Below the pieces are notes generated by a model. It was not told the origin of the DNA. It saw nothing but the letters and a program-made list of their open reading frames with translations, and made no database searches. From Campylobacterota bacterium (GTDB lineage: Bacteria > Campylobacterota > Campylobacteria > Campylobacterales > Sulfurospirillaceae): 44,128 nucleotides of DNA. Made by a program: the position numbers and the translations under genes. The DNA is taken from assembly GCA_009930355.1 (NCBI GenBank), contig RZYK01000002.1:1-44128 (forward strand), in the 5' to 3' direction. The stretch's first letter is position 1. The number at the start of each line of letters is the position of its first letter. Shown here in pieces: positions 1 to 44,128 of the stretch.

Positions 1-92
1 TTAGCCATTCACTTTGAGGGACGGCTTGATGATGCATTAAACTTATGATACAATTTTAGGAATTATCCGATGCTGACACAGAATCTTGAACA
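1..92 (+). mobile_element. Probable 3' end of an insertion sequence: transposase C-terminal tail plus terminal region
   Basis: Frame 1 reads LAIHFEGRLDDALNL* (stop TGA at 46-48), resembling an IS256/Mutator-type transposase C-terminus. It is followed by non-coding sequence ending CTGACACAGAATCTTGAAC, exactly where the MFS homology of the next ORF begins. Confidence 0.4.
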
Positions 93-1018
93 CTACCTTA
101 GTTTTAGCTATTTTTGTAGATTTTGCTTTAAAGAGTCCCCCTTTGATTATTATATCTTTGATTGTTCTTATCTTAACAAGAGGAGCTATTAGTATATTTT
201 ACTCCGCAATTTCACCAGTTTCTGCTGCATTTGTAGCAGATAAAGTAGAACCAAAACTAAGATCAAATTATATGGCAAAACTAGGAGCAGCAAACGGTAT
301 GGGGATGATTTTTGGTCCTATTGCTGGGGGTGCTTTAGCTATTTATGGTCTTGAAACACCACTTTATACTTTTGCTATATTACCTTTTATAGCTGCTATA
401 GTTTTGTACTTTAGTATTGAGAGAGTTCCAAAAATACATATCGAAAAAGAGATAGAAACTAAGTTTCTTGATAAAAGACTTTTTATCCCTATATTTTCTA
501 CTTTTTTAACAATGTTTGCATTTATGACAATTAATTCTTGTTTGGGATTTTTTGCACTTGATATTTTTAGATTAGATGACCTCGAAGCTGCAAAAGCGAC
601 AGGATATATTTTGGGAATTATGGGATTTACTCTTATCATAGCTCAAATAATAGTTACCAAAATAACAACCATTCAACCACAAACTTTTATGAAATTAGGA
701 ACTATCCTTTCCGCTATTGGAATAATTGGAATGGCATACGCTTTTAATATGTGGGTTTCTTTATTGTTTTCATCAATATTTGGTCTTGGTATGGGATTAT
801 TATTTCCATCCATTATGTCAATTACCGCAAATTCAGTAAAAGCTCATGAACAAGGATATGCAGCAGGAACTGTATCTTCAGCCAAAGGGATAGGGATGAT
901 TTTTGGTCCATTGGTAAGTACTGCTTTATATGGATTTTCTAGTTCACTCCCTTTTGTATTTAGTGGATTGCTTTTTTTTATATTGTTGTTTTTAATTTAT
1001 AGGAAACTTGATGTTTGA
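86..1018 (+). pseudogene. MFS transporter, 5'-truncated (lacks about the first 85 residues)
   Basis: Protein aligns by eye with the 395-aa MFS ORF at 2952-4139 (e.g. NYMAKLGAANGMGMIFGPIAGG vs GYMAKLGASNGVGMILGPALGG) but starts at the paralogue's LLLALF position. Confidence 0.65.
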
Positions 1019-1550
1019 AGTTTTTGTTTTAGCAATTGCCCTTAGTATGGATGCTCTTGCTGTTTCTATTGGCGTGGGTATAAAAGAGAGAAAAAGTATC
1101 AAAATGGTAGCCTTGAAATCGGCATTATTCTTTGGCTTTTTTCAAGCTTTAATGCCCCTTATTGGATATTTTGGTAGTCAAAGTATTCAAGAATATATTA
1201 GTGGATATGATAAGGCAATAAGCTTTGCATTTCTTTTGTTTATAGGCGTGAAAATGATGTATGAATCCTATCAAGACAAAATAGAATACACCATACAACG
1301 TATCTCAAATCGTGTTATTTTTACACTAGCCATGGTAACAAGTATTGATGCTATGGTGGCAGGATTTACATTGCATTTATTTGATTTAAATCCTTTTATC
1401 TCTATCGTCATAATAGGTATAACAACTTTTGTTTTTAGTTATTTAGGTGTTTTTGTAGGTAAAACGGCTGGTTCTAAATATGAAAAAAAAGCAGAATTTA
1501 TAGGCGGTGTTATTTTGATTTTCATTGGACTAAAGATTTTACAAGATTAA
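1008..1550 (+). CDS. mntP: MntP-like manganese efflux pump
   Basis: 180 aa, six hydrophobic segments, ALSMDALAVSIGVG and TSIDAMVAGF motifs typical of MntP/DUF204. ATG at 1011 is also possible. Confidence 0.85.
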   Translation: MMFEVFVLAIALSMDALAVSIGVGIKERKSIKMVALKSALFFGFFQALMPLIGYFGSQSIQEYISGYDKAISFAFLLFIGVKMMYESYQDKIEYTIQRISNRVIFTLAMVTSIDAMVAGFTLHLFDLNPFISIVIIGITTFVFSYLGVFVGKTAGSKYEKKAEFIGGVILIFIGLKILQD

Positions 1551-1639
1551 GAATTTAGAGGTAAGGAAAATTTTGTTCAAACTTTATTAATACTTTTGAA
1601 TAGCCAGCCACTTAAACTTCAAAAAAGAGGAGGGTTGAC

Positions 1640-2170
1640 GTGAGTCAAAAACTTAGAAATATGAGTTATATATCTTCATTGCTTGTTGCATCCATGCTAC
1701 ATGCAGATGCTTTTTAATGAGCCGTCTGTCAGTATTGGTGGCGGTGGGCGCAATGCTCAGCGTCTTTATTTACGAGGTATTGGGGGAACAAATCTCAATA
1801 TTACCATTGATGGAGCCAAACAAGGTGGAAGTTTATATCAACATATGGGAGATATAGGTGTTTTGCCCCTGATCTTCTAAAAAGCGTTGAAATCTCAACC
1901 ATCGCAGGTGCTGACAAAGGAAGTGGTGCTTTGGGTGGAAATATCGTCTTTTAAACCGTGGATGTACAAGACTTACTCAAAAAAGGTCAAGATTTAGGTG
2001 CTTCACTCAGAGTGGGTTATTTTAGTGCTTCCAAGGGATATAGTGGGGGGTACCTCAGTTTACGGAAAAGCGAGCGAGTATGTAGGTGTTTTATTTGATG
2101 TTTCAGGACTTAATCAAGCAGATTATCGAACAGGTGATGGCGATAATGCGCTTAACACGGCGGTAGGTTT
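1640..2170 (+). pseudogene. TonB-dependent receptor remnant (N-terminal/plug part only), with internal deletion and frameshifts
   Basis: GTG start with signal peptide MSQKLRNMSYISSLLVASMLHADAF then a stop. NEPSVSIGGGGRNAQRLYLRGIGGTNLNITIDGAKQGGSLYQHMGD and STIAGADKGSGALGG match the intact receptor at 7498-9462. Confidence 0.85.
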
Positions 2171-2173
2171 GTT

Positions 2174-2932
2174 TTGATCGCGTATAAGCATCTTTGGTGG
2201 TTTTACGCCATGCTGATTTTATGCGTTGGCACAACTACGTCGCTTATTCAGCTACTCTTTTTTAAAGAGCTAGGTGACACTTACACGATCAAAGTGTATG
2301 AACCTTCATGGCGAGATTTTTATCGTTTTTGGAGGGGAAAAGAGAAACGTCGTTGGTTTATGCTTTTGTTGGCGTATCCTGTGTGTATCAGTGGTGCATA
2401 TGGATTGATGACGCCAATTTTAGTGGATGCGGGATGGCAATTGGATCATATTGGGCTTAACATCAGCATGTTTGGCTCTTTATTGGGCATTGTGGGTGCC
2501 TTTGGTGCGGGATGGCTGATTGAACGGTTTGGTCGAAGGGTGATTTTGATTTGGACACCTTTTGCGCAGAGTATTGGTGTTTTGTTTTTGCTTTTGCCCG
2601 CTTTAGGGTATGCGCATTTTAGTTTTAGTATGTTAGCCATTGGTTCGGTGATTTTTCTTTATAGCCCTTCAGCGACGGTACTCTCCACATTGATGATGGA
2701 TCATGTGGAGCATTCACCTGCTTTAGAGTATGCGATGCAACACTGTGTATTTAGTTTTTCAGGGATTCTCTCCGCAGGTGTTGCCATGAGTTTAGCGGGG
2801 AAATTTGGGTATATCAATATTATTGTGGCAACTTCACTGATAGCTGTAGCAACAAGCCTTTTCGCATGGTATGTCAGCGGTGAAGTGGTCGTAAAAAATG
2901 AACAGACAACGCATGTCAAATGCATAGTATAA
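2174..2932 (+). pseudogene. MFS transporter (RhtX/FptX siderophore-transporter-like), C-terminal half only
   Basis: 252 aa, about six TM segments, MFS loop GAGWLIERFGRR. It joins directly to the truncated TonB-receptor remnant near 2165. Confidence 0.6.
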
Positions 2933-2951
2933 GAGGGTAAAGAAGGAGAAA

Positions 2952-4139
2952 GTGATGAAAGAGATGAAAACGTTAATGATTGTAAATGTGTTATGTGTGG
3001 CGGCAATGATGGCATTTTTAGCGGTTGTTGGACCGATTATTCGAGCGCTTAAAATGGAAGAGTGGCATGCGGGTCTTACAGTAGCTCTTGCAGGGGTGAT
3101 TTGGGTGGTGATGGCACGTTATTGGGGAAAGAAGAGTGATAAAATAGGGCGAAAGCCTGTTTTATTGTTAGGGGTTTTGGGCGTAGGGTTTTCTTATTTG
3201 CTCTTAGCCCTTTTTATTGATTATGCGCTTTTAAATGTGCCCACTCTGCTTCTCTCTTTAGTTATGCTGGTATGTGTAAGAGGCTTAATCGGTCTTTTTT
3301 ACGCCGCCATTCCTGCGGTTTCTAGTGCTTTAATTGCCGATAAAGTCGATGCGCAAAGCCGTACAGGGTATATGGCAAAATTAGGCGCATCCAATGGTGT
3401 TGGCATGATTTTAGGACCAGCCCTTGGAGGATTTTTAGCGGTGTATGGCTTACAGGTTCCACTCTATACCTTTGCTATTTTGCCAATGATTGCGGCATTT
3501 CTAGTTTATAAGACGATTCCTAAAACCCCTAAACATCATGTTGAGGAGATTCCCCATCCAAAATGGAGTGATGTGAGGTTGCGTTTGCCGATGATTGCGG
3601 CATTTTTAACGATGTACAGTGTCATTACCTCTCAGGTCTGCTTAGGATTTTTTATTTTAGATACTCTAGCGTTAGAGGTAAATGAAACAGCAAAGATGAC
3701 AGGTATTATTTTATCCCTGTTAGGGATTTGTTTTATCATGGCACAAGTGCTTGTCTCCAAAGTCAAAGGATGTGCCCCTCACACGTGGTTACGTCTGGGT
3801 GGAAGTATTGCAGCGCTTGGTTATGTCATGATTTCATTAAGCCATACGGTGATTCCTTTAGGACTTGGATTTTGTATCGCTACGTTTGGAATGGGATTTA
3901 TTTTTCCTGCGTTTCAAGCACTTGCTGCTAACAATGTCAGTGAGCTAGAACAAGGTGCTGCTGCTGGAACGGTCTCTTCAGCACAAGGGATGGGAATGAT
4001 TGTAGGACCGATGGTTAGCACTTTATTATATAAAATTGACCCCATTGTTCCTTTTGTTTTTGCTGCCATTGCCTTTGCGCTTTTAGTTTTGTTTGCATTG
4101 AGAAAAGTGCAGGTTGGAGCAGAACCCTCTTTGGTCTAA
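2952..4139 (+). CDS. MFS transporter
   Basis: 395 aa, complete MFS with RYWGKKSDKIGRKPVLL signature loop. Confidence 0.8.
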   Translation: MMKEMKTLMIVNVLCVAAMMAFLAVVGPIIRALKMEEWHAGLTVALAGVIWVVMARYWGKKSDKIGRKPVLLLGVLGVGFSYLLLALFIDYALLNVPTLLLSLVMLVCVRGLIGLFYAAIPAVSSALIADKVDAQSRTGYMAKLGASNGVGMILGPALGGFLAVYGLQVPLYTFAILPMIAAFLVYKTIPKTPKHHVEEIPHPKWSDVRLRLPMIAAFLTMYSVITSQVCLGFFILDTLALEVNETAKMTGIILSLLGICFIMAQVLVSKVKGCAPHTWLRLGGSIAALGYVMISLSHTVIPLGLGFCIATFGMGFIFPAFQALAANNVSELEQGAAAGTVSSAQGMGMIVGPMVSTLLYKIDPIVPFVFAAIAFALLVLFALRKVQVGAEPSLV

Positions 4140-4264
4140 AAGAAGGTTTGTTTCATGTAAATAATATGTTTGGCAGTATTTATGAGTTCTAAATTAAAAT
4201 TTCTTTAGTTTTGATAAATATTATTGATTTCATACAAAATTAAGCACAAAAAGCTTAACATTCT

Positions 4265-4283
4265 GATAATGGTTATTACAACA
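4265..4283 (+). promoter_or_regulatory. Candidate Fur box upstream of exbB
   Basis: GATAATGGTTATTACAACA matches 12/19 of GATAATGATAATCATTATC by hand alignment. Confidence 0.35.
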
Positions 4284-4294
4284 ATAGAGGGCAA

Positions 4295-4729
4295 ATGGAA
4301 AATATTAAATTAGCGGTAGATTATGGGGCGTTAGGGATTTTGCTTTTGATGAGCATTTTAGTTGTGGGGTATAGCATTGAGCGGTATTTCTTTTTTAAAT
4401 CTTTACATGTAAAAGCGTATGCAACCAAAAGTAGCCTTGAGCGAGATGTTTCCAAAAATCTTACCATTATCTCTTTAATGGGTTCAAACGCTCCTTATGT
4501 TGGGCTTTTAGGAACGGTTGGGGGCATTATGGTGGTGTTTTATGACATTGGTATGAGCGGAGGCGCTTTGGATACTTCCAAAGTCATCGTAGGGCTTGCT
4601 TTAGCGTTGAAAGTAACGGCTGCTGGGCTTTTGGTGGCGATTCCTTCGACAATGATTTACGGTGGATTTATGCGAAAGGTCGATGTGGCTGTGAGTGAGT
4701 GGGAAGATGAAATCATTAAAGCGGGTTGA
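4295..4729 (+). CDS. exbB: ExbB / MotA-TolQ family proton channel
   Basis: 144 aa, LMGSNAPYVGLLGTVGGIM motif, followed by ExbD and TonB. Confidence 0.9.
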   Translation: MENIKLAVDYGALGILLLMSILVVGYSIERYFFFKSLHVKAYATKSSLERDVSKNLTIISLMGSNAPYVGLLGTVGGIMVVFYDIGMSGGALDTSKVIVGLALALKVTAAGLLVAIPSTMIYGGFMRKVDVAVSEWEDEIIKAG

Positions 4730-5090
4730 GGGGATTAATGTCGTTCCTTTGATCGACATTATGTTGGTTTTACTCACGATTGTTTTAACAGTTTCTTCGT
4801 TTATTGCCCTAGGAAAAATCGAAATCTCTCTGCCTCAAGCGACCAATTTTAGCAAGGTTGAGCCTAAATTTTATGAGATTGGCATTGATGCAGAGCATCA
4901 GTTCTTTGTGAATGGTGAATTAACGCCCAAAGAGGAGTTACATGTAAAGTTTGAAAGCCTCACCAAAGAAGATTCAGTGGCGGTGAGTGCGGATAAGTTA
5001 GCTGCTTATGAGGATTTTATCTATGTGATTGATTTACTCAAAGCTAAAGAAGTTGAAAAAATTGGAATGGTCGTGAATAAAAATGAATAA
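4695..5090 (+). CDS. exbD: ExbD biopolymer transport protein
   Basis: GINVVPLIDIMLVLLTIVLT motif. ATG at 4707 is the likely start. Confidence 0.9.
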   Translation: MSGKMKSLKRVEGINVVPLIDIMLVLLTIVLTVSSFIALGKIEISLPQATNFSKVEPKFYEIGIDAEHQFFVNGELTPKEELHVKFESLTKEDSVAVSADKLAAYEDFIYVIDLLKAKEVEKIGMVVNKNE

Positions 5091-5217
5091 GATAGCGCAT
5101 AAAAAAGTGGATTCAAAGGTGCTTTTTGGCGAGGAGAAGATTGTCAAAATCGTTCACAATGGTGTGGAGTATGTGCTTCGCATTACCAAAGAAGATAAAC
5201 TGATTTTGACGAAGTAG
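5083..5217 (+). CDS. hemP: HemP-like small hemin-uptake protein
   Basis: 44 aa, not in the ORF track: MNKIAHKKVDSKVLFGEEKIVKIVHNGVEYVLRITKEDKLILTK. The pattern V.H.G.EY.LR.T...KLILTK is typical of HemP. Confidence 0.85.
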   Translation: MNKIAHKKVDSKVLFGEEKIVKIVHNGVEYVLRITKEDKLILTK

Positions 5218-5230
5218 AAAAGGGGTTGTT

Positions 5231-5986
5231 ATGGCAAATGTACTGTGTCGTGTCGCACAAAGAAACACGGAGGGAAGAGCACTTTTTCTCTCCTTTGTTT
5301 TGCATGCGAGCGTTATAGGGTTTTATCTGGTGTTTATGTATCAAAAACCATCCTATATAATGCCGAGTAAAGCGATTATTTTGGAGATTTCTAGTATTGA
5401 GCGTGTGGCTCCTAAACCACTCATTCCTACGCCACCCCAGCTAGAACCTGTGGCACAGCAAGAGGTGATTAAGCCTATTGAACCTGTTAAACCTATCGAG
5501 CCTGTTAAGCCGATTGAAAAAGTGAAACCAAAACCAAAACCTATGCTCAAACCAAAACCTATTGCTGAGCCAAAGGCGTTTCAGGAAAAAGCAATGGAAG
5601 AGGCTACGCCACCACCAATGACTTCCCTAGCGAGTGAGCCTGTCGCAGCAGCACCTTCAACGGCAACAACGCCTATGACACCAAGCTCTACCAACAGTGC
5701 GGAGCCTTATGAGCGAACGGATTTTGAGATTATTCGAGATAAGGTACTCTCTCGTTTAATCTATCCTAGTGTGGCACGCCGTATGGGATGGAATGGGGTA
5801 GTGCAGGTGGAATTGGTGATTGATACCACTGGCAAGCTTCTTAGTGCAACCATTCATAAAGGTTCCAATCGCAACGTTTTAGATGAGGCGGCTTTAAGTG
5901 CTGCTTTAAAACTTCAAGGTCAACAGCTCCCTAAGCCTAAAAGTCTCAGTACCATCATCTTACCTATAGCGTTTAAACTTCGATAA
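5231..5986 (+). CDS. tonB: TonB energy transducer
   Basis: Single N-terminal TM, Pro-rich spacer KPIEPVKPIEPVKPIEKVKPKPKP, C-terminal YPSVARRMGWNGVVQVELVI. Confidence 0.9.
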   Translation: MANVLCRVAQRNTEGRALFLSFVLHASVIGFYLVFMYQKPSYIMPSKAIILEISSIERVAPKPLIPTPPQLEPVAQQEVIKPIEPVKPIEPVKPIEKVKPKPKPMLKPKPIAEPKAFQEKAMEEATPPPMTSLASEPVAAAPSTATTPMTPSSTNSAEPYERTDFEIIRDKVLSRLIYPSVARRMGWNGVVQVELVIDTTGKLLSATIHKGSNRNVLDEAALSAALKLQGQQLPKPKSLSTIILPIAFKLR

Positions 5987-6078
5987 GACTATAAGTGGGG
6001 CGACCCTTATGGTACTTTATTATTATTACTTCGTTAAGGTTGAGTATCTATAATTTTCTTTTATGAAACATAAAAGTT

Positions 6079-7263
6079 ATGAGGAAGAGTGATATGCAAA
6101 AAAAGATTTGGTTTTATACGCACTGGTTGTTGGGATTGGTTGCGGGATTTATTTTGGTGATTGTGGGCGTGAGTGGGGCACTTTTGTCGTATGAAAAAGA
6201 GATTATGGGGCTTGTTAATCAGAAAAGTTTTCGCATCGAGGCAACCGCTAACGAGAAGCTCTCACCCGATGTTTTGTTAAATGCGTTTAAAGAAGCACAT
6301 CCTGATTTGGTTGTGGTTGGTTTGCGTATGCTTTCTGATCCCAATGCTTCTACTGCTATTATGGTGCAAGGGGCAAAAGAGGGTGGAAAAAATATGCTCA
6401 ATTATTATATTAACCCTTATAGTGCAGAGCTTTTGCCTGAGGTCAAAGGCGATGCTTTTTTTCGTGTGGTTTTAGATATACATCGAAGATTACTCTTAGG
6501 TGAGGTGGGAAAACAGATCGTTGCAGCATCCACGGTGGCGCTTTTGATACTCTCTTTTTCGGGGATTTATCTCTATTGGGGGAGTATCCGTAAGAGTTTA
6601 AAATCAAGCCTTAGCATCAACTTTAAAGCCAAAGGTAGAGGCTTTTTGTACAAATTGCACTCGGCACTTGGCTTATGGGGACTCCTGTTTTTTGTTTTAA
6701 TTTCACTCACGGGACTCACATGGTCGTATGAGTGGTATAGAACCTCTTTGTACCGTATGGTTGGGGTTGAAGTGCCACAGCATGGGATGCACCATGGGGG
6801 TGGTAAGAAACGAGATTCTTCATCTATGCCATCAGGACAAAAAAATTCAATGATGGACGGGGGTACGCAAAATGCCCTGATTGCTCAAGCATGGGAGCTT
6901 TTTGAAGCCACACATAAAGGTGAGTACAGCTTTGCATTTTTCCGTTTGCCTGATGGAAAAGGGAAAGTTGATTTTACCTATTTGGATAAAAAAGCGCCTC
7001 ATTCACGGGCGTTTAATACTCTCTTAATAGATGCCAAAGAGGGTAAAGTACTTTCCCATGTTCGTTATGATGATAAGCGTATGGCGGAGCAGGTGATGGG
7101 CAGTATGTTACCACTTCACAGTGGAGAGTTTTTTGGATGGGGTGGACGGTTGTTAATTTTTCTCTCAAGTTTAAGCATGGTACTTTTTGGAGTGACAGGG
7201 CTGATGCTCTATCTGGATAGACGTAAAAAAGCACGCAAAAAAGCAGCCCTTCGCGCCGCTTAG
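6079..7263 (+). CDS. PepSY-associated TM protein (PiuB/siderophore-reductase-like)
   Basis: 394 aa, KIWFYTHWLLGLVAGFILVIVGVSGALLSYE, DIHRRLLLGEVGKQIV and KLHSALGLWG motifs. Confidence 0.85.
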   Translation: MRKSDMQKKIWFYTHWLLGLVAGFILVIVGVSGALLSYEKEIMGLVNQKSFRIEATANEKLSPDVLLNAFKEAHPDLVVVGLRMLSDPNASTAIMVQGAKEGGKNMLNYYINPYSAELLPEVKGDAFFRVVLDIHRRLLLGEVGKQIVAASTVALLILSFSGIYLYWGSIRKSLKSSLSINFKAKGRGFLYKLHSALGLWGLLFFVLISLTGLTWSYEWYRTSLYRMVGVEVPQHGMHHGGGKKRDSSSMPSGQKNSMMDGGTQNALIAQAWELFEATHKGEYSFAFFRLPDGKGKVDFTYLDKKAPHSRAFNTLLIDAKEGKVLSHVRYDDKRMAEQVMGSMLPLHSGEFFGWGGRLLIFLSSLSMVLFGVTGLMLYLDRRKKARKKAALRAA

Positions 7264-7335
7264 AGGCTTTTTAGATTTTTACATGTAAAGGGTAGCGTTT
7301 GTAGCGTTGCCTTTTACACAGACAAACAATAAAAC

Positions 7336-7354
7336 GATAAAGATTATCATGTTT
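7336..7354 (+). promoter_or_regulatory. Candidate Fur box upstream of TonB receptor
   Basis: GATAAAGATTATCATGTTT matches 14/19 of the Fur consensus by hand alignment. Confidence 0.45.
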
Positions 7355-7404
7355 ATAGATAATTAAGCTACTTCTATCTATACTATCATCTCTATTTATG
7401 ATAC

Positions 7405-7431
7405 AGCCAGCCACATTCTTTAGCCAGCCAC
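7405..7431 (+). repeat. Direct repeat AGCCAGCCAC x2 (7405-7414, 7422-7431)
   Basis: Two exact 10-mers 17 bp apart. The same 10-mer lies at 1602-1611 upstream of the paralogous receptor remnant. Confidence 0.8.
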
Positions 7432-7497
7432 TATCTTCTACTTTTTAAAAAACAGGATATTTACCGTTTTACATGTAAAGATTCCTAAGGAGATTGT

Positions 7498-9462
7498 ATG
7501 CGAAAAAAAGGCGTTTTAGGGCTTAGTTTGGTGGCATCTTTATGTCTGCTTCCTGAGGGTATGTTAGCCGATGCTTTTATTACCTTAGAGAGTGTGACTT
7601 TGATGGAAGAGTCTTTGAGTGGCATTGGCGAAGCCAAAGTGATTTCCAAAGAGAGTTTGGAAAAAACACAAGCCAAAGAGATGAAAGAGGTCTTTAAAAA
7701 TGAGCCTTCCGTCTCGGTAGGCGGTGGGGCGAGAAATGCTCAAAGGGTTTATCTACGAGGTATTGAGGGAAATAATCTTAACATTACCATTGATGGCGCA
7801 AAGCAAGGTGGAAGTTTGTTTCAGCACATGGGTGATGTGGGGAGCATTGACCCCTCTTTGCTTAAAAGTGTTGAGGTTTCAACCATTGCAGGTGCGGATA
7901 AGGGCAATGGGGCACTGGGTGGAAGCATCGCCTTTGAAACAGTGGATGCGCAAGATTTACTTCAAGAGGGGCAAGAGCTAGGAGCGACGCTTCGAGGTGG
8001 TTACTACACTGCTTCTGATGGTGTGCGTGGTGGAACTTCCGTGTATGGCAAAAGCGGGCACGTGGGCATTTTGCTCGATCTCTCAGGCGTAAATCAAGAC
8101 GATTACCGCACAGGTGAGGGTGGTGATGCGGATAATACTGCTGTTAAAGATCGAAACTACTTTTTAAAAGCCAGTTTGCTGGATTATTATGATCATAGTT
8201 TAAAACTTGGAGCGACGCATACGACCAACGATGGGCATTATATTGCAGGCAGTTCTGGAAGCGATATGGGTGTACCAGATCCAAATGCGGCGACCAGTCA
8301 TATCATCACGACACGTGATACCTATACCCTTGATTATCGTTACAATCCCAATAGCGATTGGATTGATCTTAAAACCAATCTTTACTATAACGACCGCAAT
8401 TATGACAATAAAACCAGTAATACCGATGTCACCAGTCAAAATTATGGTGGAAATATCAAAAACAGTTTTGGTTTTGCAACAGGAGATTTGAACCATTTTT
8501 ATAGCGTAGGAATGGATTATGACATTGAAGATGGTGTGACTAAAACAACTTCTGGGGATATTACCAATACCTCAAAAACATTAGGCGCTTTTGTTCAAGG
8601 TGGCTCTAATTACAAAATTGCCACGTTGCGCTATGGCGTCCGTTTGGATGAATATTCCATTGAGTATGGACCTAGCAATGAAGTGACAGGGCATGAATTT
8701 TCCCCCAATGTTGGTTTAGATGTTGAACTTTTTGAAGGGCTAACCGCTTTTACCAATTACAGTGAGGCGATTAAAATCGGCAGTGTTATTCCTGTGCAAT
8801 GGCTCTCTAACGCCAATGCAGCAACCACCTTTAATAGCACGTTAAATGGCGATTTGGAGCCTGAGAGTTCTAAGCAGATGGAAGGGGGACTCCGCTATAA
8901 AACTAAAAACCTTTTGGCAGATACAGACAGTATCGTCTTAGGTATGAGCCTCTTTAAAACAACGATTTCAGATTTAATTTCCAAAAATCCAGCAGGTGGT
9001 CCTACTATCACAAATATTTATAACAGCGATGTGGATGTTATCTCCAAAGGCTATGAACTTAAAGCCTCGTATGCCCTTGCTCCGTTTAAAACCTCGCTCA
9101 GCTTTTTACATGCTAATGTGGAGGATGAAAACGGTGTTGCCATTTTAAGCAGACGTATTGCGGGTTCTGTAGGCGATACCTTTATTTGGGATAATTCATG
9201 GCGCATTAACCCCCAGTTTGCTCTAGGCTATACGCTGACGTCTGTGGGGAAATTGGACGATGAGATTAAGCGGGATAGTTATGTGGTGCATGACCTCTCT
9301 TTGGAGTATAAACCTGCATCTTTGAAAAATTTAACGCTTTATTTTGCCATCAACAACCTCTTTGACAAAGAGTATTACGCACAAACATCATTTGAAAGCG
9401 GTGATACTTTGGTTGAAGAAGCGGGGCGTGATTTTAGAGCCTCATTTAAATACGTATTTTAA
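7498..9462 (+). CDS. TonB-dependent outer-membrane receptor
   Basis: 654 aa, signal peptide, plug domain, C-terminal LYFAINNLFDKEYY...FKYVF. Confidence 0.9.
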   Translation: MRKKGVLGLSLVASLCLLPEGMLADAFITLESVTLMEESLSGIGEAKVISKESLEKTQAKEMKEVFKNEPSVSVGGGARNAQRVYLRGIEGNNLNITIDGAKQGGSLFQHMGDVGSIDPSLLKSVEVSTIAGADKGNGALGGSIAFETVDAQDLLQEGQELGATLRGGYYTASDGVRGGTSVYGKSGHVGILLDLSGVNQDDYRTGEGGDADNTAVKDRNYFLKASLLDYYDHSLKLGATHTTNDGHYIAGSSGSDMGVPDPNAATSHIITTRDTYTLDYRYNPNSDWIDLKTNLYYNDRNYDNKTSNTDVTSQNYGGNIKNSFGFATGDLNHFYSVGMDYDIEDGVTKTTSGDITNTSKTLGAFVQGGSNYKIATLRYGVRLDEYSIEYGPSNEVTGHEFSPNVGLDVELFEGLTAFTNYSEAIKIGSVIPVQWLSNANAATTFNSTLNGDLEPESSKQMEGGLRYKTKNLLADTDSIVLGMSLFKTTISDLISKNPAGGPTITNIYNSDVDVISKGYELKASYALAPFKTSLSFLHANVEDENGVAILSRRIAGSVGDTFIWDNSWRINPQFALGYTLTSVGKLDDEIKRDSYVVHDLSLEYKPASLKNLTLYFAINNLFDKEYYAQTSFESGDTLVEEAGRDFRASFKYVF

Positions 9463-9480
9463 ACATCTTAAGGAGAAAAC

Positions 9481-10116
9481 ATGAAAAAAAGTTTGTTAGC
9501 TTTTATGGCTATTATCGGATTAAGTGCGCCTTTAGCGGCACATCAGTTGTGGTTGGAGCGTGAGGGCTCTGTGCTTCACGAATACTTTGGTCATTGGCTA
9601 GCTTTTAAAGAAAAGGCAGATGGTAAGCGTTTGGATGCGATTAAAGGCGTTGCGCTCAGTCCTAAAGATGCGTATCTTAAAACCGTACGAGGTGAAGATG
9701 GCATTGCCATTTTTGTCAATAAAGTAGGCGATATGGGTGTGACTGAAGTCATGACCCCTCGGAAGGGAAAATTTGTTGATTTTACCGTGCGTACTATTTT
9801 TCTAGCCCGTGAGGGACGCAGTGAGAGTAAAACACTTTTAGCCCTCGATATGGTTCCAGAATCACCAAATAGTAACACGTTTACGTTAATGTTGGATGGC
9901 AAAGCGCTTCCTAAAGCAAAAGTTTCACTCAAGGCTCCTAATACATGGAGTAAAAATTTTATGAGTGATGAAGCAGGAAAGGTAACCCTTCAAACCCCAT
10001 GGTTGGGTAATTATGTCGCACAACTGGACTACACCGATAAAACCAAAGGTGAGGCTGAGGGGATTGCGTATGATCAGACCAATTATGTCATGACCTTGCA
10101 TTTTAGTGTGAAATAA
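9481..10116 (+). CDS. DUF4198 / NikK-like secreted protein
   Basis: Signal peptide MKKSLLAFMAIIGLSAPLAA then HQLWLEREG; DUF4198-like C-terminus. Confidence 0.75.
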   Translation: MKKSLLAFMAIIGLSAPLAAHQLWLEREGSVLHEYFGHWLAFKEKADGKRLDAIKGVALSPKDAYLKTVRGEDGIAIFVNKVGDMGVTEVMTPRKGKFVDFTVRTIFLAREGRSESKTLLALDMVPESPNSNTFTLMLDGKALPKAKVSLKAPNTWSKNFMSDEAGKVTLQTPWLGNYVAQLDYTDKTKGEAEGIAYDQTNYVMTLHFSVK

Positions 10117-10121
10117 GGCTG

Positions 10122-10150
10122 GAAAATGGCACATCAACGTGCCGTTTTCT
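10122..10150 (+). terminator. Hairpin after DUF4198 gene
   Basis: GAAAATGGCAC-atcaac-GTGCCGTTTTC followed by TTTTT. Confidence 0.6.
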
Positions 10151-10182
10151 TTTTACATGTAAAGCTATTTTGGAGAAAAAAA

Positions 10183-10491
10183 ATGAAAAAAAGTATAGCA
10201 GTGATAGGAATAATGACTCTTTTAGGAAGCAGTGCATTTGCGCACACAGCGCTCATGAGTTGCATGGAAAATGCGGATGCGACCATTACCTGCGAAGCGG
10301 GATTTAGTGATGGTTCCAGTGCGGCAGGGGTGATGTTTAAAGTGGTGCAAGAGGGAAAGGTTGTTTTTGAGAAGAAGTTTGATGAGAACAGCGAGATTAC
10401 CTTTAAAAAGCCACAAGGCGAATACACTGCACTTCTTGATGGTGGCGATGGGCATAGTTTGAGTATTCCTAGTCGCTCCATTTTAAAATAA
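10183..10491 (+). CDS. Small secreted NikL-like protein
   Basis: ATG 10183; signal peptide MKKSIAVIGIMTLLGSSAFA then HTALMSC...TCEAGFSDGSSAAGV...LLDGGDGHSL. Paralogue of 15818-16120. Confidence 0.65.
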   Translation: MKKSIAVIGIMTLLGSSAFAHTALMSCMENADATITCEAGFSDGSSAAGVMFKVVQEGKVVFEKKFDENSEITFKKPQGEYTALLDGGDGHSLSIPSRSILK

Positions 10492-10513
10492 TCTCTTTAC
10501 ATGTAAAAAGGGG

Positions 10514-12577
10514 TTGTACGTAATGCAAAGATACCTTATAGGAAGTTTGATTGCCAGTGTGGCTTTGTATGCCAATGAGGTACAATTTTTGGATGAAATT
10601 GTTACCATTGGTACGAAGAGTGAAAAGAGCGTAAGTGAACAGACCACGCAAGTTGAGCTTATTACGCAAGAAGAGATTGAAAACTCAGGGGCGAGTAATC
10701 TCTCAGACGTTTTAAATGCCACCCCTTCTGTATACGTTGCGCCCTCTGGGAAAACGATAAGTATTCGAGGGATGGGGCATTCTGATACGCTTTTGCTCAT
10801 CGATGGCAAACGGGTCAATGGAGAGTTTGCAAAAACCTATGAGTTAGAGCGAATTCCCTCAGGGATGATTGAGCGGATTGAGATTTTAAAAGGGAGTTCA
10901 AGTCTTCTTTATGGAAGTGATGCAATGGGTGGAGTTATTAACATCATTACCAAAAAACCTTCCAATGAGGATGTGAGTGGCAATGTGCAAGTGATTGGAG
11001 GCAAAGAGAAAGAGAGTGTGGACACCTTTGTTTCAGGCAGGGTCGATAAACTCTCTTATACATTTTATGCCAACTATCTCAACCGTGATGCCTACTTAAA
11101 ATCTAAAAAAACAGATGTCAAAGTGATGCAAGCAGGCGTCGAAAAATCCCCCTCAACGCTTAGCGGAGCTGGTGGATGGGCAAGTTTACGCAGCAATCTT
11201 TCAAACAGTTACACCATCAGTAACGACTATACCGATAATTTAGAAACAAAAAATGTAGGTGGCTCTTTAGCGTATGATTTTAGTGATTTTTTTAGAGCCT
11301 ATATCGAAGCTTCCTATCTTAAAGAGAAAAAAGATGGGCTTTATGTGAGTGAAAGCTATGCGACCAACTATACAAATGCGGGCAATACCATTATGGCAAA
11401 GTACATTCCTGCGCACCAATACGATGATAATGAGCGTTTTAATATCGCCACAGGGTTTGATTATCATCCCAGTGATATGCTTAAACTTACCTACAATCTT
11501 GCCTATTCGCGGTATGAAAAAGATAGAAAAGTCTATACCCCGTTGTGGAGTGAGTTAGGCTACGCTTCCAAAGAAGCTTCCAAATCCAGTCTGAATGTCT
11601 CAACCCTAGAATACCTCACCAATGACGCTCAACTCACATGGACGCTGGATCAAAATAACCGCATTATTACAGGAGCGGAGCACCGTATTCATGATGCCAA
11701 ATCTACTGCATATAACGTGGATGATAGAACCTATACAGGGGCTTTTGTCCAACACGAATATACGCCTTTTGAAAAGCTTCATTTTGTTTATGGTGTGCGT
11801 TACGATAGAACTTCTACCGATGAAGAAGAGACTTCATTGAGTGTTGGGGCGACGTATGACCTTTTGGAGCGTTTAAAGCTTAGAGCCAGTTATGCTCAAG
11901 GCTTTCGAAGTCCTGATGATAGAGAACTCTATGTCAATCAAACCAACCCTAATGGCAGAAAAATGTTAGGCGCAACCGTCATTGATGCGAGTGCTGGGAA
12001 GAACTCACAATACGACTTAAAGTCTGAAACAAGTGAAACGTTTGAAATAGGCTTTTTAACACACGGCGATAGTTGGATGTTAGATGTGGCAGCTTTCAAT
12101 ACGACCATTGATGATAGAATCTCCCAAGTTGCTTATACCACAGGAGGTCTCAACTATAACACCTTTGAAAACATTAGCGATAGCGAAATTAAGGGCGTTG
12201 AGGCGAAGTTTGATGTGGGATTGCATGAGACTCTTTGGCTTCAATTAGGCTACACCTACCAAGATGCACAAAACAAAACAGCGCACACTAAACTCTCAGA
12301 TGTGCCAAAACGTATAGCAAGCCTAAGTCTTAGCTATGCACCTATTAAAAACCTTGAGTTTCGCTCAACCACCAAGTATATCGGTGAGCAAGAGGGCATT
12401 GATGGAGAAGATGTGGGAGGTTTTAGTGTGACCAATGTTAAGGTCATTGCTAAGGAATTTTTCAAAAATACGGATATTTTTGCAGGCGTAGATAATGTGT
12501 TTGAAAAGAGAACCCCTGAATACTTAGGGTTGTTACCTGAATTTGCTTACTATGTAGGTTTTAATTATAAATTTTAG
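10514..12577 (+). CDS. TonB-dependent outer-membrane receptor
   Basis: 687 aa, plug domain motifs (ISIRGMGHSDTLLLIDGKRVNG, SSLLYGSDAMGGVINIITKKP), barrel ending FNYKF. Confidence 0.9.
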   Translation: MYVMQRYLIGSLIASVALYANEVQFLDEIVTIGTKSEKSVSEQTTQVELITQEEIENSGASNLSDVLNATPSVYVAPSGKTISIRGMGHSDTLLLIDGKRVNGEFAKTYELERIPSGMIERIEILKGSSSLLYGSDAMGGVINIITKKPSNEDVSGNVQVIGGKEKESVDTFVSGRVDKLSYTFYANYLNRDAYLKSKKTDVKVMQAGVEKSPSTLSGAGGWASLRSNLSNSYTISNDYTDNLETKNVGGSLAYDFSDFFRAYIEASYLKEKKDGLYVSESYATNYTNAGNTIMAKYIPAHQYDDNERFNIATGFDYHPSDMLKLTYNLAYSRYEKDRKVYTPLWSELGYASKEASKSSLNVSTLEYLTNDAQLTWTLDQNNRIITGAEHRIHDAKSTAYNVDDRTYTGAFVQHEYTPFEKLHFVYGVRYDRTSTDEEETSLSVGATYDLLERLKLRASYAQGFRSPDDRELYVNQTNPNGRKMLGATVIDASAGKNSQYDLKSETSETFEIGFLTHGDSWMLDVAAFNTTIDDRISQVAYTTGGLNYNTFENISDSEIKGVEAKFDVGLHETLWLQLGYTYQDAQNKTAHTKLSDVPKRIASLSLSYAPIKNLEFRSTTKYIGEQEGIDGEDVGGFSVTNVKVIAKEFFKNTDIFAGVDNVFEKRTPEYLGLLPEFAYYVGFNYKF

Positions 12578-12585
12578 GAGAGAAA

Positions 12586-13002
12586 ATGAAAAAAATTGTT
12601 TTAGCCATGCTGTGTGTTTGTGTTTCTTTGATGGCAGAGGGGAAAAATCAAGCGTTTATTATTCATGATTTAATTACGCTAGAGATGCCTGGTGGTGCGA
12701 TTAAAAGTGGGGCATTGGAGCTCAGTGGCGATCAAGTGATTCGTATTTCCAAAGAGGTAAGACCCATCATGCATGAGACCTATCAATCAAAAATCAACGA
12801 AGCCTTTGGTTTGGAAAAGCGGGTGCAAAAACTGCTTCAACAAGGAAAATCCAAAGAAGATGTCAAAGCATATCTGGACCAAATTAGTGCTATTAAGCGA
12901 GAAGCAATGGATATTAAAATAGATGCCTATAAAACCTTTCAAGCGATTTTAACGCCTGAACAGTGGCAACGTTATTTAGCATTGAGTGAGCGTCAAAAGT
13001 AA
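12586..13002 (+). CDS. Secreted Spy/CpxP-like protein
   Basis: 138 aa, signal peptide, helical, ILTPEQWQRY (LTxxQ-like). Confidence 0.5.
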   Translation: MKKIVLAMLCVCVSLMAEGKNQAFIIHDLITLEMPGGAIKSGALELSGDQVIRISKEVRPIMHETYQSKINEAFGLEKRVQKLLQQGKSKEDVKAYLDQISAIKREAMDIKIDAYKTFQAILTPEQWQRYLALSERQK

Positions 13003-13117
13003 AACAGTGATGAATTTCAAAGAGAATAGGCATGTTTAAATTGAAAATAGCTATCAAAGTTATCTTCTTTTAAGTTGAGTTTGCTTATCATTTCTGAATC
13101 AAAAGTAAGGATAAAGT

Positions 13118-13342
13118 ATGCATTTAGGTGAACTGAGAAAAGGGCAAAAGTGTACATTAGTTGCGATTCATAGTGTGGGAAAATTGAAGCAAAAATTATT
13201 AGATATGGGGTTTATTTTTGGAGCAGACATTGAAGTTGTTAGAGAAGCTCCTTTGTATGACCCGATGGAGCTGCGCATTCAAAATTATCTTGTTAGCCTA
13301 AGACGTAATGAAGCAACTCTTTTAGAGGTGAAAGTTTTATGA
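13118..13342 (+). CDS. feoA: FeoA
   Basis: 74 aa SH3-like protein directly upstream of and overlapping feoB. Confidence 0.9.
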   Translation: MHLGELRKGQKCTLVAIHSVGKLKQKLLDMGFIFGADIEVVREAPLYDPMELRIQNYLVSLRRNEATLLEVKVL

Positions 13343-15798
13343 TAAAAGTCGCACTTGCGGGGCAGCCAAATTGTGGAAAATCAACGATTTTCAATCTTGT
13401 CAGTGGTATTCATCAGCATGTTGCGAACTATCCAGGGGTTACCGTTGATAAAAAAGTAGGGCGTTTTGACTATAAAGATAAAAAAATTGAAATAGTAGAT
13501 TTACCAGGGACGTACTCGTTTAGCTCCTATTCACTTGAAGAGCGGGTGGCTAAGGATTTTTTATACGATGAGTCGCCTGATATTATTGTAAACATTGTGG
13601 ATGCTTCCAACATCAAACGCCATCTTTACCTCACGTTTCAGTTGCTTGAGATTGGTATTCCTGTGGTGATTGTCTTAAACATGATGGATGTCGCAAGTCG
13701 TAGAGGCATTTATATAGATGCACCTAAAATACAAGAGATGTTAGGTGCGCCTGTGGTGTGTGCGAGTGGTGCCAAAGGTGAGGGCGGTGAAGCGATTATG
13801 GAAGCCATTGTCTTAGCATACCAGCAAAAAGAGCAGTATCAAAATTTTAAGATTAATTATGAAGAGCTAGAAGTGTTTATTCACGAGATTGAGGCTGAAA
13901 TAGCCGAGGTCAATCTTCCTTTAAACAGACGCTGGATGGCGATTAAGATTTTAGAGGAAGATAGAGCGCTTGTGGAGAAATTAGGCTCTCATTTTACCCA
14001 TTTGCAAGAAAAAGCTAAAGCGTGTGAAGAGCGTTTTCATGCGACGTATGATAAAGATATTAGCGCATTTTTAGCGGCGATTCGTTATGACTCAGCCGAT
14101 GTTATTTTTCATAAGTGTGTGAAAGTGACCAAACTGCACGAAGAGACATTAACGGATAAAGTTGATAAAATCGTTTTAAACCGTTGGCTCGCCTTTCCTA
14201 TTTTATTGCTGGTGATGTTTCTAGTCTATGAGCTTTCCATCGTGTATGGGTACAAGCTGACCGATTACACGTGGCCACTTTTAGCCATGTTTAAAAATTT
14301 TGTGATAGACATATTGCCTGAGCCTGATTTGATTCGTGTGCCAATGATGACAGATTTGTCGATTTGGATGCTCAACAGTGCGATTGCATTGATTAACTAC
14401 ATTCCTATCTTTTTTATTCTCTTTGCGTTGATTGCGATTATGGAAGATGTGGGCTATATGCCACGCCTTGCGTTTATTTTGGATAAGGTCTTTAAAAAAT
14501 TTGGGCTTCACGGTCAATCTACCCTTTCTCTGGTTTTAGGTGGAGCAATGGTAGGCGGGTGCGCAGTTCCAGGAGTCATGTCTACCAAAGGCATTGCTGA
14601 TGAGAGAGCGAGAATGGCTACGATTTTAGCGGTTCCTTATATGAACTGTTTGGCAAAAGTTCCCTTTTATACCCTGCTTTTGGGAGCATTTTTTAAAGAA
14701 GAGATGGGCTTGATGATGTTTTATATCTCGACGGTCACCCTTTTTATTGCGCTCATTGTCTCCAAATTTTTAACCAGTACCGTTTTAAAAAATAGAGAAA
14801 CGGCTCCGTTTGTCATGGAATTACCACCGTATCATTTACCCACCTTTAAAGGGGTGATTATTCGTTCGGCACAAAGGGTGTGGGTTTATATTAATAAAGT
14901 AGTAACCATTGTTTTAGCCGTGGCGATTGTTCTCTTTGCGATGTTACAGTTTCCAGGCTTAAGTGCGGAAGCGCAGCAAAAATACGATGAAAAAATAGTA
15001 CAAGCGCTCAGTACCTTTGATACAAAAGTCAAAAAATCTTCTTATTATGAGAGGGTCGATACGAAAGAAGAGGTTTCAGCGCTTATTAATTACTACGATA
15101 ACTACAAAGCCAAACGTATGGTTGTCTCCGGTGCAGAGGGGGCAAAAAGCGTGGATGAGTCATTTTTGAAAAAAGATGCAAAGCTTTTTATTTTCGTCAA
15201 ACCTGAAAACGATAAAGATGCCAAAATGATCAATAGCGCTTTGCGTCAGATATCCAATGTTCGTAAAGATGTGTTGCGTCAAATTAAAAACGAAAAAATT
15301 GAAAATAGCTTTTTGGGAATGGTGGGACATTCCATGGAGCCCGTGACACAGTTTGCAGGATTTGATTGGAAGATTAACGTGGCGTTTTTAAGCTCTTTTG
15401 CTGCACGTGAGAGTGCGGTAGCCACGCTGGGTTCTTTGTATGAAAATAATAAAGCAGATTCCAAACGTGCGGAAGAAGCGATGTATGAGAATAGTGGATA
15501 TACGCCATTACATGCTGTGGCGATTATTATTTTTATGATTTTAACGCCTCCTTGTATTGCGACGATGATTGTAGTAAAAATGCAGTCTAACAGTTACAAA
15601 TGGATGTTCTTTGCGATTTTATTTCCCATTAGTTTAGGTATCGTTATCTCATCATTTCTCTTCTCTTTTGGCTCCGTAGCGGGTTGGAGTGGCGTTGAGG
15701 CGATGAGTTATTTTTATGTAGCCATTGTCTTTTTAGCCTTATTTTTAGGCTTGATGCCAAATCGCCAAAACGGCTGGTTTGGCGGATTTAGAAATTAA
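13339..15798 (+). CDS. feoB: FeoB ferrous iron transporter
   Basis: 819 aa, G1 GQPNCGKST, DLPGTYSFSSYS, Gate motifs, C-terminal TM region. Confidence 0.97.
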   Translation: MIKVALAGQPNCGKSTIFNLVSGIHQHVANYPGVTVDKKVGRFDYKDKKIEIVDLPGTYSFSSYSLEERVAKDFLYDESPDIIVNIVDASNIKRHLYLTFQLLEIGIPVVIVLNMMDVASRRGIYIDAPKIQEMLGAPVVCASGAKGEGGEAIMEAIVLAYQQKEQYQNFKINYEELEVFIHEIEAEIAEVNLPLNRRWMAIKILEEDRALVEKLGSHFTHLQEKAKACEERFHATYDKDISAFLAAIRYDSADVIFHKCVKVTKLHEETLTDKVDKIVLNRWLAFPILLLVMFLVYELSIVYGYKLTDYTWPLLAMFKNFVIDILPEPDLIRVPMMTDLSIWMLNSAIALINYIPIFFILFALIAIMEDVGYMPRLAFILDKVFKKFGLHGQSTLSLVLGGAMVGGCAVPGVMSTKGIADERARMATILAVPYMNCLAKVPFYTLLLGAFFKEEMGLMMFYISTVTLFIALIVSKFLTSTVLKNRETAPFVMELPPYHLPTFKGVIIRSAQRVWVYINKVVTIVLAVAIVLFAMLQFPGLSAEAQQKYDEKIVQALSTFDTKVKKSSYYERVDTKEEVSALINYYDNYKAKRMVVSGAEGAKSVDESFLKKDAKLFIFVKPENDKDAKMINSALRQISNVRKDVLRQIKNEKIENSFLGMVGHSMEPVTQFAGFDWKINVAFLSSFAARESAVATLGSLYENNKADSKRAEEAMYENSGYTPLHAVAIIIFMILTPPCIATMIVVKMQSNSYKWMFFAILFPISLGIVISSFLFSFGSVAGWSGVEAMSYFYVAIVFLALFLGLMPNRQNGWFGGFRN

Positions 15799-15817
15799 AC
15801 TTTATAAAGGAGAAAAA

Positions 15818-16120
15818 ATGTTTCGAAAAAGTGTATTTGGTATTTTAGTTGCTGCAAGTTCTTTGTTGGCACACTCTGCGATTATGAATTGCTTTGATAA
15901 TGGTGATGGCACAATCACATGTGAGGGTGGCTTTAGTGATGGCAGCAGTGCGAGTGGTGTAGAATTTAGAGTGGAGCAAGATGGCAAGGTTCTTATCAAA
16001 GATAAAATGAGCAAAAACAGTGAGGTTACTTTTAAAAAACCAAGTGGTACGTACACGGCTATCTTTAATGCAGGCGAGGGACATCAAGTCGTCATTAATG
16101 GTAAAGATATTGTTCAATAG
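15818..16120 (+). CDS. Small secreted NikL-like protein, paralogue of 10183-10491
   Basis: ATG 15818; MFRKSVFGILVAASSLLA then HSAIMNC...ITCEGGFSDGSSASGV...NAGEGHQV. Confidence 0.65.
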   Translation: MFRKSVFGILVAASSLLAHSAIMNCFDNGDGTITCEGGFSDGSSASGVEFRVEQDGKVLIKDKMSKNSEVTFKKPSGTYTAIFNAGEGHQVVINGKDIVQ

Positions 16121-16126
16121 GCTTTG

Positions 16127-16151
16127 ATGCTCTTTTTTGGGAGCATTTTTT
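16127..16151 (+). terminator. Rho-independent terminator
   Basis: ATGCTC-ttttttgg-GAGCAT followed by TTTTT. Confidence 0.6.
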
Positions 16152-16198
16152 ATGATTTTTAAATGATAGTAATTATTAACATTATATAAGGAGTTTTT

Positions 16199-17020
16199 AT
16201 GACAAAAAGTTTTCTTAAGGTTGCGTTGGTTTCTTCCGTGATTGCTTCAAGTGCATTAGCACATTTTCAAATGCTTTATACGCCAAATATGGCACTTGAA
16301 AAAGGTGGCAAGATAGAATTACGCCATGTTTTTACCCATCCGTTTGCGGATGAACACACCATGGATATGGGCAAACAACATGATAGCGATGCATTAGCAC
16401 CTGTGGTAGATTTTTTTGCTATCAACAAAGAGCAAAAAACGGATTTGAAATCAACCCTTAAAGAGATTACCTTTAAAGGCAATCATAACAGTGGTAAAGG
16501 CTTTGCCTCTGAGTACAAAGCGCAAAAAATGGGGGATCACATTTTGGTCTTAACTCCTGCTCCGTATTATGAAAAAGGTGAAGATGCGTACATCCAGCAA
16601 ATTACCAAAACCATTGTCAACGTAGCAGGGACACCAACGGATTGGGATACAGATTTGGGGCTTAAAGCGGAAATTGTTCCTTTAACCAAACCTTACGCTA
16701 TTTGGGCGGGTGGCAGTTTTACGGGTGTGGTGAAATCCAATGGACAACCCGTACCCTTTGCTGAAATCGAGGTAGAGTATGTCAATCGAGATGTGGATCT
16801 AAAAACCAATAGCATGGGAAAAGATCGCGTCAAAGCACCTCAAGATGCGTTTGTCACCATGGGTATTAAAGCCAATAAAGACGGTGAATTTACCTTTGCA
16901 ATTCCAAAAGCAGGTTTTTGGGGGTTTGCGGCACTAGGTGTTGGTCCTGATAAAGAGTATAAAGGCAAAGAGTTAAGTCAAGATGCCGTCATTTGGGTGG
17001 AAGCAAAACCGATGAAATAA
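16199..17020 (+). CDS. DUF4198 / NikK-like secreted protein
   Basis: Signal peptide MTKSFLKVALVSSVIASSALA then HFQMLYTP; 273 aa DUF4198 architecture. Confidence 0.8.
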   Translation: MTKSFLKVALVSSVIASSALAHFQMLYTPNMALEKGGKIELRHVFTHPFADEHTMDMGKQHDSDALAPVVDFFAINKEQKTDLKSTLKEITFKGNHNSGKGFASEYKAQKMGDHILVLTPAPYYEKGEDAYIQQITKTIVNVAGTPTDWDTDLGLKAEIVPLTKPYAIWAGGSFTGVVKSNGQPVPFAEIEVEYVNRDVDLKTNSMGKDRVKAPQDAFVTMGIKANKDGEFTFAIPKAGFWGFAALGVGPDKEYKGKELSQDAVIWVEAKPMK

Positions 17021-17024
17021 AGAG

Positions 17025-17050
17025 AAAGAGAGGAACTTTCCTCTCTTTTT
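17025..17050 (+). terminator. Rho-independent terminator
   Basis: AAAGAGAGGAA-ct-TTCCTCTCTTT plus T-tract. Confidence 0.7.
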
Positions 17051-17061
17051 AGAGGATATCT

Positions 17062-18189
17062 GTGATACAAAAACACTTTTTTTCAACTTACTCGAATCGT
17101 TTTTTTATCTTTTTTGTTGTGCTAGGAGTTTTTTTGTATGGTGGATGGAGACTTTTAGAGAGTCACGAAAAAATCAAAAGCATTGCTAAAGATGAAATGG
17201 TGATGCTCTATAAAATAGTTTTAAAACTTTCGCACCCAAACATTTTTCATTCTGTAAGTATTGAAAATGAAGCGTATGAGAGCCAAAAAGAATTTTTTGA
17301 TGAGTATCAAAAAATCACACCCTATGCTCTAGCACAAGCGTCTCACGAAAAACTCCCTTTTGCCTTAACTCTTCATTTTTTTACTAAAGAGAGTTTACCC
17401 GCTGAATTACAAGGAGACTTAAAGGCTTTAGAAAAGAGTCCTTATGTTTATAAACAGATACCATTTCATATCACGCTTTTGGGAAAGGTTGGGGAAGATG
17501 GGTATCTTTTCATTCAAAAAGAAGCACGCAATCTAGAAAGTCTCTTACGTGTCATTAGGGATAGGGTATGGGAAATGGGTTTTATACTTTGTATGACACT
17601 GGGTGCTCTTTTGTTTGCTTATTATGAGGCATGGACATACCATCGAAAAAAAGAGAGTATGGAAGCTGAATACCTCTATTTGGAAGAAGATGCGAAGAAA
17701 TTAGCCTTTGTCGATACTCTCACAGGTGTTGCAAGTCGGCTCAAATTGTCACAGTCTTTGGATGATTTGATTGAAAATGCCAAACGCTTTTCTCAACCGT
17801 TCTCACTTATTTTGTGTGATTTGGATCATTTTAAACGCATTAACGATACCTATGGGCATGATTATGGAGATGAGGTTTTACAAAGCGTTGCTAAGGTTTT
17901 AGAGCATAATTTACGAAAAAGTGACATTATCGCACGTTGGGGTGGTGAAGAATTTATACTGCTTTTACCAATGGCGCATTTAAAATCTGCGATTAAAACT
18001 GCAGATAAATTACGCAGGAGTATTTGTGTTTCCTCGTCGGATACGTTAGCTTATGTGACATGTTCATTTGGGGTTGTAGAGTATCAAATAGGAGAAGATA
18101 CTCAGAGGCTTTTTAAAAGAGTCGATACGCTTTTATATGAAGCAAAAAAGGCAGGGCGTAACTGCATTAAATATGAAAAAAAAGGATAA
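17062..18189 (+). CDS. GGDEF diguanylate cyclase, membrane-anchored
   Basis: Two TM segments flanking a periplasmic domain, RKSDIIARWGGEEF (I-site RxxD five residues before GGEEF). Confidence 0.9.
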   Translation: MIQKHFFSTYSNRFFIFFVVLGVFLYGGWRLLESHEKIKSIAKDEMVMLYKIVLKLSHPNIFHSVSIENEAYESQKEFFDEYQKITPYALAQASHEKLPFALTLHFFTKESLPAELQGDLKALEKSPYVYKQIPFHITLLGKVGEDGYLFIQKEARNLESLLRVIRDRVWEMGFILCMTLGALLFAYYEAWTYHRKKESMEAEYLYLEEDAKKLAFVDTLTGVASRLKLSQSLDDLIENAKRFSQPFSLILCDLDHFKRINDTYGHDYGDEVLQSVAKVLEHNLRKSDIIARWGGEEFILLLPMAHLKSAIKTADKLRRSICVSSSDTLAYVTCSFGVVEYQIGEDTQRLFKRVDTLLYEAKKAGRNCIKYEKKG

Positions 18190-18192
18190 AAA

Positions 18193-18333
18193 ATGTTGGA
18201 AAATATTTTTTTAGGAGTGATAACATTAGGGGCGTTATACTATTTGTATCGCATACTCTTTAAAACTAAAGGGTGTGGGTGTGGCAAAGATGGTTGCAAT
18301 GTTAAAAAAGAGGTCAGTAAGAAAGATAAATAG
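18193..18333 (+). CDS. FeoB-associated Cys-rich membrane peptide
   Basis: 46 aa, not in the ORF track: MLENIFLGVITLGALYYLYRILFKTKGCGCGKDGCNVKKEVSKKDK. Confidence 0.75.
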   Translation: MLENIFLGVITLGALYYLYRILFKTKGCGCGKDGCNVKKEVSKKDK

Positions 18334-18414
18334 TATATTAGTTAATAATTATTCTTATTTAAGAAAAATATGCTATAATTTTTCCGTCAATAAAATATAT
18401 TTAAGGAGTCTATC

Positions 18415-18852
18415 ATGTCAAAAGTCATTAAACAATTACAAGAGATTCAAGCGAACAGTCACATTTTATACGTCACTTTTCATAACTATCATTGGAATGT
18501 TAAAGGGATGCAATTTTTCCCAGTCCATGAGATGACAGAAAAACTTTACGATGCGATGTCAGAGGTTTTTGATGATACTGCGGAGCGTATTTTACAACTT
18601 GGGGGTAAGCCTCTCGTTACTCTTTCTGAAATTGTAGCTGTTGCGACTTTTAAAGAAGAGACTCAAAGCTCATTTGAAGCTAAAGAAGTGATTGCCCATG
18701 TGGTTAAGGCATTAGAAGCGATGCTTGCAGGATGGGTTAAACTCTCAAAACTTGCAGAAGAGGTTCGTGATACCACTACGATGGCGATGGCAGATGAAAA
18801 AGTCGCCGAGCTTGAAAAACAACTTTGGATGTACAAAGCAACCCTTGCCTAA
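18415..18852 (+). CDS. dps: Dps-like ferritin
   Basis: 145 aa, NSHILYVTFHNYHWNVKG and DDTAERILQLGGKP motifs. Confidence 0.9.
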   Translation: MSKVIKQLQEIQANSHILYVTFHNYHWNVKGMQFFPVHEMTEKLYDAMSEVFDDTAERILQLGGKPLVTLSEIVAVATFKEETQSSFEAKEVIAHVVKALEAMLAGWVKLSKLAEEVRDTTTMAMADEKVAELEKQLWMYKATLA

Positions 18853-18858
18853 TCTTCA

Positions 18859-18886
18859 AAGCACACGTGAAAACGTGTGCTTTTTT
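18859..18886 (+). terminator. Rho-independent terminator of dps
   Basis: AAGCACACGT-gaaa-ACGTGTGCTTTTTT. Confidence 0.9.
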
Positions 18887-19026
18887 GGTAATTCCTTTCT
18901 ATAAAAATAATTTTCTCCTTCTTTTTTATCAAACTAAAATGATAACTTCTATCATGTTATAAAATATTAAGCTCTTTTTACATACTATTCGATATTAGTT
19001 ATCAATAATTTTAAAAAGGGTAAAGC

Positions 19027-20151
19027 ATGAAATTTCGTTATTCAAATGTCTTAGCAGCATTGATTTTAGGAAGTTCTTTAAGTATCGCAGCAGATGCAAC
19101 TTCACTTGAAGAGGCATTTACAAAAGCTGAGGTTACAGGTACTGTTGGTTGGTTTGGTGTTCATAATGATCGAAAAGGAGATAGTAGAAACGACAGTTTT
19201 TCCAATGGCTATCTTAATGTAGGTTTTGAAACGGCTGCGTTTCATGGCGTGAGTGTCGGTGTTGCTGGTTGGGGTAGTGTTCAAACCAGTAGTTACCATG
19301 ATGCGTATGATGAAGCGATGGCAGATAGAATGGCTCTTTCAAAAGCTTATCTTAAAATCGAACAAGAGGGGATGGGTAAAGTAGTATTGGGACGCCAAGA
19401 TGTTGATTTTAATTGGCTAACAGACTATATTGATGGTGTGAGCGCAGAAGTAACCGTTATTGATAATTTAGTCCTTAGTATGGCATGGGCGCAATCGAAT
19501 GCGGTGATTGATATTGATGAAATTTCAGAGCGTTTTACAAAAATTAATGGACACGATGGTGTCTATATGCTCGATGCAAAATACACGCCTGTAGAGGTTT
19601 TAGAACTCAATCCTTATCTGTATTATGGTAATGATTTGTTGGGTGCGTATGGTATGAAGGCAACACTGAGTCTTGAGCCAAGTGATACGATCAAAACGAC
19701 AACGATGGCACATTATGTTAAGGTCAATAGCGATGTAGCAGACGTGGAAGATGGCTCTTTTGCGCAATTTGAGCAAGGAGTCGAACTCTTTGGCGTGGCG
19801 TTGGCCGCTGGGTATATGCGTACGCATGATGATGGGATGGCAGGATTAAACGAGTTGGGTGACCAATCGCCATTTGAAGAGGGCAATCACGTCTTTGATC
19901 CAGAGGCTAAAACCCCTTATGTAAGTGCTTCGTATGAAATTCAAGGGGTCACGCTTGCGGCATTGTATGGTCAAACCAAATATTATGATGGGGATGCTGA
20001 TCAAAAATTTAAAGAAAAAGAGTTAGATGTCAGTGTGAGCTATGAGATTATCAAAAATCTTGAAGCTTCTTTAATGTACGTTAAGGTCGATAATGACCAA
20101 AAAGATGAGAGTTATGATGCGTATAAAGCGCACATCTCTTATAATTTTTAA
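19027..20151 (+). CDS. Outer-membrane porin (Opr-like, campylobacterotal)
   Basis: 374 aa, signal peptide, alternating beta-strand pattern, terminal AHISYNF. Confidence 0.8.
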   Translation: MKFRYSNVLAALILGSSLSIAADATSLEEAFTKAEVTGTVGWFGVHNDRKGDSRNDSFSNGYLNVGFETAAFHGVSVGVAGWGSVQTSSYHDAYDEAMADRMALSKAYLKIEQEGMGKVVLGRQDVDFNWLTDYIDGVSAEVTVIDNLVLSMAWAQSNAVIDIDEISERFTKINGHDGVYMLDAKYTPVEVLELNPYLYYGNDLLGAYGMKATLSLEPSDTIKTTTMAHYVKVNSDVADVEDGSFAQFEQGVELFGVALAAGYMRTHDDGMAGLNELGDQSPFEEGNHVFDPEAKTPYVSASYEIQGVTLAALYGQTKYYDGDADQKFKEKELDVSVSYEIIKNLEASLMYVKVDNDQKDESYDAYKAHISYNF

Positions 20152-20173
20152 GTAAGATTTTGGGTATAAACTA

Positions 20174-20211
20174 TTTTTACATGTAAAGATCAAATGCTTT
20201 ACATGTAAAAA
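20174..20211. terminator. Symmetrical hairpin between convergent genes, built from two TTTACATGTAAA palindromes
   Basis: TTTTTACATGTAAAG-atcaaatg-CTTTACATGTAAAAA, perfect 15-bp arms. Confidence 0.7.
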
Positions 20212-20216
20212 AGTAT

Positions 20217-20900
20217 TTAGGAAACAAGCGCTGATTGAATAATCGTTTCATGAGGATCACATTGAATCGTACAATTACTTTTGTGCGCAATTTCTTCAAT
20301 CGTTTTTTCATAATGCAGTGATGAAGCGTCGCTTTTAATAGAAATAGAAAAAATAGGATATTTTTTATTGTTAAAGCGAATATATTCTCCTGTAATTAAT
20401 GAGAGGCGTGTGGTAATTACGGTTGCTTCTTTATGGGCTTGGTAAATTTTATTGAGGAGTTTAATAAAATTTTCGACGTTAAGATGAAGATCAGGAAAGG
20501 TAGGGTCAAACTCTTTCTTAAATTTAATAGCGGCATTCGTAGAAGAAGCGCTAATACATAAATCCAGCAGTGCATAAATATTGACGCTCTCCCCATACTC
20601 TTCAACATTGGCAAACTTTTTTGTTGCATTTTTGTAGAGTTTAATGCCAATCACATCTTCGTCTAAATAACCAACGGTAATGGCATAAAACTTATAGGAG
20701 TTAAAGGCAATGTCCACAATGGTCGTTTTAAATCCATAGGTAATACTGGCGTAGGTTCCAGCTATATCAAAAATTTTTTTATGATTGACCTCACCAAGAA
20801 GGTATTGCGCTTCTTGGTTGAGGGAGACAATTTTACCGTTGCTATCAAAGACTATAAAGGGATTATAGTCATGTTCTATCCACTCTTCAGCAAAATTCAT
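20217..20900 (-). CDS. PAS-domain-like conserved protein
   Basis: N-terminal HDYNPFIVFDSNGKIVSLNQEAQYLLGEV is PAS-like; adjacent to rpoD. Confidence 0.5.
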   Translation of the reverse strand: MNFAEEWIEHDYNPFIVFDSNGKIVSLNQEAQYLLGEVNHKKIFDIAGTYASITYGFKTTIVDIAFNSYKFYAITVGYLDEDVIGIKLYKNATKKFANVEEYGESVNIYALLDLCISASSTNAAIKFKKEFDPTFPDLHLNVENFIKLLNKIYQAHKEATVITTRLSLITGEYIRFNNKKYPIFSISIKSDASSLHYEKTIEEIAHKSNCTIQCDPHETIIQSALVS

Positions 20901-20903
20901 AGC

Positions 20904-22754
20904 TTAGCTTTCAATATAATTTTTAAGTTTTCTTCCCACTTTTGGATGTTTAAGTTTTTTAATGGCAGAACTTTCAATTTGGCGAACACGTTCACGAGTG
21001 ACATTGAGCTCTTTGCCAATCTCTTCTAAGGTTCTATCGCTTTCATCGTGCATCAAACCAAAACGCATACGAATCACCGCTTTTTCTCTGTCATTGAGTT
21101 GATCTAATACATCATCAATTTGCTCTTTAAGATCAGATTTTAAAATATGATCCATTGGCGCAATAGAGGTTTTATCTTCCACAAAATCTCCAAATTTGCC
21201 ATCGTCTTCATTGCCAATAGGTGCTTCTAAAGAAATAGGCTCTTTAGTGATTTTAATGACATTTTTGACCTTATCAGCACTCAAACCCACTTCTTCAGCG
21301 ATGGTTTCAATATCAGGCTCTTTGCCTTCTTCTTGAAGGTGCTTACGGATGATTTTATTAATACGATTAATCGTCTCAATCATATGAATTGGAATACGAA
21401 TGGTACGTGCTTGATCGGCAATCGCACGTGAGATGGCTTGACGAATCCACCATGTTGCATAGGTTGAAAATTTGTAGCCTTTTTTGTATTCAAATTTGTC
21501 AACCGCTTTCATTAACCCAATGTTTCCCTCTTGAATTAAATCCAGAAATGGTAAACCACGGTTAGTGTAGCGCTTCGCAATTGAGACGACTAAACGAAGG
21601 TTACTTTTTGCCATGCGTGTTTTGGACTCATCGGCAATCTTTTTACCTCGTTTGATTTGCTCTAAAATCTCTTTGAGTTTTTCAGGATCCAAATCAAACC
21701 CTTGTTTGCTGGCTTCTTTTGTTTGGAAAAGTTTTTTAATTTCCATGTAGGTTGAAACCATGGTGGCTTCTGGAACCATTACCGCAATATCTTCTTTGTT
21801 TAAATCAATGATATTCTTAAGTAAACTAAGATGGTTCTCTTTGAGTGTATCGTTAAAAAGTGGTAAACGATACTCTAATCGTTTTAGCTCTTTGTCAAAT
21901 TCAAAATCACTTTTAAGGGCTGTTTCCATAGATTTAACGAGTTCATTAATCAATTTACTCGTAGGTCCTAAATCCATCAATGCATCTTTAAGCAATTTCT
22001 TTTTATATGCCAATGCTAAATCATAGTTCATCATCTCTTCGGCATCAAGATTTTCTTCAGGTGGACGAGAAAAACTCTTCATCCAATCTTTTTTTGCTTT
22101 TTCTAATGCCTTAAAGCTTTCAATGACTTTTTCAGTTCGAGAGTTGTCTTTTTTGGAGAGGGTGCGTTTTTCTTCACCTTCTTCATCAAACTCCTCTGTA
22201 TCATCATCGCCATCATCATCGTCACCATCATCTTCAAAGGTTTTAAAGAGCTCTTTTACACGGCGTTCACGATTAATCAAGGCTTCTTTATAATCTAAAA
22301 TAAAATCAATCAGATAAGGCACAGAACAAAAAGCATCAATAATAATATCTTCGCCAAATTCGATTTTTTTACTGATATCAATTTCTTCATCTTTAGTTAA
22401 AAGTGAAATTTGTCCCATCTCACGTAAATACATACGTACAGGACTGTCACTGCGTGACCACTCTAAAAGCTCTTTTTCGCTGGCAAGATCAAATTCGTCC
22501 TCGAGGGCTTCATCTTGGAGCTTTTGACGCTCTTCTTCACGCTTTTTTGCCTCTTCTTTATTTCGAAGTTTGGCAATTTCAGCAGAGGAAATCAGAGTAA
22601 CCTTGTATTTCTCAATTAAGCCCATTAATTTTTTAACATTAGCAGACGTTGGGGGCTTGGTAAAAAGTTCCATCACATTTTCATACGTGACGTACGCTTT
22701 TTCATTTTCTACGAAAAGTTCTTCTAGTTCGGTATAAAGTTCTTTTGAAGCCAT
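20904..22754 (-). CDS. rpoD: RNA polymerase sigma-70 factor RpoD
   Basis: 616 aa with region 1.1, [55 protein letters not shown] and region 4. Confidence 0.97.
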
Positions 22755-22942
22755 GGGTATAACTCTCCTTAAGAGTAAGGGTGTGGAGGTTTTTTATTGT
22801 AAATATCTTTGCAATAATTTGTAATAAAAAGATGTGGATTATACCGAGTTTTTTTTTAAATAGTGGTAAAAGACATTTTTTTCAAAGTTGGAACAGGAGT
22901 TGCTTTAATCAAGAAAGAATTTTTTAATGAGCGGATAAAACA

Positions 22943-23746
22943 ATGCAAAATGGCTACTATGACGTTACTGGAGCAATGGTTACTCAGTTTAACAGACTCA
23001 ATGTTATCTCCAATAATCTTGCCAATTTAAACACTACAGCCTTTAAAAGAGATGATGTGGTTATCGGAGATTTTAAGCGTATTTTTCAAGAATACAAAGA
23101 AGAGATGCCTCTTGCTGATAACACCAAAGAAGCAAGTAAATTTGTGAATGCTGCAATGTCACGGGTGCCTCAGGTTGCAGAGCACTACATTAAATACGAA
23201 CAAGGTGGTATCAAAAATACAGGCAATACGCTTGATTTTGCCCTTAAACGAGAGGATGCTTTTTTTATGGTGGAAACGCCAAATGGTATCCGTTTAACAC
23301 AAAATGGCTCGTTTAGCTTTAATGATGCGGGGGTGCTTACTACCAAAGAGGGTTATCCTGTGCTTCCCTCCACCTATTTTCAAAATCAGCAATACATTAC
23401 GATTCCAGAGGATGGTGAGCTTAGAGTGGATCAAAGTGGTGCCATTTATAATGGGGATGATGAAATTGGTCGAATGTATATCGTGCAAAGCGATGATATA
23501 AAATCGCTCACAAAAGAGGGAGAGAGTCTGTATGCGTTTAAAAGTACGGATGAGCTTACTACTCTTGAAAATGGAGATTTGGTCGTACAAGGGTTTTTAG
23601 AGACCAGTAACATTAATCCAGTGAGTGAAATGGTAGGGCTTATTGAAACCAATCGTTTGGTAGAAATGTACCAAAAAGTAATGAAATCACACATGAATGA
23701 TTTAAATTCAGATGCCATTTCTAAATTAGCATCCACCAAAGCATAA
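22943..23746 (+). CDS. Flagellar basal-body rod protein (FlgF/FlgG2-like)
   Basis: 267 aa, N-terminal NRLNVISNNLANLNTTAFKRD, C-terminal EMVGLIETNRLVEMYQKVM. Confidence 0.85.
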   Translation: MQNGYYDVTGAMVTQFNRLNVISNNLANLNTTAFKRDDVVIGDFKRIFQEYKEEMPLADNTKEASKFVNAAMSRVPQVAEHYIKYEQGGIKNTGNTLDFALKREDAFFMVETPNGIRLTQNGSFSFNDAGVLTTKEGYPVLPSTYFQNQQYITIPEDGELRVDQSGAIYNGDDEIGRMYIVQSDDIKSLTKEGESLYAFKSTDELTTLENGDLVVQGFLETSNINPVSEMVGLIETNRLVEMYQKVMKSHMNDLNSDAISKLASTKA

Positions 23747-23770
23747 TAGAATAGAAACGAAGGAAGATAA

Positions 23771-24559
23771 ATGATACGCTCACTTTATACAGCAGCAACG
23801 GGTATGATTGCACAGCAAACACAAATTGATACCACATCAAACAATATTTCAAACGTCAATACCATTGGTTATAAAAAGCAACGGGCTGAGTTTGCGGATT
23901 TGATGTATCAAACCATGACGTATGCTGGCACATCAACGAGTGGCACTACGACTTCACCTACGGGCATTGAAGTGGGTTTAGGTGTACGCCCTACTGCCAT
24001 TGCAAAGCAATTTACACAAGGTAACTTTAAAGAGACAGGCAATTCGCTTGATATTGCTATTACGGGTAATGGTTTTTTTCAAATCCAACTCCCCGATGGT
24101 ACGACAGGGTATACACGAAATGGCTCCTTTAAACTTGACAGTGAAGGAAATGTGGTCAATAGTGATGGGTACAGACTCTTACCAGAATTGGTTATCCCAG
24201 AAGATGCAACACAAATTACCATTGGTGTGGATGGTATGGTTTCGGTGCTTCAAGCAGGGCAAACGGCTACGAATGAGATTGGTCAGATTGAGCTTGCCAA
24301 CTTCATTAACCCAGCAGGACTTCACTCTTTGGGTGATAATAACTACATTAACACTTCGGCATCAGGAGATCCTATTGTCAGTGAACCTGGGCTTAATGGT
24401 TTAGGTCAAACCAGACAGCAATTTGTTGAGATGAGTAACGTGCAGTTGGTCGAAGAGATGACAGATTTAATTACAGGACAACGTGCTTATGAGGCAAACT
24501 CAAAAGCGATTACAACCAGTGATGAGATGCTTCAAACGGTTAATGCCCTAAAACAATAA
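23771..24559 (+). CDS. flgG: Flagellar distal rod protein FlgG
   Basis: 262 aa, MIRSLYTAATGMIAQQTQIDTTSNNISNVNTIGYKKQRAEFADLMYQT. Confidence 0.95.
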   Translation: MIRSLYTAATGMIAQQTQIDTTSNNISNVNTIGYKKQRAEFADLMYQTMTYAGTSTSGTTTSPTGIEVGLGVRPTAIAKQFTQGNFKETGNSLDIAITGNGFFQIQLPDGTTGYTRNGSFKLDSEGNVVNSDGYRLLPELVIPEDATQITIGVDGMVSVLQAGQTATNEIGQIELANFINPAGLHSLGDNNYINTSASGDPIVSEPGLNGLGQTRQQFVEMSNVQLVEEMTDLITGQRAYEANSKAITTSDEMLQTVNALKQ

Positions 24560-24566
24560 GCATAAG

Positions 24567-24737
24567 ATGATTTTTCTCATTCCTATTTTTGTTGTGGTTG
24601 CTATTATTTTAGCAATTGATTTTTTCTATTTCCCAGATACAAAGCCTGATGAGAGAGCTCCTAAAAAAGAGCTTTCTCAAAAAAAAGAAGAGCAAAATGC
24701 CACCCAAAATTATCTCAACCGCTATATTAAAAAATAG
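24567..24737 (+). CDS. Small membrane protein, unknown function
   Basis: 56 aa, not in the ORF track: MIFLIPIFVVVAIILAIDFFYFPDTKPDERAPKKELSQKKEEQNATQNYLNRYIKK. Confidence 0.6.
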   Translation: MIFLIPIFVVVAIILAIDFFYFPDTKPDERAPKKELSQKKEEQNATQNYLNRYIKK

Positions 24738-24752
24738 CTTTACATGTAAAGA

Positions 24753-25433
24753 GTGATGATGCATTTTTTTGCTATTTTTAAACTTACTATTCCAGTCTTA
24801 ATGGGCTATATTCCTTTGGGCATGGCATTTGGACTTTTGCTTTCCAAACTTTTGATTCCTTGGTACTACGCCTTTTTTATGAGCTTGTTTATTTTTGCGG
24901 GTTCAGGGCAGTTTTTGGCTTTAACACTCTTTGCGTCACAAGCGACCATTTTAGAGATAGCCATTGCTACCTTTTTGCTTAACCTTCGTCACACTTTTTA
25001 TGGACTTTCTATGATTTCAGCCTTTAAAAACTTTTCATGGAAAAAGCATTACCTTATTTTTGGACTCACCGATGAGACGTTTGCGCTTTTAAAAACGAGT
25101 GAGATTGAAGAGCAACACCGTGAGAGAGCTTATCTTATCATTACTTTTTTAAATCAATGCTATTGGATTATTGGCAGTGTATTGGGTGCGGTTTTAGGCA
25201 ACGTGGTTCCTTTTAATTATGAGGGTATTGAGTTTTCACTGACCGCCTTATTTGTGGTACTTTCCATTGAGTTGTATAAAAAAAGCAGACTCCATCAACC
25301 TTTTTTTGTGGCACTCATCATTGGGCTCTTTGGAATGATGTTTTTTCCACCGCAGAAAATGCTCATTTTATCGCTCTGTTTAGCGGCGTTTGTGTTAATT
25401 GTTTTTAGAAGGAGTATGGAAGATGCACAGTAG
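24753..25433 (+). CDS. azlC: AzlC family branched-chain amino acid exporter subunit
   Basis: 226 aa, GYIPLGMAFGLLLSK, FAGSGQFLAL, LLNLRHTFYG. Confidence 0.9.
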   Translation: MMMHFFAIFKLTIPVLMGYIPLGMAFGLLLSKLLIPWYYAFFMSLFIFAGSGQFLALTLFASQATILEIAIATFLLNLRHTFYGLSMISAFKNFSWKKHYLIFGLTDETFALLKTSEIEEQHRERAYLIITFLNQCYWIIGSVLGAVLGNVVPFNYEGIEFSLTALFVVLSIELYKKSRLHQPFFVALIIGLFGMMFFPPQKMLILSLCLAAFVLIVFRRSMEDAQ

Positions 25434-25746
25434 TTATCTCATTGGAGGCATTGTGGTCGCTATGCTTGCCACGTATGCCACACGTCTTATTCCTTTTATG
25501 CTCTTTCGAAATCGTGAGCCATCACCGCTTATCCGCTACATTGAGCGCAACATGCCTTTGATGATTATGGTGATTTTGGTTTTTTATGCCCTCAAAGATG
25601 TGACGTGGGAGGTTTACCCTTATGGTTTAGCCGAGCTGATTGGCGTGAGCGTTGCGATCGCTTTACATGTAAGCTTTAAAAACGCACTCTTAAGCATTTT
25701 TACCGCAACACTCACTTATATGATTTTAATTCAGAATGTCTTTTAA
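25423..25746 (+). CDS. azlD: AzlD family protein
   Basis: ATG at 25423, small four-TM protein overlapping azl[11 protein letters not shown] motif. Confidence 0.85.
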
Positions 25747-26084
25747 GCTTTTTTCACAAATTCAGATTTTAAACCCATCGCTCCAATGCCATCGACTTTA
25801 CAGTCAAGGTTGTGGTCACTTTCAAAATTAAGGCGAATGTTTTTCACTTTGGTGCCACCTTTGATCACGGCTGAAGAGCCTTTGAGTTTTAAATCTTTAA
25901 TGACCACCACGGTGTCTCCATCGGCTAAAATTGTCCCGTGGGCATCTTTAACAACTCTACTGTTCTCTTCATTTGAAGCACTCTCTTTAGACCATTCATG
26001 GGCGCACTCAGGGCAGATAAACATCGCTCCATCTTCGTAGGTGTATTCGCAGTGACATTTAGGACATGCAGGTAAATTTTCCAT
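25743..26084 (-). CDS. PhnA/YjdM family zinc-ribbon protein
   Basis: [25 protein letters not shown] and [31 protein letters not shown]. Confidence 0.9.
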
Positions 26085-26145
26085 AGATTTCCTCTCTTTT
26101 TTGGCGAAAGTATGCCAAAAAGCCTCTCAAAAAGAGATAAACCCT

Positions 26146-26646
26146 TTAAGGGATGAGCAAAAAAGGGAATCGCCTGTCTCTCTCATAGCGTTTCATTTTC
26201 TCTTCATACTCTTCAATGGCATCGACCATCTCTTCGGCAAATGATTGATTAAGAAGGTAATCTTTCTGGTTTACATGTAAGGTTTTTAAGCCTTGTTTTT
26301 TTGCATTGTACATCAGCGCTGGTCGTATCTCCTCCGCATTACCATGTGTCAGCCTTTGAATGTCGTGTCCAAGTCCTGTGACCCATAAATCCATAAATTC
26401 CACACGAAATGGGAGGATTTTCCCCCATGTTTGTTGCATTAAAAGCCCATCTTTTTGAGAAAATTCATAAAATAAAATGGCATCCATGCTTTCATCATAG
26501 ACGGCTATAGTTTGGTGTGGAAGGGGTGTAATTGAAGGGTTAATAGTTGCCACATTAACGATTTTTGGAGCACAGCCCATTAGGAATAATAGGTTTAGGA
26601 GTATTAAGATGTATTTCATAAAAATCCTTTGCTTTTGTATGGTCAA
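26146..26646 (-). CDS. Putative lipoprotein, unknown function
   Basis: Lipobox-like LLFLMGCAPKIV near N-terminus. Confidence 0.55.
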   Translation of the reverse strand: MTIQKQRIFMKYILILLNLLFLMGCAPKIVNVATINPSITPLPHQTIAVYDESMDAILFYEFSQKDGLLMQQTWGKILPFRVEFMDLWVTGLGHDIQRLTHGNAEEIRPALMYNAKKQGLKTLHVNQKDYLLNQSFAEEMVDAIEEYEEKMKRYERDRRFPFLLIP

Positions 26647-26715
26647 AGTCTAGTAGTCGATGTTTTAAATAAACCTTAGGTACAATAAAAATAGATAAAA
26701 GAAGAAGGAAATACA

Positions 26716-28026
26716 ATGGTATTTGAAAAATTAGGCTTAAGCGAACCCATCAGGGATGCGGTGCGTGAGTTAGGATATACCAAACCTACACCCGTGCAAA
26801 ACAAGGTTATTCCTTTGGTGCTTGAGGGTAAAGATGTCATGGCAACGGCACAAACAGGAACAGGTAAAACGGCAGCCTACGCACTTCCTTTGTTGCATAT
26901 TCTAAGCAAAAAAACACAAAAATCGACTACGTCTAAAGTGGTGCGTGCGCTTATTTTAGTACCCACTAGAGAACTTGCGTCACAAGTGGGTGCGAGTGTG
27001 CAAGCATATGGTAAAAATGTAGCGCTGTGTAGTGCGGCGATTTATGGAGGGGTGAAGTTTACGCCACAAGCCAAAAAGCTGGATAAAGGCATTGATATTT
27101 TGATTGCAACGCCTGGAAGACTTTTGGAGCATGTAAAGCTGGGCAATGTGGATTTATCTCGGGTTGAAATTGTTGTTTTTGATGAGGCGGATAGAATTTT
27201 AGATATGGGGTTTTGGGATGAAGTGCAAACGCTTTTAGGACTTTTTCCTAAAAAACGTCAAACGCTTCTTTTCTCTGTGGGACTTTCAAAATCGGTCAAA
27301 CGTCTCTCTGAAGTCAGTTTGAAAAAACCTGTCACCGTTGCTATTAATAATCAAGGTGATTTTGCAAAAAAAGTGGAGCAAACGCTTTATTTGGTGGATA
27401 AAGAGCGTAAATGTGAATTGCTCTCTTTTATGATAGGTACCCACAATTGGCATCAGGTTTTAGTTTTTACGAAAACCAAACAGAGTGCGGATGAGGTGGG
27501 AGCGTACTTAAATGAGAGTGGTTTAAAAACCCTTGTTTTACATGGCGATAAAGCACACTCCAAACGGACACAAGCCATTCATGCGTTTAAAGAAAATGCT
27601 ATTAGGGTGCTCGTCGCAACGGACATTGCTTCTCGTGGGCTTGATATCGAAGATTTGCCCTATGTCATCAACTATGAGCTACCAGGTGATGCGGAAGATT
27701 ATACACACAGAGCAGGACGAACAGGGCGTGCAGGTAAAGAAGGAAGAGCTATTTCACTTGTTGCTCAAGAAGAAAAAAACAAATTTAAAGAGATTGAAAA
27801 GATTTTAAAATACACCATTAAAACAGAGTTTTATCCTGGTTTTGAAACCAAAGAGTGGGTTGAAAAAGAGGCGAAAAAACATACGATTCAAGCTAAAATA
27901 GATCGTGAAAAGGCCAATAAACGTCCCAATGGACTTCGTAAAAAACGAGAAGAGATTAAAGCGAATAAAGCTAAAAAAGCTGCTAAGACGTGTGGCATTG
28001 GCGCTAAAAATTGTAAAGTTAAATAG
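26716..28026 (+). CDS. DEAD-box RNA helicase
   Basis: 436 aa, AQTGTGKT, PTRELA, DEAD, HRAGRTGRAG motifs. Confidence 0.95.
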   Translation: MVFEKLGLSEPIRDAVRELGYTKPTPVQNKVIPLVLEGKDVMATAQTGTGKTAAYALPLLHILSKKTQKSTTSKVVRALILVPTRELASQVGASVQAYGKNVALCSAAIYGGVKFTPQAKKLDKGIDILIATPGRLLEHVKLGNVDLSRVEIVVFDEADRILDMGFWDEVQTLLGLFPKKRQTLLFSVGLSKSVKRLSEVSLKKPVTVAINNQGDFAKKVEQTLYLVDKERKCELLSFMIGTHNWHQVLVFTKTKQSADEVGAYLNESGLKTLVLHGDKAHSKRTQAIHAFKENAIRVLVATDIASRGLDIEDLPYVINYELPGDAEDYTHRAGRTGRAGKEGRAISLVAQEEKNKFKEIEKILKYTIKTEFYPGFETKEWVEKEAKKHTIQAKIDREKANKRPNGLRKKREEIKANKAKKAAKTCGIGAKNCKVK

Positions 28027-28048
28027 ACTTCTTGCAAAACTTATTTTG

Positions 28049-28252
28049 CAAGAAAGAAAAGCACCAAGGGTGCGTGGGCATTCCGCCGAGGAAAACTCAG
28101 CGTTAGCGTAGTCTTTAGAGCTTTGCTTTAAAGGCGTGTTAAGAGTTCTACAAGAAAGAAAAGCACTAAGGGTGCGTGGGCATTCCGCCGAGGAAAACTC
28201 AGCGTTAGCGTAGTCTTTAGAGCTTTGCTTTAAAGGCGTGTTAAGAGTTCTA
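28049..28252 (+). repeat. 102-bp tandem duplication (2 copies, one visible substitution)
   Basis: 28049-28150 and 28151-28252 are identical by eye except gcaccaagggtgc vs gcactaagggtgc. Confidence 0.95.
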
Positions 28253-28286
28253 CAAGAACTCTAATATAATAAAAAAGGATACGTAC

Positions 28287-28760
28287 ATGATGGTTGAGAT
28301 GCAAAAATTGCACTATTTTAAAAATTTTATTGAGCAAGAGGAAAATCCTCTTGGTAAAAATCTCTATATGATGATTTTGGCGGTTGAAGCGTATTATGAA
28401 TTTATTGCAGAAGTGCTCATCCCTGGAACGTCTCGCAGTATGACACAGTTTAAGCTCCTTGAAGAACTTCGTGCGCTTAAAACCATCAATGAGCAAGAAT
28501 TTGTCATTATGAATGAGACACGAAAACTTAAAAATGAGTTGACGCATCGTTTGGATTATCAGATTGATTTGAAATACCTTTTTGATTTTTGTAATAACTG
28601 CACCGTTAAAGATAAAATCGTGCCCGAAAACAAAGAAGATCAACAAGAACTTGAAGATGCGCTCTTGGACGGTTTGTTAAAAAGCTACAAAATTGTCGAT
28701 TTAAAACTTTACTCCAAAGTACGCAAAGAGCTTGAAAAGGTTCATGGAGAGCAGGCGTGA
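28287..28760 (+). CDS. Conserved hypothetical protein
   Basis: 157 aa ORF overlapping the following thioesterase start; family not recognised. Confidence 0.6.
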   Translation: MMVEMQKLHYFKNFIEQEENPLGKNLYMMILAVEAYYEFIAEVLIPGTSRSMTQFKLLEELRALKTINEQEFVIMNETRKLKNELTHRLDYQIDLKYLFDFCNNCTVKDKIVPENKEDQQELEDALLDGLLKSYKIVDLKLYSKVRKELEKVHGEQA

Positions 28761-29260
28761 AGTGGAGAGTTACAGGTAAACAGCACATCTCTAAAAACTG
28801 TTTGGTGTGTGGCATCGAAAATCCTTTTGGGCTTAAAACCAAATTTTACGAGTTGGAAAATAAAGAGGTTGTGGGTTATTTTACGGGGCATACTTATTTG
28901 CAGAGTTACCCAAACATTTTACACGGTGGTATTTCAGCAACGATTTTAGATGAGACGATTGGTCGAGCCATTATGGCGCATTATGGGCAAGAGAGTTTTG
29001 GGGTAACGATTGAGCTTAATTTAAAATACAAAAAGCCCGTTCCTTTGGATGTGGAGCTTAAAGTCGTTGGACGCATCGTAAATGATAAAGGGCGCATTTT
29101 TGAAGGGACTGGCGAGCTGATACTCCCTAATGGTGATGTTGCCGTCACTGCCTCAGGGCGTTATATGAAGCGCAATGTGACACAGATTGTTGAGAGTGAT
29201 TTTATTGAAGATGAGTGGTTTGAGAGTGATGCCAAAGAGAGAGCTGAGATAGAAATTTAA
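28757..29260 (+). CDS. PaaI-family hotdog thioesterase
   Basis: HGGISATILDETIGRAI hotdog motif. Confidence 0.8.
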   Translation: MKWRVTGKQHISKNCLVCGIENPFGLKTKFYELENKEVVGYFTGHTYLQSYPNILHGGISATILDETIGRAIMAHYGQESFGVTIELNLKYKKPVPLDVELKVVGRIVNDKGRIFEGTGELILPNGDVAVTASGRYMKRNVTQIVESDFIEDEWFESDAKERAEIEI

Positions 29261-31051
29261 GTGGATAAAACATACCAAATTCTCCACAGTGTCTTTGGAC
29301 ACCATGCCTTTCGTGCCAATCAAGAAGAAGCGGTCAATGCGATTTTAGCGCAGAAAGATTTGATGATGATTTTACCCACGGGGGCTGGAAAGTCACTGTG
29401 TTATCAGCTCCCCTCTTTGGTGATGGAGGGGATGAGCGTGGTCATTTCACCTCTGTTAGCGCTCATGCACGACCAAATCACCGCACTCTCTGCCTTTGGC
29501 ATTAAAGCGGCGATGATTTCCTCCATGCAATCTCCTTCTGAAATACAAGAGAGTATGCAAGCGTGTCGTAATGGCGAGATTAAACTGCTTTACGTTGCGC
29601 CCGAACGTCTTAAAGGTGAGTCGTTTTTACACTTTTTACAAACCCTTTGCCTCAACTTTTTTGTGATTGATGAAGCACACTGTGTGAGCGAGTGGGGGCA
29701 TGAATTTAGGGAAGATTACCGCCAACTTTTTCGCCTGAAGCACTACTTCCCCCAAACACCCATTGCCGCATTTACAGCCACAGCGACGAAGGTTGTTGAA
29801 CATGACATCTTACATCAGCTCAATCTCTCACATCCCTTAATCATTCGAGCCAAAGTTGAGCGTGACAATCTAAACATCAAAGCGGACTATCGCAATGCCA
29901 ACGGACGTGAGCAACTTTTGAGTTTTTTAAGTGCGTTTCAAAATGAGAGTGGGATTGTGTATACGCTCACACGCAAAGAGACGGAGAGTTTGGCGCTCTT
30001 TTTGGAGGGCTACAAAATCCGTGCACGCTCGTATCATGCAGGACTTTCTACTGAGGAGAAAAACGAAACGTACCGTGCCTTTTTGAACGATGAAATCGAC
30101 GTAGTAGTCGCCACCGTTGCCTTTGGTATGGGGATTGATAAGAGCAATATTCGCTTTGTGGCGCACATGTCATTGCCCAAAACTATCGAGAACTATTACC
30201 AAGAAATAGGGCGTGCAGGGCGAGATGGGCTGAGTGCCTCAACCTTGCTTCTTTTTTCCACGTCGGACATTGTGGAGCACAAACGCCGCATCAGCGAACA
30301 GCCTGCCTCAGAGTACCAAAAAGTAGCCTATGAAAAGCTAGACGCCATGGCAAAATTTGCCTCTTCTCAGCTGTGCCGTCATCAACAAATAGCGACCTAT
30401 TTTGACGATGCCATTCTTACATGTAACACCCGTTGCGATAACTGTGTGGAGGGTGAAAAGCAGAGTATTGACATCTCTCATGAAGCACTCAAATTGTTAT
30501 CGAGTGTCTACCGCACAGGGCAACGCTTTGGACTGCAATATGTCATTGATGTCTTAATGGGTGCAAACAATGAAAAAATAGCGCAAAACGCGCATCAAAG
30601 TCTCTCGGTTTATGGCATTGGAAAGGATAAAAGCAAAGCGAAGTGGCTGAGTATTGGCGATAGACTTTTGGAGCTTGAGGCGTTAAACGTGGGCGAATAC
30701 CGTGTGGTGAGTCTCAGTGAATACGGAGCGCAGATTATCAAAGAGCGTTTAGCGGTGAGTATTCATGCGAAGCGTTTAGAAGAGCGTAAAAAAGTCTCTA
30801 AAAAAGCGACGAAAGTGCTTACAGGAGCGTTTGAACTCTCTACATTTGAGCGCTTACGCACCCTTCGCTTAGAAATTGCCAAAGAAAATGGCATTCCACC
30901 GTATGTGGTTTTTAGTGACAAAACGCTCAAAGAGATGGCAGAAAAATTGCCGCATGATAAAGAAGCGATGTTGGAGGTGAGTGGCGTGGGTGAAGTGAAG
31001 TTTGAGCGCTACGGTGAGGCATTTTTAGCTTTATGTGCCAAACAAAGCTAA
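29261..31051 (+). CDS. recQ: ATP-dependent DNA helicase RecQ
   Basis: 596 aa, LPTGAGKSLCYQLP, DEAHCVSEWGHEFREDYRQL, Zn-binding and HRDC regions. Confidence 0.93.
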   Translation: MDKTYQILHSVFGHHAFRANQEEAVNAILAQKDLMMILPTGAGKSLCYQLPSLVMEGMSVVISPLLALMHDQITALSAFGIKAAMISSMQSPSEIQESMQACRNGEIKLLYVAPERLKGESFLHFLQTLCLNFFVIDEAHCVSEWGHEFREDYRQLFRLKHYFPQTPIAAFTATATKVVEHDILHQLNLSHPLIIRAKVERDNLNIKADYRNANGREQLLSFLSAFQNESGIVYTLTRKETESLALFLEGYKIRARSYHAGLSTEEKNETYRAFLNDEIDVVVATVAFGMGIDKSNIRFVAHMSLPKTIENYYQEIGRAGRDGLSASTLLLFSTSDIVEHKRRISEQPASEYQKVAYEKLDAMAKFASSQLCRHQQIATYFDDAILTCNTRCDNCVEGEKQSIDISHEALKLLSSVYRTGQRFGLQYVIDVLMGANNEKIAQNAHQSLSVYGIGKDKSKAKWLSIGDRLLELEALNVGEYRVVSLSEYGAQIIKERLAVSIHAKRLEERKKVSKKATKVLTGAFELSTFERLRTLRLEIAKENGIPPYVVFSDKTLKEMAEKLPHDKEAMLEVSGVGEVKFERYGEAFLALCAKQS

Positions 31052-31101
31052 GCTTTACATGTAAAGAAAAATATGTATAATGTAGCCATTACATGTAAAG
31101 G

Positions 31102-31305
31102 ATGCTCATGAGCACAGGACAAAGCAGAAGCAATATTCACAAAGGCGTGAAAGTGCAGATTGTTTTAAAAGAAGACCAACGCAGTGGCAAGCTCACCGAA
31201 GGGATTGTGAAAGATATATTGACCAATTCGGCGAACCATCCGCATGGTATTAAGGTGCGACTTGAAAGCGGTGAAGTGGGGCGTGTGAAAGAGATTATTC
31301 TCTAG
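31102..31305 (+). CDS. YwbE family protein
   Basis: GQSRSNIHKGVKVQIVLKEDQRSGKLTEGIVKDILTNSANHPHGIKVRLESGEVGRVKEI; ATG at 31108 likely. Confidence 0.8.
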   Translation: MLMSTGQSRSNIHKGVKVQIVLKEDQRSGKLTEGIVKDILTNSANHPHGIKVRLESGEVGRVKEIIL

Positions 31306-31317
31306 GAGGAGGAAGGT

Positions 31318-31905
31318 ATGAGCGAATTTTTTGCAAGCGAAGCATTTAGTTTGTATGGGATTCCTTTACTCATTTGCCTTGCACGTATATTGGATGTGAG
31401 CATTGGTACACTTCGTATTATTTTTGTCTCAAAAGGACTTCGCCTTTGGGCGCCGATACTCGGTTTTTTTGAAGTGAGTATTTGGCTGATGGCCATTTCT
31501 AAAGTCATGGAAAATCTCACCAATCCGATTAATTATATTGCGTATGCTTTGGGATTTTCTTTGGGAAATTACATTGGGATGTACATTGAAAATCGTTTGG
31601 CACTCGGGATGGTGGTCATTCGGATTATTACCAAAAAAGATTCGCACGAGCTTGTTGCTGCATTGCGTTCCCTTCGTTACAGTGTCACTGTTGCCGATGC
31701 AGAGGGAAACAATGGTATGGTTAGTGTTATTTTTACCGTTATAAAACGCTCTGACATTGAACGGGTGCGCTCTTTAATTGGCAAGTACAATCCCCTAGCG
31801 GTCTATTCCATTGAAGATGTACGCCATGCCAGTGATCCTAGTTTTCCACTGGAAGAGAAAAAATACTCAATGGTCTCATCGCTTTTTAGAGGACATCGAA
31901 AGTAA
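31318..31905 (+). CDS. UPF0316/DUF2179-type membrane protein
   Basis: CLARILDVSIGTLRIIFVSKGLR, three TM segments plus DUF2179-like C-terminus. Confidence 0.75.
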   Translation: MSEFFASEAFSLYGIPLLICLARILDVSIGTLRIIFVSKGLRLWAPILGFFEVSIWLMAISKVMENLTNPINYIAYALGFSLGNYIGMYIENRLALGMVVIRIITKKDSHELVAALRSLRYSVTVADAEGNNGMVSVIFTVIKRSDIERVRSLIGKYNPLAVYSIEDVRHASDPSFPLEEKKYSMVSSLFRGHRK

Positions 31906-31909
31906 ACGC

Positions 31910-31921
31910 TTTACATGTAAA
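31910..31921. repeat. Representative copy of the iterated palindrome (16-bp perfect form GCTTTACATGTAAAGC at 31908-31923)
   Basis: Located between convergent genes. Full list of copies in findings. Confidence 0.95.
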
Positions 31922-31923
31922 GC

Positions 31924-32523
31924 TTAGAATGCTAAGAGCATCCATGCCAAAGAGAGCATCACTATGCCAATAAGCACATCTAAAATTTTCCATGCAAGAG
32001 GCTTTTTAAACAAGGGTGCCAAAAGTCTAGCACCATACCCTAAAGAAAAGAAAAATACAAATGATGATGTCATAGCCCCTAACCCAAACAGCGGTGCACC
32101 TTCTCCAAATTTGGTTGAAACAGAACCTAAAAGGATGACGGTATCGAGGTAAACATGCGGATTGAGCCATGTAAATGCAAGGGTTAAGAGTATGGTTTTA
32201 AAAAGTGTTGGCGGTGTGATACCCTCAGGTTTTAGCTCATGCGACATGCTCCACGCCGAGTAAAAACTCTTCAACCCATAGACAAACAAAAAAGCAAAAC
32301 CACCATACTTCGCAAACATTTGCAAAGAGGGAAATTGCTCCACCAAATACCCAAACCCCGAAACCCCCGCAAAAATGAGAATGGCATCGGAAAGGGCGCA
32401 GACAAAGCAGATGACAAACACATGCTCTTTTTTAATGCCTTGTTTGAGCACAAACGCATTCTGCGCCCCAATGGCTAAGATGAGAGAAATTCCAAGACTA
32501 AAACCTGAGAGAAATGCGTGCAT
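31924..32523 (-). CDS. LysE/ArgO family amino acid exporter
   Basis: SLILAIGAQNAFVLKQGIKKEHVF, LTLAFTWLNPHVYLDT. Confidence 0.9.
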   Translation of the reverse strand: MHAFLSGFSLGISLILAIGAQNAFVLKQGIKKEHVFVICFVCALSDAILIFAGVSGFGYLVEQFPSLQMFAKYGGFAFLFVYGLKSFYSAWSMSHELKPEGITPPTLFKTILLTLAFTWLNPHVYLDTVILLGSVSTKFGEGAPLFGLGAMTSSFVFFFSLGYGARLLAPLFKKPLAWKILDVLIGIVMLSLAWMLLAF

Positions 32524-32544
32524 AAGAACCTTTACATGTAAAGT

Positions 32545-32985
32545 TTATTTTAAATACTTTTGAATGATTTCAAGACTTTCTTCGAATCCCTCAGCTTTAC
32601 CACCAAAGTATTCATTTTGACCAAATTCTTCAATATCTGTGGATTCCCAAAGCTCTTCTTTCCAAAGATTTCTATACTTTTTAGCATTGTCTAAAAGTTC
32701 GTTTTCTATGGCGTTGCCAATGATTTTTTCAACAAATCCTTTAGACATCAGTTCTAGTGTTTCTACGTCTAAATTTCGAACATTTTCCCAAAGCTCAAAT
32801 GTGTCGTAATGGGTGTTTTCAACTAAATTTTCATAGTCATCTTTAGGAATAATTTCAACAAAATCATCATCCATAGAAGCATCACTGGCATAACCTTTGC
32901 ATACGAGCACAAAAGGAAAAGAAAACGTTGGATGGTCTAAAAGGTATTTGACAATCAGCAGTGCACGTTCACGAGAGATGGGCAT
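32545..32985 (-). CDS. Acidic hypothetical protein downstream of the DpnI homologue
   Basis: 146 aa, 3 bp after the DpnI-like gene. About 32 D/E vs about 15 K/R by hand count. Confidence 0.6.
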   Translation of the reverse strand: MPISRERALLIVKYLLDHPTFSFPFVLVCKGYASDASMDDDFVEIIPKDDYENLVENTHYDTFELWENVRNLDVETLELMSKGFVEKIIGNAIENELLDNAKKYRNLWKEELWESTDIEEFGQNEYFGGKAEGFEESLEIIQKYLK

Positions 32986-32988
32986 AGA

Positions 32989-33756
32989 TTATCCTAGTAA
33001 TTCATAATTGCCACGGGCTGTAAATTTTAAAAAACCTTTGTCTCTTAAAACTTGCAGTTGCTGTGAAATTTTGAATTCAATGTTATTGTTTTTTGGGTAT
33101 TTTGTTTGTAAATAAGGAATGAATGTCAGTAGTTCTTGCCTTGTAAATTGCTTTTTATTGAGCTTTTCGATGCACGTTATAATGTCAAGAATCCACCCTT
33201 TTTGCTCCCCATAAGATTCTTTTAAAAAGAGTGTTTTTGCCCATTTCTCTAAAATGGCATCTTTGCTTTGTATGGTTTGGTTCTGTATGTAAAAAATCTT
33301 TCCACTCTCTGGTAACGCATGAAGTAAAATGTTGCATCCAACCCAGCCCGCACGTTTTGCATTGGGGGATAGGGGTTTACGCTTTTCAATGATTTCAGGG
33401 GTAAAAAAATGTTTTGGCATCACCACAAAATTGTGAATTTGAAAGGTTTTAAGCGCATAGGTTAAAAAGAAAAAATTCGGGTTTTCTGAACTTTTAAGTC
33501 GTGTAATCATCGAATCATAAGCGCCATCGGTCACTTTTTTACCCAAAGAGCCTTTTTTGCTTTTTAACTCAAATTGTTCTTTACATGTAAGACAATAAAA
33601 ATCAGCCACAGGGCGATTGTTTTCATAGGATTGAATTGTAGTGCCACAATTTGGACAAAAAATATTTTTTTCGACCCAATTTTCAGTGAGGATACGAGCA
33701 ATTTGGGAAGCGTTTGTATAGTTTTGAATAAGGGATATATCACATTGCAGATTCAT
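32989..33756 (-). CDS. DpnI-like methyl-directed type II restriction endonuclease
   Basis: 255 aa, SQIARILTENWV, CPNCG...NNRPVADFYCLTC...FELKSKKG, NPNFFFLTY, PLSPNAKRAGWVGCNI and C-terminal QQLQVLRDKGFLKFTARGNY match recalled DpnI throughout. Confidence 0.93.
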   Translation of the reverse strand: MNLQCDISLIQNYTNASQIARILTENWVEKNIFCPNCGTTIQSYENNRPVADFYCLTCKEQFELKSKKGSLGKKVTDGAYDSMITRLKSSENPNFFFLTYALKTFQIHNFVVMPKHFFTPEIIEKRKPLSPNAKRAGWVGCNILLHALPESGKIFYIQNQTIQSKDAILEKWAKTLFLKESYGEQKGWILDIITCIEKLNKKQFTRQELLTFIPYLQTKYPKNNNIEFKISQQLQVLRDKGFLKFTARGNYELLG

Positions 33757-33820
33757 ATGTTATTTTTACCTTTGAAGGTCTTGCTAAAAAAGCCAATCTT
33801 ATCAAAGTGACTTTGTTTTT

Positions 33821-34363
33821 CTACTTAAAATTTTGCCTCCACGCCCAAACTCTCTCCCCTAAAAGCACAACACCCACAGCGACGATGCCATACTCAAATA
33901 CTCCAGCCACTTTTTGTGCCCAGAAGCTATGAAGCAAAGCGAGGAGGAGAGCGATGTAAACGGCTTTGTGGTATTTTGAAAAGCGAGCGAAGTGTTTTTT
34001 TGTGGAGGTGAGAGCCATAAAAAGCACGATAGCAAAAGCCATCAATCCTATGTAAATAAAGGGCTTTTTGAGGCTTTTTTCAACGATGGTGAGGAAGTCA
34101 AATTCGCTATCAAAAACAACAAACACACTTACATGTAAGAGTATGTAGACAAAGCTTAACAGTCCGATGGTTTTGCGGTAGCGGAGGAAGTTTTGCCCAC
34201 AGACTCTTTTACATGTAGAAGGTACGAGTGAAAGTAAAAGCAACGTTATCGCCCCAACGCCCGTATAAGAATAGAGCATTTTGATGGGGTCGATGGCGTT
34301 GTCTAGTTGGTAATAGGCAACGCCTAAGGGAATCAGTGCAATGAAAATGAGCAAGCCCTTCAA
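33821..34363 (-). CDS. msrQ: MsrQ heme-binding membrane subunit
   Basis: 180 aa, TM-rich with His residues, adjacent to msrP. Confidence 0.88.
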
Positions 34364-35277
34364 AAGAATTTCCTCAAATCCATCCCTGCGTAGAGATGCC
34401 CCACCTCTTTTTCGTAGCCATTAAACATCAAGGTTTCTTGTTTGGAAAGCTTACCCAAAACTCGCTCTTTGGCTTGCGTCCATCGTGGATGGTCTACTTT
34501 GGGGTTGACATTGGCGTAAAAACCGTACTCTTTGGGGTCTTGTACTTGCCATGTGTTGAGCGGTTCAGTTTCCACGCATTCAATAAGGTCAAGCGACTTG
34601 ATGGATTTAAAGCCGTATTTCCACGGTACAACGAGACGGATGGGTGCGCCATTTTGTGGAAGGAGACGTTTACCATACATCCCAACAGCGATAAAGGTAA
34701 GTGGATGGCGTGCCTCATCCATACGCAAACCCTCAATATAAGGGTGTTTAATGGAGGCAAAAAGCCCTTTGGCTTGGTCTGGGAACATGGCGGGTTCATG
34801 GCGCGTGGTGAACTTAACATATTTGGCTTTTGAATTTGGCTCTAAATAATCCAGCAATTTATACAGCGGAAAACCAATCCACGGAACGACCATCGACCAG
34901 CCCTCAACACAGCGAAAACGATAAATCCGCTCTTCAAGTCCAAATTTAGCGATAAGGTCATCCACTTCTAACATCTGCTCCGTTTTGAGCTCTCCAAAAA
35001 ATCCGACATTCCACGGAGTGGTTTTCATCTTTTGGGAAAGTTTAACAGGGGCAGTTTTGTCGGTGGAAAACTCATAAAAATTGACGTAGTTTGTGGCTTG
35101 TTCTTCCGTGTTGAGGGTTAGTTTTAAAGGATTGGAGTCTGGAGTATATTTGAGGCTCAAATCTTTAGGCAAATCGGCGAGTAATTGTGAAATAGCACTA
35201 CTACTTACCAGTGCGCCTGCACCTAATTTTAAAAAATGACGGCGTGCCTCAAAGAGCACTTCAGGGGTAATGTACAT
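34360..35277 (-). CDS. msrP: MsrP protein-methionine-sulfoxide reductase catalytic subunit
   Basis: 305 aa, Tat-like [26 protein letters not shown], molybdopterin-binding pattern. Confidence 0.92.
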
Positions 35278-35338
35278 ATGCCGCTCCTTTGTAAAGTTGG
35301 TTTATTGTAACACAAAAGTCACAACAAACCATTAACCT

Positions 35339-36604
35339 TTACATGTAAAGCGTTGCGAGGCTTAAGAGAACGAGTAAAAGAATGGGTGGGGTGACAATGA
35401 GTCCAAATTTTGAGTAGTCCCAAAAGCTGATTTTTACCCCTTTGTTCGCCATAACATGCAACCACAGAAGCGTGGCGAGTGAACCAAATGGGGTCATTTT
35501 TGGCCCTAAATTGCACCCAATGATATTGGCATAGGCAAGGGCATTATTGGGGATGTCATGCAAGGCTATATCCATAATCATGACGGTGGGCATATTGTTC
35601 ATAATCGCACTCAAAAAAGCTGCGATAAAACCCGTGCCTACAATGGCAATGGTATCCCCTTGAGCGTTGAGCTGTGTTAAGATGGTACTCAAATAATCCG
35701 TCAGTCCAGCGTTTTTCAACCCATACACCACAATGTAAAGCCCAATACTAAACCACACCACTTGCCACGGAGCGGTTTTAATGATATGCCACGGCTGTGC
35801 GGCGTTAAAAAAAGTTGCAATGGCTAGAAAAATAAGCGCCCCACCTAGGGCGATAAAGCTTATGGGCACATGGTAGAGTTCACCCACAAAGTAGCTTGCC
35901 ATCAGTCCTACGATAAAGAACCAACTGAGGTAAAAAAGGGGTTTGCTTTTTAAGACATCATCGGGATTTTTAAGAAGCTCAGTGTTTACATGTAAAGGAA
36001 TATCTTTGCGTAAAAAAAGCCATAAAATGCCGATAGATACGATGGTACTAACAATGTAAGGTGTGAACATCACACTCAAATACGTCGCAAAACCAATGTT
36101 AAAATAGTTGGCGGTGACGATGTTCGTAAGGTTGGAAAAGACAAACGGAAGCGAGGCTGAGTCTGAGATAAAACCTCCTGCGAGCAAAAAGGCGACAATG
36201 GTCTTAGCATCCAGCTTTAAAATGCGCATTTTAGCCAGTAAAATGGGGGTTAAAATGAGCACCGCACCATCATTGGCAAAGAGTGCAGAGATGAGCGAAC
36301 CTAAAAGCAATGAATAGACAAACATCAAATGCCCATTGCCATGGGAAAGCTTTGCCATTTTAATGGCACACCACTCAAAAAAGCCTATTTCATCAAGAAC
36401 CAAAGAGAGGATAATAATGCCAATAAACGCTAACGTCGCATCCCAAACAATCTCTGTGACTTTTAAAACATCCTCAAAACTGACCACGCCTAAAAGCAGG
36501 GCACACACCGCACCTATGATGGCAGACGTGCCAATTTTAAGCCCACGAGGTTGAATAATCACCAGCAAAAGCGTGGCTAAAAAGAGAGAAAACGCAAGAA
36601 TCAT
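35339..36604 (-). CDS. arsB: ArsB arsenite efflux permease
   Basis: 421 aa, FANDGAVLILTPI, NNMPTVMI, next to ArsR. Confidence 0.9.
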   Translation of the reverse strand: MILAFSLFLATLLLVIIQPRGLKIGTSAIIGAVCALLLGVVSFEDVLKVTEIVWDATLAFIGIIILSLVLDEIGFFEWCAIKMAKLSHGNGHLMFVYSLLLGSLISALFANDGAVLILTPILLAKMRILKLDAKTIVAFLLAGGFISDSASLPFVFSNLTNIVTANYFNIGFATYLSVMFTPYIVSTIVSIGILWLFLRKDIPLHVNTELLKNPDDVLKSKPLFYLSWFFIVGLMASYFVGELYHVPISFIALGGALIFLAIATFFNAAQPWHIIKTAPWQVVWFSIGLYIVVYGLKNAGLTDYLSTILTQLNAQGDTIAIVGTGFIAAFLSAIMNNMPTVMIMDIALHDIPNNALAYANIIGCNLGPKMTPFGSLATLLWLHVMANKGVKISFWDYSKFGLIVTPPILLLVLLSLATLYM

Positions 36605-36915
36605 AAGTTTTCCTTACAGCCCATAGGTTTTAAGGGCAAGGGAATATCAAGATAGCTCATTTCTTCTAAACAGGCTAAACGAAAGGTATCCAATGGGCTT
36701 CGGATGGTGTAGTACGCCCATTTTCCTCGTCTATCGACCCGTAAAAAACCTGCATCTTTGAGGATTTTGAGATGGCGGGAAATGCGAGATTGGATCATGC
36801 AAAAGGCTCCTTCTATCTCACAGACACACACTTCGCCGTTGAGCTGAATAAAACGAAGAATTTGCAGACGCGTGGTATCGTTGAGCGCACCAATCGTTTG
36901 TAAAAAAATATCCAT
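36601..36915 (-). CDS. arsR: ArsR/SmtB family regulator
   Basis: Likely start MDIFLQTIGALNDTTRLQILRFI at 36915; CVCEIEG, QSRISRHLKILKDAGFL. Confidence 0.88.
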   Translation of the reverse strand: MDIFLQTIGALNDTTRLQILRFIQLNGEVCVCEIEGAFCMIQSRISRHLKILKDAGFLRVDRRGKWAYYTIRSPLDTFRLACLEEMSYLDIPLPLKPMGCKENL

Positions 36916-36955
36916 GCGTTCTCCTTGAATTTTATCGGGAGTATAGCACAAACTC

Positions 36956-36987
36956 TTTTTCATATCAAGATATGTTGATATGAAAAA
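36956..36987. promoter_or_regulatory. Candidate ArsR operator
   Basis: TTTTTCATATCAA-gatatg-TTGATATGAAAAA, perfect 13-bp inverted repeat between divergent arsR and the ABC ATPase gene. Confidence 0.75.
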
Positions 36988-37025
36988 GAGGAGAGTGGAC
37001 ATGCTATACTTTTGCAAAGGAGTGC

Positions 37026-37820
37026 GTGATGAACATTGTTAATTTTGAGCATATTTGTGTGGCGTACGAAGATAAAAACGTCTTGCACGACATCAGTTTA
37101 AAGATAGAAGAGGGCGAACACACGGCGATTTTAGGGGCTAATGGTTCTGGAAAATCCACTCTTTTAAAACTCTTCTCCAATGATATTTACCCTCGTTACA
37201 GCGATATGATGAAAAAAGAGGTGTTTGGCAAAAGCGTTTGGGATATTTGGGAGCTGAAAAAACATTTAGGCATTATTACCAACGATTTGCACTACCAATT
37301 TAGCGAGCGCTCCCCCGATTTAAGTGGGTTTGAGGTTGTACTCTCAGGTTTTTTTAGCAGTTTTCATCTCTACGAGCACCAAGGTTTTTCGCCTTTACAT
37401 GTAAAGAAAGCAGAAGAGGTTTTAGCCTCTTTGGAGATTTCGCATTTAAGAGACAAACGTATCTCCAGCATGAGCACAGGAGAGCTTAGGCGCTGCATCA
37501 TCGCACGCTCTTTAGTCCATGAACCAAAAGCCATGATACTCGATGAGCCCACCGTAGGACTGGATATCAAAGCGCAAATGGAATTTTTAGCCTTGCTTCA
37601 AAACCTTGCCAAAGAGCGTACCATCATCTTAGTCACGCACCATTTGGAGGAGATATTTGCATCCATTTCGCAAGTGGTGCTCATCAAAGAGGGGCGCATT
37701 GTCGCCCACGGTAAAAAAGAGGACGTCTTAAGCGATGAAAATCTCTCCAAAACCTTTGGTGTCTCTTTACATGTAAGGTGTGAAAACGAGCGATATTTTA
37801 TACAAGGGATTAGCAATTAA
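37026..37820 (+). CDS. ABC transporter ATP-binding protein (COG1119/ModF-like)
   Basis: 264 aa, LGANGSGKST, SSMSTGELRR, LDEPTVGLD. Confidence 0.85.
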   Translation: MMNIVNFEHICVAYEDKNVLHDISLKIEEGEHTAILGANGSGKSTLLKLFSNDIYPRYSDMMKKEVFGKSVWDIWELKKHLGIITNDLHYQFSERSPDLSGFEVVLSGFFSSFHLYEHQGFSPLHVKKAEEVLASLEISHLRDKRISSMSTGELRRCIIARSLVHEPKAMILDEPTVGLDIKAQMEFLALLQNLAKERTIILVTHHLEEIFASISQVVLIKEGRIVAHGKKEDVLSDENLSKTFGVSLHVRCENERYFIQGISN

Positions 37821-37886
37821 ACTTTTTCACAACCCCATTTCGATAAAATCCTCTCCATAAATCTAAGAACGGCACGAAGGATAATC

Positions 37887-38375
37887 ATGAGTACGATTAG
37901 TGGAAAAGTGTGGTGTTTTGGCGACAACATCGACACAGACTTAATCATTGCGGCACGTTATTTAAACACGTCTGACCCCAAAGAGTTGGCAAAGCATGTC
38001 ATGGAAGATGCAGACCCTGAGTTTGTGAGCAAAGTTAAGGCGGGCGATATTATCGTTGCGGGGGAGAATTTTGGCTGTGGTAGTAGCCGTGAACACGCTC
38101 CTATTGCGCTTAAAGCTGCGGGTGTAAGTGCGGTAGTGGCAAAAAGTTTTGCACGTATTTTTTACCGTAATGCGTTTAATACAGGACTTCCTATTTTTGA
38201 GCTTTCTAATACAGAGGCGATTCACGAGGGTGAGAGCATTGCGATTTCCATGGAGAGTGGTGAGATAACGCATGGCTCAAAAACCTACAAATTTACCCCC
38301 ATTCCTCCTTTTATGCAAGAGCTTTTAGATGCAGGTGGGTTGATGAATTATGCACAAAAAGAGATGAAAAAATGA
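37887..38375 (+). CDS. leuD: 3-isopropylmalate dehydratase small subunit
   Basis: 162 aa, [26 protein letters not shown]. Confidence 0.95.
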
Positions 38376-39445
38376 AAAAAATCTATAACATAGCGGTGAT
38401 TCGTGGTGATGGCATTGGCCCTGAAATTGTCGATGAAGCCATTAAAGTATTGGACAGTGTGTGCGCAAAAGAGGATTTTGAACTGCGTTATGAAGACTAC
38501 CTGATGGGTGGCGTGGCGTATGATTTTAAAGGCACACCGCTTCCTGATGAGACCATTGAGGGGTGTTTAAAAAGTGATGCAGTTTTATTTGGTGCGATTG
38601 GTGGGCAAAAGTGGGATACTTTGCCTCGTGAATTTCGTCCAGAAACGGGTCTTTTAAAACTTCGCAAATCCTTAGGTCTTTTTGCCAATCTTCGCCCTAC
38701 ATCGGTGTTTGATGAGCTTTTGGATGCGAGTACACTCAAGCCTGAAGTGTTAAAAGGCGTTGATTTGTTCGTGGTGCGAGAACTTACAGGAGGGATTTAT
38801 TTTGGTGAACCTAGAGCCAATGATGGCTTTACGGGCTATAACACCATGATTTACACCAAGCCTGAGATTGAGCGCATCGCACATGTGGCGTTTGAATCGG
38901 CAATGAAACGCCGCAAAGAGGTCTGTTCTGTCGATAAAGCCAATGTTTTAGAAGTGAGCCAACTCTGGAGAGACACCGTTAATGAAGTGGCAAAAGAGTA
39001 TCCCGAAGTAACACTTTCACACATGTATGTAGACAATGCGGCGATGCAGTTGGTACGCAACCCACGCCAATTTGACGTGATTTTAACGGGCAATATTTTT
39101 GGGGATATTTTAAGCGATGAAGCGAGTATGATCAGCGGTTCTATCGGATTGTTACCTTCAGCGTCCATTGGTGGTAAAGTAGGTTTGTTTGAGCCAATTC
39201 ATGGCTCAGCGCCTGACATTGCAGGACAGGGCATTGCCAATCCTTTGGCTACCATTTTAAGTGCTTCGATGATGCTTCGTTTTGCCTTAGGTGAAATTAA
39301 AGCCGCCGATAGAATTGAGAGTGCGATTAAAAAAGTGCTTCAAGATGGGTATCGCACAAAAGATTTGGCAAATTATGGTGCTAAAGAGGTGTGCTCAACC
39401 ACGCAAATGGGCTCCATTATCGCAGATTATGTTAATAAACTATGA
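38372..39445 (+). CDS. leuB: 3-isopropylmalate dehydrogenase
   Basis: 357 aa, [40 protein letters not shown]. Confidence 0.97.
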
Positions 39446-39690
39446 AAACACTCACCCTCGCATCAATTTATGAACTTCAAGGTCTCAAAAGTGAGGCATT
39501 GGAGATTTATAAAGAGTTATTAATGGCAAATCCCGATAATAAAGAGGCGAAAATTGCGATTAAGCGTCTCTCAGGGATTCGCAAAAAATACCTCGGTGTT
39601 GATGAAGAGATGAAAAAATTTTTTTTAACGATGAATTCCGAAGTGGAATTTTTAGAATTTGAAAGGTGGTTGGTAAAGCTATGGAATTAA
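39442..39690 (+). CDS. Hypothetical TPR-like protein
   Basis: 82 aa, [31 protein letters not shown]. Confidence 0.55.
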
Positions 39691-40061
39691 AAGAGATGAT
39701 TTTATCGACCCTCAAAGAGCTTGAAGAGGTTGCGCCAAAAGAAGAGGCAAAATCACAAATGTTGCAGCCACCTCGCCAGATTGATGCGGATGCGTTTGAG
39801 CCTGAACCAATGTTGGAAATCAGCGAGGAAATTTTCTCCGCTACCACTTTGAGCGCTTCTTGTTACGAAGAGAATACATGTGAGAACAGAGAGCGACAGT
39901 TTTATTTAGATCTAAGAGAGCGTATTTTAGTTCTTTTTGAGGGTTTTCAGTCGCCTAATAATAAAAATATTGAAGCCAAAATAGATTTGACCTTAAACTT
40001 TTTAGAATACCTTTTAGCCACGATTGATGAACAGTTGGAGAAAATGGAAACGCCCCAATAA
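39681..40061 (+). CDS. Conserved hypothetical protein
   Basis: ATG 39681; ORF between leuB operon end and the CCA enzyme gene, tightly packed. Confidence 0.6.
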   Translation: MELKEMILSTLKELEEVAPKEEAKSQMLQPPRQIDADAFEPEPMLEISEEIFSATTLSASCYEENTCENRERQFYLDLRERILVLFEGFQSPNNKNIEAKIDLTLNFLEYLLATIDEQLEKMETPQ

Positions 40062-41188
40062 TGAAATTACCCATAGACCTCACGGGATCATTTCTCACAC
40101 AATTTGAAACTGCCAAAACATTTTTAGTGCCGTATACTAAACGTGTGTATTTGGTAGGAGGTAGTGTGAGAGATCTTTATTTAAATGCACCTTTACATGA
40201 TTTAGATATTGAAGTGTACGATATGGCGCCTGACGTGTTTGATGATGTGATGAAGCGCATGGGTGCTGTGGGCGTGGGAAAAAGTTTTTTTGTTTACAGG
40301 TTAGGTGTGATTGATTTTTCTCTGCCTCGTGTTGAGCGTAAAAGTGGTATTGGACACAGTGCGTTTGAGGTTGAAGTGTGTCAAGATGAAAAAGAGGCTT
40401 CTAAAAGACGTGATTTTAGTATGAATGCCATGATGGTCAATATTTTCACCCAAGAATTATTTGATTTTTGGGGTGGAAGAGATGCTATCGCAAAAAAAAG
40501 GCTTGTTATTATTGATGAGCAAAGTTTTAAAGAAGATAGCCTACGAGTCCTTCGTGCGATGCAGTTTAGCGCACGTTTGGGTTTTAAAATAGAGCCAAAA
40601 AGTCTCAAAATGATGCAAGAAATTAGCCTTGCAGATTTAACTAAACCTCGTATTTTATGGGAGTTTGAAAAGCTTTTTAGTGCGTCCTTTTTGCATTATG
40701 GGCTTTTTTACATGTATCAACTCTCTTTGTTTGAAAAGTGTTTTACATGTAACGTGGAAAATTGTTTTTTTGAAATCGCCCGTGAATTGTTACGATGTAA
40801 GCAAAATTTTCAGGAGGATTTAATTTCTTATTATTTTATTTACATCGTCGCCAATCGTTTGAGACAAGATCCTTTGGTGTGGCTTGAAGCGCTAGATGCA
40901 CCCAATCATTACCGTCGTCTTTTTCGAAATCAGCCTTTTATTGAGGGAGAAATAAGTGATGAAATGCTTTTACATGTAAGTCTTGATATGCCTTTGTGCG
41001 AGTGGTTAGGACATTACCGTGTGGGAGTAAGAGAACGGGCCGAGGTTTTGGGTATTTGGGAGAAGCCTTTTGATGGAGGCATTAGCGTACATGATGTGAT
41101 GAGTGAGGGTTTTGAGGGGCGAAGTATTGGGGAAGAGTTAAAGAAAAGACGTATGAAAAAAATTCAAGAATTGTGTGAGGCAAAGTAG
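40061..41188 (+). CDS. CCA tRNA nucleotidyltransferase / poly(A) polymerase family
   Basis: YLVGGSVRDLYLNAPLHDLDIEVY, RRDFSMNAM, EDSLRVLRAMQFSARLGF. Confidence 0.9.
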   Translation: MKLPIDLTGSFLTQFETAKTFLVPYTKRVYLVGGSVRDLYLNAPLHDLDIEVYDMAPDVFDDVMKRMGAVGVGKSFFVYRLGVIDFSLPRVERKSGIGHSAFEVEVCQDEKEASKRRDFSMNAMMVNIFTQELFDFWGGRDAIAKKRLVIIDEQSFKEDSLRVLRAMQFSARLGFKIEPKSLKMMQEISLADLTKPRILWEFEKLFSASFLHYGLFYMYQLSLFEKCFTCNVENCFFEIARELLRCKQNFQEDLISYYFIYIVANRLRQDPLVWLEALDAPNHYRRLFRNQPFIEGEISDEMLLHVSLDMPLCEWLGHYRVGVRERAEVLGIWEKPFDGGISVHDVMSEGFEGRSIGEELKKRRMKKIQELCEAK

Positions 41189-42031
41189 ATGGATAAAAAC
41201 AAAAATTATATTTTAAAAATTGATTGTTCGGATGAAAAAGGACTCATTTACCGTATTGCGGATGTGGTGTTTAAATATCAGCTGAATATTATCAAAAACG
41301 ATGAATATGTAGACAGGGAAAATGGCAAATTTTTTATGCGTGCGGAGCTAAACGGTGAGGCAGATTTGAATGCGTTTAAAGGTACGCTTCAAGCGATGCT
41401 TCCTTCACGTTCAAACATTTCCGTTTTTGAGGCACGTAAAAAAGATATTATCCTTATGGGTACCAAAGAGATGCACTGTTTGGGTGATATTTTACTCAAA
41501 CACGATAGTGGTGATTTGAATGCCAATATTTTGGCGATTGTCTCAAACTATGAAGATTTGAAAAATTTAAGTGAAAAATTTAATGTACCTTTTCATTGTG
41601 TGAGTCATGAGGGATTGAATAGGACAGAACACGAAATAAAAGTTTTAGAGGTTTTGGCTGGATACCGTGTGGATTATATTGTTCTTGCCAAATACATGCG
41701 GATTTTATCGAGTGAATTTGTGGGGCATTATGAAGAGAAGATGATTAACATTCACCACTCTTTTTTGCCTGCGTTTATTGGCGCAAATCCTTACAAACAG
41801 GCGTATGAGCGAGGGGTAAAGATTATTGGTGCAACGGCGCACTTTGTCAATAACCATTTGGATGAAGGGCCTATCATTGCGCAAGATGTCATTCATGTGA
41901 ACCATGAGATGAGCTGGAGAGATATGCAAAAAGCAGGGCGCAATGTTGAAAAAGTCGTCCTATCCAATGCGCTTGATTTGGTCTTTGAAGAGCGCATTTT
42001 TGTGCATGATAATAAAACGATTATTTTTTGA
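41189..42031 (+). CDS. purU: Formyltetrahydrofolate deformylase
   Basis: ACT-like N-terminus and HHSFLPAFIGANPYKQAYERGVKIIGATAHFV. Confidence 0.95.
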   Translation: MDKNKNYILKIDCSDEKGLIYRIADVVFKYQLNIIKNDEYVDRENGKFFMRAELNGEADLNAFKGTLQAMLPSRSNISVFEARKKDIILMGTKEMHCLGDILLKHDSGDLNANILAIVSNYEDLKNLSEKFNVPFHCVSHEGLNRTEHEIKVLEVLAGYRVDYIVLAKYMRILSSEFVGHYEEKMINIHHSFLPAFIGANPYKQAYERGVKIIGATAHFVNNHLDEGPIIAQDVIHVNHEMSWRDMQKAGRNVEKVVLSNALDLVFEERIFVHDNKTIIF

Positions 42032-42151
42032 AACCATTTTTATACGCTTCTTAGGCAAAGCCCAAGAAGCTACGTTACACTGGGTACTAAAGCTTGCCTC
42101 TTTGAGGCAGAAAAAGGGCATGGTGCGTTTTGATATTTAGGAGATTAGTTT

Positions 42152-42622
42152 ATGTTTAATATTGTTTTAGTTCATCCTCAAATTCCTCAAAATACGGGAA
42201 GCATTGGTCGTATGTGTGTCAATGCGGATTGTAGTTTGCACATTGTCAAACCCACTATGTTTGAGATTAGCGATAAGACTGTGAAGCGTGCGGGGCTTGA
42301 TTATTGGCATTTACTCGATGTGCATGTGTATGAAAACTTAGAGGAGTTTTTAACGATACATCACGATAAAGTGGAGCGTTTTTTCTTCGCTACGACCAAA
42401 ACGAAAAAGCCCTATTTTGAAGCCTCGTTTCAAGCAGGTGATTTTCTCTTTTTTGGAGGCGAGTCCACAGGACTTCCCATGGACTTGATGCAGTTGAAGT
42501 GGGACAATGCCATTACCATTCCGATGGGAAAAAACGGCAGAAGCCTTAATCAAGCTACATCGGCTGGGGTTATCCTCTACGATGCGATTCGTCAAAATTT
42601 TAGTGCGTTTGAGATGGTTTAA
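42152..42622 (+). CDS. trmL: tRNA (cytidine(34)-2'-O)-methyltransferase
   Basis: 156 aa SPOUT: VHPQIPQNTGSIGRMCVNAD, FGGESTGLP, IPMGKNGRSLNQATSAGV. Confidence 0.93.
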   Translation: MFNIVLVHPQIPQNTGSIGRMCVNADCSLHIVKPTMFEISDKTVKRAGLDYWHLLDVHVYENLEEFLTIHHDKVERFFFATTKTKKPYFEASFQAGDFLFFGGESTGLPMDLMQLKWDNAITIPMGKNGRSLNQATSAGVILYDAIRQNFSAFEMV

Positions 42623-42634
42623 AGGAGTTTTGCA

Positions 42635-43333
42635 ATGAAACGATTTTTCTCTTTTTGTTTGTTGATAGTTTTTCCATTGTTGTTGTGTGCGGATATGGAG
42701 ATTACCACGCAAGAGAGTGTTTCCAATACGCTCATGCCTGAACGTCTACGAGGCGAATTTTCGTTTGAAGAAGAACATAAAAATAGCAATGTGATTAAAG
42801 AGCATCTCAATGCTTTAGTCGCTGAAGTGAAGCAATTTGATACTAAAAATGAGCTTTGTCAAGGAGGAGGGTACCGTCTCTCACCTTCGTATCAATATAA
42901 AGATAACAAACAAATTTTTATGGGTTATAAGGGAAGTCTTTTCTTTTTGTGTGAACTCAACTCCGTTGAGCAGTACAACATGCTGGTTGAAAGAGTAGAA
43001 AAGATAAAAGCTCCTAGTGTCATCACCCATCAAGGGGCTTTGGCATGGGTGGTGAGCGATGGGGTACAACATGCCAACCGTTTGGCATTGCGCTCATCGC
43101 TTCTCAAAGTGGCACATGAGCAAGCCCTCTCTTTTTCCAAAGAGACCCATCAAACGTGCAATGTTAAAGAGGTTGTTTTTGACAATGCCTCACCAACGCA
43201 TCCTGTGTTGATGCGAGCAGCCGCTCCAATGGCAAAGTCCTTCTCCTCTGTTCCTACGCAAGCGCCTTTGGCACATCTTGAAACCTTCGTCTTAAATGCA
43301 ACGGTGCGGTACAGTTGTACGGCGCAAAAATAA
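42635..43333 (+). CDS. Secreted hypothetical protein (SIMPL/DUF541-like)
   Basis: Signal peptide, 232 aa, C-terminal FVLNATVRYSCTA resembling SIMPL-domain ends. Confidence 0.5.
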   Translation: MKRFFSFCLLIVFPLLLCADMEITTQESVSNTLMPERLRGEFSFEEEHKNSNVIKEHLNALVAEVKQFDTKNELCQGGGYRLSPSYQYKDNKQIFMGYKGSLFFLCELNSVEQYNMLVERVEKIKAPSVITHQGALAWVVSDGVQHANRLALRSSLLKVAHEQALSFSKETHQTCNVKEVVFDNASPTHPVLMRAAAPMAKSFSSVPTQAPLAHLETFVLNATVRYSCTAQK

Positions 43334-43355
43334 GATTATTGAGAAAGTACGCCCT

Positions 43356-44128
43356 TTGAAAATTCACGAAATTTGTTTTATTGGGGCGGGGGCAAGTGCC
43401 TTAATGGCGGCTTCGCATCTGCAAGGAAGCGATGTTGCGCTCATTGATAGCAATGCCAAAATGGGTGCAAAACTTTTAATCTCTGGTGGAGGCAAGTGCA
43501 ACCTTACCAATCGTTATGCGAGTGAAGCGAATTATTTGGGAAATAGGGCGTTTATAAAGCCGATTTTAGACGCGTTTGATGCCTCTGCAACGCTAAAGTT
43601 CGTTAAGGAACAGCGTTTAAGTTTAGAAGAGCGCTCTCATGGGCAAATCTTTTGTGCCAATAGTGCCAAAGAGTTGGTCTCTGTTTTTGGGCGATTAAGT
43701 GCTTTTTGCACCTTTTATCTCTCTACGACAGTTTTACATGTAAGAAAAGAGAAACATTTTATCATTCACACAAACAAGGGTGAGATTCATACCAAAAAGC
43801 TGGTGGTTGCCAGTGGCGGGCTTAGTTATGCAAGCATAGGGGCGAGTGATATTGGCTTTAAAATCGCAGAGCAGTTTGGACACACAATCATCACGCCTTC
43901 ACCTGCTCTGGTAGGCTTAACCCTTCAAAAAGAGCAGTTTTGGATGAAGGAACTGAGCGGTATTGCCTTGCCTGTGACGTTACATGTAGAGGGTAAAACC
44001 TTTAGTGAAAACCTTCTTTTTGCGCATAAAGGCATTAGCGGTCCTTGTGTGCTGAGTGGTTCTTTGTATTGGAAAAAAGGGAACATTTGCATTGACTTTT
44101 TACCCCATATCGCTTCGATGGAAGCCTT
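43356..44128 (+). CDS. NAD(P)/FAD-dependent oxidoreductase (HI0933/BaiN-like), cut by window edge
   Basis: TTG start; LKIHEICFIGAGASALMAASHL...LLISGGGKCNLTN motifs; open to the window end. Confidence 0.88.
   Translation, partial: MKIHEICFIGAGASALMAASHLQGSDVALIDSNAKMGAKLLISGGGKCNLTNRYASEANYLGNRAFIKPILDAFDASATLKFVKEQRLSLEERSHGQIFCANSAKELVSVFGRLSAFCTFYLSTTVLHVRKEKHFIIHTNKGEIHTKKLVVASGGLSYASIGASDIGFKIAEQFGHTIITPSPALVGLTLQKEQFWMKELSGIALPVTLHVEGKTFSENLLFAHKGISGPCVLSGSLYWKKGNICIDFLPHIASMEA

Follow-up and report, generated by a model that had tools for sequence, protein, structure and literature searches.

In the window, the whole 44,128-nucleotide stretch that was analysed (contig RZYK01000002.1 of a Campylobacterota bacterium, assembly GCA_009930355.1), small secreted NikL-like proteins (S) and secreted DUF4198-like proteins (D) are encoded beside FeoA and FeoB, and this FeoB belongs, to judge from its sequence, to a distinct subtype that carries a long loop. 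FeoB is a main bacterial ferrous-iron importer. The association recurs across genomes, and we consider it rather probable that these genes form a module for Fe(II) uptake under Fur control: S and D would bind periplasmic Fe(II) and pass it on to the looped FeoB. The preliminary description of this DNA had proposed a metal-uptake system built around a TonB receptor and FeoAB; the looped FeoB subtype lies beyond that account and shifts the centre from the receptor to FeoB.

Organization of the iron-acquisition island

The island lies on the forward strand. Eight co-directional genes, D1-S1-TonB receptor 2-Spy-like-FeoA-FeoB-S2-D2, all present in the order first described, are preceded by exbB, exbD and tonB-like genes, a PepSY_TM protein gene and TonB receptor 1. 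The features are as follows.

4295..5986, + strand: exbB, exbD and tonB-like genes (energy for TonB receptors), assigned from the open reading frames and their order, which is the same in L004 and G295
6079..7263, + strand: PepSY_TM protein, ferric-reductase-like family (Pfam PF03929, E 1e-61)
7498..9462, + strand: TonB-dependent receptor 1, hemin-receptor-like (PF00593/PF07715; TIGR01785 272 bits, under the cut-off of 317)
9481..10116, + strand: D1, DUF4198-like secreted protein, predicted mature start HQLWL (PF10670 19.8 bits, under the Pfam gathering score of 34)
10183..10491, + strand: S1, small secreted NikL-like protein, predicted mature start HTALMSC at 10243 (NF058648 40.4 bits)
10523..12577, + strand: TonB-dependent receptor 2 (PF00593/PF07715)
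12586..13002, + strand: Spy-like (LTXXQ) secreted protein, weak match (PF07813 E 0.03)
13118..13342, + strand: FeoA (PF04023 E 4e-18)
13339..15798, + strand: FeoB of the looped subtype, 819 aa (TIGR00437 474.5 bits; in a clade apart from other FeoBs)
14950..15312, + strand: FeoB loop before Gate 2, 121 residues (538-658), probably periplasmic (loop-length comparison; loop profile)
15818..16120, + strand: S2, small secreted NikL-like protein, predicted mature start HSAIMNC at 15872 (NF058648 38.8 bits; AlphaFold model)
16199..17020, + strand: D2, DUF4198/NikK-like secreted protein, predicted mature start HFQML at 16262 (PF10670 186 bits, over the gathering score; AlphaFold model)
17062-18189: GGDEF protein, directly 3' of D2
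18415-18852: ferritin-like (Dps) gene, just downstream of the island

The full island is also present in G295, a complete genome of the same genus, and in L004; it is therefore no assembly artefact. For Desulfovibrio, predicted Fur sites have been listed at a GGDEF gene (Rodionov 2004, PMC545781). Two other features of the window were recognized by eye: an interrupted remnant at 1630-2170, which resembles the N-terminal part of TonB receptor 1, and a small membrane protein at 1008-1550, which looks like an MntP-type manganese exporter.

Conservation of FeoA-FeoB-S-D

A search with the alignment of S1 and S2 as query yielded 79 loci in named genomes from Campylobacterota, Desulfuromonadota, Desulfobacterota and a few beta- and gamma-proteobacteria. 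All open reading frames of these loci were compared with the proteins of the window. Whether the gene order is conserved had been raised in the preliminary description, and what recurs is FeoA-FeoB-S-D, the usual order among the loci: D lies directly 3' of 67 of 82 S genes, and feoAB adjoins 69 of the 82, with FeoB directly upstream in the same direction in 58 and a divergent feoAB in 11. Several S genes without these neighbours are truncated by contig ends. Because the search patterns contained no FeoB, the link to FeoB is independent of the query.

The mirror symmetry around the TonB receptor, which had been given prominence, is real in the window, L004 and G295, but only close relatives have it, and it is FeoAB rather than the receptor that is the conserved partner. 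The locus L005 has no S besides S1, and in G153 other genes stand between the two halves of the mirror. The mirrored arrangement was rejected as an essential feature, being local to close relatives and divided in G153.

Of 298 Campylobacterota genomes, 29 have the looped FeoB; S occurs in 27, every one of them among those 29 (Fisher p 2e-36, a statistic that ignores relatedness), and in each of the 27 S lies within about 1 kb of the looped FeoB. Two genomes of the same genus, G265 and G278 (loci L139 and L138), have a looped FeoB with no S-D beside it; S-D is therefore not strictly required. Outside the Campylobacterota, the pairing of looped FeoB with S was seen in all nine genomes examined, and the other FeoBs of these nine genomes have neither the loop nor an adjacent S. 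In addition, the identities of FeoB, S and D correlate with one another (Mantel r 0.60-0.75).

Frequent neighbours of FeoA-FeoB-S-D are an ABC ATPase and a DUF4857 (PF16149) membrane protein, as in L029 (11395-13877), L022 (4653-7209), L039 (8774-11227) and L007 (5430-7037); the assignment was tested by family in L029 and L022 and made by the size and start of the open reading frames in L039 and L007.

The looped FeoB subtype

The domains of the FeoA and FeoB of the window are complete by Pfam (G domain, Gate and FeoB_C), and FeoB scores well over the TIGR00437 equivalog cut-off of 315.65 bits. In 101 Campylobacterota genomes, the S-adjacent FeoB, about 820-844 aa long, matched TIGR00437 only to about position 515, whereas the ordinary FeoBs of these genomes matched it from end to end. 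A broken gene was considered as the cause of this partial coverage in the window and rejected: the gene is intact, and coverage ends at the loop. In the alignment, the segment before Gate 2 measures 117-130 residues in S-linked FeoBs, compared with 3-67 in all others examined and 15 in FeoB of E. coli K-12. The S-linked FeoBs form a single clade with a support of 1.0, and a profile of the loop retrieves only this subtype. Compared with other Campylobacterota FeoBs, they have an additional C-terminal hydrophobic segment, and their gate motif reads GGCAVPG as against FGCSVPA.

The loop probably faces the periplasm: the segment ahead of the helix that precedes it is rich in Lys and Arg, which predicts this side by the positive-inside pattern, but Lys and Arg are abundant in the loop as well, and this counts against the prediction. 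Sequence searches of solved structures with the membrane half of FeoB gave no useful homologue, and no solved structure spans the loop.

The S and D proteins

All four secreted proteins, D1, S1, S2 and D2, have a His at the predicted +1 position, in agreement with the signal peptides ending just before a His that had been read from the sequence. S1 and S2 are 52% identical and have in common the motifs ascribed to them earlier. Across the 82 homologous S proteins, with cleavage judged from sequence, His occupies predicted +1 in every case, and the residue at -1 is always A, G or S. The conservation of His1 is not circular, because His1 was absent from the search patterns; that of TITCE.GF is partly circular, because one of the patterns contained it. 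The 62 aligned S have two invariant Cys and an invariant His in the C-terminal GxGH. S chains stop about 11 residues past GxGH, and His1 and His71 (of GxGH) are invariant across S and NikL. The AlphaFold single-chain model of S2 is confident (mean pLDDT 96.9) and predicts a beta-sandwich. Foldseek matched it to generic Ig/FnIII-like sandwiches (best E 5e-3), and neither Foldseek nor sequence searches of solved structures found a close solved relative. In Desulfuromusa (L101 and L102, 1477-1788, - strand), there is a second short S-like protein, which adjoins a different DUF4198 protein with the predicted mature start HNLWL.

Among the S-bearing loci found, relatives of D1 occur only in L004, L005 and L006. 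The predicted +1 residue of D is His in 97% of sequences, and His47 of the open reading frame (mature residue 26) is present in 100%; in aligned D, His1 and His26 are invariant. D proteins thus combine a predicted mature N-terminal His with a second conserved His, as do N-terminal-His DUF4198 metalloproteins such as IsDUF4198. The single-chain AlphaFold model of D2 is also confident (mean pLDDT 95.9). Structure prediction had been proposed as a check on the locus, and the D2 model matches Zcp (PDB 9mhn, Foldseek E 2e-13) and Ni-bound IsDUF4198 (PDB 9gcb, E 8e-7), with TM-scores of only about 0.5-0.6. Sequence searches of solved structures with D2 reached Zcp alone, over a short stretch.

Relation to NikL and NikK

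The NikK/NikL-like identity first assigned to these proteins holds clearly for D2 as a DUF4198 protein; D1 stays below the PF10670 cut-off, and S1 and S2, which match positions 3-89 of the 180 of NF058648, stay below its cut-off of 100 bits. Most NikL found beside NikM have a C-terminal hydrophobic helix. Membership of S in NikL was rejected, since S scores below the cut-off, has no such helix and does not stand beside NikM. In the trees, 66 FeoB-linked D fall in one clade (0.97) and 15 NikK in another (1.0), D lying outside the clade of NikK encoded beside NikM; one group takes in all 82 S, with a low support of 0.365, and NikL is supported at 0.994. S is a diverged homologue of NikL, and D of NikK, as alignments and profiles indicate. 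For the S and D genes, an automatic name such as 'nickel/cobalt transporter subunit' is probably wrong.

In line with the metal-uptake association without a NikMQO core proposed at the outset, no CbiM/NikM (PF01891) was found in the window's own assembly, which is 88.7% complete. When 30 S-bearing genomes were searched with the NikL model, many proved to hold a true NikL beside CbiM/NikM, with S elsewhere; in G001, for example, NikL (C7:94317) and NikM (C7:94637) share a contig, and S is on C15. A CbiM/NikM match was absent from 10 of the 30, among them the isolates Campylobacter majalis, Ignatzschineria cameli, Oligella urethralis and Desulfuromusa kysingii. A NikL-like protein of a third kind, which has a membrane helix at its C-terminus, was noticed in L140 (4544-9022; own genome, contig C258) and in L022 (11252-11749); in L140, it adjoins a PepSY_TM protein and a TonB receptor.

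Fur-box-like sites

Fur-box-like sites were scored as matches out of 14 to TGATAATNATTATCA, and the following lie in the island.

4264..4278: TGATAATGGTTATTA, shortly before exbB, 12/14 matches
7335..7349: CGATAAAGATTATCA, before TonB receptor 1, 12/14 matches
13042..13056: TGAAAATAGCTATCA, before feoA, weak, 11/14 matches
16164..16178: TGATAGTAATTATTA, before D2, 12/14 matches

The sites before exbB, TonB receptor 1 and D2 are the three best matches in the 44-kb window; mononucleotide shuffles of the window give about 0.85 expected sites at 12/14 or better. Upstream of feoA, 11 of 24 Campylobacterota regions hold a candidate Fur site at p<=0.05, where about one would be expected. Outside the Campylobacterota, candidate sites were found in 8 of 44 regions and are weaker (delta-proteobacterial consensus, PMC545781).

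Proposed mechanism and alternatives

Based on the results presented above, the TonB receptors, energised by ExbBD-TonB, would bring iron into the periplasm, where the PepSY reductase would keep it as, or turn it into, Fe(II). S and D would then bind Fe(II) through their mature N-terminal His, by both its alpha-amino group and its side chain, together with other conserved His, and would present it to the looped FeoB, whose loop of about 120 residues would serve, in the periplasm, as the docking or gating site for both proteins. Iron is the likely metal because of the Fur-like sites and the linkage to FeoB; it counts against an Fe(II) module that, of the DUF4198 proteins, the one measured best has a preference for Ni (Kd 18 nM, PMC12537917), and that the metals in the solved Zcp structures are Zn, Co and Cu. 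We would give about an even chance to a more specific version: S and D, loaded with Fe(II), would dock on the added periplasmic loop, and the NikK-NikL accessory pair of an ECF-type ABC transporter family would have been put to new use on a GTP-dependent channel unrelated to that family.

A role for S and D as periplasmic iron buffers, either sequestering proteins that guard against free Fe(II) and its Fenton chemistry or holders of released iron, co-regulated with FeoB and delivering nothing to it, appears unlikely. The Dps gene just downstream, the Fur-like control and the looped-FeoB loci without S-D would all suit such buffers, but the S-D pair accompanies one loop-bearing FeoB subtype and not the other FeoBs of the same genomes, and this pairing points to a physical partner more than to a general buffer.

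It is quite unlikely that the module imports Ni, Co or another divalent metal through a looped FeoB of changed substrate with NikK/NikL-like helpers. Such a change could draw on the homology of S-D to NikL-NikK, the binding of Ni by IsDUF4198 (PMC12537917) and the altered gate motif; it is opposed by the Fur-like sites, the TonB, PepSY and Dps context and the separate clades of D and NikK. In addition, a second Ni system would be redundant, because many of the S genomes already hold a true NikL with NikM elsewhere.

A copper system of CopC or histidine-brace type, suggested earlier by analogy with CopC and LPMO, is very improbable and was rejected on family and fold searches: beyond the N-terminal His, it can call on a phmmer search of S1 that reaches CopC entries at E 0.026, though over residues beginning in the signal peptide, whereas the context is one of iron, S has no CopC match in Pfam, and the 50 Foldseek matches listed for S include no CopC and one LPMO10 NMR model (E 0.11).

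The Fe(II) module remains the favoured reading. A looped FeoB with two secreted N-terminal-His proteins offers a testable system for the collection of Fe(II) at the outer face of FeoB.

A second context with CobN-like proteins

In both L034 and L046, S-D is flanked on one side by the gene of a secreted-looking CobN-like protein, which comes first, and on the other by a TonB receptor gene. By contig names, L034 belongs to the assembly of L014 and L046 to that of L015, and both L014 and L015 hold FeoB-S-D. The two CobN-like proteins, of 1394 and 1385 aa (L034 5815-9999 and L046 5827-9984), have signal-peptide-like starts. Heme-iron use in Bacteroides fragilis requires FeoAB as well as CobN-like proteins (PMC6460266), and HmuS, which is related to CobN-like proteins, is described as a heme de-chelatase in the title of PMC12583661. 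By analogy, the proteins of L034 and L046 are possible heme de-chelatases, and this context would fit a periplasmic release of Fe(II); they may instead have a cobalt role.

Comparison with known systems

The closest relatives of the S-D pair are found in NikKMLQO. S and the secreted half of NikL are homologous and have His1, Asp12, Phe21 and GxGH in common; D is homologous to NikK, which the D profile retrieves at E 1e-46 to 1e-73; and NikK and NikL, like S and D, are encoded as a pair. On the other hand, S has an invariant Cys pair that is absent from true NikL and lacks the membrane helix of NikL, and S-D adjoin FeoAB instead of NikMQO and form separate groups in the trees. Compared with feoABC of E. 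coli (L141), the S-linked FeoB has its long loop in place of 15 residues and a changed gate motif, and S-D neighbours take the place of FeoC.

IsDUF4198 (PDB 9gcb) and Zcp (PDB 9mhi-9mhn) have the fold predicted for D2, and IsDUF4198 resembles D in its mature N-terminal His and second conserved His; D differs from both in belonging to the FeoB-linked clade. IsDUF4198, a secreted N-terminal-His DUF4198 protein, binds Ni(II) via His1 and His18 with a Kd of 18 nM, and its gene neighbours include TonB receptors and NikR (PMC12537917). Structures of Zcp have been solved with Zn, Co and Cu (PDB 9mhi-9mhn).

DUF4198 genes of Caulobacter belong to the Fur regulon (PMC3751524), and clusters of PepSY proteins often encode DUF4198, including PepSY-DUF2271-DUF4198 clusters (PMC8238504). 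In the available parts of PMC8238504, PMC3751524 and PMC7190382, DUF4198 stands alongside TonB receptors and PepSY proteins in iron-responsive loci, which resembles the island of the window, but in those parts it is not paired with FeoB or a NikL-like protein. In the open-access literature, we found no published report of an S-D pair with FeoB or of the FeoB loop, and the sole paper found with both DUF4198 and FeoB is a Caulobacter preprint, in which DUF4198 is among the iron-responsive genes. Of the 'undescribed' system first announced, the FeoB-linked S-D pair is new as far as we found, whereas the metal site of N-terminal-His DUF4198 proteins, which bind Ni and are linked to TonB receptors, is already published, as are the DUF4198 genes of a Fur regulon and NikK/NikL proteins without NikMQO.

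The latter, orphan NikK/NikL in organisms without NikMQO, were noted in 2009, when their neighbours gave no hint of function (Zhang et al., PMC2667541). Both they and S-D are homologues of NikK and NikL, and the neighbour of S-D is FeoAB. The orphan group probably includes the S-D group, and the FeoB-linked S-D offer an answer to the question raised there, namely why relatives of NikK and NikL exist in bacteria without NikMQO.
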